From NCBI GenBank assembly GCA_032718865.1, contig JALUTQ010000028.1, positions 496,001-560,000 on the forward strand: a DNA stretch of 64,000 bases, in the 5' to 3' direction. Positions 1 through 64,000 of this stretch are shown one piece after another. The position numbers and the translations under genes were made by a program. The stretch comes from Tilletia caries. Lineage: Eukaryota; Basidiomycota; Exobasidiomycetes; Tilletiales; Tilletiaceae. Below the pieces are notes generated by a model. That model worked only from the letters and a program-made list of their open reading frames with translations. It was not told where the DNA came from and did not search any database. The first letter of the stretch is position 1; each line of letters opens with the position of its first letter.

Positions 1-3000
1 GGAAGCAACACGTTTCTACAGTGAACTCCGTAACATTATAATCGTTGGCCTTTTGGGGGGTCCGGGGGGGGCGTCGCCCCCCCGCCCATCTTATAGTAAT
101 GCGCTGGGAACCCGCGCTGCAACCCAGCTTCAAGAAATGCGCTGAGAACCCACGCCGCAAGAAACAACATTACTGCATGAAGCATGAACCCCGGAGGGGG
201 GGCTCGGGGGGGGCCTGCCCCCCCCCCCGAGCCGGAGGGACGGACATTCCCTGCCACAGTTATGTTTTGTGCTTCGTTCTCTGTGCTTCCCTGACATCCT
301 ATTACGTATTCATTCGGCTCTCAGAACACTACTAACTGATTCTTCTTGACTTTACCGCAGGCGATATACCTCTGCAGATCGTAATCCTGTGTAAGATCGT
401 GATCGGGCCACTCACGCCGCGGAGGAAGCGCGCGGGCCGGATCATTGAGGTCAGAGTCATGTTCGGCGCTCGGGATGTTGGGTTTTGGGAGATCAAGGAA
501 CGGTTAGAGAATCAAGGCGCAGGCCGCACTCCGCAGGGACCAGGGTGAGTCTGTTCTCCTCCCTCCCTTTCTCCCTTCTTGCCTCTCTGGATCCGCTGTA
601 TGATTATTGATTATTGATTATTGCAGACCAAGAGCCTGTTTAGATTCAACCTGAACGGCTCGCATACACATAACACATTCGACGCCGTATCTGCCATTCT
701 CGGTGTTCCAGCCCGGTACATAGTGAAGTCGTCGTCCACAAGAGCCCCGACATGAAGGAAGCACAGCCATCGCTCTCCGCTAAGTACTCCGTCAGTCCGT
801 CTCTCTCATACTCATTGCTTCTGTTAACTTTTCTCAGTCTTCAACGCTAAATCGCTATCCCAGGACCGAGGTCCCAGACCATACTGCCATCAACCTCTTG
901 CCTCCATTTAATATAGCTGACGCTTTTCTTTTTCTGCAGAGACAGCAGACTGCAGCCGCTGAATGTTTCTTCCTCTCTCCTATTTTGATTTGCAGGCTGA
1001 ACCTTCGTCCTTCAGCTCCATTGTGCCGTGTCTTAATTGCTCCATTCTCGGCGACGCTTACTCTCACGGTCTCACCCTGCTTACTGCTGCCGCCTACCAC
1101 CGACGCTATTGCCCCATCTCCTTCTTCTTCTTCCTCCTCCTCGCGCAGCACTGAGCAGTGAGCACATCCACCAACTCCGTAACGTACTCACACACTTTCC
1201 TCTTTAGTCTGTGCACAGAACTCAGAAGGGAGAAAACGGTAGATTCTACCACGAGCAGTCCGGACAAGATCCCGCCTCGCGTACTGTCCTTGGTGAGTCG
1301 TACTACATGACTCTCCCACGAGGCGCTCAGGGTTAAGTTGATCTTCATTCTGAACTGTTGCAAAGTTATCTTTGGTAGGTGGCTGCTACTCTTACTTAAC
1401 AGGCATTTGACGATCACTTTTGGCTTTTGCACATTTCGCAGGCATGATCCGGCACATGCCAACAACAGAGAGCGCAGACTCATTGGTACCAGCCTTGATC
1501 TACATCGTACTCAAGGCGAACCCGGACAACTTGGTCTCAAACGTAGAGTGAGTAGCAAGCAGGCTCAGCATCAGTGCGTCGTTATGATATCTGAATGAGA
1601 TTGCTTTGGACTTTGCAGATGTATCAGTCGATTCAGGAGTCCGGAGCGACTGTCAGGCGAGTCTGGCTACTACCTCTCCATCTTGGTGCGTCCGAATCTA
1701 AAATTTGAGCATGTTCATAGTTGCACAGTAGCTGACTGAGTGTTTGTGTGGTCATAGGCTGGAGCAGTCTCCTTCGTCGAAAGCATGGACAACACTTCAC
1801 TTACCGGTGTGACACAGGGAGACATGGAGCGGAATGTCGACGTAGCCGTCACATCTCTGGCCCTCGCCGCACAGCCATCCCCTCCCGAACACGGTCTATT
1901 GACGATCTCGCTCTCCGGAACGAGTTCATCCTGGACGTCTCGAGCACACCTACGAATCGCTGACCTTTATCTCTCCGTTGACCGGGGGAGGGCTCGGAGC
2001 CCCCCGTCCCAAAGTAAGCTTCTATATCGTTTTTATGCTAAACGACCAGGGAATGTAGTTTGGGCGGCATAATCGGTTATACTTACAGTCTATGACTCCT
2101 CATCCTTCTTCAGACGTCCGCAGATGTGCCTGCTGACTCCTTCTGCTTCTGTCATTCTGTGTTACTCGCATCTGCCTCTTTCTTCCTCCCATTGCGAGAC
2201 CGAAGGCGTGCGCGGTCACAAGTACACCGGCGATGGCCAGTTGCGTATACGTTATACCACATTCCACATTTCCACCATTTTCTCTACCCCTCCGGCCCTT
2301 ATTGACCACCAAACATGAACTCCTCATCAATGTCCAAGCTCGCTGAGACCGATAAGGACTGGACTAACTCCCTTTTACAACAGGGCAGAACATGGGAACT
2401 GGGATATGGGACGCACAGCCTCAACCGATAGGACAGCACCCCCGGTCTATTAGCTGATGCTTCTGTTTTTCTGTTTTTCTGCAGAGTGCAGAGTACAGGC
2501 TACAACCGCTAATTATTTCTTCCTCTTTCCTCTTACGTTTCGGTCCGTATGATTATTTCTACCGCCTGAGCCCTGTTGAGGTCCATCTTGAACGGCTCGC
2601 ATGAACATTCAGCGCCTCTACAAAAATGCTGCCCAAGGTCAATGAAATGTTTGTTTAAACCAGCCGATTAGGCGCGTACTGTGTAGATTCATTGAAGCGG
2701 AAGCTTTGGTGATCTTGATTTTGAAACTGGTGAGCTATGGCGCGCGTTACAAGTCATCTGGAAGGATAAAGGAGCTCGAAATCGATAAGGGGGGTTCAGT
2801 GACTGCAGTTTGAAGCAGAAAGCGCGGGAGGATTTACTGACCTGTTCAGGAAGTACTGGCGGTGTTTCTATCTCTTGCACTGGCGCTGCCTTCACAGCTG
2901 GCTGTACTGTCGCGCGCTTGGCGCTTGACGAGGGCAGAAGGAGCAGAGTCAGAGACAGTGCTCAGTAGCGAACGCCCGCCGTTACTGACAACGAATTCAT

Positions 3001-5347
3001 ACTCGCACTGTGATACAAGGACGATCAGCGAGCAAGGGCGTGGGGTGAAGGCTGAAGGCACCGCTGAGACATCAGAGTTCGTACAACTCACCTGACCAGT
3101 TACAACCAAAGACTGGTGAGCCCGGTGCCAAGTGACGCCGAGAGTGCCGTTAGACCGACGCAAAACACGAGAGGGACTTGCTGGCGACTGGCGAGAGAAG
3201 AACGCTGAACACTTGATCAAGGCAGTCGAAAAGGATAGCGCTGTAAGATGGGTCGAACGTCGAAGACTCACCGTTGCTGCAATACGTGCTTGCGACTGAG
3301 GGTAAAGGAGAAGCTGCTTTGAGTGAGGAGATTATGTCAACTGTCAGCGATGAGCGAAGCAAGAACGATGGATGTGTGAACTGTGGTCTGTGAGCCATGT
3401 AACGGAAACCTGCTGCACAAAAGGAGTTGGGAGAGAAAGTAAGCGTACAGGTGAGCAACAGAAGAAAGATATGCAGCTGTGGTCTGCCTCCTGCCAAAAA
3501 GAAGGGGCGTCAGCTTAGGGATGCGGTTGCAGGCAGCAGGGTCAATGAGTCATCTCGGCAAGGTGCTTGAGAGGGTTGAAGTGAGTACCGAGCGACCAGG
3601 GGAAAGTTCTGCGGAGCAACGAAAGCCAAAAGATCTGTTGAAGGTCACAGAGCGCCGAGGAAACGGTGAGGACTGAGGAGAGGGACTAGGGAGAGATCAG
3701 GTCAGAACATCAGAGAGTTGTGGACGTATAGGAGTCAGAGAGTCTCGCCATCAAGGCCACGATTCGTTAGCAGTGGGCCGTACGGGCCGTGGGATCGCCG
3801 GAATGCGTCAACAGCGGCGTTTAATGATTCATCCCAGTCTGAGAGGCGCCCACCGGGCGCCGCGTACCACTAGTAAGTGTAGAATATGGACTGAAGGCTT
3901 GATTGCAAAAGAGAGTAAATGGACACAGGATCTCTTCTTAAGTACAGACGAGGCTGGGAACAACAATGAGCAAGAGGAATGGGGATAGATGTTGAGGGGA
4001 CCGTTGAGCGTTGAGCGTCCGGAGTACGAGGTGGAGTTAGTTGCTATGTGCATTCCAACAATAAGAGGGAAGCACGTGGTCTAGCCACGTGGTACACCAG
4101 CACATGCTGGCTGCTGCTGCTCGTGCGGTCTAAGGACGACACTAATTTTGGTGGCCCCTGCTGTCTGATGATTAACTTATGTGTGCAATGAAGTAGCAGT
4201 AACTATACTAACTGAACACTGAATACTGAATAATACTGAATACTGAATACTGAACGCCTAACCCCTACCGCTGAGCCCGCTGGGCAGTTCCCTGAGGCCT
4301 GATGAGCCCCACCTCTTGCGGGCCATAGCTCTTGAAAGAGACAGGGGAACGATTCGGTCAGATGGCAGATTTCAGCAGCACTTTTGGTTATGGACGCTTT
4401 TGGACCGGCGGCACGTAAAGTTGTGCCGCTGTAGTGAAGCTTTGAAGTTTGAAGCTAAAGCAGGATCGTCGTGTCCGAATGACTCCTGCGGCCGATCTGT
4501 CTCAATTGATTATTGCTGGAAATATCACCCTCTATCTCTTGGACGGGCGGTCCGCGGTCGTAAACTCGTAAAGAATAATGTGTGTGGATAAGGAATACCT
4601 GCGAACTTCGTACTCGTACTCAACATTTAGTTGAGCTGCTATATATGGTTGTTCGGTTGTGCAGCAAGTAGTGTAGAAGAATTATGTACAAATACAGCAT
4701 TATTATTACATATGGGCAGAGAATTAATTCCGCAGGGGTCACGCTAGTAAAATCCAACTCCGCCGGTTCACACGCGTTAGGCGCGTTTAGGCACGAGATT
4801 GGACAGCAATCATTGACAGCTTGACAGGTTTGACATGTTCATCCTTAAAATCCTTGCGGTGTTATCTTGTGTCTGGGGAACACGAACACCCCGCAGAACG
4901 CAGACGTGCCGGGGGACGTGCCGCTGGACAGAACGAACAGCATGCGCACCAGGCCGCATGCATGCGTTCCATGCCTGCCATCGCCAGTCCACCTCACGCC
5001 CACCCAATGCCCGGTGCCCACTTGGAACGACCAGCAGACGCGACCAGCCGATCGCGACGAGAGCGCCAGAGACTAGATAGAGAGACGTTCACATGTGTTG
5101 GAGGCAGGTAGGAGGCGTCAAAATAACCACTACTGAAGAAACGCCATGCTGCACTCATGCATATATATAGATTCATCACATAAGTAGTACACGCCTCCAG
5201 TCGCACGCTATTAGATTCTAGATAGACGCGAACGCACTCGGTAAAGGTGAGCCGGGTCCTCTTGCACGTACAGTCCCTGACTCTCTGTTCTGTCCTCGGC
5301 TGACGGCTCCAACTCACCGAGGCGTACTTATTTAACTCATCTCATAC
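1..5347. other. gene-poor flank, no gene recognised
   Basis: No reading frame here resembles a protein family I know, and no set of splice sites joins the short open frames into a convincing protein. Notable composition: very G/C-rich hairpin-like blocks at about 45-90 and 195-235, a short ATTATTG tandem at about 600-625, and two loosely similar segments around 930-1000 and 2480-2545 that suggest an old duplication. Repeat remnants are more likely than genes. A fast-evolving multi-exon gene cannot be excluded. Confidence 0.5.
4211..4255. repeat. short AATACTG-type microsatellite
   Basis: The stretch repeats a 7-8 base unit of the type GAATACT about five times with small interruptions. No associated gene. 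Confidence 0.8.
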
Positions 5348-6000
5348 CACTGCTACCATGGGGGTTGTTTTAAAGGGTGTAAAGCGCTTCGTAATAATTT
5401 GTTTTACAATGATTTTACGGTTCTCTCAAAACATCCCTGTTGTGCAGGAGTTTTAAGGGCTCGGCAAAAACCGCAGCGTTTTACGTGGTGCGGAATCATG
5501 TCTGAAAACAATGACGTATTGGACCCCCTGGGAGGTTGTTCTACGGCTGCTAGAACCGAAGACAAGATAGACTTTCAGTTTCTCTAATTAGAATGGGTCT
5601 GCTCGGTGGTCTCAGAGTCTCTGCCCTGTATCTCAAAAGGCTCACAGCTGCTTCCACACTCAATTGATGCTGCTCTCTGAAGACAGAAACCCTCGATTTA
5701 CAGTATTGCTACCTGCGGATGACATGTTGTGGTGAGCTGGGCATCGCGGGTGGGTGTGGTGAGGGCCGTGGTGTCGAGCAAGGTGGTGGCGGTGAGGAAG
5801 GCGTCTGGAGACGCCTATGTCTCACTTCCCGGGTCGCTGCAGCAGTCACGTGATCACTATGCCTACTGGGTTTTAACACTATTAGAAAGGTGTTTTAACA
5901 CCCAAATCAGCGGAACAAAATAGAAAATTATAACATGGGGTAAACACGTGCGTTCCAGAAGCGCTTTACACCCCTTAAAACAACCCCCATGGTAGCAGTG
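5348..6000. mobile_element. CACTA-like MITE, 653 bp
   Basis: A 43-bp inverted repeat with one mismatch is seen at 5348-5390 and 5958-6000. Both ends begin CACTGCTACC, and both are flanked outside by TAC (5345-5347 and 6001-6003), which fits a 3-bp target duplication. CACTG/CACTA termini plus a 3-bp duplication are the hallmarks of the CMC/EnSpm superfamily. No transposase is encoded, so it would be non-autonomous. It ends 229 bp upstream of the first acyltransferase start codon and may occupy part of that promoter. Confidence 0.65.
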
Positions 6001-6229
6001 TACATAAAGACCGCCTGGCGCGCCTGGCTCATGCCCTGTTTCTCCCTCATCGTCCCCCTCATCAATTATCTTCCCCTTCCCCCTGTCGTCCGGTGGTTGC
6101 GTATAAGTACAGTCGGGCATGCTCACACCATCATCAACTTCAACAGCTTGACCAACCACTTGCCTCGACTTCGAAAATCCGTATATACCCTGCAGTGGAC
6201 AACCCTGGACGCCAACAGCGATCAGGATC

Positions 6230-8250
6230 ATGAAGGCCATCTCGGAACACATCCCCAAGGGCTTCGTCTCCGCACCGTGTGGGGTCTTAGACATGGCAGG
6301 CAACGAGTAAGTCCTTCCCAGCTTCGTTATCGAACCCTGTTCTTAACATGATCTCACTTCTTGCATTTTCTTCCCTTCCAGGAAGGCAGCTATCGTGACC
6401 AAGATCGTCCTGTTTACTGCCCGCTTCGACATATCCCACATGCACACAACGTACTACCAACTGCTGCGAGCCTGGCCTTTCCTTGCCGGCCGTCTGCGGA
6501 AAGGCACTGGAGAGCTGCGCGAACTGTGGAGTGTCCACATTCCCACAGCCGAGAAGCTCGAGGACCTCATCAGAGCCGACATCCCGGCCAACTACGTCTC
6601 TTCTAAGGTAGCGACCCCCATGTTTTCTTCCACAGATCGACCAAACGAGTCCATAACCGACATTATACCTTTTGCCCGCTTCGCTCAAGATCCAACCAAG
6701 CTCTCACAAGAGGACCCAACCATTGCGACCATCGACCGACTCGCCCTGCTGGAAGACTTTACCTCTCCGTACGGTCTGAAGACCAACGAAGAATACTTTG
6801 TTCGCGAAGCTGCTCTTTTCACAGTTCACGTCACCAACTTTGCGGACGGCGCCGGTTTCACATTCACGGTGCCGCATGCCAGCTTCGACGGAGCGGGAGC
6901 CAAAGTCGTCCTTGATGCGTACTTGGGCCTCTTGCGGGGCGAGGCCATCGAGTCAATGGCCCCCATCGGATACGATCCTTTTATGCGCTTTGCTCCGAAG
7001 CCGACCTCACCAGCAGCAACATCGGTAAAATCAGACGCAGGTGCGAAGCGGTCCTCCCGATTGTCGATCATCACGAAAAGGGATAAAAGGGCGGCGTCGA
7101 GTGCATCTTCCGAACCACCACAACCGGCACAATGGCGAATTCTTTCCATCCTGAGCTTGCTCGTGCTGTGTTATTACATCGGGAAAGACTACATCTTCGA
7201 CCGGCCGGAGCGCAAGATGAAGCGGGTCATGATCTTCGTCCCACCCAAATTCATCGAGAGCCTCAAGCAGCAAGTGCAGAGGGACGTCAAGGCAGAGCAC
7301 GGTGCGGAACGACTGGAGGAGTTGCGGCTGAGCAGGGCAAACGCACTACATGCTTGGGTTCTCCAGGTGAGTTTTTTGAGGACATCCTTTCGTTTCTTGC
7401 CTTTCTTCCTTGGCCAGTTGGCTAAGTCTTCTTCTTACGGAACCAGAACGAGTTGGCGCGCCGTGTTGATGTCAAGCCAGATCGGATGACCGCTCACGGG
7501 ACTTTGGCAAACATGCGCTTCCGGCTGCCGGCAGGTCTTCCTGCAATCCATCCTACCTACACCGGAAACTGTCTGGTACCCATCGGTGAGTCTGAGACAT
7601 TTCCCTCCCTGTTGCAAAGCAGCCAGACTGATCGATTCCCACTCTGCCTTGCAGTCACACCCCTGACAACCACAAGGAAATTGGCGTCAAGCTCGCTCGG
7701 CGCGCTGGCGTACGACGTCCGCTCCAGTCTGTTGGAGCAAAGTACACCTGAAGAGATGGAGCGTTACGTGCGCTGGCAAACTTGGCGAGGTACACCAGCT
7801 GCTCAAGGGGGCGGATTGCAAAAGACGGGGATGGCCGTCTTCTTCCCTCCCAATGCCCGCTTCACCCTCGTCACAGATTGGACCAAGTTTGGACTGTGGG
7901 ACCTCGACTGGAGTGGGGCCTTGCCGACCCACTCCTCTTTCTCCCCCGGCAAATCTCTCGACTCGCCTTCGTCCACGGAGCTCCCGCCGACACCCACGAC
8001 CCTCGTCGAAGATCAGCGGCCGGCGAAGGAAGGCAGCGACTCGAGCTCGACGATCACAGCTGCTGACAAGTGCGGAATGATCGCCATTATCGGAGACGCT
8101 CATGTGCCGCTGCACCATCGCAGCTCTTGGATTCTCGTCGGCGGGCGGAATGGTGCATGCTGGATCTTGGGCACCATCTCGGAAGAGGAACGACGTCATC
8201 CAAGAGGTTGGGGTCGCTATGGCAGCGCGTCCCCGACGGACTTCCCTTGA
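6230..8250 (+). CDS. HXXXD-type acyltransferase (transferase family), paralogue 1
   Basis: Four exons are inferred (6230-6306, 6382-7366, 7447-7585, 7655-8250), giving 598 residues. The catalytic HASFDG (HxxxDG) lies at His191-Asp195. Near the C-terminus a WDLDWSG stretch stands where BAHD/transferase-family (PF02458-like) enzymes carry the structural DFGWG motif. A hydrophobic stretch in the middle (SILSLLVLCYYIG) could touch membrane. Such enzymes move an acyl group from acyl-CoA to a hydroxyl or amine; the substrate cannot be read here. A second copy with the same architecture lies at 12273-14054, so this is a tandem duplication. This copy has an intron at 7367-7446 that the other lacks. 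The start ATG is supported by matching first exons in both copies (FVSAPCG versus FTSVPCG). Confidence 0.85.
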
Positions 8251-8891
8251 TCATCCACTACCTGCCCCGCCCGGAGGCCCCCGAAGCTCTCGAGCCCCAC
8301 CTTCTTTCTCGGTTTCGGACTCGCGCTTTGCTGAACAACGACAACAATCCCGGCTGCTAGACTGTGGTCTTCACCACACACAACAAAACACCACTCTTTG
8401 TCTCTCCCTTCAAGAAAAAGCCCTCGAACCTCCGTCCCCAACGCTCGCGATATCGCTTTGAGCCACCCTACCCTACCCTCTCCCTTATCATATATCCTTC
8501 ATCTTCACTCACTGCTTCTTACTAGAAGTTCTCGTCGCTAGATTGACCGCGCAATTCCCCAACCCCCTGTCCAACCCATCATTCGACTGTACTTTTATCA
8601 GCTTCATGCGTACATCTGTAGCACAAGTAGTGCCGCGCAACTTTTCCTTCAACATTCTTTTGCACATCGTCCCGACCCACCAGCCTCGAAGCCAGGCTTT
8701 AAGCTCCAGGCGCTTTACCTTCGTGGTATGCTGATGTTCTGTTTATCTAACGTTTGTAGCGATCTGTGCCCTTCCCGGTATGCTGCCACCCTTATGCTGC
8801 CACCCTTTGCCTCGCAACGCCAGAAGGCCGCGGGCTCGCGATGGGCTGTCGCTGCGATCCAAGCAGGAACGTTCGGCTTGGACTCCCATGG
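8251..8891. other. 3' flank of acyltransferase 1, no gene seen
   Basis: A pyrimidine-rich stretch follows the stop codon. No open frame with family resemblance, no RNA gene and no terminal repeat is seen before the inverted-repeat element that begins near 8892. Confidence 0.5.
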
Positions 8892-8919
8892 GGCGGTGTT
8901 CAGTTGCGGGCGCGCTCAC

Positions 8920-11507
8920 CAGTGTTGGGCATTCCGGGCTTCGGGCGGGCTTCGGGCGGGTAGTGTCGGGTAACGTGGGAAAATTGGACTTTCCGTGCCC
9001 GCCCGATCAGACTTTTTTTTGAGTTGCGCCCGACTGGGCTGAAAACGGGTACCCGAACGGGCGGTGAGCGGGAAAAGAGCGCAGCCGACAAGGAGGCGAT
9101 AGCTGTATTACTACTCATCATCCACTACATTGGAGGGAATAGCACCAAGTCCTCCTTCAAACCAAGAATCAAGACACATGATAGCAGTGACAGTATCGCC
9201 TCCAAGCCGATTACGGCGCTTGGTGATCAACTCCCCTCCGCGGGAGAAAGCTGCTTCGGAAGGCACTGTGGTAGCAGGGATCGCGAGAATATCCCGAGCC
9301 ATTGCTGCAAGACTGGGGAACCTGCTCTCGTTGGATGCCCAGTACGTCAAAACATCGGTTGGTTTGCTGGTGATGATGACGTTCTCCGCCAGGTACATCT
9401 CGAGTTGTTTGCGAGGAGTGACCATTATTGTCGTTCTGCTTGAGGAATTGATCTTCTTCAGGCGCTTCTCGTAGTTGGAAGTTGGCTCTGCCGTACTGAA
9501 AGCTTGTTGAACATCTGCGGAGTTGGCCAGTTGGGATAGCGAGCCTCAAGATGGAATCCCAATGAACTGACCACGTCCCGCACATTGTGTATGCCGTCTG
9601 CTTCGATCACATCTTTCTTCATCGTTGGATCGAGTACGGTGGCCCAAAGAGTAACGTCCGAGTCGATGAGATGGGGACGGTACTCCTCCAGGCGCGTTTG
9701 AAAGAGCTTGAGAACCTCGAATCCCCACGGAGACAGAACAGCTGACGCAGCGAGATCGTTGAGCTCGTATGTCATGAGAACGAAGCCTTCCGCGGCGACG
9801 CTCATCGTTGGAAACTTGCGGCCTTGGAGATGCTCGGAAACGTCCTTGAAGATGGCCAGTATCCTCGTAATGTCTCGTATGGCCACCCACACTGGCTCTC
9901 CCCACGCATGATCTCGATACGCCCGTTCGCCGAATAGCAGACGCAGAGCAGGCTCAAGGTGCAGAAGACTGAGCAGCTGTCCCAGCGTCGAGTTCCAGCG
10001 CACGTCCATGACCGTCTTCGGCATCTTGTATTTGATACCAGCAGTCTCGCATGCCTTGATCAGAGCCTGCTCCGTAGGTTTCGACCTATGGACCAAAGAA
10101 ACGAACGCCCGGCACTTCGCGAAGATGAGGGTCCGGTCTGCATCATCGAGAGAGTGCTTGACGACGAGATTGACGAGATGGGCCGCACAGCGACCTCCGA
10201 AGAAGTGTTCGGGAGCTACACGGTTGCGCAGATCCACGGAGATGTTGTATGCTGATGCGGTGTTGTCCGTGACGCATGCGACCACCTTCTCGTCGATATC
10301 CAGCTCCTGCAAGGTTCTCCATATGAGAGCGGCGGCATTGGCAGCGGTGTGGGGGACTGGGAACGGGGCAAAGTCGAGGAGGATTGCATGCAGGGTCCAG
10401 TTGCTGTCGATGAAGTGCCCAGTCAGGGACTGGAATTGATCACCGTTGCCTGCAGTCCATCCGTCCGTCGTGAGAGCGATGCGTCCTGGGAGGGTGGCAA
10501 GGTATGTCTTGATGGCGACTTTGGAACTGCTGAAGTCGGTGAGGATCGACCGCGTCATCGTCTTCCTCGACGGGCACATATAGTCCCCCCGGCAACGCGT
10601 CCAGGAAAGCTCGGAAATCCGGGTTGTCGAGAACGCTCAGAGACTGCTGGTCCCGAACGAGCCATCGCTTGAGGAGGTTGTGCAGGCGTGTCTTGGATGC
10701 GGCGGGGAGCTTCGTCTGCGCAAACTGCAGCAGCTGCTGACCGCGCTCGAGGCTCTTCGGACGACATGGGCACGTCTCCAGGTGTCTTCCCATAGAAGTA
10801 GTACCTTCAAGAGACAAGAGCAAGGAGGCATAGAACATCAGGACCACATCAGATTGAAGCTTGAGGGATTGGGGATACAACTCACCGGTCTTGGAGCTGG
10901 ATATGTAATCCAGAACCCCCCTTGCAATGCACGCATCGAACCTTCTTGATCTCTGGTTCATGTGTGAACTCGTCCCAACAAGAAGCGCGCTTGACTCCTG
11001 CTTTGGCTGGTATACCAGCAGGATCATCCAGAACGATGGGTTCCGAGGCAGAAGCGCCGGCGGCTGGGGGGGTGGGATGGGGGTACCGCGCGCTTGCGCG
11101 CTAGAAGGTGCAGGATTGGGAGAAGAAGACATAGAGAAATCGCTCGTTGAGGGTGACTTGGCGGAAAAAAGAAGAATGAGAAGAAGGTATCACTTGAAGG
11201 GGTAATCGAGAGGATGATGGGGAGGATGAGGGAAAGATGTAGTATGAGTATGGACAGAGTGAGAAATGAGAGTGAAGGATTCGACGTGTCGCGCGGACTT
11301 AAGCCGGAGATAGACGCGACGCGTCGCGTCGTTTGACACTCAATTCTCTTCGGGCGATTTCGGGTACCCGGGCCAGCCCGCCGCCCGCCCGTTCTAACAA
11401 GACCAGTATAGATATTCGCCCGACACAGCATTTCTTGACAGTTCTTCTACCCGAGCCCGGTGCCCGTACGGGTACCCGTTCGGGCGGGTACCCGATGGCC
11501 AACACTG
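8920..11507. mobile_element. hAT transposon, 2588 bp, with 8-bp target duplication
   Basis: The ends are CAGTGTTGGGC at 8920 and its inverted match GGCCAACACTG ending at 11507. The flanking octamer GCGCTCAC is present on both sides (8912-8919 and 11508-11515), a perfect 8-bp target site duplication as made by hAT elements. Terminal 100-150 bp on each side are rich in CGGGTACCCG/GGGCGGG subterminal motifs. The interior encodes a broken hAT transposase on the minus strand. The element separates the two acyltransferase paralogues. Confidence 0.93.
9111..11132 (-). pseudogene. hAT transposase, frame-disrupted
   Basis: Reading right to left, pieces of a complete hAT transposase are visible: a BED-type zinc finger (CVHCK ... 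GRHLETC) around 10770-10990 with an intron of about 90 nt, the RNase-H core (TTDGWTAGN, then VTDNTASAYN) in the 10579-9458 frame, and the C-terminal dimerisation domain (VLTYWASNESRFPSLA ... SEAAFSRGGEL) near 9330-9160. The frame changes at least four times: at a homopolymer run of seven (11066-11072), at two runs of six (10916-10921 and 10585-10590), and near 9520. The two runs of six each behave as one base too many, the other two as one base too few. The copy is therefore probably inactive, although its ends are intact and could be moved in trans. Confidence 0.85.
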
Positions 11508-11515
11508 GCGCTCAC

Positions 11516-12272
11516 CTTGAAAAATGAGCGCGCGCTCTGTTTTTTTTTTTTGGGCCGACACCCAAGCGTGCACATGTTCAGTTCCCGGTTTTCAGAGCCG
11601 GGGGCTCAAAAATTTCAGAGCGCCCTCACTCAGTTCTGAGCGCGGGGGCCGACCTATTTCGGTCGGCCCACCTCTTCGAGCGCGCGCTCTGGCTCCCGTT
11701 CGATTACAGAAGCATCACGTGACTTTTGTATTGATCACAAAATCAATACAAACCACAAAATGAGAAAGCAGAGGCCGAGCCGGAGAAAGCAGAGCGCACT
11801 TCCCGGCGCAAGCGTTGTTCAGTTGCGGGCGCGCGCTCTGAGAAGCAGATTTTCAGAGCGCGGCGCGAGGGGCCTCGCGCTCTGTGTCTTGAGCGCCATT
11901 TTGGAGCGCGCGCCCGCAACTGAACACCGCCTGGGGTGGAGGCTTCGAGCGGGGGAGGCCCCATCCGAATAATCTAAGATCTGACAGCGTCCAGCGAGCG
12001 AGGACATCTCGCCGGACGCCGATCCCAAGAACTTATTAGCGCCGTTCATGTTCAAACTTCAAGACCCTCCCCCTCTCTTGCCTTCCTCATTTCTTTCACG
12101 TCGACGTCCGTCAGTACTCAGTACCACGATCCAACAAACCACGATCTATCCTGGCGACAAGAAGGGAAGAACGGGGCTAACTCTCTGCTCTCTGATTGAC
12201 GCTGTTTTATAAAGGTCAAACATCGAAACGCGAGCGACGAGCGACGCGGTAAGGAATAATCGAGGACGAAAC
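11516..12272. other. intergenic, repeat-rich then promoter of acyltransferase 2
   Basis: 11516-11931 belongs to the GC-rich MITE (GAGCGCG-type inverted motifs, an eleven-T run near 11540). 11932-12272 has no gene and should contain the promoter and 5' leader of the second acyltransferase. Confidence 0.5.
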
Positions 12273-14054
12273 ATGAAGGCAAATATAATGGACGACGCTC
12301 CTGAGCCGGCCCCGGAGGGCTTCACTTCCGTTCCTTGCGGCAGGCTGGATGTGGCCAACAATGAGTGAGTCTGCTGTATTCCTGAGGATTACGTGAAGGG
12401 CCCTTTTTGCGGGCGGGCTGAACAGATATCGTGATTGTCTTATCACAGGAAACTCGCTCTCGTGTCGATGATGTTTCTCTTCCCGACTCGGTTCGAAGCG
12501 GCCTGTATGAGGGACGCATATTACCGCCTCTTGCGTGCCTGGCCGATTCTGGCCGGTCGACTTCGAGAGGGCAAGGCCAACCCGGAGCTATGGCGCGTAC
12601 ATGTTCCTTCGGCGAGTAAACTCGAAGAGCTGATCCGGTTCGACGAGCAGGGTGTCTTTACCGCCAAGGGGACGGCACCCATGTTCTCTTACAACGACTG
12701 TTCGGACAAGTCGCTGGACTCCCTCCTGCCCCTGGCTCGATTCGCCAAGAGGAACTCGACAAAGCTCAATCAACAGGCGCCCGTCATCTTGAACATCGAC
12801 CGAAACGTGCTTCTCGGCCATTTGACCTCCCCGTTCGGTCTCACGTCCAATGCGGAATGCTTTCGTCGTGACGCTGCCATCTTCTCAGTTCATGTCGTCA
12901 ACTTTGCCGACGGGGCTGGGTTCTCCTTCACCGTGCCGCATGTATGCTTCGATGGGTCAGGCGCTCGGACACTGCTCGATACGTACATTTCTTTGTTGAA
13001 AGGAGGAACGGTGGAACAACCTCCGCCGCTTGGCTATGATCCTTTCACAATCTTCCGACCCAGTTCTGACGTCGCTGACAAGAAGCCATCAGCGCCCGCT
13101 CCCGCTCCGCCCGGCGATTGGCACGTCCTCTCTATTCTGAGCCTCCTCATCCTATCGTATTACTTTGCCCTGGACCTGCTCTGGGAGCGGCCGGAGCGGA
13201 ACATCAGGCGCATCGCAGTCTACATCCCGCCAAAGAGTGTCAGCCAGATCAAGGCACAGGCCCGATCCGACCTCGAGCAAGAGTTTGGGCCTGGAAGCGT
13301 TCAAGCTACAAAGCTCAGCACAGGCGCAGCACTGCACGCATGGATCATCAAAAACGATCTCGCCGTCCGGATGGAAAGCTGGCCCGACAGACTCAGCACA
13401 CATGCCACCTTGGCAAATATGCGCTTCCGCATGCCGACAGGATTGAGCTCCGTCCATCCTCGGTACTTGAGCAATTGTCTCGTTCCCATCGGTGAGAGTT
13501 CAATCTCTGCCTGTCGTTGAATGATTCTCTGCAGGCGCTGACTCTGTGATTGTCCATGCTTTGTAACAGCTGTGGAGCCTATCAAGACGCGCGACCTCGC
13601 AGCACGCTCGCATGGCCGAATCGCTCTCGATGTCCAGGAAACTCTGCGTCGTAAAGCAACGCCCGAAGAGCTGGAGAAGTTTGTTCGTTGGCAAGTGTGG
13701 AGAAGCACACCGCCCGAGCAAGGAGGCGGGCACTATCGCAACAGCATGGCCGTCTTCTTCCCGCCGGCCGCGCAGTTCACGATCGTCACGGACTGGTCCA
13801 AGTTTGATCTCTTCGACTTGGACTTCAGCGGAGGCATGGAGTCGTCAGGCTCGCCAAAGTCCGAGGGCGACGATCCCGAAGCTAAGAAAGTGCTATCCAT
13901 TGTGGTTGATGCCCATACTCCCTTGCACCATCGGAACGCCTGGACCATCGCAGGCGGTCGCAACGGCGAGTGCTGGCTCTTGGGCTCTATTTCGGAAAAC
14001 GAACGCAGGCACCCTGGCGGATGGGGAAAGCTGGCCGATGCTGAGGACTTCTGA
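12273..14054 (+). CDS. HXXXD-type acyltransferase (transferase family), paralogue 2
   Basis: Three exons (12273-12364, 12449-13491, 13570-14054) give 539 residues. The HVCFDG catalytic motif is at His195-Asp199, and the WxLFDLDFSG stretch near the C-terminus matches the structural motif of the family. The alignable parts with paralogue 1 include LLRAWPxLAGRLR, NFADGAGFxFTVPH, LANMRFR and NCLVPIG. It is shorter by a Ser/Pro/Lys-rich linker of about 40-50 residues before the mid-protein hydrophobic segment. It lacks the third intron of paralogue 1, reading straight through as HAWIIKNDL. It lies downstream and in the same direction, 765 bp after the hAT element. A role in secondary metabolism or lipid acylation is possible but not shown by the sequence. 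Confidence 0.85.
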
Positions 14055-14260
14055 CCGACCAGGAACGACAACACCCAACTCCAGCTTCCCAGTCCCCAAC
14101 CTTTTCTCCATCTTAGATCTTAATAATAGTGTACACAGACTTAAGCATAGAGGACTGCCACCTTCAAATCACGGACCAATACAAGAGATCCGGTATCATT
14201 TCTCAGTTACAGAATGTCAGAGGACATGCCCCAGGGGTGACAGGGAATCGTGCGAGCCAT

Positions 14261-15877
14261 CTAGTGCTTGCGCTTCTTCTTTCCGCCGCCAGAGTTGGAT
14301 CCTCGACCAAGCGCCTTGAAGTCTGCTTGGACAACGTCATCGTCCCGGTCCATTCCTTCTCCCGCTCTGTCCTCGTTCATCCTACGCTTCCGCTTGCCAG
14401 CGCCGCCCGCGCCGCCCGAGTTGGCACTGTTCTCCCTCAACTCTCGCACCGCTGCGCGTTGCGCATCCCCAACCCGCTCCTCCAACAAACTGATGGTCTC
14501 CTTGTCCGCTCCTCCTGGGAAAAGGGTGAGCTTCTTCTCGATCGTCTTCTCGATACGTTGGAGCAGTTCGACGTCGTACTGGCTGACGAGCGTCACACTC
14601 CGTCCACTTCGACCGGCTCGTGCGGTACGGCCGACACGATGGATGTAGTCCTTCGAGTTCGAGGGCAAGTCGTAATTGACAACGAGGTCGACCGCTGGAA
14701 TGTCAAGACCGCGGGAGGCAACGTCGGTCGCGATCAGAATGTTTCGCCCACCAGAGCGGAAGGTGGCCAGGGCGCCGAGACGAGCTGACTGCGATAGTTG
14801 ACCGTGGAGCGGGATGGCTGGGAATCCGAGTGTTCGCAATACGAGCGATAATCTTTGGCAGTCGTGTACGGTACGAGTGAAGACGAGGATGGATTGGCCT
14901 GCCTGCTCGTTGGCCAAGTGGACGAGATGAATATCCTTCTGAATGAAGGGCATGAAGATGTAGTACTGGGAGAGTGTGGACACCGTGGCATACCTATCAA
15001 AAGTGGTAGGAATGGTCAGAACGCACGTAGCTAAGCTCGGGTGGAGCAGAGGGAAGTGGTTTGCAAACTCACTTTGTGCTGACTTCCAAGCGAACGGGAT
15101 TCTTCAGACTGGCGCGCTGGAGTTTGGCGACTTTGGTGGTCATCGTCGCGCTGAAGAGCATCGTGGTCCTCTCTCTTGGGATAGACTGGAGCAGTTTGTC
15201 GATGATGGGTCCGAAGTCCATATCGAGCAGTCGATCGGCTTCGTCCAGGACCTGTGATTACGACAATTCATTGCCTCCAAAGCGAGTCAGCGCATGTCCA
15301 GTAAGCCAGGCCAGGAAAGCATAAAGAAGGGGATGTGACTGACCAGATACTTCAAGTTCCTCAAGCTGAAGCCCTTCGTGTTCTCGAGGTGGTCTTGCAG
15401 CCGACCGGGAGTGGCCACAACGACATGCGGCCGCTTTGCCAACGCAATACTCTGGCTGACCATGTCCATACCACCCACAATCGTCGCGCAGCGCGCACCC
15501 ATTGTCGCACCGAGCGCCTCCACCTGCTGGCTGATCTGGTACGCCAACTCACGCGTGGGAGCCAAGATGCACGCAAAGAGTGGCTGAGGATTGTCCCACA
15601 GCGCTTGAAGGATCGGGATGGAGAAGGCTGCCGTTTTGCCTGAACCCGTCTGCGCGAGACCGATGATGTCGCGCCCGGCGAGTGCGTGTGGGATGGACTC
15701 GACTTGGATGTCCGTTGCGTTCTTGAAGCCCATTGATGCGCATGCTTCGCAGATCGCAGGAATCACACCGAGCTCGGAGAAGGTCTTCTTCTTTCCCTCT
15801 GCGACTTCTGGCGATGGCTCCGCCGCGCTCGCGACCGCTTGAGCCGCGCCCGCCTTGCTGCTTTCTGCGTTGCTCAT
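14261..15877 (-). CDS. RRP3: DEAD-box ATP-dependent rRNA helicase (Rrp3/DDX47)
   Basis: Three exons on the minus strand (15877-15344, 15251-15073, 14993-14261) give 481 residues, close to yeast Rrp3 and human DDX47. Motifs in order: Q-motif region [13 protein letters not shown], Walker [31 protein letters not shown] box [14 protein letters not shown] (rebuilt across the first intron), SAT in LFSATMTTK, then the second RecA lobe with [23 protein letters not shown] and [13 protein letters not shown]. The C-terminus is a Lys/Arg-rich tail ([14 protein letters not shown]) fit for nucleolar targeting. Rrp3 acts in 18S pre-rRNA processing in the nucleolus. The chosen start is the methionine before a Ser/Ala-rich leader; an upstream in-frame methionine would add an unlikely extension. 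Confidence 0.93.
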
Positions 15878-16599
15878 TCTTGAAGTGTTTACTGTGCGTC
15901 TCGTCTGCGGCGATGCTGGTGGAAGTGTCCATAAGTTTATGGGAGCTTCCAACTTTTTTTCCTTTAGCTCTCGGATCTCGGAAATCGGGCAAACACAAGG
16001 CAAAATGGGCGAATGTCCCCCAGACCTGTTCGCTCACTCGGACGTCAGACCTTTGACCCGATAAGTACCCGGTCCCACAAGCCTGTAAATAACATTCTCT
16101 TGCCCTGAAACTGTCATCCGTTGAACCTGGAAAAAGCTTTAGTATATCCACCGTTCCCCCTTTAAGGACACTCTCTACCCGACACAGACCCCAAACCCAA
16201 AGTTTCCCAGACGCTTAGCTTGGGGTTTTAGAACATATTTCCACCAGCACATCATCAACAATTCCTTGCAAACGTGTATTTTTTTCAAGGAAGTATCTCT
16301 CCAAACCCGGACGTCTCCTTGGTCGTTTTGTTGGCGTTTTCTGCTCCCAAAAGATGAGCCTGAACGGACGTGTTTTGATGGTGCTGGAGCCTTTTCGTTG
16401 CGGATGTGCTGAAGTAATAATTGGTAATTATTTCCGAAAATCTTACCAAAATTCAGCTTTAAATTTGACCTCTTAACTGGGGAGCGGATGTCTTTGGAGG
16501 AGGAACAGTGGTGCCGGACAGGATCAACGGATGTCTGCCTTAAGAGCCTGTACAGCTGCCACATTTTGTGACGCATGATTGTGTCCGCAGAGCGTCACG

Positions 16600-17990
16600 A
16601 GATCAGATTTTGAAACTGTGATTCTGAAACCGTGACCACCGATTGAACCCCAACCTCTTCAGACCCTGTCCCGTACAGCGGCCCACCACTGCGACTGCGG
16701 TCAGCCTCCTCACTCCTACCTTCGTCACTCCTCCTCCCTTCCGCGATTTCTCTCTTCCACTTCTCCTTTTCCGACAGATATCGACGGACGACGACGTCAA
16801 CTTTGCCCTTGCTCCTTGTCGGCCGTTGCCCATCGCCATTCGCCGACCTCTGCTCTGCCTCTGCCGCCCACCGCAGCTGGCCCCGGCGCCCGCTCACCAC
16901 CACGCACCTTCTCCCATCCCACTTGCTGCCGCCCGTCGCCTACTCTTCGCGCATCCGGTCCGGCACCCACCGACGCCAGCTCGCGCCATCCGCGTCGGCC
17001 AGCGCCACTCTCCTCCGTCTGCGGTCTGCGCCTCAGCCCTCAACGTCTGGCCCTCCGTCCTCGCTCCCGGCTCCTCCTGGCACCAATCACCAACTCCGCT
17101 TCTTCCGCCGGCTCCCTCCTCGACACCAGTCTCTCGCCAGTCTCCCCTGACCCCTCCTGTAAGCAAACTCCACTCTCCCTGTCCCTCTTGCGCCCTTCGC
17201 TCACCCGAACAACCTCTCTACCCCGTCCCAGACCTCGAGGCCCACAGGCCACACGAACGGCACCCAGCTCCTCCCTCCGTGGCCCGTGCTCTTCGTTGAT
17301 TGGTGAGTATGAGCCTGTCCCCACTCCCCACTACCAGACTCCGCCACTGTCTCTCGCCAAATCGTCACTGATGCTGAGACTCTCCCTGTCTCTTTCTCCA
17401 GTCGCCGTCTTGCCTGCCGTGCTGCTTATCAGCAGCCTGACCCAACCTGATCCAGTCTCATTTTGCTCGCGACTCGACGACTTCATCTCGCACGCGGCTA
17501 GACGACCTCATCTCGGACCTGGATCTTCAACAGCCCGACGAGTGACGATCTCATCTCGGCCCCTCTTCTCCCTCGTGGCTCGACGATCTCATTTCGGCAC
17601 CACTTCTCGCTCGTGGCTCGACAGCCTCATCTCCAACGTGGTGGATAGCCCGACAATCTCATCTCCAACGTGGTGGATAGCCCGACAGTCTTATCTCAAG
17701 ACCTCATCTCGCTCGCGTCTCGCTCGTGTCTCGACAATATCATCTCGTATGTAGACCTCATCATGAACCTCATCTCATCTCAGATAAGGACCTTATCTCA
17801 TCTCATCTCAGATAACAGCCTCGTCTCATCTCAGACAACAACTTCGTCTCATCGCTCATCTCATCTCAGCCTTGCATCACATCTCAGCCAGACCGTTCTT
17901 GGTGAGTATTCTGCTCTTCTTTCTATTCTTACTTCTTGGTATACTGGTCTTATTCCACCCCTTCTTCTCTGATACTTTCGATGACCTATA
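16600..17990. other. pyrimidine-rich leader and tandem repeats inside Harbinger
   Basis: This 1.4-kb stretch between the left end and the transposase is C/T-rich. It contains degenerate tandem copies of CTCATCTC- and CGACAATCTCATCT-type units (about 17560-17890). Long open frames here (Pro/Ser-rich) look like compositional artefacts. It may act as a 5' leader with introns. Confidence 0.5.
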
Positions 17991-18178
17991 GAGTATAGAC
18001 AATGCCGCCTCATCCCAAACGACGCTCAGCCAGGCACAAGGCTGTCGTTCTTGTGGGAGTGGCTGCTTGTTTACACGCGGGAAGGTTTATCGTCAAAGAG
18101 GCGGGTCACGCGCGAAGGACTTTAGGACAGAAAAAAGTGGCGTGATGGCTTTCTGCGCGGGGGACCTCGGGCCGAGAA

Positions 18179-19311
18179 ATGCTGGGAATGGGCAGCAGCA
18201 CATTCCGCGAGCTGGAGAAGGAGCTCATCGGCCCGGGGTCCCTTGCAGGCGGGAAATACATCACTGTCACGGAACGACTGACCATTTTTCTCTACATGTG
18301 TCGGTTTGCCGTCACATGCCGGCAGGCTGCGGATGTTTTCGGACACAGTGCTACCTCGATCGGAACGTGAGTCAGCCGGCCCCTCTCCATCATCAGCGCC
18401 TGTTGCACAATTCGAATGACTCTTTTTTAATCCTTCCAGCGCGTTCAAAGCTGTCCTTCGTGCTCTTCTGTCTCCCCGCGTCTATTCGAAATATGTTCGA
18501 CTTCCCTCTCGTCACAGCCCTGTCGCAGACCGTATCACCGGTGACCCAGGCCTGTTTCCGTTTTTCAAGGACGTGATTAAAGCCATAGACGGATCGCACG
18601 TCCCTGCCCACGCGCCGCTCAAGATACGAGATCGTTTTTGGAATCGAAAAGGACGTACATCGTTCAACGTCCTTGCCGCGTGCGACTTTGACATGTGCTT
18701 CATTTACATTCTTAGTGGCTGGGAGGGAAGTGCGTCGGACAGTCTGCTATGGCAGAAGGCACAGGACGCGGGACTCAAACTGGGGAACAAAAAACTCCTC
18801 GGTGATGCAGGATTCGGTTTCAGCTCCAACCTGCTCATCCCGTACAGAGGTGTGCGCTACCATCTCAAAGAGTACTCGGTTGGAACTCGACGGTGAGCAC
18901 TCCCCCTTCCCAGTCGCAGTCTCCGTATCATCACCCGCTGATCACACGTAAACATTTGGCAGACCACGCAATGAAAAAGAATTGTATAATCGTCGTCATG
19001 CGGGTGCCCGCAATGTGATTGAGCGGGTCTTTGGAGTGTTACAGGCTCGTTTCAAAATCCTCACAACTGGCTGCCATTTCGCCCTGCAGACTCAAGCAGA
19101 TCTCTTCCCTGCCCTCGCCGTCGTACACAACCTCATCCGTCAGCTCGACCCCGACAACGACATCGAAGGTCAGCTCCTCGACAACACAGACCAGCGCAGT
19201 GCCGCCGGAGAGGAGCAGCCTCAAACGACACGGACGGCCGAGGCTCGCGACGCGGCGGCACATCGCGACCGCATCGCGAAGCGGATGTGGACAAAGTACC
19301 GACGCCAGTAG
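18179..19311 (+). CDS. Harbinger DDE nuclease (DDE_Tnp_4 type transposase)
   Basis: Three exons are inferred: up to 18366, 18440-18892, and 18963-19311. The DDE triad is visible: Asp in AIDGSHV, Asp in LLGDAGFG, Glu in NVIERVFG. Around it are family hallmarks (NRKGRTSFNVLAACDFDMCF, GWEGSASDSLLW). The N-terminal region MGSSTFRELEKEL ... TVTERLTIFLYM matches the usual helical domain. The same frame extends upstream to an ATG at 18002, but a TGA at 18143-18145 interrupts it. It could be a C-to-T change of a CGA arginine codon, or the true start may be at 18179. Translation from 18179 leaves the catalytic part whole. The protein would cut DNA together with the Myb-like partner encoded on the other strand. 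Confidence 0.85.
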
Positions 19312-19447
19312 CATCTTCCTTCCTAAACCCTCATCCTCATCTGAAATCGAAACATGAATTGAACGAGAGAAGTATTTGAATTGAGATAAATGTCATAAGG
19401 AAAGAAAAGCAATGGCACATGAGGACTGCGGACTGGAAGCAAGTCCG

Positions 19448-20871
19448 TCAGGGAGAGGTTTTCAAGAGCTTGCGCAGGAAGCTGCGGCGCAGCTCCGGAC
19501 GCTCGGAAAACGACTGGTAGACGGAGGCCAAACGCGGCTTGTCCGCCAATGCGAGCCCGATCATAGCCAAGCTCTCCTCATCGAAGCTCTCGCTGTCACG
19601 CTCGAGCAGCTCCGCAAGCGCATCGCCGACGCCCTCGTCTTGGTTTCCCATGCCTTTGAGGGCGGAGGCAATGTCGGCCATCGCGCCGACGGCCGAGGGG
19701 CGCTTGCGCTTGCGGGAGGGGGGGACAAGGTCCTGAATCATGAAAGTTAATCACAGTCAATACACATGCTTATATATTCATACTTCAACACAAAGGCACC
19801 CAGCGGGAAAAAGAACCCCACAGCACACTCACAGCATCGTCATCATCACTATCTTTCTCAGACCCATCTTCTCCATCCTCTTCCTCATCCTTATCTCCAC
19901 TACCCGCTTCCGCACCACCATCGCGCGCAAACTCGCCGGTCGCTGTCGACTTTGCGCTCAGCGCGTCGATGCGCGGATAGTTCGGAAACGTTTTGTTCTT
20001 CCATTTCTTGAATTTGGGCGTTCGCTGCCACACCGCATGAAATGAAAGATGTTTTTGTCAGCCCTCTCACGCCCAGGGATCATTTTCTCACGTCTGAAGC
20101 ACGAGAAGCAGGGGAAAGGAGAGGGACGAAAGGAGAGGGACGAAAGGAGAGGGACGAAAGGAGAGATTACTAACCTTGATAAGCTCGTCCCAGACATCAT
20201 CCTGCGCAGTGACCTTCCCACCCTCCTCATTCCAACCAAAGCCACTGAGGTTGAGAAGCTCCTTCGCCTCTTTCCAGGTCTTCTTGAGCTAAGATCAAGG
20301 CAGAAAGAGTAGCGTCAATGACTCAGTTCTGACCAGAGTAAAGAGCTACCGAATCAAATCACTATCTCAATTCTTACATTGCGCCAATGGGACTTGACCT
20401 CCTTGGCCCTCTTGACCGCCCCTTTCTCCCTCATGGGACGAAGCTCGTTCGCAGCTTGCTCCCACACCTCCGGCTGACAGGGAAGTATGAAAAGAGGATG
20501 CATTGCAAGGTTCAGAATTCAGAAGCCAGGTAGATACATGACTGTCGGGGGTGAGAGAATGGAAACTAGAAAAGGGAAGATATGCTCACCTTGAAACCTC
20601 CTCCGCTCTGCTTCTTCTGCCGCTGAGCCTCCTCGAGGACATCGAGGAGCTTGTCATCGTCCTTGACGGTCCACACGCAGGTCTTGATGTCAGCAGGAAC
20701 AGGCTCGGCGCCGGGCGCAGCGGCAGGAGCGGGAGCAGGAGAAGCATCAGAAGCAAGCAAATGAGGTGAGGAGGAGGTGGGGGAAGGAGAGCGAACAGGC
20801 GCAAATGAAGGCGCCTGAGAGTCTGGCTCATTCGCACCACCATGAGCGGGAGTTGGAGGAAGAGAAGCCAT
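19448..20871 (-). CDS. Myb/SANT-like DNA-binding protein of the Harbinger element
   Basis: Five exons (20871-20590, 20473-20378, 20288-20175, 20024-19833, 19732-19448) give 322 residues. After a Pro/Ala-rich leader, residues about 65-160 form a Myb/SANT-like domain (VWTVKDDDKLLDVL ... VWEQAANEL ... VKSHWRNLKKTWKEAKELL ... SGFGWNEEGGKVTAQDDVWDELIK), of the Myb_DNA-bind_3 kind paired with PIF/Harbinger nucleases. An acidic linker (DKDEEEDGEDG) and a basic patch (SRKRKRPS) follow, then a helical C-terminus. In known Harbinger systems this partner binds the element ends and recruits the nuclease. It is convergent with the nuclease gene, 136 bp apart. Confidence 0.85.
20106..20165. repeat. 14-bp minisatellite in an intron
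   Basis: Three to four copies of AAAGGAGAGGGACG in tandem lie in the intron between 20024 and 20175 of the Myb-like gene. Confidence 0.85.
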
Positions 20872-21418
20872 GATTGTAGTGCTAGGAGGAGAAAAAAATG
20901 CGATGAGGAGGAAGGCAAATGACAGGATGAGAAAGAGAACCAGGAAGAGAATCACAATCACGAAAACAGGATCGACCTCTGGAGATGGATTCTGTTTTTC
21001 CCAATGGGTGAAGAATCATGACGCAACCGTGACGCACTTTTGGGAATCACCGATGGCCAGCTGTACAGGTCATGAACTAGCGTGATTTTGGAAGAATCAC
21101 GAGCTTAATTTCAATTAGTAGAATCACAGTGATCCTGCCAGCTGTACAGGCTCTAAAGGATCGACGGAAATTTGCTCGAGTGAGCGAACAGGTCTGGGGG
21201 ACATTCCACTAACTTGCAAACACAAGACTCATGGCGTTTCCGACAGTCGACAAGGCGAAGGAATCAATTGAGATTGATGCTACAGTACGAGTAAACGAGT
21301 ATGTGTAAGCGCTGCAGCGCGTTTCTATTCCGTGCACAGGGCTCTGATCTGGACTGACGGAAGGCAGGGACCGCCGCCCTGTCTCTTCAGTCTGGGTCGA
21401 ATCATTCTGGTCATCCGC

Positions 21419-23498
21419 CTACTCCGGCACCATGCCGTTCGGGCCCGGAGCGCCAAAGGTGAAGCCGCCAGACGGTGTGGCGAGATCGGATTGGAAGACG
21501 AAGGCGGCCGTCGGTTGGGCACCTGGATCCGGTGCTGACTCTGCCATCGCATCCCCATCGTCGTCGTCAGGGAAGAAGGTATCGATGAGCGTAAAGCAGG
21601 ATTTCTATGGTGATGAAAGGATGGACCGGGGTTCAGAAACTGATCGTGTTTTGTCAGAGGTCTGCATCTCCAAGGACTGCGATTACTCACATAGATGGCG
21701 TTGTTGGGATGATGCTGAAGCTGATGAATCGTGCTCAAACCGCCACACTCCTCCACATAGCCAGCATAGATGTTGGTCGCTCCCGGACCCCGCTCGTTCT
21801 TGTCATCCTCTCCCACCCTGAGGATGTTGGCCAGCGCGTCGAGAGCAACCTGGATCGTCTGGTTCTCTCTCAGGTTGAGCATCGAGCACAGCGGACCGAT
21901 GCTGCCTTGCGTCACGAGGTATCGTATCAGCTCCGGCCGCTGCAGACCGCTCTTCGATGCATTGCTCACGGCCCAGCAGGCCTCTTTCCTCGTCCGTGCT
22001 TCGGCGGTGGTCATGAGGTTGATCAGGGGCGGAAAGATGTTGGCATCGACCAAGGCTTGCACTTGCACGGGCGAGCCTGCCGCGATGTTGCTGATGGCCC
22101 AGCAAGCTTCCTTTCGAATTCCCTCGACGTTCGAATGCAGCAGTCGACCGAAAGCGGGGATGCACCCGGCTGCGATGGCCACTTCTGTTTGCACATCGTC
22201 CCCGGTCACAATGTTGCCGACGGCCCGAAGAGTGGGTGTCACGACGGCCGTGTTCGAATGATGCAGGAGTTCGACCAGTCTCGGGCAAGGCCCGCTTTCG
22301 AGCACGGCTGTGATCTGCGTATTGTCGCCGTCGCTTAGGTATGATAGGGTCCACATGGCATCAACCACGGTTTCGTCGTCGTCCACATACAGGAGCCTCG
22401 CCAGGACCGGGATGGCTGGCGCAACCTGAAAGCGACCATGAAATGCAGCGAGGGGAAGAGAAAGGTCAATTCATTCGCTACGCAGTCAACGCCTTGCAAT
22501 GACAAGTAGTCCAGACGTACCACTTCCCACGACGGACTAGGGTTCTTGCCACGGCAAAGGTTGCTCAGTGTCCAGACGGCATTCCGCATGAGCCCAATTT
22601 TGAGCTCTCGGGAGAACATCTCCAGAAGAGGCTGCATGATACCATGGCTCAGGACATAGTCACGAGCGTGCGGCTTGTCGCCTGCAATGTTTCCCAGTGC
22701 CCATATGGCCTGCTCGCGGACGTCGTCAGATTCTGAGGCAGCGAGCATTTCGATGAAATACGGCACCGCCCCTGACATGATGACGATTTCTGTATGTGCT
22801 GAGGTGCCGGAGGCGATATTGGTGAGCGCCCAGGCGGCCTCGAACTGTACAGTAGAATCAAGGACGGTCGGAGACAAGGTCAGGAGCCACATTTGGAGAC
22901 GACAAGGCCGCATACACCTGGAGGCGCAGTGCCGGAATTGCTTCAACCTGACTCACCTGAAGAAGCTCGGAAGGGCTTTGTAGACGCTCCACGAGCAGAG
23001 GGACAGCTCCTGCCTGAATTATGGCGTCGGTAGGAGGCTCGACCTCCTTGGACAGCAGTTTCCGCAGCTTGATGACCGACTCGATCTGTTTCTGTGGCCC
23101 TCCATGCCGAAGCTCCTCTACAATTACGTGCAGCGAGTCGATTCCCTGTAGATGACGACAAATGGAAGGAGACATTAGCTAGCGTCACAATAGCGAGGCA
23201 CGATCAGGGTGTGCTTCCTGTCGAAACTTACGTGGTCCAATTCCAGCGCTGCATCGACAGCGTCCTCATCTTCCGTCGTATCTCCGTCCGTCATCGCGCC
23301 CGAGGCGGTGTCCAGATTTCTCCGCTTGGCAGTATGCTCGGAGCGCGCCTGGCGGCGGATCTCAACTTGCTGCTCCTCACGCCGGCGACGAAGGTCTTCG
23401 GGCCGGAAGAGCTGGCGGGACTTGTAGGAGGCGGCACGGGCGGGCGTGCCGCCTGGTCTAGCCACGGACGAAGAGGACGAGGAAGTTGACGGAGGCAT
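21419..23498 (-). CDS. SRP1: importin alpha (karyopherin alpha)
   Basis: Five exons (23498-23232, 23145-22957, 22844-22521, 22425-21691, 21604-21419) join in frame to 566 residues. An N-terminal importin-beta-binding segment is rich in Arg ([18 protein letters not shown], then EHTAKRRNL), followed by an acidic linker and Armadillo repeats with the WxxxN cargo-binding ladder ([44 protein letters not shown]). The C-terminus is [11 protein letters not shown] followed by a Gly/Pro-rich tail ending MVPE. It carries classical-NLS cargo into the nucleus with importin beta. The Ser-rich first residues are longer than in yeast Srp1. It reads in the same direction as the upstream G-alpha gene. Confidence 0.95.
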
Positions 23499-24098
23499 AG
23501 CGGGAGCACAAAAGCTTTCGACCAGGCAAGGCGAGGCGACTGCAATGACGGGTGCTTAGGCGATGGAGTAGGAAGGAGGGGGGGTAAAGCTGTATGCAGA
23601 CGAGCGAGAGGGGAGGGGAGCAACACAAAAACTTCTGATGAGCAAGAGGGCTGACAGACCGACCAGAGCAACAGGAGCTGCGCGGAGCCCACTTACTATT
23701 TCACTGACTGCTCTGCACGCTGACAATTGAGATCAGCATTCACGAAGCACGAAGCACGAAGCACGTTGGGGACGTGCTTGGAAGGAAGAAAAATCTGACC
23801 CCCACAAGGCACAAGCTCGCTTCCCAAAAAAAAAGTTCAGGACAGCAGCCAGGCATGAGGCAGGGTCCAAACGCATGTGGAGGCTGGCAAGGCAAGCAAG
23901 GGGGGAAGGATGAGCGAGAGAGCCAGGAGGAAGAGATGAACGCGTAATAGATGTTGGTATTCGGAAGGAGGTGATCATGGGGCAAAGGCCAGACAGAAGG
24001 GAACCAGCAGGGATAGAGAATGTAAAGGCACAGGTGAGAAACGAGAGAGGGAGACAAGGATGACAAGGGGGGGAAACAAACACCAGAGGGACAGTCGC
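23499..24098. other. intergenic between importin alpha and G-alpha
   Basis: No gene is seen. The stretch includes the importin alpha promoter (reading leftward from 23498) and the 3' flank of the G-alpha gene. There is an A-rich run at 23826-23834 and a CACGAAG(CA) short tandem near 23740-23765. Confidence 0.5.
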
Positions 24099-25696
24099 TC
24101 AGAGCAGACCCTGTGGAGAGAACAAAGCGAAAAGGCGAGCTCGTTAGTACTGTCCGATAAAAGCGGAACAGGCAAGGAAAAGGCGTGGTACGTACACAAT
24201 CCCTCAAGTTGACTTGGATGATGATATCGTTCACTGCTGACAAAACGAAGCGGATTTGTTGCGTGTCGGTTGCGCATGTACTGGACAGTCGGGGAAGCGA
24301 TTTCAGCAACTTCATCACTGCCATTCACGCGGGAGAGAGAGGAAAGCCAAAGAAGGGACTCACAAGTGCGTGTAGATGGTCTTTGAATCGCTCTGATTCA
24401 GCGAGACGAAGCGGTTGACAATGTACTCGCAAGCGGTGTCGTAGTTGTTCCCGCCGGTGTAATCCGAAAAGTACTCGCCCATCGGAGAGATTGGAAGCTT
24501 CTCCCTGAACAGATCGATCTTGTTCAAGAAGAGGATGATACTTGTCCGCGTGAACCATCGACTGTTGCAGATCGAGTCGAATAGGGTGAGAGCCTCTTGC
24601 ATCCGGTTCACGTTTTGGTCCTCGTACAGCAGCTGGTCGTATTCGGAGATGGCGACGAGGAAGATGATGGCTGTTACGTTCTCGAAGCAGTGGATCCACT
24701 TCTTTCGCTCGGATCGCTGGCCGCCGACGTCGAACAAGCGGTAATGCAGCTCGCCAATCTGGAAATGTGTCTCGCTGTATGCCAGATCCGGTATCGAGTG
24801 GACAAAGGTCGACAGTTAGTTCTAGCAGTGGGCATTGGTTTCAAGCAACAATACGTACGTAATGCCTGTCGTTTTCACTCGCGATCTTAGAACATCCTGA
24901 TCTGTGGGCACGTAGTCTGGATCTGCCATCCGCTCAATAGAGTCAAAGTAGCTGAAATAGACGAGAGAGAAATGGGAATGATCAGTATGCCCCCATTTAG
25001 ACGCATGTACCGTACGTTTGTAAGACTCACTACTTGGCCGAGTCGTTCAGCTGGTATTCCCGACTGCGCTGGAAGCACGCCTGAACACCCTCGTCCTTCC
25101 AGAGCCCATAGATTGCCTCCGCGATGTGTCTAGGCATGTGATCCGCCTCGATCTGCGCAGGAAGGGAGAGGATGATTTCTGCGCGACGTGCGTTGGCTCC
25201 GTCAGCGAGGGGAATATCGAGAGTGTCCATTGCGTCGAGGATGACGCGCATGGACTGGAGCGTGTTGGAAAAGATAATGTCCTTGTAGGAGAGGCGTTCC
25301 TCCCTTGAATAGGAGCCGTGATTGATGAGCTTCATCTGCTTGAGAATGGTCGACTTTCCGGACTCTCCGGCGCCGAGGAGAAGCATCTCTGGAAAATGAA
25401 GGGAAGAGAGAGGCGCATGTAAGTAAGACCTCTGGCTCGCACGAATTTGTCGAAAAGACGCACTTATCTCAGATCGCATTGCCATGCGATCCTTTCGCAG
25501 TTGAGTCTCGATCTCGTCATTTCTGCTCTGCCCCTCCTTGTCAAGTTTTGACTGTATCCGAATGCGATTGGGGAAGGAAAAGGAGCGAATTTCGGTCAGC
25601 ATGTATGCACTCTTTTCGAAGGCTGAGGGTGCTCCTGGCACAGGGTTTTGATCCGCCTTTGGCAGACCACAAATCACTAACCGGACCGCAACCCAT
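24099..25696 (-). CDS. heterotrimeric G-protein alpha subunit, group I (Gi-like)
   Basis: Seven exons (25696-25682, 25551-25464, 25388-25031, 24951-24859, 24774-24364, 24280-24196, 24110-24099) join to 353 residues, the normal length. It starts MGCG (Gly2 myristoylation and Cys3 palmitoylation sites). The P-loop is GAGESGKST at 40-48, the switch I arginine Arg178 lies in [10 protein letters not shown], the switch II DVGGQ has Gln204, and NKID and FTCATDT complete the nucleotide pocket. It ends CGLL, with Cys350 at the -4 position. These features place it in fungal group I, which usually couples to pheromone or nutrient receptors. The first coding exon is 15 nt and the last only 12 nt, so automatic annotation may miss both ends. 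Confidence 0.94.
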
Positions 25697-26394
25697 TCTG
25701 AGATCTCGTTGTTGATGCTATCGTGCGTGGTGCAAGGTGAAAATGGCGCTTCCTTGTGGAAAGACGGGTATGTGCCGGGTTTGCGCAGGGCTGGTGATGG
25801 TGATGACTGATCCTGAATAAAGAGAACTGGGTACGATATCAGCTGCCAGCAGTCGTCGCGCATACATAGGAGACTGGAGATACCGCCAGGATGGAAAAGA
25901 AACTTACGGAATGAGCTGTGCAGGTTGCGCTGTGGGGTGCCTTAGGTGGGACAAGGGATCAGTGCTGCAATATGTAGTGGTGGGACCGGGCAGGCGGAGA
26001 GTTGATGTGCGGATGAACGAACGCGGCGCGCGAACGACTTGGCTTTTCTCGAGCTGCTCTGGCTGGGTGGGAGCGACGGACGTCCGGAAGATCTCGCTCA
26101 AATAGGCCGCTGCTGTTGTACACTCGCGACGGTCGACGCAGGCATGAGGCAGATGAGGCAGATGAGGCAGGGGCGAGGCGACAAATATGTAATTGGGCGG
26201 AAGTGAGGTGCGACGGCCCCGCTGGGCAATGAGGGGTCTGGCATTTGGCGAGACCACAATTTGAAAGTCTCATTGCTGCCTGGGCCCAGCGGCCAAGCAG
26301 GTGGAGGCGCAAATCAGAAACCCAACAAGGTGGTCTCCGCAGTCTGGCATGTGGTCTGATCCCAATTGGGCGCTTGGGGCTGCTTGGGGCTTGG
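25697..26394. other. G-alpha upstream region, no gene
   Basis: It holds the G-alpha 5' leader, perhaps with a leader intron (donor GTAAGTTTC reading leftward near 25910). A 9-bp GATGAGGCA tandem lies at about 26144-26172. No protein or RNA gene is recognised. Confidence 0.5.
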
Positions 26395-26441
26395 GAGGCG
26401 GAGGAGGTTTATCACAGGATGGTACGGTATTTTGCTTTTTA

Positions 26442-26957
26442 TCCCAGGATGGTACGGAAAGCAAAAATATCACAGGATGGTACACTGGCAAAATTGATTC
26501 ACCCAATCTCCTCACTCCCGTCCACGTCCTCACTCCTCAACGTCAAGGATGATACTTAGTCTCTCAAGATTGTGTAGCATTGGCATCTCCGCAGGCTTAT
26601 GCCGGGCTGGGTGCCCACCGACGAGAGTTATACCTCGTCTAGGGCCGTCAGAGACGTTATAGGCCTTTATTTACGGAATTACACGTCTTACAGTCAGAGT
26701 GTTCAATGTCAATATGTACGGCACTCTCCAGTTTGCAATAGCAAGTCCTCAGGCCGAATCTACGTCTCTCAGAGGGCGCACGCCGCGCTCTATGAGAGCT
26801 GAATTGTCTCTAGAAGATTCCATTCTGAGCGGGGAGAGGGGAGGGAGTCAGTAATTTTGCATACCTTGAGAGATTCTTTCGGCAGGCAGTGTGGATAGGC
26901 AAAAATAATTTTCACAGCGTACCATCCTGTGATAATTTTGGAGGGCGTACCATCCTG
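26442..26957. mobile_element. nested MITE with CACAGGATG ends
   Basis: Imperfect inverted ends of about 50 bp each contain two copies of the motif CMCAGGATGGTAC (26442-26490 and 26900-26957 reversed). The motif is the same as in the outer 7.8-kb element, so this looks like a related short member nested directly inside its left end. No coding potential. Confidence 0.5.
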
Positions 26958-26973
26958 GGTCCTATGGCGTCTG

Positions 26974-29584
26974 AGTTTTGCCCCACTAGGCTCCATTGAA
27001 TGACACCAGTAAGAGCCTAACAAGGCAAACATAGCGAGCCACACCGTGTCGCGAGAATTCAGAAGCCACTGTGCTGCCACGTCACCACGTGGCTTCACTC
27101 AACTCCCAGCCAGCTAAAATCGCCACATCCAGCTCCTCGCCCTCCGCCAGAATGCTCGCGGCCAGATCAAACATCAGATCGCTTTGGAAGAGAAAGAGCT
27201 ATAATGGAAGGGATTGTGCTGAACGATCAGGTTGTGCCGTATTCCGCTCTGCAAAATGCCTCCCCATGCGCCGGCAAAGATCGATGACTTAAGACGATGG
27301 CTCACTGCTCACACTCTCCTTCCCCTTCCAGTTTCCAGCTCACCTTTCCCTTTCATCTGCTGGCCCCCTTCTTCTTTCCACATGTAGTAACAGTCTATAC
27401 CTTCAATATGAACCTATTTTAACCACAATTGGTTGCGACTGGGACGTTCTTCTCGCCTTGTAAGTGTCCCTCAGTGCTCTCACTCACTGTCCACTGACCA
27501 CTATCTGCTTTGGGTCTGCTACTTCACGATAACGGTACGTACAACCCTCAAACTCCTCACATAGTAGCGTTGTACACTGACACACCATTATCGCCCATTT
27601 TTGCTTGCCTCTGCAGCCTGGTTGCGCTCCCAGGACCCGTTATGGCCCGGACTGTCGGCTTTAGGTGAGCATCTCACCTGGCCCCTTTTTTCCGCTTCCT
27701 TTCCACTGACAGCAATACATCACACTCTCAAACAGATATTTCCTGGCTCTTAATTCCACACCGGTTCCTATGAAGCCTGTCTTGTGTCTCTGTGACCTTC
27801 TACTGGATCTTAGCATATGTCATTTCTGTTTGGGGTCATTCCGCTCTTTCTTCGCTACTATTTTTCCCGCCGCTCTCCCTTTTTCTGATTTGATTCTCAG
27901 TCTGGAAGGCTCTATGAGCTCGCAATGGACATACCTATCGTCTACATCCAGATTTATGTTGTGTTCTTGGGTATTAAACATCCAGGTGTACTTCGCATCC
28001 ACCGATGAATGTGTGCGGCAATGAATTACAAGGAAGTTCGGGAACACCAAACTGAACCACCCAACTGTTCAAGTTTTAACACAACATAAAAATGGTACCT
28101 ACCTACTCATGCTATATTAGGGGCCTCGCCTGCCGACTTTGAACCTGTTCAGAGCAGTATTGGCGGACGAGTGACCGTCAACGCGTGAGAAATCGATTCC
28201 AGCTCGATTCCCGCTCGATTTCTGACCTGTTTTCCTTTCCCTGTGGGGTCAGTACTGCTCAGAACAGGCTCAAACTCGGCAGGCAAGGTCTCTGAGATCA
28301 TTCAAGCAAACAGGTACCATTTTTGTTATATGTTGAATTCTGAGTGGTAGCATGGTCGTGTGTGGAAGTTCACAATTTCCAGACAATGACACGACGTGCA
28401 TGCCTAGACACTTCTTGGTGCACCAACTGCACCTGACTTTCCAACACCTCAAACTTCAAAACAAAAATGTATACGTTCGAAAGATATGCTCACTGTGAGC
28501 TCATAGAGCCTTTCAGAATGAGATTTGAATCGGAGAATGGGGCATGGTAAGGAAAAAATCATGTGTATTGAAAAGAACAGGATAGAAACAGGATTGGCAT
28601 ATGCCTAGGAGCGTTAGAGAGTCACAGCGGCTCCAGAATGCTTTCACAAGTACAAGAGTACCCTATGGAGTCAGGAAAAGCTATTTAGAGAGTGATAAGA
28701 TAATATGAGCAGTGAAAATCCAAGGAAGTATGTACTCACCGGTGATCGGAGGATTTGGAGGCATCTGATGTCGCTGAAACGCAACCAGAGCCTGGAAGGT
28801 GACGAAATGAAGGGGGAATGGTATGTAAGTATGCAAATATGCTTTGGGGAACGTTTCGGGGGCGTACGTACCTTTTCACATGTATGCGAGCTGAAAATGA
28901 AACAGGGAGGAAGGACCTGGACGAGCCTAGAGTGCTCGCAAGGGCGGCAGGGGTGCTGGACCGCAGCTAGAAGAGGGAAAGAAGCTGCATTTCAAAGATA
29001 TACACTATAAAGACAAGTGAGAGGAGTAAGGGATAATCAGATAGAAGAGAGGATCAGCGATCGAGATGGATGGGATGGAAAATGTAAGCATAAGCATATC
29101 ATTCAAATGTCACCAGCACACAGAGAGGCGAGATATGATCCAAATGACTTCAAAATTGACCCAGTTACTCATGAAGTATTCCTGCGATATATCAGATACA
29201 GTCAGCGTTGGAATAATAAACAAGGGAAGGTATTGAAGGGTCAGAGTCACAGCAGAGTTGAGAAATAGGGAGGGTCAGTTATCTTTGAAAGGCCGCTGGT
29301 GGTCAGAATCAGCACCGGTTGCGCGCAAACGAGGCCCAAAGCAACTTCATCGCTACCTCAACGACTAAGGCCTTGCTTTACCTTGTGTGACTATGTGTGG
29401 ATGTGGATGGCATCCAGGTTCAGGTAAGAGCACGGAAAGGCATGGTTGCGAGGAGGGATGTTGGCCACGCGGAGAAAGGCCTTTTCATTTTCTCATCATA
29501 CATATGTATAACCAAGGAAAGGCGGTGTTTTGCCCTGTTAGGCTCTTATGAGTGCCATTCAATGGAGCCTAGTGAGGCAAAACT
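26974..29584. repeat. diverged 2.6-kb foldback element
   Basis: The outermost 58 bp (starting AGTTTTGCC at 26974, reversed at 29584) match with about five differences plus one indel. Inner segments are also inverted copies: about 27900-28165 matches the reverse of 28255-28525 in many blocks (for example GGCTCTATGAGCTC and AAAAATGGTACCT). The centre is about 28200-28280. Short peptides read from the two arms resemble each other (HCELIEP in both) but match no family I recognise. It is probably an old long-inverted-repeat transposon. Confidence 0.6.
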
Positions 29585-29612
29585 GGGAAGCCTGGGGTGC
29601 ACTCAGTAAAAA

Positions 29613-32290
29613 ATGAGGCGCTGTGGGTACGCTGCTGAAACACTGTGACGCTGCTGAGACGCTGCTGAGACGCTGCCAAAGGAGGAGCCCCTTCAACAGC
29701 GTCTCAGCACGCTCCTGACACGCTGCTGATACGCTGCACGAAAATTTGGAAAAGAAGCTGACTTTCAATTTTCTGGCCACGCTGCCGACACGCTGCAGTC
29801 ACGCTGGGACGATTTCATTGGATTTTTGGCAACACTGACACGCTGCTGATCCTCAGGAAAAATTAATGCGCTGTTGAGACGCTGTTGGAGCTGCCGAGAC
29901 GCTGTTGAGACGCTGTCGAAAGCAGGGTGGTCTGAGCGGCGTACTGAGACGCTTTTGAGACGCTGTCGACACCCTGTCGCTTCCGCGCTCTCATTTCCGC
30001 ATTTTCCATCAACCTGCCTCCACCCCAACAGCGTCCCAAGACGCGATCCAAGCGCGGTCGATACGCCATCTTCAAGACTGCAATTTTCATCGCACACAAC
30101 ACCGTCGACAGCATCGAGAGCATCGCGCCCTTCACCTCTTCTCGCTGTCGACCCGCTGCTCAACACCCACCAGCCAGACAGTCGTCAACCTGGCCACTCC
30201 CAACCAGAGCAGCTCCAGGCTTCAAGCACCCGTCCCCCCAAGCACCCGTCTCCCGTCGAGTCCCGGCTCCTGCTACGACGTACAAACACAGACGTACAAA
30301 CACATCGTCTCGGACAACAACCTTCGCGCTGACAGTGAACGCTGAGTGCAAGTCAGAAGAAGTCATGCCGCCAAGAAGTCTCATTCATGCTGTCCAGGAT
30401 CGTGAGTGCGGCGTGCGTGTGTATGTGTAGGAGTGAGGTTGTGCTGATCCCATACACTGCGCTCCAGGCTACCTGAGCTCGATCCGGTCGGTGGAGACAG
30501 CGTCGCGGTGGAAGATCCTGGTCACCGACTCCTTCTCTCACACCCTCCTCTTCTCCGTCCTCAAGACAGCCCAGATCCTCCAGGAGAACGTCACCACCAT
30601 CGAGAACATCGAGCACAAGCGAGCACCACAGCCAGGCTTCGAGGCTGCGGGGCTGCCTACATTCTCTGCCCTACCAGCAAGAACGTAGAGGCCATCATCA
30701 ATGACCTTGCTCCTGACATTGGCGAGCTCAAGTACGCTGCGGGACACATCTTCTTCATGGACGCGCTCTCAGAACCGCGCCTCAGGAGACTTACAAACTC
30801 ACCAGCAGAACGCAAACTCAAGAAACTCATCGAGCTCTTCGTCAACATCTGGCGTACGTATCTCTCTCTCTCACCTTGTCCCTGCTCAAGCTCTCACCCT
30901 TGCCTATTGCTTACGCCTTCTCTCCCTCCCTCTCCCTCTCTCTCTCCTCCCCGCAGCACTCGAACTCAAGAAGCTCGGCGTCAAGAAGGGTGATGCCGTC
31001 ATCATCTACCTTCCCATGATTCCCGAAGCCATCGTCTCCCTCCTTGCATGCGCCTGCATCGGTGCCGCACTCCGTCGTCTTCGACGGCTTCTCAGCCGAG
31101 TCCCTCCGCGACCGCGCCAACGACTGCGAGGCTCGCGTCCTCATCACCACCGACGAGGGCAAGCGTGGCGGCCGGACTATCGCAACCAAGAGCATCGCCG
31201 ACGCAGCTGTGAAGCAGTGCCCGGGGATCGAACACGTCATCGTCGTACAACGCACGGGAGCCAAGGTCGACTTTGACGAGAAGCGCGACATTTGGTGGCA
31301 CGAGGCTGCCGCCAAGGAGCGATCTTACTGCCCGACTGCCCGCCTACCATGGTCTCGGCCGAGGACTCTCTCTTCATCCTCCACACTTCTGGCTCGACCG
31401 TCAAGCCAAAAGGTGTCGTACAGTCCACCGCCGGGCGCCGGCTACCTGCTCGGCACCGCACTCACGGCAAGCACGTCTTTGATGACCCTTTCTCCCTTTT
31501 CAGCTCCTGTACCCCTCAAAGGTCATGCCTCGCGTGTCAGTGGACAGTGAACATCAGCTCGTGAGTCACATCCACATGGTTCGTTCCGGCTTTCAGCAGC
31601 GCTGACCGCGTCTCTCTCTCTTAGGCAGGCCTTTCTTGGGTGCATGTATGCATGTTTATCTGATGTGTACTGCCAGCGTGTGGGCAGCGTAATACAGCAA
31701 TTTTCTATCGATTAACCAGCAGTGTGAGACCAGCGTGTGGGCAGCGGAAGAGCAGCGTATCAGGAAAAAACATGACAGATTTCGAGAGCGCGACACGCTG
31801 CTAATACGAGTGATTTCTGTCCACAGCGTATCGACACGCTGCCGACACGCTGCTGAGGCGCTGGCGCTCTGTATGGGGTCACAGAAGTTCCGGCAGCGTC
31901 TCAGCAGCGTGTCGGCAGCGAGAGGGCAGCGTACCCCGCCCGAAATTTTTAACTGAGGGGTGCATCTCAGGAAAAAGTGGGACGCTGTTGGACGCTTCCC
32001 AGACGCTGTTGAAACGCAGCGTCTCAACAGCGTTTCGATAGCGTCTCAAGTGGGAAAGTTTGCCTCTGCCAGCTGACTTCCAAGCGCTGTCGGAACGCTG
32101 CTGCCAATCAGAACGCTGCCGGAACGCTTCTGATACGCTGCCCTGCAGCTGACACGCTCAGGACGCTCTACGATACGCTTCTCATACGCTTCTCATACGC
32201 TGCTCAGACACTGATCATACGCTTGACATACATAGGAATGACACGCTGCTATTACGCTGTCGATACAGGGCCAACACGCTGCTCCTTCCC
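29613..32290. repeat. clusters of ACGCTG decamer-like repeats
   Basis: Two dense clusters (about 29613-29970 and 31670-32290), plus the mirrored cluster near 34020-34130, contain dozens of degenerate copies of a unit like GAYACGCTGCTG in both orientations. They occupy the outer ends and the centre of the palindrome. Spacing is irregular, so it is not a simple tandem array. They could be subterminal transposase-binding repeats. Confidence 0.7.
30365..31560 (+). pseudogene. left-arm chimera: Sec1-family N-terminus joined to acetyl-CoA synthetase fragment
   Basis: From an ATG at 30365 the reading MPPRSLIHAVQD, then after an intron YLSSIRSVETASRWKILV and ENVTTIENIEHKR, is the N-terminus of a Sec1/Munc18 protein (SNARE-dependent secretion). 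An 8-bp insertion near 30645 breaks the frame; [20 protein letters not shown] continues in another frame to about 30855. After an intron-like gap, [19 protein letters not shown] and [19 protein letters not shown] are acetyl-CoA synthetase, again with frame breaks near 31065 and 31340. Introns are retained, so the pieces were captured as DNA rather than from mRNA. Neither gene is complete; the intact host copies must lie elsewhere. Confidence 0.8.
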
Positions 32291-32639
32291 GCTGCCCCTC
32301 CCCGGCCCCCGCTGCCCCTCTCCGCCCAGGCCTGCGCCCACGCCAATCACAGATAAACATGCATACATGATACATGCACCCAAGAAAGGCCTGCCAAAGA
32401 GAGAGAGACGCGGTCAGCGCTGCTGAAAGCCGGAACGAACCATGTGGATGCGACTCACGAGCTGATGGCCACTGTCCACTGACACGCGAGGCATGACCTT
32501 TGAGGGGTACAGGAGCTGGAGAGGGAATCAATCGTAACAGTGCAAATGAAGTATCAGTGGAGATCAGCGCGCAGCGGGGACAGACGATGAGAAGAACGGG
32601 GAAGGAAATGTTAGCGTGCACTCCCGTGTTCATTGACCT

Positions 32640-33630
32640 GTGTTATGTGTACGGCCTGCACCCCGTTCATGAGAGGGCCGTAGAGATGTAGGAGTGGCCT
32701 GTTATCCATCCGACGTCGGCCATACAGGCAAACCTGTCTGTACGGTGTCAAAACGACGCGTCGCGCGTAAGAAAGGTGAGTACATGCGCGTCAAGTCCAG
32801 ATTCTGAGCCCGAAACTCACCATCCTCGTGCACATCAAAGACGTGCTTGACCGTGAGTGCGGTGTCGAGCAGGTAGCCAGCGGTGGAGACTGGAGTGTAC
32901 GACACCTTTTGGCTTACTGTTCGAGCCAGAAGTGTAGAAGATGAAGAGTGGGTCCCCCTGGGGGATAAGAGCTTCCAAACCTCGTCATACAGCGAGCGAG
33001 AAAGACAAGGAGAACCACACGCACCATATCACGTCTTCGGTCGCGCATCATCTTCAGGACACATGGAGCGACCGAGAAGAGTGAGAATGACGGGGAAAGA
33101 GAGGTGATCGGTCAGAACAGGGGTCGGGTGGATAGGTGTGTCCAAGAAGACGATGCATGCGCATGTACTCACGTCGCTGGTTGGCGGGAACGTGGATAGA
33201 GTCGAAGTGGTACCGGAAGCGAAGGAGGAGGACGTCGAGCAACACAGTGACGGCCAGGAGGGGGACGTACTCCGCCGAGCCGGGTCGCGGGGCCGAAGTT
33301 TGTACCCTCTGCGCTTGCTGGTAGGGGCGCAGGGCACAGGATGTAGGCAACCTCGAAGCTGGGCTGTGGTGCTCGCTTGTGCTCGATGTTCTCGATGGTG
33401 GTGACGTTCTCCTGGAGGATCTGGGCTGTCTTGAGGACGGAGAAGAGGAGGGTGTGAGAGAAGGAGTCGGTGACCAGGATCTTCCACCGCGACGCTGTCT
33501 CCACCGACCGGATCGAGCTCAGGTAGCCTGGAGCGCAGTGTATGGGATCAGCACAACCTCACTCCTACACATACACACGCACGCCGCACTCACGATCCTG
33601 GACAGCATGAATGAGACTTCTTGGCGGCAT
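32640..33630 (-). pseudogene. right-arm chimera: inverted Sec1-family and acetyl-CoA synthetase fragments
   Basis: Mirror copy of the left arm, starting at an ATG at 33630. The Sec1 part lacks the 8-bp insertion (FEVAYILCP reads through) but is then joined at about 33345 to an unrelated segment (33050-33300, containing LLRFRYHFDS) that I cannot identify with confidence. Further along, 32905-32650 reads GYLLDTALTVKHVFDVHEDGE, and in another frame FACMADVGWITGHSY, both acetyl-CoA synthetase. This arm keeps synthetase pieces missing or scrambled in the left arm. Confidence 0.75.
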
Positions 33631-34455
33631 GACTTCTTCTGACTTGCACTCAGCGTTCACTGTCAGCGCGAAGGTTGTTGTCCGAGACGATGTGTTTGTA
33701 CGTCTGTGTTTGTACGTCGTAGCAGGAGCCGGGACTCGACGGGAGACGGGTGCTTGGGGGGACGGGTGCTTGAAGCCTGGAGCTGCTCTGGTTGGGAGTG
33801 GCCAGGTTGACGACTGTCTGGCTGGTGGGTGTTGAGCAGCGGGTCGACAGCGAGAAGAGGTGAAGGGCGCGATGCTCTCGATGCTGTCGACGGTGTTGTG
33901 TGCGATGAAAATTGCAGTCTTGAAGATGGCGTATCGACCGCGCTTGGATCGCGTCTTGGGACGCTGTTGGGGTGGAGGCAGGTTGATGGAAAATGCGGAA
34001 ATGAGAGCGCGGAAGCGACAGGGTGTCGACAGCGTCTCAAAAGCGTCTCAGTACGCCGCTCAGACCACCCTGCTTTCGACAGCGTCTCAACAGCGTCTCG
34101 GCAGCTCCAACAGCGTCTCAACAGCGCATTAATTTTTCCTGAGGGTGCATCCTGGGATAAAAATCAAAATACCGTACCATCCTGTGATAAACCTCGAGGC
34201 GGAGGCAAAGCGCATGACAGTACGAGTACAGTTTGATAGGGTCGTGCATCGGACAGCGAACTTCTCACACGCGCCTCGTCCGCTCGCCGCTCGCTGCTGA
34301 CTTGCTGCCACCTCAGAACTCACGGGCTGCTTCGCGGAGCGCGTCTTTCCCCCACAGAGCTCATCGGCGACGACGCGGGAGCAAGAAGATAAGGGAGGAG
34401 CACTCGAAGTTGGCGCATACACACTCACTCGTCTGGGGGGAGATAAAAGGCAACG

Positions 34456-37400
34456 ATGCACAGTGTCTACCTCAACGCGCTTTGCCAGCATGTTTCCGGC
34501 TTCGGCTTCCTCGAGGGACGCATGTCCGACAGCCGCATTCGTGCCTTTGGCCGCGTCTACCACTTGCACCGCCTCTTCCTCGTCCAGGCAAGCTTCTTCA
34601 ACGGCCTTTTCTGTGCCGGCTTCGCTGAGGGCTTAGACGGCATCGGCAGCCTCAACAAGAATTTCCATGGCCGTGCGGACGATGGGGATGAGGAGGACGA
34701 CGATGGCTCAATCGATTTGCCTTTCGAAGATCCTAACATCACCAGGCCCGCATTCGAATATTGCATTGCGCATCTGTACGGCGCGGCACCCGAGTTGGTG
34801 CTCCCGGAATGGGCCAGCCCACAGCCGACCCAGCCGCTGTCCTCAGCGTTCGTCGTTCCAGCCGTGGTGGGTCCTCCGGGCTCGCTGTCAATGTGTCTTC
34901 CGGGCTCGCAGTCAGCTCCCTCCGTCGCCAATGCAGATGGGTCCTCCTCCTCGGCACACCCCGCAACCCCTCGCTTTCTCCTCTCCCTGCTCGCAACGTC
35001 CATCTATCTCGGCATTCCTAGTGTCACCACGCATGTGATCACCCTGATTCTCTACTCCATCACGCCCTTCACCATAATGCACTACCTCCGCTTCGCGACT
35101 GGCCAGACAATCCTCGGCGCCTCCGAGGCGATGCAGCGCAGCCTCATGCATGAGATTGCGCTCTCAGCTCCCATTGGCTCCGATGACAGCCTGACACATG
35201 CTCGCCCAGACGTTTGGGATTGGGAGCTCGAAGGGCCCGTCAGCGGTCTCGAGCATCTTGGCAAGATACAGCGCAGAGCCGCAAAGCACGCCCAGCCCTC
35301 AGCCTCAGCACAGAATCGAACAAATAGCAAGGCAGCTCGTTCCACTCATACTGCCGATTCAATTTTGCAGCAGACGAAGAATTTGTCCTTAAACGATGAC
35401 GGGACAAGCACGGGTCCCAACTCAGTCGATGGACACCAGACCACCGCTCCAGCATCTCCCCAGCCGCAATTCGCCTCAGGACGTTCGCCGATCAAGCAGG
35501 AGGACCGTTCGGCTCATACGCTGTCTGGTGGATCACCGACCTCGGTTGTATCTGCTCCAGGCTCTGACTCAACTCAGACAGACAAAAAGTCCGATTCGAG
35601 CAAGCATGGTATGGATGGCAAGCGAGCAGGAGACCTCAATGAGGTACCTGTCAGCGAAGGCGGCACCTATCGTGGCGATGCGTCCAAAGTGGAGGGTGCA
35701 TCAGGGGGACGGACCTCGCGGACGTCCAAGTCTTCCGAGGGTTCCACCATCGGAACCGACTATCTCACTGATGAGGCTGAAATGGGTGCACAGGCTCCCT
35801 TCCGGAGCTACCCAGTCCGGCCTCCGCTCATGGGTGAAGCTGGTCCTGAAATGGGCCAGCTCTTCCGCCAGCCATTCCAGCGACAGGCACAGTCCGGAGC
35901 ACATAGCAAGGGAAATGCTCAATCGGCAGGAAAGCCGAACATGTCCCGCACTGGCCACCTGCCAGGGCCACGAGTTGGCACCAACAAGCGGTCGCATTTC
36001 TTCTACGGGGATTGGGGAGAAAAGATGGGCGAAGCATGTGCCTGCTGGCTCATACGTTTTGGTGCGGATATTTTGGAGGAGGAGATTGCTGCTGAAAAGA
36101 ATCGTGCCGTAGAGACTGAGGCATGGATGGTATCACAAGCTCAGACACGCTCGAAGAGGTTCATGCGAACTAATCTCGAAGGGGATGGCGAACTTGCACC
36201 TTGGCAACTTGCCCTCCAGATTCCGAGCGGGGAAGGCTCCAACTCGATCTACGGCAGCGCTGGGTTTCCTGCATCCCCCAGTCCGTTCGGGAAGAAGTCG
36301 GCTCATGCCTACCAGTCGACGCCACGGGGAGCTTCCCGCGCAGAGCATGAATGGCGTACGACAGGAGATGGATACGACAGCGACGAGAATCAAGGTGTGG
36401 AGCAGACGCCTGCGGGACCAGACGCCCACTTCGATGCACCGGATGAAGATCGATTCATTCAAACATATATGCTCCCGTATGGCCAATTGCCGGAAAAGGA
36501 ACAACTCGCTCGTCCACCGCCTTTGCTTGTGTGGAGCTTGGGTCATATGAGCGCAGACTGGGTGCGCGAGATCATTTCGTCGGACAGCTTCTTTGTTTGG
36601 TCGGAATGGGACCGCTTTATCTTCGCTACTCGCGTGGTCGAGCTTCGCCGTCGACAGAAGCTGAGGAGACTGGCCGTCCTCAAGCTTTGCGGCGATGTCG
36701 AGGACGATGGAGACGAGACGGAGAGCACCGACGATGACAGAGATCCCAGGGCAGACAATGCACAACCTTCCGACGCCAGCACCTCTGAGGCGAGTCTAGG
36801 CGAGCAGTGGCGGCGCCTTACGGGCGAGAAGTCTTCTCAGCATGGAGGAGATGGCGATGACGACGGGGATGACGGGGACGACGACGACGATGACGACGAT
36901 ATGTTGCTGTACGGTCAGAGTCACCACGGCAGGTCTGCTCGTCGCTCATCTGGCACTCGCGCGCTTTCGGGCAAAGGCAAATCAGCCCCTCACCGTCGTG
37001 ATCGTTCACCGGCATCCCGGAGAACCTCCTTTGCCTCGAACGCCAACGTTACTGGCGAGTTTCAACGACCTTCCAAAGGCACGCCCGGCACGCCTGGTAG
37101 CAAGCGGTCCAGTGGTCGAGCACTGCCGCACGCCTTTTCTAAGGGCGACAAAAGCCGGGCTTGGTCCCAGCGCAATTCCACTGTTAGCGGACCTGGCTTG
37201 CCTCGTGATGCCGACGAGCATGAGCATGAAGAGCTGTTCAAGAAGGGTGTTTACTACACTCACATGAGCTTTGATGAGCTTAACCGCATTAGCTCCAAGG
37301 TCTCTCCCACGACCGGAACGACGTTTGTTCCTCTCGCGGTGCTCCAGTCGGCACTCTGGGCGGGATCAGAGCTGAAGAACCACATCCTTGCAAGTCGCAC

Positions 37401-39736
37401 GCCCTGGTCCGGGTCGCGCTGGTCCGGGTCAGACCCTCAATCCTCCTCATCGGCGGACCCACCGCCTCAGCTGCCAAACATAAACATGTGGCCCGAAAAT
37501 GGTGATGATGACAATCATGTTGGTGGTCCTGTAGGTGCGGAGCAAGGTCAAGGTCCGAATGGTGGAGGGACGAGCGGGCAAGGCATGAGCAATTCGGCAG
37601 TCCTGCCGCCGGTCAAAGATCTCAACATCTCCAGCACGCTGAGCGAGTTCCGTCTGGCCGCGGACGCGATGCTAAAGGGAAACTCGAGTCTTCATGGTCA
37701 TGGCAACCTGTTCGATCCGAACTTGTCCTACCTGATGGGGGGTCAGGACCAAACCAGGCCACCTATCACGCTGGGCGGTCATATGGCCAGTCCTCTCATG
37801 TTGGGGGCGGCCAGCAAGCCGGGCGCGCTGCTCAGCAAGCGGTATTTCCCAGTTCTCACTGACAGCACAGTCCGCTTGGGAGGAAGCACAACGCCAATCT
37901 TCGGTAGCGGCGGAGCGAGTACGCAGGCTGCGGTGGCCGCGGACAAGTCAGGCGTGCTTGATGGGTCGCAAGCCCCACCTTCTCCTGCCACAACAGCATC
38001 TGGCGCTATGGGCGTTGCCGCCGCCAAAGATCCGCTCGCCTTCACCGTCTCGTCCAGCCTTCATGGTACCACCCAGTCATCCTCTTCTGTCCCGGGAACT
38101 CTCGTTGCTGACGTCGCAGCCACCCTCGAGGGTGGACAGCATTCAAGCACATTCCGCAGCCGAGCAGCCAAGTACTTTGGCATCAGCAACTGCGTGCGCA
38201 CTGGTCGAGAGCTGGCAGCGGACGCCACTGTCCTGGAGGAGGCTCAAGCTCGTGTTGCGAACGAGCTGTCTGAGGAATCTTCGTTCTCCTCAGATTCGGA
38301 AATGGGAGACGTCACGGACGAGAAGGGTCAGGACGGTGATCCGAATGCGCCTGCCAAGAATTCATACCACACCTCGGGCAAATATGTGAAGAGCGAGCTT
38401 ATCCGCAACGAGCTGGAGAATTCGCGCTGGACTGGATATGAGCCCATGCGGATTGGTGCTGAGTTTCATGGTGTCGACACGCTCGCCGACAAGCAGCGGT
38501 TGTATTCGCCAACGTTCTTCTATGCTGGTGAGTGCCTTCCTTGCGACATTGACTAAAAAATCAGTACTCACTCTTTTTTCTTCGTGTGCAGGCTCGCTAT
38601 GGAATCTCTATGTCCAGACAACGAAGAAGTCGAAGGGTCTTCAGCTAGGTGTTTACCTTCACCGGCAAGCTCCGCACGACCCGATCCCGATGGCGACTCT
38701 GCCTCCCAATATCGTTCCACGACTGATCCGTCGCGCCGACGAGATTCCCATCGAGCGGTCTACGACACCAAGACATGCCCCAAGGGACAACGTGCGAGGA
38801 AGTCAGCAGCGTGGCGGCGTTCCCTCTGCTCTTCGACAAAACCAAGGTTCTGGAGGCGGCAACGTTCCCTCCCTCTACCTCAACATTCCCACCACGCCCG
38901 GCTTGCCCAACAACAATGCAACTGCCGGGCCCTCAAATGCTGGTGGCTCGCACCAGAGCTCGATCGTCATCGCCTCTGCTTCAGCGGGAACATCACCGGG
39001 AACGATGTCGTTGCCAGGAGCGAATTCATCGTCGCTCGGGAGCGGACCATCACTGAGCAGCAGTCCCGGACGCAGCATCACCGGTCCTTTCATGAATGGG
39101 ACAGGTAGCTCGATTGTGGCCAATACTCAAGCTCCAATCGGCGGTTCGGCGCTCGGTGCTGGTGGCACAGGAGGCTCGCTGTTCCAGGCTGTCAACGCTC
39201 GCTATCAGGAAGTTGCTGCAGCCGACAATGCAGCGAATACAGGCGATGCCCAGGCGGCACACGGCCACGGAGGAACTGGAGCCGATGCGACTGCTCAAGG
39301 TACCAGCTTTGGGTCCGTCCCGCGGGAGAGCGCGACACAAAACATGATGGCTCCCGCAGCTTCGGGGCCTCCTTCAGCCACGACCTACGCTATGGCGCCT
39401 CTGGTTCCTTACTCCGATCCGCGGCGCGAGTTGCGGGCATGCTTCTCTATACACTGTCCGTCACCGCTGGGCAGCTCTCTCACTCGCTTCAGCTCCGGTC
39501 CGGATCGTTTCGCGTTGACGCAGGTGAGTAAATGCTTCATCTACATTATCATGAGGCTTGAGGGAAAGACTGGAATTTCATGCTGACACATTTTGAATTC
39601 CTTGCTCAAGAGCTGGGGCTGGAAGTCGAGCTCGCTCTTGATGACGATGTACCTCCCCGAGCGAAAATTGACGGAAGCAAAGACGGAGGCTCATCGATCC
39701 TTCCGGTGCGTCTGCACACTCTCGCTCGGGCCATGA
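34456..39736 (+). CDS. large BTB/POZ-domain protein
   Basis: Three exons (34456-38527, 38592-39523, 39611-39736) give about 1709 residues. The N-terminal 240 residues hold a BTB/POZ-like fold (RAFGRVYHLHRLFLVQASFF ... FEDPNITRPAFEYCIAHLYG ... FLLSLLATSIYLGIPSVTTH), split by a Ser/Pro-rich insertion. Long disordered regions follow, including an acidic run at 36850-36900. A conserved C-terminal module begins at FFYAGSLWNLYVQTTKKSK and resumes at ELRACFSIHCPSP ... DRFALTQSWGWKSSSLL. This is the layout of a conserved fungal BTB family, perhaps a cullin-3 adaptor or scaffold. The last exon is uncertain: homologues usually end in a short hydrophobic strand, and an alternative donor at 39705 would change the final residues. 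The gene begins only 261 bp after the 7.8-kb transposon. Confidence 0.8.
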
Positions 39737-40131
39737 TTCTCCTCCAGTCCTCGACACAAAGACCTCGGTCAAAATCATCTTCACCCCGGGGCGCATCCCA
39801 ACTCCCAAATCTCTTCCAACCAGTGTCTTCTACAATTTGGACTTCAACCCATTCCCGTATTTGTACCTTCACATCGTTCAGGCCTCAGGTCCTGTACATA
39901 CAGTACCTCTCACGTTAAAGGCGTCCCTGTATCCCATTCAATTGACGGAAATGATTCTCGCTGTGGCTCCCATTTGGTTCTGTGATCTATGAGGGAGTGT
40001 GAGAGGTGATCTCGTCTGAGCGCTTGAGCACGGCGCTTATCGTGATGCACGACCACCACGATCTTGGCCCGCCCAGAGCTTGGCCCTCTCAGTACCATCT
40101 GCCTGCGTAACGTATCTTGCTCCCCAGTAGT
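39737..40131. other. intergenic 395 bp
   Basis: Contains the 3' flank of the BTB gene and the promoter of the oxidoreductase. One open frame continues from the BTB last exon region to about 39990 and may be an alternative terminal exon. Confidence 0.4.
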
Positions 40132-41784
40132 ATGCCAAGGTACTCTCTCACCGTTTTTGGCGCCACAGGATTCACGGCCAAGCTCTTCAGCGAACTTCTG
40201 GGCGCAGAGCTGGCCAAAGGCGAGGAGGCCTCGACGTACGAGATCGGAAGGGATGCCAACTTCACCTGGGCGCTGGCGGGTCGATCGGCCAAGGCTCTCG
40301 AAGCCGTCGCCGACTCTCTCGATCTGCCGCCAGCCAAGCGGCCTGGGATCATCGTCGCAGACGTGATGGACCAGGACTCGCTGGTTTCGATGTGCAAGCA
40401 GTCTGTGCTCGTGCTTAATTGCGTGGGGCCGTATGCGTTCTTTGGCCATCAGGTCGTTCGAGCCGTGCTGCAGGCGAACGAGGAGATCAAGTTGGCTGAT
40501 CCTGGGGCGACTGGTATCTCCTACCTCGACATCACTGGTGAGTCTCCCCTAATTCGTCACATTCAGCTCAAGTGCTGAGGACTGATTCTTGTTCTTCCTA
40601 TGCAAGGCGAGCCGAATTTCATCGAGAAGAGCTGTCTTGAGAACCACCGCAAGGCTCAAGAGCTTGGCATTACGATCCTGCATTCGGCGGGCTTCGACTC
40701 CGTGCCGGCTGACCTTGGGGTCCTATTCACCAAACAGAAGTTGCTCGAACGCTCGGTGCAGCCTACATCAATCGAGATGTTCTTCCAGCTCAACTCTGGA
40801 AAGCGAGGATTTGGGATGTGAGTCTCTGATGCGATGCGACAAGCGTAGGCAACTCTGTGCTGATCGCCTTGGATCTCTTAAAGTCACTTCGCCACGTATG
40901 CAAGTGCAGTAAACGGCTTCTCGACGCGTCATATCCTTGCGAAGACGCGCAAAGCTCTTGGCTCCCTTCTCCCACGTCCGCCCAAGCCAGCGGCTCTCGC
41001 AGTCGGCCTCTCCGATGGTCTCCCGCGTCGACAGACTCGAGTCCCCGGTGTCCTATATGCGCCAGAGTACCAGGACGCGACCGGCTCAGGCCAGACTCGG
41101 GGCACCTACCTGCTGCCGTTCTTCTTTGCGGACCCCGCAGTCGTGCGGCTCTCGCATGCCTTGGACGTCGACCTCAAGACCAAGGTCCCGCCGATCAAGC
41201 TGGTGGCCTGGATCAACATTCCGAAACTCCGGGCGTTACTTCTGGTCATTACCAGTCTCTCTTTCTTCGGCATCATGGCAGGCTTCAAATGGGGACGGTC
41301 TTCACTCCTGCGTTTCCCAAAGCTGTTCTCCAGCGGCATGGTATCTCACGAGGTACGTCTTCTCGCAGTTGTGTGAATGCATGTTGATGTTGAGGAGACT
41401 GGCTCACAAAACTGTGCCTCCGGATCGGAACAGGGTCCCACACGCCAACAGATTCAGAGCACCTCGTTCTTGACGACGCTCGTCGCCCGCGGTCACAGCT
41501 CCGCTGCCATCGCCAACGCCAGCAATAACAGCGACAGCAAGTCGGCCAGGCGACCCGATCATAAGATCAACGTCCTCGTCTCCGGCCCTGAGCCTGGCTA
41601 TGACGCGACGCCATTGTGTATGCTGGCGTGTGTCGAGGTCATGCTCTCGCCATCTCAACGGGATCTTGTGCGGCGAGGCGTGCTGACACCCAGTGTCGCG
41701 CTCGGCGGTACCCGGATTATCGATGTGCTCCAGTCCCAGCCGGGCGGGGTGCGCTTCAAGGTCGTGGATCCTCCCCAGATTTGA
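40132..41784 (+). CDS. saccharopine dehydrogenase-like oxidoreductase (SCCPDH family)
   Basis: Four exons (40132-40537, 40607-40817, 40884-41352, 41434-41784) give 478 residues. The N-terminus has the Rossmann dinucleotide motif VFGATGFTAKL. It is followed by LAGRS, LNCVGPYAFFG and HSAGFDSVPADLG, all conserved in the saccharopine dehydrogenase-like / trans-acting enoyl reductase family. A hydrophobic segment (LLLVITSLSFFGIMAG) near residue 330 may bind membrane or lipid droplets, as in the human homologue. The C-terminus GGVRFKVVD is also typical. The physiological substrate is unknown for the family. A typical lysine-pathway saccharopine dehydrogenase is excluded by the different fold order. 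Confidence 0.88.
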
Positions 41785-41869
41785 GACCATTCCCCTGAGT
41801 CCGAGCTGTTTGTTTGCTCCATGTCTTGGGAGGAAGTACATATGGGAACAAACATATCTTAAACCCTAG

Positions 41870-42169
41870 CAAAGATCTACGCGTCTCGGCGCGTACCGAT
41901 TGACGATCCGTGCCCCGACGACCGCGTGTTTCACGCGGCTTTTGGATTTTGACTAGAACACTAGAACAGCTTCTATCTGTTTGCGCCGGGTTCGACAGCG
42001 ACGATATCGTGGCAGTTGTGCGATCGTCTCGGATCTGGAGTGCGCGCGTGGTCGGGTTGAGGGCGGTGATGGCGCCGGTGTAGGAGCCGCCGCTGGTCAG
42101 GCTCAGGTGGACGCGCTTGCCGATGAAGGGCGAGGGCGCCGATGCTGTTGTCGACGCTGATGCTGACAT
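41870..42169 (-). pseudogene. LSm-like fragment resembling an Edc3 N-terminus
   Basis: From an ATG at 42169 (minus), PFIGKRVHLSLTSGGSYTGAITALNP resembles the LSm strand pattern of the N-terminal domain of Edc3-type decapping enhancers. After about 60 residues the frame runs into sequence without resemblance and on into the 3' end of the neighbouring oxidoreductase gene. No remaining domains follow. It may be a truncated relic or a very short independent gene. The retrotransposon to its right ends within about 60-130 bp of the start codon. Confidence 0.35.
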
Positions 42170-42229
42170 TGTGTGTGTGTATCTCTCTGTTTGCGTGAGG
42201 TTGATGGTTCGCGTTGAGATTGTGGTGGT

Positions 42230-45200
42230 GAATTGATTGTGGTGGTAGAGGAAGAAGAGGAAACTATACATGTGAAAGGAACTAAATGCGATAGCCAGCG
42301 TGCCAGACTACCACAGAAGGAACGATTCTGCTCGAGTACGAAGAAGAATCACAGAGAGCTCGTCGAGAACATAAGAGAAAGAAGGGACCACCGTACGCCA
42401 AAACTTCAACACATCCTGTGTATCCTGCCCTTCGACCCCGTCAAGCAAGAACACCATGGGCTTGAATGCCGTGGAGGTCTTGCCGAGGTACTTGGCCACC
42501 TTTGCCCGGGCCTGCTCCTCGAGGTATTGCTCCGTGCTCCACGTCGCGCCTGCCTTGTTCCCCTTGCCCCACTCCAAATCTCCCGCTTCCATCACCATCC
42601 ATTCCCGTGCTCGCTTCGTTGCCAATGATGTGAACGTGATGTCAAATTCCACCACTGATCCCGTTGGTGCTCCCGTGCCTGCCACACGCAAGTCCGTTCG
42701 TTCCTGGCCAAAACGCTCTTCCACTCGAGGCTCGACAATGACTTGGGTGTCTTTTGTCTCCCTCAGCACACGCGCAAAGAGGTCTCGGACCTTATTGTGC
42801 CGGCTGGTGTAGTGGTGAACGCGGCTGCGGCAGATGTCGTCGTGGGCGTGCTCGTTCGGGAGGCCGCATGAAGGGCATTTCGGATGAGGATGACGAATGA
42901 GCGTACGCAGGTGCATGCCGACTTGAACGAGACGATCCGAAAGTCTTGTTTTTGTTGTAAAAGGGATCGTTGTCATCCAGCGTCGAGACAGGCGCCACGC
43001 GTTTGCTCGGACCGTCATTGCCTCTTCTCTTGTGAGCCTAGAGAACAGTTTTTCCTCCATCTGGTCGTACATTTGCTTGCAACGGAGACGTTGAGGGAGG
43101 AGGTCACGCTCCTCCGTCGTCGTCCCGTCTTCGTACTCCTCCGTCGTCCACTCCACGTCCTCCTCCATCGCCTCTTCTGCGTCCGACTCGTGATCCTCCC
43201 GTTCCAATTCTCGTGCTGCTGGTTGTACCACGGCTACGCATAGAGAGCTGCGGATGAAGAAATCCGCAGATTGGCGGGCCGCGGCGCGCGCGTGAGGCGC
43301 GAGGTCTTTGAAGCGCGGCACACCGCAGCCGCCGCGAGCTGCAGGAAGAGAAAAGAGAGCCTTGTCGTGTGCGCCGCGTCGGAGAGAGACATCCCGGATG
43401 TCGCGGAGAGCAGAGTGCAGCTTGTGGTCCAGGGGCTGCCACGCGTCACCGATGTCGTCCGTGCGCAAAGTGCGCGTGAGGTGGCGCAAATCGTGTTGGA
43501 CACAGTTGGTGAGGAGGAGGAGAGCGTCCTGTTTCCGGAGGCTGGAGAGCTTGTCGATCTTTTTGGCCTCTCGTTCGATTTCCTCCCGCAAAAACTGTAC
43601 TCGAGCCTCTCTTGAACCAATCACCGAGCCGAGAAGGCTCATTCCCTCGGCCTGAATTTCCTCCCGAGACATCTCCACGCTCTTGGAAGTGTTGAGGTCC
43701 AGGCCACAGTTAGTGCCGTCCGCACTCTGCTGTTGGAAAAATTCCTTGACCCGCTCCAGGGTGCCAGCATCCTTTGAAAAGATGTAGCCGTCGTCCAAAT
43801 AGAAGACCACTATGCATTCCTCACCTAGGAAGGCTTGGAGGCGCGTAACGAGGTTCCTGATAGCGACAGAGAAAAAGAAAGGGCCAAATGGGTCGCCTTG
43901 TTGGACACCTTGCTCTGCGGTGATGACCTCGACGCGGTCTCCGTCCACGACAAACATCGCGCCTTCGTGACCATATCGCCAGGCCGCAAATTTGTAGGCG
44001 TCGCGACAGTGCTGGTGTACGCCGTCGTCAATGGCTTCGCGGAACAGCGCGTTGAAGGCGTCGCGGAGGTCGATGGACGTTATGTGCTTGTAATCCGGAA
44101 GCCGTCCTTCAAGCAGCAGATCTGCGAGGCGAATGACTGGTTCCACGCCGCCAGGAGTGCCGACCCCGAGCTGATTGGGGAGCAGGGCCTCGGAGAGGGG
44201 GAAGACCTTGAGGAGGAGCTTTGCGCAGAGGCGGTAGAGGAGCTCGCCGACCGCGATAGGCCGAATGCCCCCGTCCGGTTTGCTGAGCGGCAAAAGCAAG
44301 GCGGAGGATAGAAGCTTGCGGCCGGGGGCGTCTCCGGAAGCCATCTGACGAGTCAGAGCGATGACGAACTCGCAGAACCGGTCGCCCTTGGTTGCCAGTT
44401 GAAGGAGGGGGACGGTCCATCCGCCGATGCCCCCGCTCGTGTCTTTGCGGAAGGTTCGGGCGCTTTTTCCGGACCATGTCCGCGTCGATGTCTTGAAGGG
44501 AGAGAGGCGCTGCCAATCCCTTTCTCTTGAAGCGCCTGGCCTTTCGGTTCGGGAACTTGGTCTTCAGGGCCGAGACGGTCTCCTCGTTGACTGGAAGAAG
44601 TTTGCTGTCGCGGTCCAGAGCGTGGGCTGCCTGTCGAAGCCGTCCGACTCCGATCTTTCGGTGGACTTCGTCGGCCAGATCGGTTTTTCTGGGCATGCGG
44701 GTTCTTTCTGCGGACAAGGGGGTCGGGACAGGGATGTCCTCAGTGTGCATCCGCTGTACCAGCGTGGGGGCGCCAAGGGAGCGGTCGCGGAGAGGAGAGA
44801 GGACCACTTTTTGGGGTAACGACGATGTCGAGGAGCTCCTTGAGGCCGCCGTTTGTACTGTACAGGAACGCACCAGCCTTTCGGTCCATCATGGCCGTGA
44901 AGTCCCTTGATGCGTAGGATGGGAGCATTCCGGGAGCAGCCGGCAAGCGAGCAACGTCCTTGAGAACGTCCAGTGCTTCATCTTCCGTCAGTGCCGGGCG
45001 ATCGTTCTGGTAGGGGGACTCGGCGAAGGCATCATCAGCGGCTTCTGGAGCGGGCGGAGCGACGGAAGGGGTGCGCTCCACGGCCGAGGTGAAAGAAGCA
45101 ATCGAATCGTTGTCGCTGTTGTCCTCGTCGGCATTGATGCCGATTTCGTCGGGGTTAGGGGGTGCGTCGCGGCTAGCAGCCGCACGCGAAGCTGCTGTGC

Positions 45201-45600
45201 GACCGGCGGATGCGCCAGCTGCACAGACATGTGGCGGGGCTGTTCCGGGCGGCGGCAAGCGGAAGTACTTGCCGCAAGAGGAAGCAGGGCATCGAGTGTA
45301 GCCGCTGGCGCGGAGGGTTGCCTCCGCAATTGCCAGTCTGGCGACATGTTTGCTGTTGAGGTGGCGGCCTAAGTCGGCGAAGAACCTCCTGTTCTGGCAC
45401 GAAGCCCGCCCGGGGCACTGGATGGCCACGGGCCGGGCAAGAGAGGGCTTCTTCTTTCCGGGCAGCTTGCTTGTGTGGCCAAAGGACTTGGACTGGATCT
45501 GTGGGTAAAAGCGGTACAAGGAGCCCTTCTCAGAGAGCTCAGCCCTTTCCGTGGTGGTCACAAGCAATGAAGCGTTGTAAAGAACTAACTACGGAAGTCG
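42230..45600 (-). mobile_element. non-LTR retrotransposon with restriction-like endonuclease
   Basis: A single coding unit, reading leftward, has N-terminal zinc fingers, a reverse transcriptase and a C-terminal PD-(D/E)XK-type endonuclease, the R2/R4/CRE arrangement. No LTRs are seen. The left boundary is somewhere between the stop codon (42308) and the LSm fragment. The right boundary is uncertain (about 45570-45700). I could not identify a poly-A or simple tail. Confidence 0.75.
42308..45567 (-). pseudogene. non-LTR reverse transcriptase/endonuclease, two frame changes
   Basis: Reading leftward from 45567: a C2H2-like finger (CPGRASCQNRRFFADLGRHL) and a second Cys/His cluster, an acidic linker, then SLGAPTLVQRMHTEDIP, and reverse transcriptase motifs PLSKPDGGIRPIAVGELLYR, SIDLRDAFNALF (catalytic Asp), GVQQGDPFGPFFF and FYLDDGYIF (catalytic Asp-Asp). 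A CPSCGLPNEHAHDDIC zinc knuckle with RHNKVRDL follows, then the endonuclease residues RTDLRV and VEFDITF. The frame changes at two A5 runs on the coding strand (44808-44812 and 44464-44468), each equivalent to one extra A. The downstream 678-codon frame from 44344 is intact. The copy is either dead or the two A runs are miscounted in the assembly. Confidence 0.85.
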
Positions 45601-46206
45601 TCCTCCTCATCGCAGGAGATGATCGATGGTCCATGCACACTCCTTACCTCGACCCCCTCAGCATACAGACAACCATGTCCAGAGTCAATTGAAAGAAGTA
45701 TGGCATAGTGGGAGAGATGCGGTAGGGGGAACGAGGCCAGAGGAGCGTGTTGACTGCTGACCCTTCCCTCCTTTCGCTCCAGGTCGATCCCAGACGCATT
45801 CTCGCTCATTCTTTTACCCCTTCTTTGCACATAAACAGCCATCATCGCCGTCGTCCGCACTGAGGCGTAAGGCAGACTCTCCAGTACCAAGGGCAACAAG
45901 GACGGCGTCAATCTCTGAGTACATCAACCTCTGCACTCGCCCTGGACAACCTTTCGAGGATGGGTGGGGCCGAAACAGGATGGAAAAGGAGGGGCGGTCA
46001 ACGCGAGTGAGATGAGATGGACAACGATCGAGATGGGGACCCTTGCAAGCAGACAAGCAGAAGACATCGCTCATTCGCTCATCCTTCCTTCCTTCTCTTT
46101 TCGGTTCACTGCTCACGCTCACTCTTCTTTCCCCCTTCCTTCCCCCCATTTCTGCTGCCTGCCCATCACCTAGCTGCAGCGCTCCACTACCCACAATCAG
46201 CAAAGC
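45601..46206. other. spacer between retrotransposon and mosaic gene
   Basis: C/T-rich stretch, no recognisable gene. It could contain the retrotransposon 5' end and the promoter of whatever transcribes the mosaic that begins at 46207. Confidence 0.4.
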
Positions 46207-47266
46207 ATGGCCTACCCAGTTTCCTCTTCCGCTCTCCCCCCCTTCGAGGCTCCGGTCTCCGCCAAAAAGTCCACAATGCTCGCCCTCACCTGGCAGGGCA
46301 AGAACTCGGTCGTCATGAAGTCCATTCCAGTCCCACACCTCGTCGACCCAACCGACGCCCAACCCAAGAAGCGCAGAGCCGTCGAAGACGACGACAATGA
46401 CGACGAGGAAGAGCTCGACCCCGACGAGGTCGCGTCGCATTGCGGACTTGTCCGACAACGAGGACGAGATCGACGACGAGATCGATGACGAGGACGACGA
46501 CGTTGGCGGACGCCGCAAGAAGCAGAAGCGCGCCCGCAACAAGTACCTCGATATCGAAGCCGAGGTCGACGATTCCGACGAGGCGCAAACGAATCATGGG
46601 ACCGCTTCTTGCCCAAGTTCAAGAAGCGCAACGTGAAATCCAAAAAGCCAGCGGCGAGCGATGGGCCTGCGTCGGGGTCCAATTCGGCGCCCGTTGGCAG
46701 TGGCAGCGGTAGCGGCGGCGGCGGCTATGGAGATGTCGCGAATGGCAACGATGCCTCTGCGGAGGACGGTGGGCAGCTGAAGAAGAAGAAGAAGGTGTAC
46801 ACTCCCTTCCCGCCGGCGCAGATGCCGCGCAAGATTGACTTGCAGATGGAGAGCGGAGGTACGTGTTACTATGCTCGTTCAGGCGATGCCCTATGGTGCA
46901 CATTATGGATACTGATTATGACTTTTGCTACCTACAGAGTACTTCCTCAAGCCGCGTGAGAGACAACAGGCAGAGGATGACCGGAAACGCAAGTCTCAGG
47001 AGGCCAACGCGGTCCGTCGGGAGGAAGAGCGAGCGAAGGCATACATCCCGCCAGAGGAGCCTACCCGGACGGCTCGGACCGACGATGCGGATAACGGAGA
47101 GGAGAAGAAAAAGAAGAAGAAGCGGAAACGGGAGGAGGGGGAGGAGGTAGGAGACACCAGTGGGGTTGAAGTCGAGAAGAAGGAGAAGAAGAAGAAGCAC
47201 AAGGAGAAGGACGGAGAGGAGACGAAGAAGAAGAAGAAGAAGAAGAGACGGGAGAGCAGCGATTAA
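46207..47266 (+). pseudogene. mosaic of dehydrogenase, SPT5 and KRR1 fragments
   Basis: Three host genes are stitched together. 46207-46365 reads MLALTWQGKNSVVMKSIPVPHLVDPTDA, across an apparent start: the N-terminus of a zinc alcohol/formaldehyde dehydrogenase. About 46366-46586 reads PKKRRAVEDDDNDDEE, then in a shifted frame RKKQKRARNKYLDIEAEVDD: the acidic N-terminus of elongation factor SPT5. 46590-46858 and 46938-47266, joined across an intact intron, read NESWDRFLPKFKKR ... [26 protein letters not shown] and a Lys-rich tail: the C-terminus of the small-subunit processome protein KRR1, without its KH domains. Frames differ between pieces, so no single protein results from 46207. Loss of the SPT5 KOW and dehydrogenase catalytic domains makes function unlikely. 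Confidence 0.72.
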
Positions 47267-47585
47267 ATCTCGTTTGGTTCGGAACCTGCAGGCGCTATAA
47301 CATACACCTGTGATACCTTTCTTCTGTCTAGGCTCTTCCACTTGCGACGCGTCACACGGATTGATGTCTAAACACGAGCGAGAAATGGTTTGCGATTGGA
47401 GAGAGGGTGGCGAGAGACAAGATCTCTTCCTAGAGACCAGCTTCAAGCTTCAACAAGCTGCAAGAATTGTCATTGGCCATGCACCAAGTCGGATCGATGT
47501 GGCCGATTTACACAGCTGAGGTAGCGAAATGCAGGTGTCCGGTCAGCATTGGTCATTCACAACAAGAAGAGAGACCAGCTCGAAG
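47267..47585. other. gap between the two mosaics
   Basis: No gene is seen. The two mosaic units converge here, with 3' flanks of both. Confidence 0.4.
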
Positions 47586-49016
47586 GAAAGACTCACCCTC
47601 TGGTGCGTGGGAGACGTAGTCGATTGCCTGCTGAACTGAGGTGATGGCATCTGCCTCCTCATCAGGAATCTCCTGGAGCGCATACAAGGCAGAGTGTGAG
47701 CACAAGCCAGCGCGTGCGCATACATGCAACATGAGAGCAAACGACCCCATGAAATAGGATCCACACACTCACAATGTTGAATTCCTCCTCCTCTGGAGAG
47801 TCGCCGCCCGTGAACCGTGCAGACCGAGGTGTACGATGTCGAGGGCCAAGTTGTCCGAGCCGAGAGAGTTGATCAGGTCCTTGAGCACGACGAGAGACTC
47901 TGTGTCGGCAAGCGCGCCGGCAACAGCCTGGATTTCGTCGCCCTTGGCCCCGGAAGCGGCGAGTCCCGCAGCAACGGTTCCGAGGGCCTCAGGCCATGAT
48001 GCAGGGACGAAGCGGTCACCTTGGCGGATGAGAGGGGTGGTCAGGCGCTGGTACTTGAGGCCGTCGTATGCGAAGCGAGTCTTATCGTTGATCCACTCCT
48101 CGTTGATGTCCTCGTTCAGGCGGGGCAAGATGCGCATAACTTGGACGCCGCGAGAGTCCACACGGATGTTAGACCCAACGGCGTCGAGGACGTCGATGCT
48201 CTGGGTCTTCTTGAGCTCCTCAGGTCGGGCCTGGAACGCGTAGGGCTTGGAGGTGAGTTGACTTCCTTTAATCGAACGCTCCGGAGAGGGAGAGGGAGGG
48301 CTTACCGGAAGTGGCAATGAGCGGTAAATGCGGGTGAGCGAGGGTCGTATTTGTGATGGACTGTGCGCCATCAAGCGTGAACGCAGGCTCGTTCAGCCGC
48401 GGCACCCATACCGGTGCTCCGTTCTTGGAGACGAAATCTGCACGATAGATGGTTCAAATACGTCAGACGCCTTAGTCCCATGTCCAGCAGAATTCAAGAA
48501 AGCTATCGTATGGAATGCTAGAACTCTGACACTTACAAAGTCCGTCAATGGGCCGTTCACCCCGCAAGATGCTCAGTTCCTCCACCGCCTCCCGTCTGGC
48601 CACCAACGACTCCACACTAGGAATGGCCCACCCATACCCGCGGAAATCATCGCTCCCCGTGACGTAGTACAGCCCATCACGCTCGACCTTTGGCAAGGTG
48701 AAAGCTTCTCGCACAGCCGGCCCGCGCTCGTCCCTGGCGTCCTGAACCCGATCCGATGGTGGTTCCTCGGCTTTGGTCAGATCGGTACCGAAGCGGCCGA
48801 AGCTGCCGTGCTTCTGTGTGGTGGGGAAAGAGGCGCGTCAGTCAGTCCAGTCAGACGGTTAGAGCAGCGCAGGCAGCGCGCGCGAGGTACGTACGCATGC
48901 TGGGCAGTGCTAGAATCAGACGTTGGTCAGGACGGAGGATGAGTCCTGCGCTTGTGTCTGGTGCTGCTCAGCCATGGCGGGCGAGGTGGAGGTGGTGGCG
49001 GCGTCGGCGGTCATGT
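47586..49016 (-). pseudogene. mosaic of a WD40 gene and the complex I 75-kDa subunit gene
   Basis: Reading leftward: a short unidentified N-terminal exon from 49016. Exon 48813-48537 with YYVTGSDDFRGYGWAIPSVE and exon 48437-48306 with [17 protein letters not shown] together resemble DCAF-type WD40 repeats. Then 48275-47840 reads [40 protein letters not shown] and [14 protein letters not shown], which is an internal part of the NADH:ubiquinone oxidoreductase 75-kDa subunit (NDUFS1). A different frame follows with [14 protein letters not shown] and, after an intron, IPDEEADAITSVQQAIDYV, plausibly the WD40 protein tail. The complex I piece starts where a WD40 intron would begin. Both genes are incomplete (no FeS domains, few WD repeats). 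Confidence 0.65.
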
Positions 49017-49322
49017 TGTGTGTGTGCTGGGTGGGCGAGGTGATGGGGAGCGTGATTGGATGAATAATGCGATGGACTGGGGCGGCGGGAGAAGAGGTGA
49101 GCGCGGGCGAGTGAGTGAGTGAGAGAGTGAGTGGCTCGTGGCTTTCGGGTTGCTCGAGCTGATCCTCAGCTGGCTTGAGCTCATCCAGCGTCTGAGATCA
49201 CACCATCACCAGAGAGAGGAAAGGGGGGAATGAAACTCGCTTCCACGGGCTTCCATGGTATTCGATGTCTGTGCGTTGGTGACCAGTGTGCATTACGTCA
49301 TGGCTGCCCTTCCCACGCAGCC
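49017..49322. other. intergenic 306 bp
   Basis: GA/GT-rich spacer between the mosaic and the MITE; no feature recognised. Confidence 0.4.
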
Positions 49323-49876
49323 GAGAAATTTCACAGGATGACCCCCATTTTTATCTAAGTTGACAGAATGACCCTCACCTTATCTCGTCACAGGATGACC
49401 CCCTCCCAGAAAGCAGAGGAAAACCTTTCTCTACTGATCCACACCATGACCACAGAACGAGGCGAACACAGCTGACGTTTGGCACAAAGCTTTGCGCGCC
49501 TACAACAAAGCCAACAACGTTGAAGGTATTAAAATCGAATCATCCAAAGATGAGCAGTAGATGCTGAGAGAAGGGTCAATTCCAAGGCAAAATTCTCTCG
49601 GCCGAGAGGCGCTCTTTGTTCGCTTCGTTCTGCCCTTTTTTGCGCGACCATTGCTCGACGGTGCGTCTCTCGAATTGTCAATAAAAAGCGGGAGGAGCTT
49701 CAGCGTGGGTAGCCGCGCTGCCATAGGTAGTTTCGACGTGTTCGAGCCTCTGATCGCCGTGGCGGAGCTTTTTACTGGACATCCGAAAGTGGTGGTTCCA
49801 ATCGGGGGGTCATTCTGTACATGAGGGTCATTCTGTCAACTTAGATAAAAATGGGGGTCATCCTGTGAAATTTCTC
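49323..49876. mobile_element. MITE with perfect 55-bp TIRs (CACAGGATG family)
   Basis: 49323-49377 and 49822-49876 are perfect inverted copies, containing TTTCACAGGATGACCCCC near the end and a second variant unit GACAGAATGACCCTC inside. A third unit (CACAGGATGACCCC at about 49391) follows on the left. The end motif is shared with the 7.8-kb element and its nested MITE (TTATCACAGGATGG). No target duplication could be defined, and there is no coding potential. Confidence 0.8.
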
Positions 49877-50357
49877 CTCTCTTCCCCCCCCCCCCCCTTC
49901 GGCTCTTCGCCCTCTTGTCGACTCATAGTTTGTTTTTGCCGGGTGACTGTCTGTCGAACAAACTCTTCGGCGTTAACATCCGTCCCTCGGTGAAAGTTCA
50001 AGGTGAGTGTTTTTCATGTTTTTCGTTTTTTATTCGTTTTTCGATCTTTTTGTGTATAGCTTTCTGCCGTTTTTCGTTCTGTAGTTTCTGTTCGTTGCCA
50101 TCGTTTTTTTTTTTCATTTCTTTTATCTTTTTGTTTTTTTTTCTTATTATCATTATTAGATTAAGAGACGGACCACGTGACTAGCAGAGTCCAACCACGT
50201 GACCAGCACCGCTCCTTTTTTCATTTTTTTCTTTTTCTTTTTCTTTTCTTTTTTTTTCTTTTTTCATTTTTTTTTTTTTTTTTTTTTTTTGCGTCATCAT
50301 CGTTAGATCAAGAGACTGACCAGCACCGCTCCTATTTTTTCCCTTATCTATTATATA
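49877..50357. other. T-rich, low-complexity spacer
   Basis: Begins with a 14-C run near 49886-49899, then long T and TTTTC tracts (50000-50330). Two CACGTGAC boxes occur near 50174 and 50196. No gene. Confidence 0.6.
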
Positions 50358-50832
50358 CGAGGCCGTTGTCAAAAGTATCCGGACACTAAATTTTTAACCA
50401 TACGTTTACTAAGTAATCGCCTGTTTTGGGCTCTCGATGCAACTCAAAGACATGGATATGGAAGACGCTCAATGACGGGCCATTTGGAAAGCCTCTATAC
50501 TGGAGAACAACTTCTCTCTTTGGAGATTTCCCAGCTCTGACTTGGAAGACAGGTTGCTCTAAGTGGAAAGAGGAAGAAACGATTTCAATTAGTAATTTAC
50601 TAGGTGATTTCAAACTCCTTCACACCCACCTTACTCAACCCAGCTCCTCAATTTTTCTCAATTTTTTGAGTCACATATTCCGATGCTCCTGCGCTCTCGC
50701 TAGAAGGTCAGCTAAGAGGTGTATTTTTACAGATTTTACTGACCAAGTTTTACTTAAGGTGAAATAGAGGCGAACACTTAGTAAACGTATGGTTAAAAAT
50801 TTGGTGTCCGGATACTTTTGACAACGGCCTCG
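50358..50832. mobile_element. mariner-like MITE, 475 bp, TA target duplication
   Basis: Inverted ends of 57 bp with one mismatch (50358-50414 and 50776-50832), starting CGAGGCCGTTGTCAAAAG and carrying a TATCCGGACAC block. Each end is flanked by TA (50356-50357, 50833-50834). This is the structure of non-autonomous Tc1/mariner elements. No transposase. The right TA lies 9 bp before a Kozak-like ATG that may begin the Fanzor gene. Confidence 0.88.
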
Positions 50833-50843
50833 TACAGATCACC

Positions 50844-52265
50844 ATGGCCGACCCTCCGCCTGCGCCCTGGATTGGGTCAGTAGCACCAGAATCGGTGCTG
50901 TGGCCTGGCGTAGAAGGCACATAACAGGCGGCGGAGTGGCATAATGCGCCCATCAATACTTGGTTTCTACCAAAATACGCTCACCTGCCGCATCCGGTCG
51001 TGCCGGATGAAGATATCGGCGGAATGCTCACGGAGCTGAGCGCTACACTTCGGCAGCGCCTCGACGCTGTGCCTCCACCACCGCCGCCTCGTCGGGCCAG
51101 GCCTGGAGAGCGCCAAGACAATTCGCGCTTGAAGACGTATCGCACCCGGCTTCGGCCGAATACACAGCAAAAGGAGGCACTTCGAAAAACGGCTGGAATA
51201 TTCAGGTGGACGTACAACCGGGCGGTGGCGTACCTCAAGGCTCACCCAAACGCTTCTTTAAACGACGTCCGGGAACATTCGGTTACAGAGGATGGCCTTC
51301 CCCTCATGAACCTGTCATGGGTGACTCCGGTGCCATACAGCATCAGGGAGCAGGCGTGCCTTGAGGCCCATACAGCGCTTCAGAATGGCTTGGAGGCCGT
51401 TCGGGACGGCGATATTCCGAACTTCGAGCTGAAGTTCCGGAAAAAGCGGGCGCTCTTCTCCTCCTTCCGAATTCGGAAACGTGACTGGGACGGAGGATGC
51501 CTCAAGATCTCAAATTTTGGTCTGGGTCCAGGTCAGCACCAGACCAGGATTCAGACGGGGATCGACGTTCCATCGCTGGAGCATGATGGGGCATGCATCA
51601 AGCAGGAGAACGGGTCATGGTTCCTGCTTTGGCAGAAGGACATGGGGGAACAGAAGATGCGGGTTCCGGCAGCACGTGGCCCAGAAATGTGCGCCATTGA
51701 CCCCGGCGTTCGGACATTTGCCACGCTTTACGACCCTTTGCGGGGAATGACGGCAAAATTTGGCGATGGAGACCACAAGCGTCTTTTCCGCCTCGGTACG
51801 CACTTGGATCAGTTGATCTCGCGATCAACCCAAGCTTCAGCAAAAAAGCGTTACCGTATGCGCCGCGCCGCAAATCGACTGCGTGCAAGAATCCGGCATC
51901 TGGTCGACGAGCTTCATTGGAAGCTGCGTGGCTACCTCAAGCAAAATTTCGACACTGTGCTGCTGCCAACATTCAACGCGCACCAGATGTCTCGGCGAGG
52001 TCAAAGGCGGATCGGGCGAAAGACAGTCAGAGCCATGATGTCGTGGGCGCACTGTCGCTTCAGAAGCCGATTAAATGAAGCTATGGAGGTCGTCGAGGTG
52101 GTGGAGGAATGGACATCCAAGGTCTGCTCAACGTGCGGCACGGTCAACCACAGACTTGGAGGCAGCGAAATCCACCGCTGCCCCGGATGTCTCACAGTCT
52201 CGGATCGAGACGTCAATGGCGCGAAAAACATTTTCCTCCACTGGAAATATGATTTTCTCAACTAG
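50844..52265 (+). CDS. Fanzor: eukaryotic TnpB-like RNA-guided RuvC endonuclease
   Basis: The main exon is open from 50925 to 52265; its first ATG is at 51024 (413 residues). A better start may be the ATG at 50844 in an ACCATGG context: exon 50844-50879, a 48-nt GT-AG intron, then 50928-52265, giving 457 residues. Family signs: N-terminal TnpB fold (KTYRTRLRPNTQQKEALRKT ... FRWTYNRAVAYL); RuvC-I AIDPGVRTF (Asp codon 51699-51701); zinc ribbon with Cys codons at 52125, 52134, 52179 and 52188 (CSTCG ... CPGC); RuvC-III DRDVNGAKN (Asp codon 52209-52211). At the usual RuvC-II glutamate position the sequence reads LLPTF (Pro codon 51966-51968). An alternative glutamate (codon 52107-52109, EEWTSKVCSTCG) lies 47 residues later, as in Fanzor clades with a relocated catalytic glutamate. 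The frame is intact, so the nuclease may be active. No transposase accompanies it. Confidence 0.92.
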
Positions 52266-52560
52266 TGACAGCGACATATTCATCGCGGATTTGGGCACCT
52301 CTCGCACAGCCTGTGCGAGGCTTGGTGCGAGCAAAGATCGCGCAGACCTCGCGCCTAGACCCCTGTGCAATATGGCTCGCACAGACCCTCGCGCAGACTT
52401 CCCTGTGCGAGCCAGCATCGCACCCTCGCTCGCGCCCCTCGCTCAGCGCGATCTTTTCTCGCACTGGAGTTCTTTGTCAGATCGCACTGACCTGTGCGAG
52501 CTCCTACGCCAGTCACCGAAGCGGCCGGCGACAAAACACCGAAGGCAGACTGTGACTTCT
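52262..52560 (+). ncRNA. candidate Fanzor guide-scaffold RNA region
   Basis: Directly after the stop codon a GC-rich stretch holds strong short hairpins, for example CTCGCACAG followed at once by CTGTGCGAG (about 52302-52320), and repeated TGTGCGAG/CTCGCAC motifs in both orientations up to about 52500. Guide RNAs of TnpB and Fanzor normally overlap the 3' end of the gene and the adjoining element end, so this is the expected place. The boundary with the guide segment cannot be set. Similar motifs recur at 52890-52960 and 53420-53460, so this could instead be an unrelated repeat. Confidence 0.3.
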
Positions 52561-53997
52561 AGTTTCTCCAATTGATGTGACTTTGTTTGTTGGTCTCAGA
52601 GTTTCATGTTTATCCGGTCCGCACTTAAAAAATTCACAACTTTTTTCTGGCTCGATTGACCAGCCTGTCTGAACACACCAAACCTCGTTTTTACCTATTG
52701 CTACACGTATGTAAGGGCGACAGTGAAGATGTGTGCGATCCAACGCGAGTGTGCACTGCATGCGGATGGTGATGGTGAGGAAGGTGATAGGGTGAGCAGA
52801 CTGAGTGTCGGAGGACGCGAGGTGCGTGCGGCGTTGGTTGTTGGAGGTCAGTGCTACAGTCACGTGATCTCCGGACTGGGTCTGGGTTTGGCCTCGCGCA
52901 GGTCGATGCGAGGTTTGCGCTACTCTCTATCGCACAGGGTAAGTGCGAGGTTTGCGCGACACTGGCTGACTTCAAATATAGCACAACAGATGTAGGCTCG
53001 TTGCGATGTGCGATATGTTTATGTGGACATGGCTTCAAATATAGGACAGATATGAGTGAGCAAAGCATCAGCCTCTGAAATACCTTTTGCTAAATCCGCC
53101 ACTCGTTTTCTCTGAAGTGAAGTTCCCCATTTTCCTCTCCCCCCCCTTGTCCAGTGAGTGACCAGTCAGTCTACCCTTCCCACTGCCCACATCAGGGGCT
53201 CAACTACCTGCGCAGATTTCTCATTTAATTTTGGCAATTTTTTAAACCTTTTGAAAATCACTTTCGTCGAATCCACTCTTTGTGTTGTGCGCGCGGACAC
53301 AAGATACACGGGGGGTCGGGGGGCCCGTATATCGCTCCATACAGAACACAAAATACTTGTGTGAGACCTGGGGTTGTGTTGTGTTATGTGCAGCGATGTG
53401 CTATATTTGAAGTCAGCCACTATGTCGCACAACGATCGCACAGGGTCGCGCGAGGATATAGGGTGTCCGCGATGATTCTCTTTTTCTTTTTCCTTTTCCT
53501 CTACATTTTCTTTTCTCTTTCTTTTTCTTGCGCTCTTTTTCTTGCGCTCTTCTCGCTTTCTTTTTCCCTTTTTGCCTTTTCTTTCCGGAAAAATGCCGCC
53601 GATCACACGTGATCGGCGTTTGGGAGCTGCACCCCTTTGGCTTCGGCCATTGCACTAGTCTGTATATAGTACAGGCTTGAAATGCAGCGACATCGTGCCA
53701 CTTTTCCTAGCATTCCATCGTCTGACATTTCTACCGCAAGCTAGAGGCGTGAGGCGTGAGGATTCTGCAGGTCTGCGGCGGATCAGCGCGAACTGGGCAG
53801 GGTTGGGATTGGGAAGCCGCTGCGCGCCTGCGCAGGATTGTATATAATGAGACGGCGCTGACATCCCGCCCCCCTCCCTCACACACATCTGTCTTCCCTG
53901 TCTCTCCATCCTTCCGACTCACAGAACAGCGAACACGCTGCGAGCTTCCCATTTTCCACAGAAGTACTGATTATCAACACGAGCTTTCACCTCCACG
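52561..53997. other. intergenic with repeats, no gene
   Basis: Contains TGCGAG-rich blocks, the inverted repeat described separately, a C/T-rich tract (53470-53585) and the promoter of the peroxiredoxin-like gene. No protein-coding frame is recognised. Confidence 0.5.
52963..53419. repeat. MITE-like inverted repeat pair
   Basis: The 22-mer beginning TGGCTGACTTCAAATATAGC is at 52963-52984 and, reversed, at 53398-53419, with looser matches outside (TGYGCGACA and CGCACAGGGT blocks on both sides). Spacing and symmetry suggest a short non-autonomous transposon of about 500-600 bp whose exact ends I cannot fix. Confidence 0.45.
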
Positions 53998-54835
53998 ATG
54001 GGCGCCAACGCAAAGACTCACATGGAGCCCAACCACATTCCCACCCAAGCCGAGCTCCAGGTGGCAGACGCAGCGACCATCTACAGCTCTGACGGCAAGG
54101 CCCTCACCTTTGGTAGCATTCGAACGGGCGACGCGTCGCGAGGCTTCATCCTGATCTTCGTCCGTCACTGGCACTGCGGACTCTGCATGGGCTACGTACA
54201 GACGCTGTCGGAGGAGCCGGGGCTCGCGAATAAGCGCGTTGTCGTTGTCGGGCACGGCGCGGCGGAAGGAATTGAGCGGTATCGGGAGATGAGCGAGGCC
54301 CGGGCCAGCATTGAGGTGAGTCTACACGAACATTTGGCGCGTCCGCGCGCTCGCGCGCGTCTTTGAGCGCGCGTCTTTCCTCTCTATCTCCGCACGAACG
54401 CGACGTCCTGATCGATCTTATTATCATCCCATTACAGATCTACGCCGACCCTAAGAAGCAGCTCTTCTCCGCGCTCGGCGTCACGCGCAAATCGTTGGAC
54501 ATGGGCGGAAAGACACCATCGTACCAGAAGGGTTCCGTGCTGGCCATGGTCCTGCACGGTGTACGGGAATCTCTGGGCAGCGGCATGCTTGCGTTCAAGG
54601 GTGGTGACATCGCGCAGCTCGGTGCCGACTTCATTTTCAACGCGCAAGGCGAGGTGACTTTCGCGCACAGAATGGTGAGTATGGATCATGGACAGGCCAC
54701 GCGGAGAGGGGAGACAGAAGCTCTGCACGATGCCCCCAGGACAGAACTGACTCTTCATTAATTACCGTCGCTCTGCAGGTCAACAGCCGGGATCACACTG
54801 AGGTCCCTGATCTGGTTCGAGCTATCGAAGCCTGA
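53998..54835 (+). CDS. AhpC/TSA-type peroxiredoxin-like protein (PRXL2/FAM213-like)
   Basis: Three exons (53998-54315, 54438-54674, 54779-54835) give 203 residues. The thioredoxin-like fold is marked by FILIFVRHWHCGLCMGYV with a CxxC pair at Cys60 and Cys63, in the place of the peroxidatic cysteine of the AhpC-TSA_2 family. Further conserved parts are VVVVGHG, IYADPKKQLFSALGVTRK and QLGADFIFNAQGEVTFAHRM, ending NSRDHTEVPDLVRAI. Likely a cytosolic redox enzyme acting on peroxides or quinones; substrate not known. The start ATG follows a CCACG context. A TATA-like TGTATATAATG lies about 160 bp upstream (53838-53848). Confidence 0.85.
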
Positions 54836-55150
54836 ACGCCTGGAACGGCACTCATCCCACACTTTTCACTTCACATTCTCGTTCATGGACTTTGCACACC
54901 TTCTCTTTCTTCTTCATAATCCTGTACCATGTACCCTACTTCAAACACCTGCACTAAACTCCATTGACCTCGAATCGAACAGCGTCATGAGGCGGCACCA
55001 TCTGAGCATTCGGCTGGATACGTCAGTAGATGTTGGAATCACACTCGCGCGGTCCGCCAAGCGTGAAGGTAAAAGTGAGCGTCCAAATTGATACAGTGGA
55101 AGTTAGAATAAGGGAATAAGAGTGTTTGGCGTGTGTGCGGTTAAATCGAC

Positions 55151-57112
55151 TTAGATCTTGGTCAGCGTGTCCAGGAATCGACTGGACAGCTCGCCGACGA
55201 GCGAAGGACCGACAGCACTGCTCGAACCCAACCCATAGAGTGCTGCCATGTTCCCTTGCGTTCCGCCCTTCTTGGTCTTCTTGACCTCGGAGACGGTCGA
55301 CTTGAGATCCGAGATGAACTGATCTGCCACGGGCACGGTCAGCCGTGTGCAGGCGATGTGGATGCCTGTTGGCTCAGTGGAGAGTGCGTTGAGGTGCCAC
55401 CTGTGACACCAAGACACAGAAGCGAACATGTGTGAGAAAATCAAGGATGAACAAAGTCCTTGACAAGCGATCTAGAACCAAAACTCACCCTTTCTTAGAC
55501 ATGCCATCGCCGACATCGTAAATGTTGACCTTGCCCGCACTGTGGAAGGCCACGACAGAGACGAGCGGCCGTCCCATGACGCGCAAATCCTTAATCTCCT
55601 CCCGGATCCGTTGCTCGATCGTCCGCGCGGCACCCACGATCTCCTTGCAAGACTGAGTGTAGCCTTCCTCACCCATCGCCATGAGGGCAGCCCAGGTCCC
55701 CGCAATGAGCGAGCCAGGCCGGGAGCCAGCAATCGTCGGGGACGCGTAGACCCCGCCAGCCCAGTCGGCCTGGACGTAGTACTGGTGTCGCCGAAGGGCG
55801 GCCGAGCGGTACATGATCACACTGGAGCCCTTGGGCGCGAAACCGTACTTGTGGGTGTCGCAGGAGATGCTCGTGACGCCGTCGACTCGGAAGTCGAAAG
55901 GTTCCGAGGGAAGACCGGCACGTTCCAGGAAGGGGACGAGGAAGGAGCCGAGGCAGCAGTCGACGTGCAGACCCACATTGGCCCGCTTGGCCAGAGAGGC
56001 GAGGGCTGGGATGGGATCAATAATGCCATCGGGGAAGTTGGGTGCGCTGCCGACGATCAAAATGGTATTCTTGTTGATGGCTCTCTTCACCTTGGGCAGC
56101 AGTACCTTCCGAGTGACGGGGTCGACGGGGATCTGGTGCACCTTGATGCCGAAGTAGTCGCCTGCCTTGAAGAAGGCGGCATGAGCGCTGGCAGGGATGA
56201 TCATCTCGGGTTCGGTGATGCCCTTGACGGCCTTGCCCCATTCGCGCATGGTGCGACATGCCATCAGGATGGACTCCGTACCGCCAGAGGTTGTAGAGCC
56301 TGCTCCGTCCTCGGGCGCGTTGAACATACGGAGGACCATAGAGATAACCTCGGCCTCCATCTTACGTACGCCAGGGAAGACGTCGGGGTGTAGCTGCGAA
56401 GCGCATACATGCGGGTTCTCTGTGAGCTACGGACGACAACGCGCCAGACAACCTTTCTCTAGACTCACGGGATTGGTGAGCATGAACATCTTGATGGCAT
56501 TTGCGAGAAGATCGCTCATCTAAGACGCAGAGGGAAAAAACAGGTCAGCATTCGAGACCGCGCGAAGCACATGCATGCAGATTTACTCACCTCTTGACCG
56601 CCGTGATAGACCGCGCCGGAGATCTTTCCGCTGCGCCACACAGCCTCTCCATTCCGAGCCTCCCAGTTCTCGAACCCAATCGGTTCAGGGCCCCCGACCT
56701 CGAGCTGCTGGAGCTTGCGAAGCTCCTGCATGAGCCAGTCTGGCGACTTTCCGTACGACGGCAATTCGGTGTTGAGGGAGAGATGCGGGGTCGGAGGAAT
56801 CAGCTTGGTCTCGACATCCTTCATGGCTTTACCCAGGTCCCGCTCGACGCGCCTGCGGGCAGCTGGCGTCTTCAGAATGACGGTGAGTATCGTCCGGGAG
56901 ATGGAGGTGTATAACTGGTAGAGACTCGTCGTGACGCCGTAGACACGAAGGTGGCGAAGGAGCCGGCTGGCGTACCTGTAGACGACATAGTAGAAGATGA
57001 TGCTCTTGGCGGACTGGACGGTGGCTACCTGGTTGAGCAGGAGCGGCACCATTCCTGGCGCGGAGGAGCGCTTCCCGGAGACCGTGCCTGAGGCGGCTGC
57101 TGGTCGACTCAT
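55151..57112 (-). CDS. DPL1: sphingosine-1-phosphate lyase
   Basis: Four exons (57112-56591, 56519-56469, 56393-55489, 55400-55151) give 575 residues, the usual length. An N-terminal membrane segment ([14 protein letters not shown] region) is followed by the PLP-dependent decarboxylase fold: [69 protein letters not shown] and CDTHKYGF with the PLP lysine at Lys373. Then [16 protein letters not shown] and a C-terminal WHLNALS domain. The enzyme cleaves phosphorylated long-chain bases to ethanolamine phosphate and an aldehyde in the ER, the exit from sphingolipid metabolism. The 51-nt second exon begins with an ATG and is easily missed. Confidence 0.95.
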
Positions 57113-57692
57113 GCTGGAAATGTCTGGGTGTATGCGGGTTAAATGCTGAGAGAATGAGAGAGCAACCGCTTCCAAATCTTGCCCTTTTTATACGCTGCCG
57201 CGGTCCGCTGTTCTTGTTGCCGCCCGCTGTGCTTGAGGAAGTGATAGACCTCGTCGATGAGGCGATGAGAATTCTGAGCCGGCGTATTAGGTCCGCTTTC
57301 TGCGCAGCACCCAAATAGCGCAGTCAGACAAAGTGAAGGATCTCTCTCTCCTCCCAAGTCCCAGCTGCGCGCTCCCTGCTTCTTACTCACTACTGGCAAC
57401 TGCGCAGCAGATCAAAGGAATACCGAGACGAGTGGCGAAAGTCCAAGTGAGGGTCGTATACTTCAGCGTGGTCCATGCGAGTCAGCAGCGGGGATGGCTC
57501 TGGATCCCGTCTGGCAGCTGTTTCACGACCGTTCACAACCTGTTTCTCAGAGGTACCTCACGCGGCACGCCTCACGAGCGGATGGCTGGAGCAGGGAAGA
57601 TGTTGTACTGGAAAATGTATCAAGAGAGAGGTGGCTGTATTCCGAATCGCTGCCGTCTTATGCTGTGCCACCACCGCCTAACGACCGAACCA
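57113..57692. other. intergenic 580 bp
   Basis: Promoter and leader of the S1P lyase gene (reading leftward) and 3' flank of the MIA40 gene. No further gene seen. Confidence 0.5.
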
Positions 57693-58614
57693 TCAGTCGG
57701 ACTTGGACGACGATGTGCGCGGCCCGTCCTCCTCTTCCGCTTCTTCTGCTGCAGCCCGGTCGTCATCCGCGATCTGAAAAGCAAAGAACTAATCAGCGCC
57801 CTTGTTCTCATTGCAGTCGCTCAGCCCACGATCTCAGTCGTCGCGATGAACTCACCTCGTCGGCATACTCTTCCGGGTGCTCGCGGAAGCAGTCCTGCAT
57901 CAACTTGAACCGATCCACGCATTCGATTCCCTTCGGCTCCTTCTCGCTGTACACGAAGCAGCTGAATGCAGCCTTGAACTGCTCGCCACATGATCCATGT
58001 GCCATGCCACCGAGACAAGGGCAGTCCCAGTTGATCTCGCCCGTGTCCGGATTGAAGGCAGACTGGCCTGAGGACGCGTCGCTGCCTTCGACCACTATTT
58101 CGGCAGCTTCTGGCGCCGCCTCCGTGCTTGATAGTGAGGCTGCGAATGCTCCTGTGCCTGCATGTAATAACACTGTTAGAACCACCAGCCTGTCACGGGA
58201 AAGCACCAAACGTCCAGCTGACTCACCCTGCGCTGCTTCCGTCTCGTCGCTAGGCTCCCCCGCTGGCGATTTCTTCTGTTCTTGCTCCTCGGATTCCGCC
58301 TTCTTCGAGGAAGCCCTCGATCGTGATGACAGGCGGTCCGAATAACTAGGTCTGCTGCCTTGGAGCTCGATCGTCCGTGACCCACTGCTGAGCGCGAAGT
58401 AGAGCGCAGACCCACCGACAAGACCGACGGCGACGGCTGCCATCCGTGACGATGACGAGAAGGACGAGGAGGAAGCGCTCGATGAGTGGCCACCGGAGCT
58501 CATGAAGCGTGCATGAGCGCGAGCGGGAGCCGCGGCTATCCGGCGAGCCAGAGCTCCGCTGCACGCGCGTGGCAGTGCGCTGGAAGAGACTCGAGATGCT
58601 CCTGCGGTAAACAT
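57693..58614 (-). CDS. MIA40: mitochondrial intermembrane-space import and assembly protein 40
   Basis: Three exons (58614-58227, 58157-57856, 57773-57693) give 256 residues. It begins with an Arg/Ala/Ser-rich mitochondrial presequence, then a membrane anchor ([18 protein letters not shown]), an acidic/Ser linker, and the catalytic core: redox-active CPC (Cys175-Pro-Cys177) and twin CX9C pairs ([11 protein letters not shown] and [11 protein letters not shown]) followed by [11 protein letters not shown]. This is the fungal, membrane-anchored form of the oxidoreductase that folds small Cys-rich proteins in the intermembrane space. The C-terminal tail is acidic (AEEAEEEDG). It shares a short upstream region with the divergent Vps68 gene. 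Confidence 0.95.
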
Positions 58615-58903
58615 GGCGCGAATAAGGATGAGTGTGTGACTGTCAAAACAGGAGACGCGTTTCGAAGACGCTGACGTCGAGAAGAAATCAATTCGTCGCG
58701 TCCCGGTTCTCGCCGAGCTCCGGCTGCCGGCGTTGTGGTGGAGTTCTCTCGGCCGAGACAAAGAACAGCTCGCCGTCGGCAACGAGGTCGAGCCCGACGA
58801 GCTTGATGATGAGGTGATGAGACTGAGAGCGCTTGACCTTCGCCTCTCCAAATCCCAATCCTCGCCCTGCCTCGTTCCTTCCCTGCGCGCGCGTCACGTC
58901 ACC
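58615..58903. promoter_or_regulatory. shared divergent promoter of MIA40 and VPS68
   Basis: Only 289 bp separate the two start codons, so both promoters and leaders must lie here. No TATA box is obvious. The region is GC-rich with CTCGCC/GCGACG motifs. Confidence 0.5.
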
Positions 58904-59584
58904 ATGGCCACCCGTCAACGCTTCAACGCCCGGCGCGTCTGCATCGTGCCCATGCCTTCGCTCCCCAGCTGGCTCAACACCAACAAGCGCGCCCTGGGCA
59001 TCTATATCGCAGGTGCCATCTTCGCCCTCGGCTGGTGGTTCTTTCTCGACGCATGCACCCTCTCCTCCCGCTCCCTCGTCCGGCCCATCGATCCAGACAC
59101 ACCCTTCGATCCGCCGCCGGTTTATATCAACTTTGCAGACTGGGTACCCGGCTTGCTCAGCTCCCTCGGAATGATTGTCGTCAATCTGATAGACAAGGCC
59201 CACCTTGCCGAGGGAGGGGGTGCCTTCAGCTTTGGCGGTGGAGCGGGCGGCGGATGGGGCGCAGACGGCGTACAATGGCGCGCAAGATTGTTCCTCTTCA
59301 TCGGCTTCGCTCTCCTTGCCGGCGGTCTGGCAGGCAGTGTCACCGTTCTCGTCGTCAAGTACCTGGTGCCCGTACTGCCAGAGGGTTACGACTACTATGG
59401 CGTCTCCAATGTCCTACAGAACGGCGCCATCATGTTCAGTACCGTATTGCTGTGGACCGCACAACAGGCCGAGCAAGAATACGAGTACCACATCTCGGTA
59501 TGTAGAACAGGTACCCTTCGAATCGGTGAATGCATGCAGCTCATTCGTTAACCGTCGATTCACCTCTCTCTGCTTTAGATCTGA
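58904..59584 (+). CDS. VPS68: Vps68/TMEM50 family (UPF0220) membrane protein
   Basis: The first exon 58904-59497 and a 6-nt terminal exon 59579-59584 (Ile plus stop) give 199 residues. Four hydrophobic segments are visible; the first, GIYIAGAIFALGWWFFLDA, is the family signature. FADWVPGLLSSLGMIVVNLI, LFLFIGFALLAGGLAGSV and NGAIMFSTVLLWTAQQAEQ follow. In yeast Vps68 works in vacuolar protein sorting and endosomal/ER trafficking. A Gly-rich loop (FGGGAGGGWGADG) lies between segments two and three. The ATG has an ACCATGG context. If the tiny last exon is not used, the frame reads through into about 17 extra residues. Confidence 0.9.
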
Positions 59585-59960
59585 GCGCAACGCTATCAGA
59601 GGCTCAGCGGCCAGGACCATGGCGGTCACGATGTGCCGCTGAAGCACTGTACATATACCTCAAGCACCCTTTTCGTAAAGACATGCGATGGAATGTTAGC
59701 GACGTAGCGCTTATCACCGCCCTCATGAACGTGTGACTGAAGCCTTAGACCAGCTGTTGACAGCATCGCGCAGCGAAAGGGGAAGGCAGGCGTCATTCGC
59801 AGGTCACCAACAATCGGTACGGAAGCTTCGGAGGAGGCCAGATTCAGGGAAATGCTAGATCGTATATTATTCAGTCATCGCGCTATGATATTTATGTTGG
59901 GGGACCGGGGAATGCCCTCAGACGAGGCACACAACACGGGGAAAGGAAGTAGATGCAGGC
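59585..59960. other. intergenic 376 bp between convergent genes
   Basis: 3' flanks of the Vps68 gene and of the unrecognised minus-strand gene. No feature recognised. Confidence 0.5.
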
Positions 59961-61576
59961 TCAGCGAGTCTGACCTGCTACTCGTGCAGCATGGATCAAC
60001 ATCTTATCGACCTCCATCACCCTGCTCACACCTTGAGCCCACGTAGCATCCATTATGCACTGACCGACTCGGAGACACTGCCGGCGGTCTTCCTCATTGG
60101 CGAGGTCTTGAATCGACGGCGTCCGCGGGACCGGCTTGCGACGGATCTCCGTGCTGCGCCCACTTGGTGAATTGGGTGGCGAGGAGAACTGACTGGTTGA
60201 GTAGTAGGACATTCCGGAATCTGGTGTGTAACTTTCCAGCTCTTCCAGTTCGTCGTCCACCTGAGTTGGCAAGGAGGGAGTAGTCGGTGCATGATCGATT
60301 GTCGATGTATCGTCGCTCGATGGTGCATCATCGCTCGTCGGTGCATCTTTGCTCGATGTGCGGGACACTTCGACGCTGACCGTGATAAGTGCTTCCCTTC
60401 GCAGCCTGTACGGCTTCAAGTCGCTATCGGATCCATTCTTCTTCTTTTCCGTGCGACGGTTGCGGAAGATGAACCTGAGGCCGGTGGAACCGAGGCCGGG
60501 GACGGCGGAGGAAGCAACTAGCTGGTCCGTCGAGATGTAGCTTAGTCGCTGAGTTTTCCTGCCTGGAAGTCTTGTGACGACGGTCATAGTTTTGGCAGTC
60601 GTCTTGTTCGACTTCTCTTGCGAGTCGGGCTGCTGAGCAGCGTTCTCTTCGACCGCAAGGTTTTTGGCAGTCGTCTTGTTCGACTTCTCTTGCGAGTCGG
60701 GCTGCTGAGCAGCATTCTCTTCGACCGCAAAGTGACTGTAGAAGAACGCCCGAAAGAATGAGAAGACAGGAACTGAGAAGCGGAAGATGATCACTTGGAC
60801 TCACTATACCGCCTCCAGGCGCTTCATGGCAGTAAAGCCAGGCCAACGAGATCCGAAGAGGACGAGTGTGAAGCTCCTGATCGGTTCTCGAACGGAGGCC
60901 GAAGCTGTTTGGAGGGCCAGTTCCGCGGGATCAGAGGTGAAGAAGACAAGCATGCTTGAGTTAAACCAAGTTCAAACTCACAGTCCGGGTCGAGAGGGCC
61001 ATCGGCGGCCATCAAAGCGATGTCAGCGCCGTCTGTCGCAACAATCCGGGTCTGACCTTTGGCACATTTTGGAACGGCTCGTTTGGCATCTTTGCTATGT
61101 TTGGCGCCCTTCATTGAAGATGTCGTAGCGCGCGAAGCCGCTTTAAAGCCTTTAAAGCGTGGCAAGCCAGGAACTAGCTGAAGCGGGACGGCCTTGGCGA
61201 GCCAGGTACTGATTGGTCGACCGTCTTCGCGTTTCCATGCTTGCCGGCGAAGAAAGGCGCGTTGACCGTTGATGTATACTTCGACGAAGTATGGGGGAGC
61301 CGATGTCCGATCTGCACTCGAATTTCGCGCTTGCTTCTTGTCGGAGCAGAAAACCGTTTCAACTGGGGACAAGTTGCGTCGGTAGCTGAGCGTAGGTACA
61401 CTCGCGAAGGGAAGAGACACGGAGGATACGCGGACTTTGGAAGGCGCAAGCTTGCTGAACTCGGGTGGGAGTTGTGTCAGGGAGGAGGTGGGAATAGTGT
61501 CTGGGCTGTGTTCGTCCTGTCGGATGGACGAGCCGTCCGGGAGCGAGAGAAGTACATTGAAATCTGTGACTGGCAT
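59961..61576 (-). CDS. unrecognised protein with 24-residue tandem duplication
   Basis: Three exons can be joined in frame (61576-60982, 60904-60805, 60735-59961) to 489 residues. The first 230 residues look folded (FNVLLSLPDG, YFVEVYINGQRAFLRR, ISTWLAKAVPLQLVPGLPRF) and end with SFTLVLFGSRWPGFTAMKR. They vaguely recall the basidiomycete DUF7918-type proteins, but I would not assign that. Then come two copies of AVEENAAQQPDSQEKSNKTT, a basic region (FRNRRTEKKKNG) and a Ser/Asp/Pro-rich, probably disordered, t ail ending in a helix (DRRQCLRVGQCIMDATWAQG). No signal peptide or membrane segment in this model. Function unknown. Confidence 0.6.
60591..60734. repeat. 72-bp tandem duplication within the coding region
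   Basis: Two units with period 72 bp (24 codons) differ at very few bases, including one synonymous change; they encode the repeated AVEENAAQQPDSQEKSNKTT segment. Confidence 0.9.
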
Positions 61577-62517
61577 GATGGAGACTGGAGCATATCACAC
61601 TGGGGTGGAAGAGTGAGCTGAGTTACTGGGACTGGGAAGCAGAGTAGAACGAGGTGAGCCAGAACGACGCGTGCTTATATAGGGCCTCGCCACCATTCCT
61701 GGTATCCCCCGTCGTCGCCATGTATGTAGCAAGTAGCAACGGTGAGATCTCATATCTTCTGTACCCCAAAAATGACTTGTTCGGGCATGCCGGCAGCCGG
61801 GCACTGAATGGGAGGGAGAAGAGAAGAGAGGGAGAAGGGGGTTACTTCCGCAAAGAGCATGAAGCATAGAAGCAAGAAGCATGAAGACGACCGGAGAAAA
61901 TGAGGCTGTAAACATACTCGACGACGAGATCGTTTCTTTTTTTGAACCAGCCGACGAGCGGCCGGGCGCAAACGATGGCGACCTCTCCTTGCTCGGCCTC
62001 TGCCACTGTAACCATGATGCGCGACGATCGTCGCCTTCGAATCTTGGGACTTGGGATGAACGGAGGACACTGGACATCTCATCGTCCCCATTGATTGATT
62101 CAATCGAGTGCGGATTGCAGGATGCGGGACACGTGACGCGATTCAGTGGCGAGTGGCGACGCGGCCATCGGCGTTTCAGACGCCTCTTGTCCTTCGCTCC
62201 TCTGCTTCTCTCTCTCCCCCTTTCTTGGTTGCAGCGCTCATTCCGGTTTGGTCAGAGGCAACTCACAAGTCACAACGGAGTGTTGCGATCGAGAGAGAGA
62301 GAGTACTGCCAGCAAGTTCTGGGGCCAGTACCGCACAGACCCACAAACCATTCATTCGTACGTGGTCACCGGTAACCGTCGCGTCGCGCTTCCACGGGTG
62401 CTCATGCATAATATTGACGCGCTTTGCTCCCTCTAGATCGTCACATCGGTCTGTTAGACTCTCCGAGAGCGCTCTCTGCTTGCCCTTCACAAAGAAACAA
62501 AGAGTTCCATCCCGAAT
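61577..62517. other. divergent intergenic region, about 940 bp
   Basis: Promoters of the minus-strand unrecognised gene and the plus-strand RCC2-like gene. A GA-rich stretch at 61805-61850 and a GAGAGAGAGAGAG run near 62291. No gene recognised. Confidence 0.5.
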
Positions 62518-64000
62518 ATGAGTGGTCCGAGCAATGCAGGCGCTGTGGCAGCTGCAGCTGCAGCCGCACCTGAACCGCTTCCCGACTGGGGCCGAGGTAA
62601 GCATCTCACACCATCCATCCGTTCCGCTTCAATTCGAACAACATACACTTCCCTTTGCCGCCTCCCCACTTCACTTCCATCCGTTCCTTCCCGCCCATAC
62701 AAATTTGAGATCGCGGGCACAAGTGTCCGGCCGCCCCTCTCAGTAACTCAGCACATATCCATCGGATGAATGTTTCTGTGCGAGTGGCCTTCCGTCTTGT
62801 CACGCGACACTCGGACTGGGAATTCCTCTCTCTTTCACTCCCTAGTCCCTGACTATACCCTGCCTCAGCCCCCTCATTGAACGCCACTGTCGCGAAATGC
62901 TGATCATTTCTGGCCTTCTCGCCTCGAATAGTCCTTCTTGCGGGTGGCACGCACTGGCCTGCTATGGGGCGCAAAACGTCGGCCGCGGGGAAAGTCGCCA
63001 ATGCAAAATGGTATGTGTTTCCGGTAAATGCTCCCGAGTTTGGCTTCGTCCACAATCCTGATTTCCTTGCCTTCCTGAATCGTGTGTGTAGCCCTGATCT
63101 TCTTGCTCCTCATATCCTCCGAGGTCTCGCCAATGTTCGCATGCAACGCGTCTTCACGTCCTCGGTGTCGAGTGAGTGTACCTACACGTATACGTCCCAT
63201 CTAGTCAGAAGGAAATCATTCATCGTTTTTCGACGCTCCCTCTAGGTCATGTTGTCTTCTTGTCCTCGACGGGCAATGCATACGTTTACGGTCGCAATGA
63301 GAGCGGACAGTGCGGGTTCCCTAGCGCAACGCATAAGGACCTTTACGACCCACTACTCCTTGACCGTCAAGCAAACTTCTCTCCACCATTGCCATCGAGC
63401 AATTTGGGCGACATCGTCTTCGCTGCCACGGGTCGCAACCATACTCTGCTCGTGACCCGATACGGCGCCGTGTATACCGCAGGAAAGAATGACATGGGCC
63501 AAGTACGGAAATCGGTCTTCTCTGAGCGTTGGATCGAAACTTCTCACTGATGTTCGCTCTTCGTTGGCAGTGCGGACACTCAAAGCTCAACAACATTGAG
63601 AAGTTCACCAAGATCACCGCCGGCGACTTCGTCAAGGCTAAAGACAATATTGCCAAGGTCTCTGCCGGGGCACAATTCAGTCTGTTCTGCTCCGAATCAG
63701 GAAAAGGTAAGATTCGCAATCGCTATCTGAGCAATTCAATCCAGGACGCCTTGACTCAGTCTCACATTGATTTGCCCACAGTCTACGCGGCGGGCTCAAT
63801 GGAAAAGGGCCAACTTGGAAACGGTCGAACCGGCGAGCACTTTGCCAGTGCCAATCGACTCATCTTCGGCATGGCGGCCGAACCAAGTGAGCTCCCCTTG
63901 CTGTACTATGATACCCTTGAATCCCTGTGTTCACATCCCAGCGACTTCTTCACCAGTTCGTATCCACGGGTTTGATGATAGAAACATCGTGGAGATCTCG
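62518..64000 (+). CDS. RCC2-like RCC1-repeat protein, runs off the window
   Basis: Exons inferred: 62518-62596, 62932-63010, 63092-63171, 63246-63502, 63571-63706, 63782-63886, 63957 onward. Joined, they read an Ala-rich start, then VLLAGGTHWPAMGRK, HILRGLANVRMQRVF, NAYVYGRNESGQCGF, DIVFAATGRNHTLLVTRYGAVYTAGKNDMGQ, IAKVSAGAQFSLFC and VYAAGSMEKGQLGNGRTGEHF. The GGTxWxxxGRK opening and the order of RCC1 blades match RCC2 (TD-60), rather than the Ran exchange factor RCC1. RCC2 proteins are chromosome/microtubule-associated and affect small GTPases. Later blades lie beyond the window. High intron density (six in 1.4 kb) contrasts with the other genes here. Confidence 0.85.

What the first reader, a model, noticed from the sequence alone, without database searches (positions are those of the whole stretch)
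50844..52265. Intact Fanzor nuclease with relocated catalytic glutamate
Seen: continuous frame with RuvC-I Asp, zinc ribbon with four Cys and RuvC-III Asp. The canonical RuvC-II glutamate position is Pro (51966-51968), with a glutamate (52107-52109) 47 residues downstream. Known: Fanzor proteins are eukaryotic relatives of TnpB and act as RNA-guided DNA endonucleases; some clades compensate for a lost RuvC-II Glu with one about 45 residues further on. Inference: this fungal copy is a compact, probably active member. Nothing in its frame is broken while neighbouring elements are decayed, which suggests recent arrival or selection.
Basis: partly seen in the sequence, partly recalled or inferred. 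Interest (0 to 1): 0.9.

Follow-up and report, generated by a model that had tools for sequence, protein, structure and literature searches.

The report
Decayed Fanzor in gene-capturing element
The gene is a real relative of RNA-guided DNA-cutting enzymes, but this copy carries an early stop and several insertions; more unusual is that its mobile element has one fixed end and a string of copied host-gene pieces at the other.

Summary
The window comes from a Tilletia-like smut fungus. The Fanzor call is right: DPG RuvC-I motif, Pro at the old RuvC-II position, relocated Glu six residues before the zinc ribbon, best fold match mimivirus Fanzor2. Two details are wrong. The frame is not continuous: codon 27 (50922-50924) is a stop. 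The conserved Glu is 52104-52106, not its neighbour 52107-52109. This copy also carries nested insertions around the frame and lacks the TATA-like stretch of most sisters; it is one of 14 of 19 family copies stopped early, while four are open. So "nothing broken, recent arrival" fails for this copy, although the family was under purifying selection. The relocated Glu is published Fanzor biology. Less ordinary is the element. Its right end is fixed: a nearly invariant ~100-nt folded block ending where unique flank begins, probably the omega-RNA scaffold. Its left end varies and is a chain of host fragments. In all three copies whose left edge could be placed, 5-8 bp target duplications flank chain plus Fanzor. 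I read this as serial one-ended transposition with host-DNA capture, like the Chlamydomonas CRe elements of 2013 but more extensive.

The parts
42006..42011 (.). left copy of the target duplication (ATCGTG; the last TG also fits the captured source)
   Evidence: matches 53692-53697 at the independently placed left edge of the mosaic
42010..49310 (.). left part of the element: chain of fragments that match different places of the genome; for 37200-42009 no other match was reported
42010..42208 (.). captured fragment, 99% to C5:1247867-1248065 (continues at 45593)
42221..45522 (-). nested 3.3 kb repeat inside the captured C5 fragment, 99-100% to C23:404852-408130; frame 42311-44563 has a reverse transcriptase domain, so LINE-like
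   Evidence: PF00078 1.5e-17
45593..46102 (.). captured fragment, 92% to C5:1248066-1248554
46103..46583 (.). fragments like C32:915230 (90%) and C30:867193 (91%), abutting; the same stretch also lies 2-7 kb upstream of three other Fanzor copies, in the other orientation
46584..47790. captured fragment, 95-96% to C32:971256-972452
47791..48258 (-). captured fragments of a complex I NDUFS1/NuoG-like gene (C5:1242183 100%, C5:1240977-1241405 98%), antisense to the Fanzor
   Evidence: PF22151 7.1e-32 and PF00384 1.7e-15 on ORF 47772-48392
48258..48908 (.). captured fragments, 98% to C33:460551-461107 and to C32:437275-437369
48918..49310 (.). inner chain shared with many family copies (like C22:536162, C5:906931, C4:2171293), promoter-like
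49323..49876 (.). nested insertion A (554 bp, inverted ends), also in copy L036; the TATA-like stretch that follows in most sister copies is missing here
50003..50837 (+). candidate leader intron (GTGAGT ... CAG), interrupted by insertion B
   Evidence: inferred, no transcript data
50358..50832 (.). nested insertion B: MITE with about 72-nt inverted repeats and TA duplication, absent at this place in the 14 other copies that have the leader
50844..52265 (+). Fanzor coding frame (474 codons with the stop), interrupted at codon 27
50922..50924 (+). in-frame stop TAA
51699..51701 (+). RuvC-I Asp of DPG
51966..51968 (+). Pro at the canonical RuvC-II Glu position
52104..52106 (+). relocated RuvC-II Glu (invariant in 119 aligned sequences)
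52125..52211 (+). zinc ribbon (four Cys) and RuvC-III Asp (52209-52211)
52281..53474 (.). nested insertion C (1.2 kb, CATCGCGGA inverted ends, ATT duplication) between the frame and the 3' block
53586..53688 (+). 3'-terminal block, candidate omega-RNA scaffold; GCAGC at 53684-53688 is the fixed right end of the element
53692..53697 (.). right copy of the target duplication (ATCGTG); the flank beyond had no other match

Best explanation
The window holds a decayed copy of a Fanzor-carrying transposable element. The protein family is an RNA-guided RuvC nuclease of the Fanzor2/TnpB-like kind (shown by homology and fold; cutting inferred). Its omega-RNA is probably the conserved ~100-nt 3' block, whose last stem closes exactly at the element's right end, so that the guide would be read from the flank (inferred from conservation, folding and precedent). 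The element moves as a unit with one fixed end: the right end is the same, while the left end varies and takes host DNA from the left with it, so successive jumps build a chain of host-gene fragments. Chain plus Fanzor is flanked by short target duplications (shown in three of three copies where the left edge could be placed). No DNA transposase was recognised between the duplications in the 23 of 44 frames of 110 codons or more that were scanned; the one mobility enzyme found is the reverse transcriptase of a nested LINE-like repeat. The mobilising enzyme is probably supplied in trans by a rolling-circle system (Helitron Rep matches in the genome; inferred). This copy cannot make the full-length protein from its first ATG.
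For: Protein. Stop and interrupted copies. Family under selection: pooled pN/pS 0.43 over 15 copies, dN/dS 0.30-0.50 in six pairs of open copies. 3' block: 0.5% mean pairwise difference over 14 copies against pooled pS 6.1% in the frame; fold z -2.56, 3 of 200 shuffles as stable. Fixed right end: 14 of 16 aligned copies end at TTGAAATGCAGC (one lacks a T), the two others break off inside the block. Variable left end. Chain of abutting host fragments at 87-100%. A proteasome gene at C32 matches a 1.2 kb piece carried by L033 and L035. Target duplications: 6, 6 and 8 exact bases; in 3000 trials random left edges reach 6 in 1.5% and 8 in 0.07%; source junctions read. No IS607 recombinase. 60 Helitron Rep-N matches, some of them pieces of one gene. 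Frames between the duplications.
Against: Only three left edges were placed, two of them by 6-bp matches; in L040 and the window the match overlaps the edge by 4 and 2 bases. In the window three bases lie between the right end and the duplication, one in L044. My first guess for the L044 duplication, made before the search (edge at 1901), was wrong; the edge fell at 2193, where another 8-mer of the right flank ends. The stretch 46103-46583 lies in the opposite orientation near three other copies, so not every piece need have come by the same route. No transcript supports the omega-RNA, and there is too little variation for covariation. The 21 frames not scanned could hide a transposase. The mobilising enzyme is a guess.
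Confidence: 0.7

Rival explanations
1. An intact, active Fanzor copy kept by selection or recently arrived.
For: Catalytic residues and zinc ribbon are all kept; the frame downstream of the stop is 446 codons long, so an internal start could still give most of the domains; dN/dS against sisters is 0.19-0.57.
Against: In-frame stop at codon 27; insertions in leader, candidate intron and 3' region, and a missing TATA-like stretch. Low dN/dS is shared family history, as the interrupted copies show it too.
Confidence: 0.08
2. The Fanzor core was simply inserted, by an unknown transposase, into pre-existing mosaics of gene fragments made by ordinary Helitrons.
For: The genome has 60 Helitron Rep-N matches. 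Parts of the chain recur elsewhere in other orientation. Four copies of another subgroup share at most about 22 nt upstream of the start codon with the rest.
Against: Duplications bracket chain plus Fanzor in three of three tested copies; the inner chain is colinear across many copies and the copy-specific pieces lie outside it.
Confidence: 0.15
3. The element moves through RNA (LINE machinery in trans) with template switching: fixed 3' end, variable 5' end, target duplications.
For: Same end pattern and short variable duplications. LINE-like reverse transcriptase exists in this genome: one lies in the window's own chain.
Against: The captured proteasome gene keeps its exon spacing (1.2 kb colinear with C32), host genes lie antisense to the element, the candidate leader intron is present in the 14 other leader-bearing copies, and no A-run follows the right end.
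Confidence: 0.12

Closest known systems
Acanthamoeba polyphaga mimivirus Fanzor2 (TnpB-like L79, PDB 9b0l)
   Different: 17-19% identity; viral and, as recalled, in an IS607-type element, whereas this genome gave no IS607-type recombinase match.
CRe-1, 2, 3 elements of Chlamydomonas reinhardtii (Bao and Jurka 2013, PMC3627910; passages, section 8)
   Same: Fanzor-carrying, 3' end constant, 5' end variable, 'one-ended transposition', target duplications of variable length, some extra sequence at the 5' end.
   Different: Those carry Fanzor1 with a defined Helitron2 5' end and frequent 5' truncation; here no constant left end was found and long chains of host-gene fragments are present.
Fanzor2* (Fanzor2 in non-IS607 eukaryotic transposons; Yoon et al. 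2023, PMC10711439; passages, section 24)
   Same: DPG plus alternative Glu, Fanzor2-like protein outside IS607.
   Different: Their examples are cut-and-paste elements of alga and molluscs with terminal inverted repeats; none was seen at the element ends here.
Helitron gene capture in plants and IS91/ISCR one-ended transposition (recalled, except IS91 as cited in PMC3627910)
   Same: Rolling-circle-like capture of host fragments from one side.
   Different: Canonical Helitron right end (CTRR) and lack of target duplication are not met.

Membership tests
Fanzor | RuvC-I DPG motif | tested here: met
   51699-51707; P and G invariant, D 90% or more in 119 aligned sequences
Fanzor | alternative RuvC-II Glu six residues before the zinc ribbon | tested here: met
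   52104-52106; invariant in 119 aligned sequences; definition from PMC10711439
Fanzor | zinc ribbon and RuvC-III Asp, TnpB fold | tested here: met
   PF07282 2e-12; model pLDDT 90.2, top match 9b0l
Fanzor | eukaryotic, inside a transposable element | tested here: met
   51 matches, fragments included, in the own genome; the seven best homologues are named Tilletia
Fanzor | omega-RNA at the element end and RNA-guided cleavage | not testable with these tools
   conserved folded 3' block is suggestive only; no Rfam match
IS607-type Fanzor2 element | IS607 serine recombinase (PF00239) | tested here: not met
   0 matches in the whole genome; the control rings in 10 of 14 genomes
canonical Helitron | 3' end CTRR and no target duplication | tested here: not met
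   right end is TGCAGC; duplications in three of three placed copies
Helitron2 | hairpins at both ends, asymmetric terminal inverted repeats | tested here: inconclusive
   a right-end hairpin is predicted; no constant left end to compare
one-ended (CRe-like) Fanzor element | constant 3' end, variable 5' end, variable target duplications | tested here: met
   (three copies for the duplications)

The most novel reading that the evidence does not exclude
A fungal Fanzor element that has a single fixed end, the end that carries its guide-RNA scaffold, and spreads by one-ended insertion, collecting host-gene fragments, often with promoter and first exons, in a growing chain. The RNA-guided nuclease system would be coupled to a gene-shuffling mobile element, with the omega-RNA end serving as the only cis signal for transposition.
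Probability: 0.3. Interest if true: 0.75.

Novelty: new variant of a known kind. Interest (0 to 1): 0.5.

Why it matters
The relocated Glu by itself is known. What would matter is the element: Fanzors have been found in many transposon types without a clear role in mobility. A family whose only constant end is the omega-RNA-like block, with target duplications and a readable record of successive host-DNA captures, lets one order jumps in time and ask which machinery defines that end. It may also be a source of gene-fragment duplication in smut genomes.

Full report
Origin. The window lies in a 38.1 Mb genome of 40 contigs. The seven best homologues of the protein are named Tilletia (T. laevis 90% over 87% of the query, T. 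caries 94% over 58%, T. indica 66%), so this is a Tilletia-like smut; the species is not settled.

Observation. The stated frame 50844-52265 translates with a stop at codon 27, 50922-50924. Downstream of it 446 codons are open. Of 19 family copies whose start could be placed (20 stretches fetched, L050 left out as its match starts later), 18 start with ATG. Four run open to the usual end (stop at codon 474 or 475), one (L037) runs past it, and 14, the window included, stop earlier. The window copy also has a 554-bp insertion at 49323-49876, shared with copy L036, followed by loss of the TATA-like stretch seen in most sisters (L033 lacks it too). A MITE with TA duplication lies at 50358-50832 in the candidate leader intron, and a 1.2-kb insertion with ATT duplication at 52281-53474 parts the frame from the 3' block. 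The statement that nothing is broken is therefore wrong.

Family history. Comparison of 15 copies gives pooled pN 0.027 and pS 0.061, ratio 0.43; six pairs of open copies give dN/dS 0.30-0.50. This is purifying selection in the family's past, with moderately recent spread. More distant Fanzor lineages (35-55% in the matched stretches) sit on C34, C28, C4 and C7.

Right end and candidate omega-RNA. Sixteen copies were aligned at the 3' end. Fourteen share a block that ends in GCAGC, after which each has its own flank, except that L046 and L050 share theirs; two (L038, L041) break off inside the block. In 14 copies the block differs by 0.5% on average, about eleven-fold less than pooled pS. It folds into one hairpin plus a three-way junction closed by GCUGCA/UGCAGC at the very end (-38.3 kcal/mol, z -2.56). 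This fits an omega-RNA scaffold with the guide read from the flank; expression is not shown.

Left end. Upstream similarity between copies stops at different distances, and four copies of another subgroup share at most about 22 nt upstream of the ATG with the rest. Beyond the shared part lie fragments of host genes antisense to the Fanzor, often 5' parts as read by eye. Of ten such frames given to Pfam, five matched: an NDUFS1-like gene in the window (7.1e-32), a proteasome gene in L033 (one frame above, one just below the cut-off), a proteasome gene in L041 and a methyltransferase in L036; five had no match. Against the whole genome the window's left part decomposes into fragments that mostly abut to the base and match different places at 89-100%, back to 42010; for 37200-42009 no other match was reported. 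L033 and L035 carry 1.2 kb of a proteasome gene whose other copy sits at C32, with the same exon spacing, so introns appear to be kept.

What else is in the unit. Between the duplications lie 44 frames of 110 codons or more. Of these 23 were scanned with Pfam: the Fanzor, the NDUFS1-like piece and one reverse transcriptase (PF00078, 1.5e-17, 42311-44563 on the minus strand) matched. The last belongs to a 3.3-kb repeat that interrupts a captured fragment, so it is a later, LINE-like passenger. No DNA transposase was seen.

Target duplications. Left edges could be placed in three copies: window 42010, L040 about 2435 and L044 2193. At each, bases next to the edge recur just after the right end: ATCGTG, (C)GCATG and CTGCGCAG. 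Random edges reach 6 bases in 1.5% and 8 in 0.07% of 3000 trials. A different duplication that I had predicted for L044 was wrong.

Mechanism. The last insertion moved chain plus Fanzor as one unit. The simplest reading is a copy process that starts at the fixed right end, reads leftwards past the element into host DNA and ends at a variable place; repeated, this builds the chain. Bao and Jurka described such one-ended behaviour for Fanzor1 elements of Chlamydomonas, with duplications of about 7-19 bp (PMC3627910, section 8). Helitron Rep domains abound elsewhere (60 matches, some pieces of one gene), and IS607 recombinase gave no match. The mobiliser remains inferred.

Verdict. The finding is a real but decayed Fanzor with a known active-site rearrangement. 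The surrounding element is a new variant of a known kind and the more interesting result.

Noticed in passing
genome G000, e.g. C5:2136047-2136583, C32:516254-516928: 60 matches to the Helitron Rep N-terminal domain (some pieces of one gene), several in open frames over 1000 codons: a Helitron-rich smut genome.
   Followed up: no
C5:897796-897979 and C5:906931-907667: Right end and left chain of the same family about 9 kb apart without any listed match to the Fanzor frame: perhaps a derivative that lost the gene or carries something else.
   Followed up: no
L042:1-2640: A multi-copy element (four further copies at 98-99%, one of them split) abuts the Fanzor chain; one frame looks like a tyrosine recombinase by eye.
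   Followed up: no
42221-45522: 3.3 kb stretch 99-100% identical to C23:404852-408130 on the same contig, inside a captured fragment; its 751-codon minus-strand frame has a reverse transcriptase domain.
   Followed up: partly
C34:1247553-1248871 and C34:1270672-1271990; C28:824366-840586: Further Fanzor lineages at 35-55% identity in the matched stretches; the two C34 places have near-identical match patterns.
   Followed up: partly
L046 and L050 (C5:1945500-1960500): Two Fanzor copies with the same right flank in opposite orientation about 5 kb apart: an inverted duplication.
   Followed up: no
L051 (C4:2171280-2171640): Promoter and first-exon-like stretch related at 72-89% to the Fanzor leader and diverging just after the presumed splice donor: possible host source or old relic.
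   Followed up: partly
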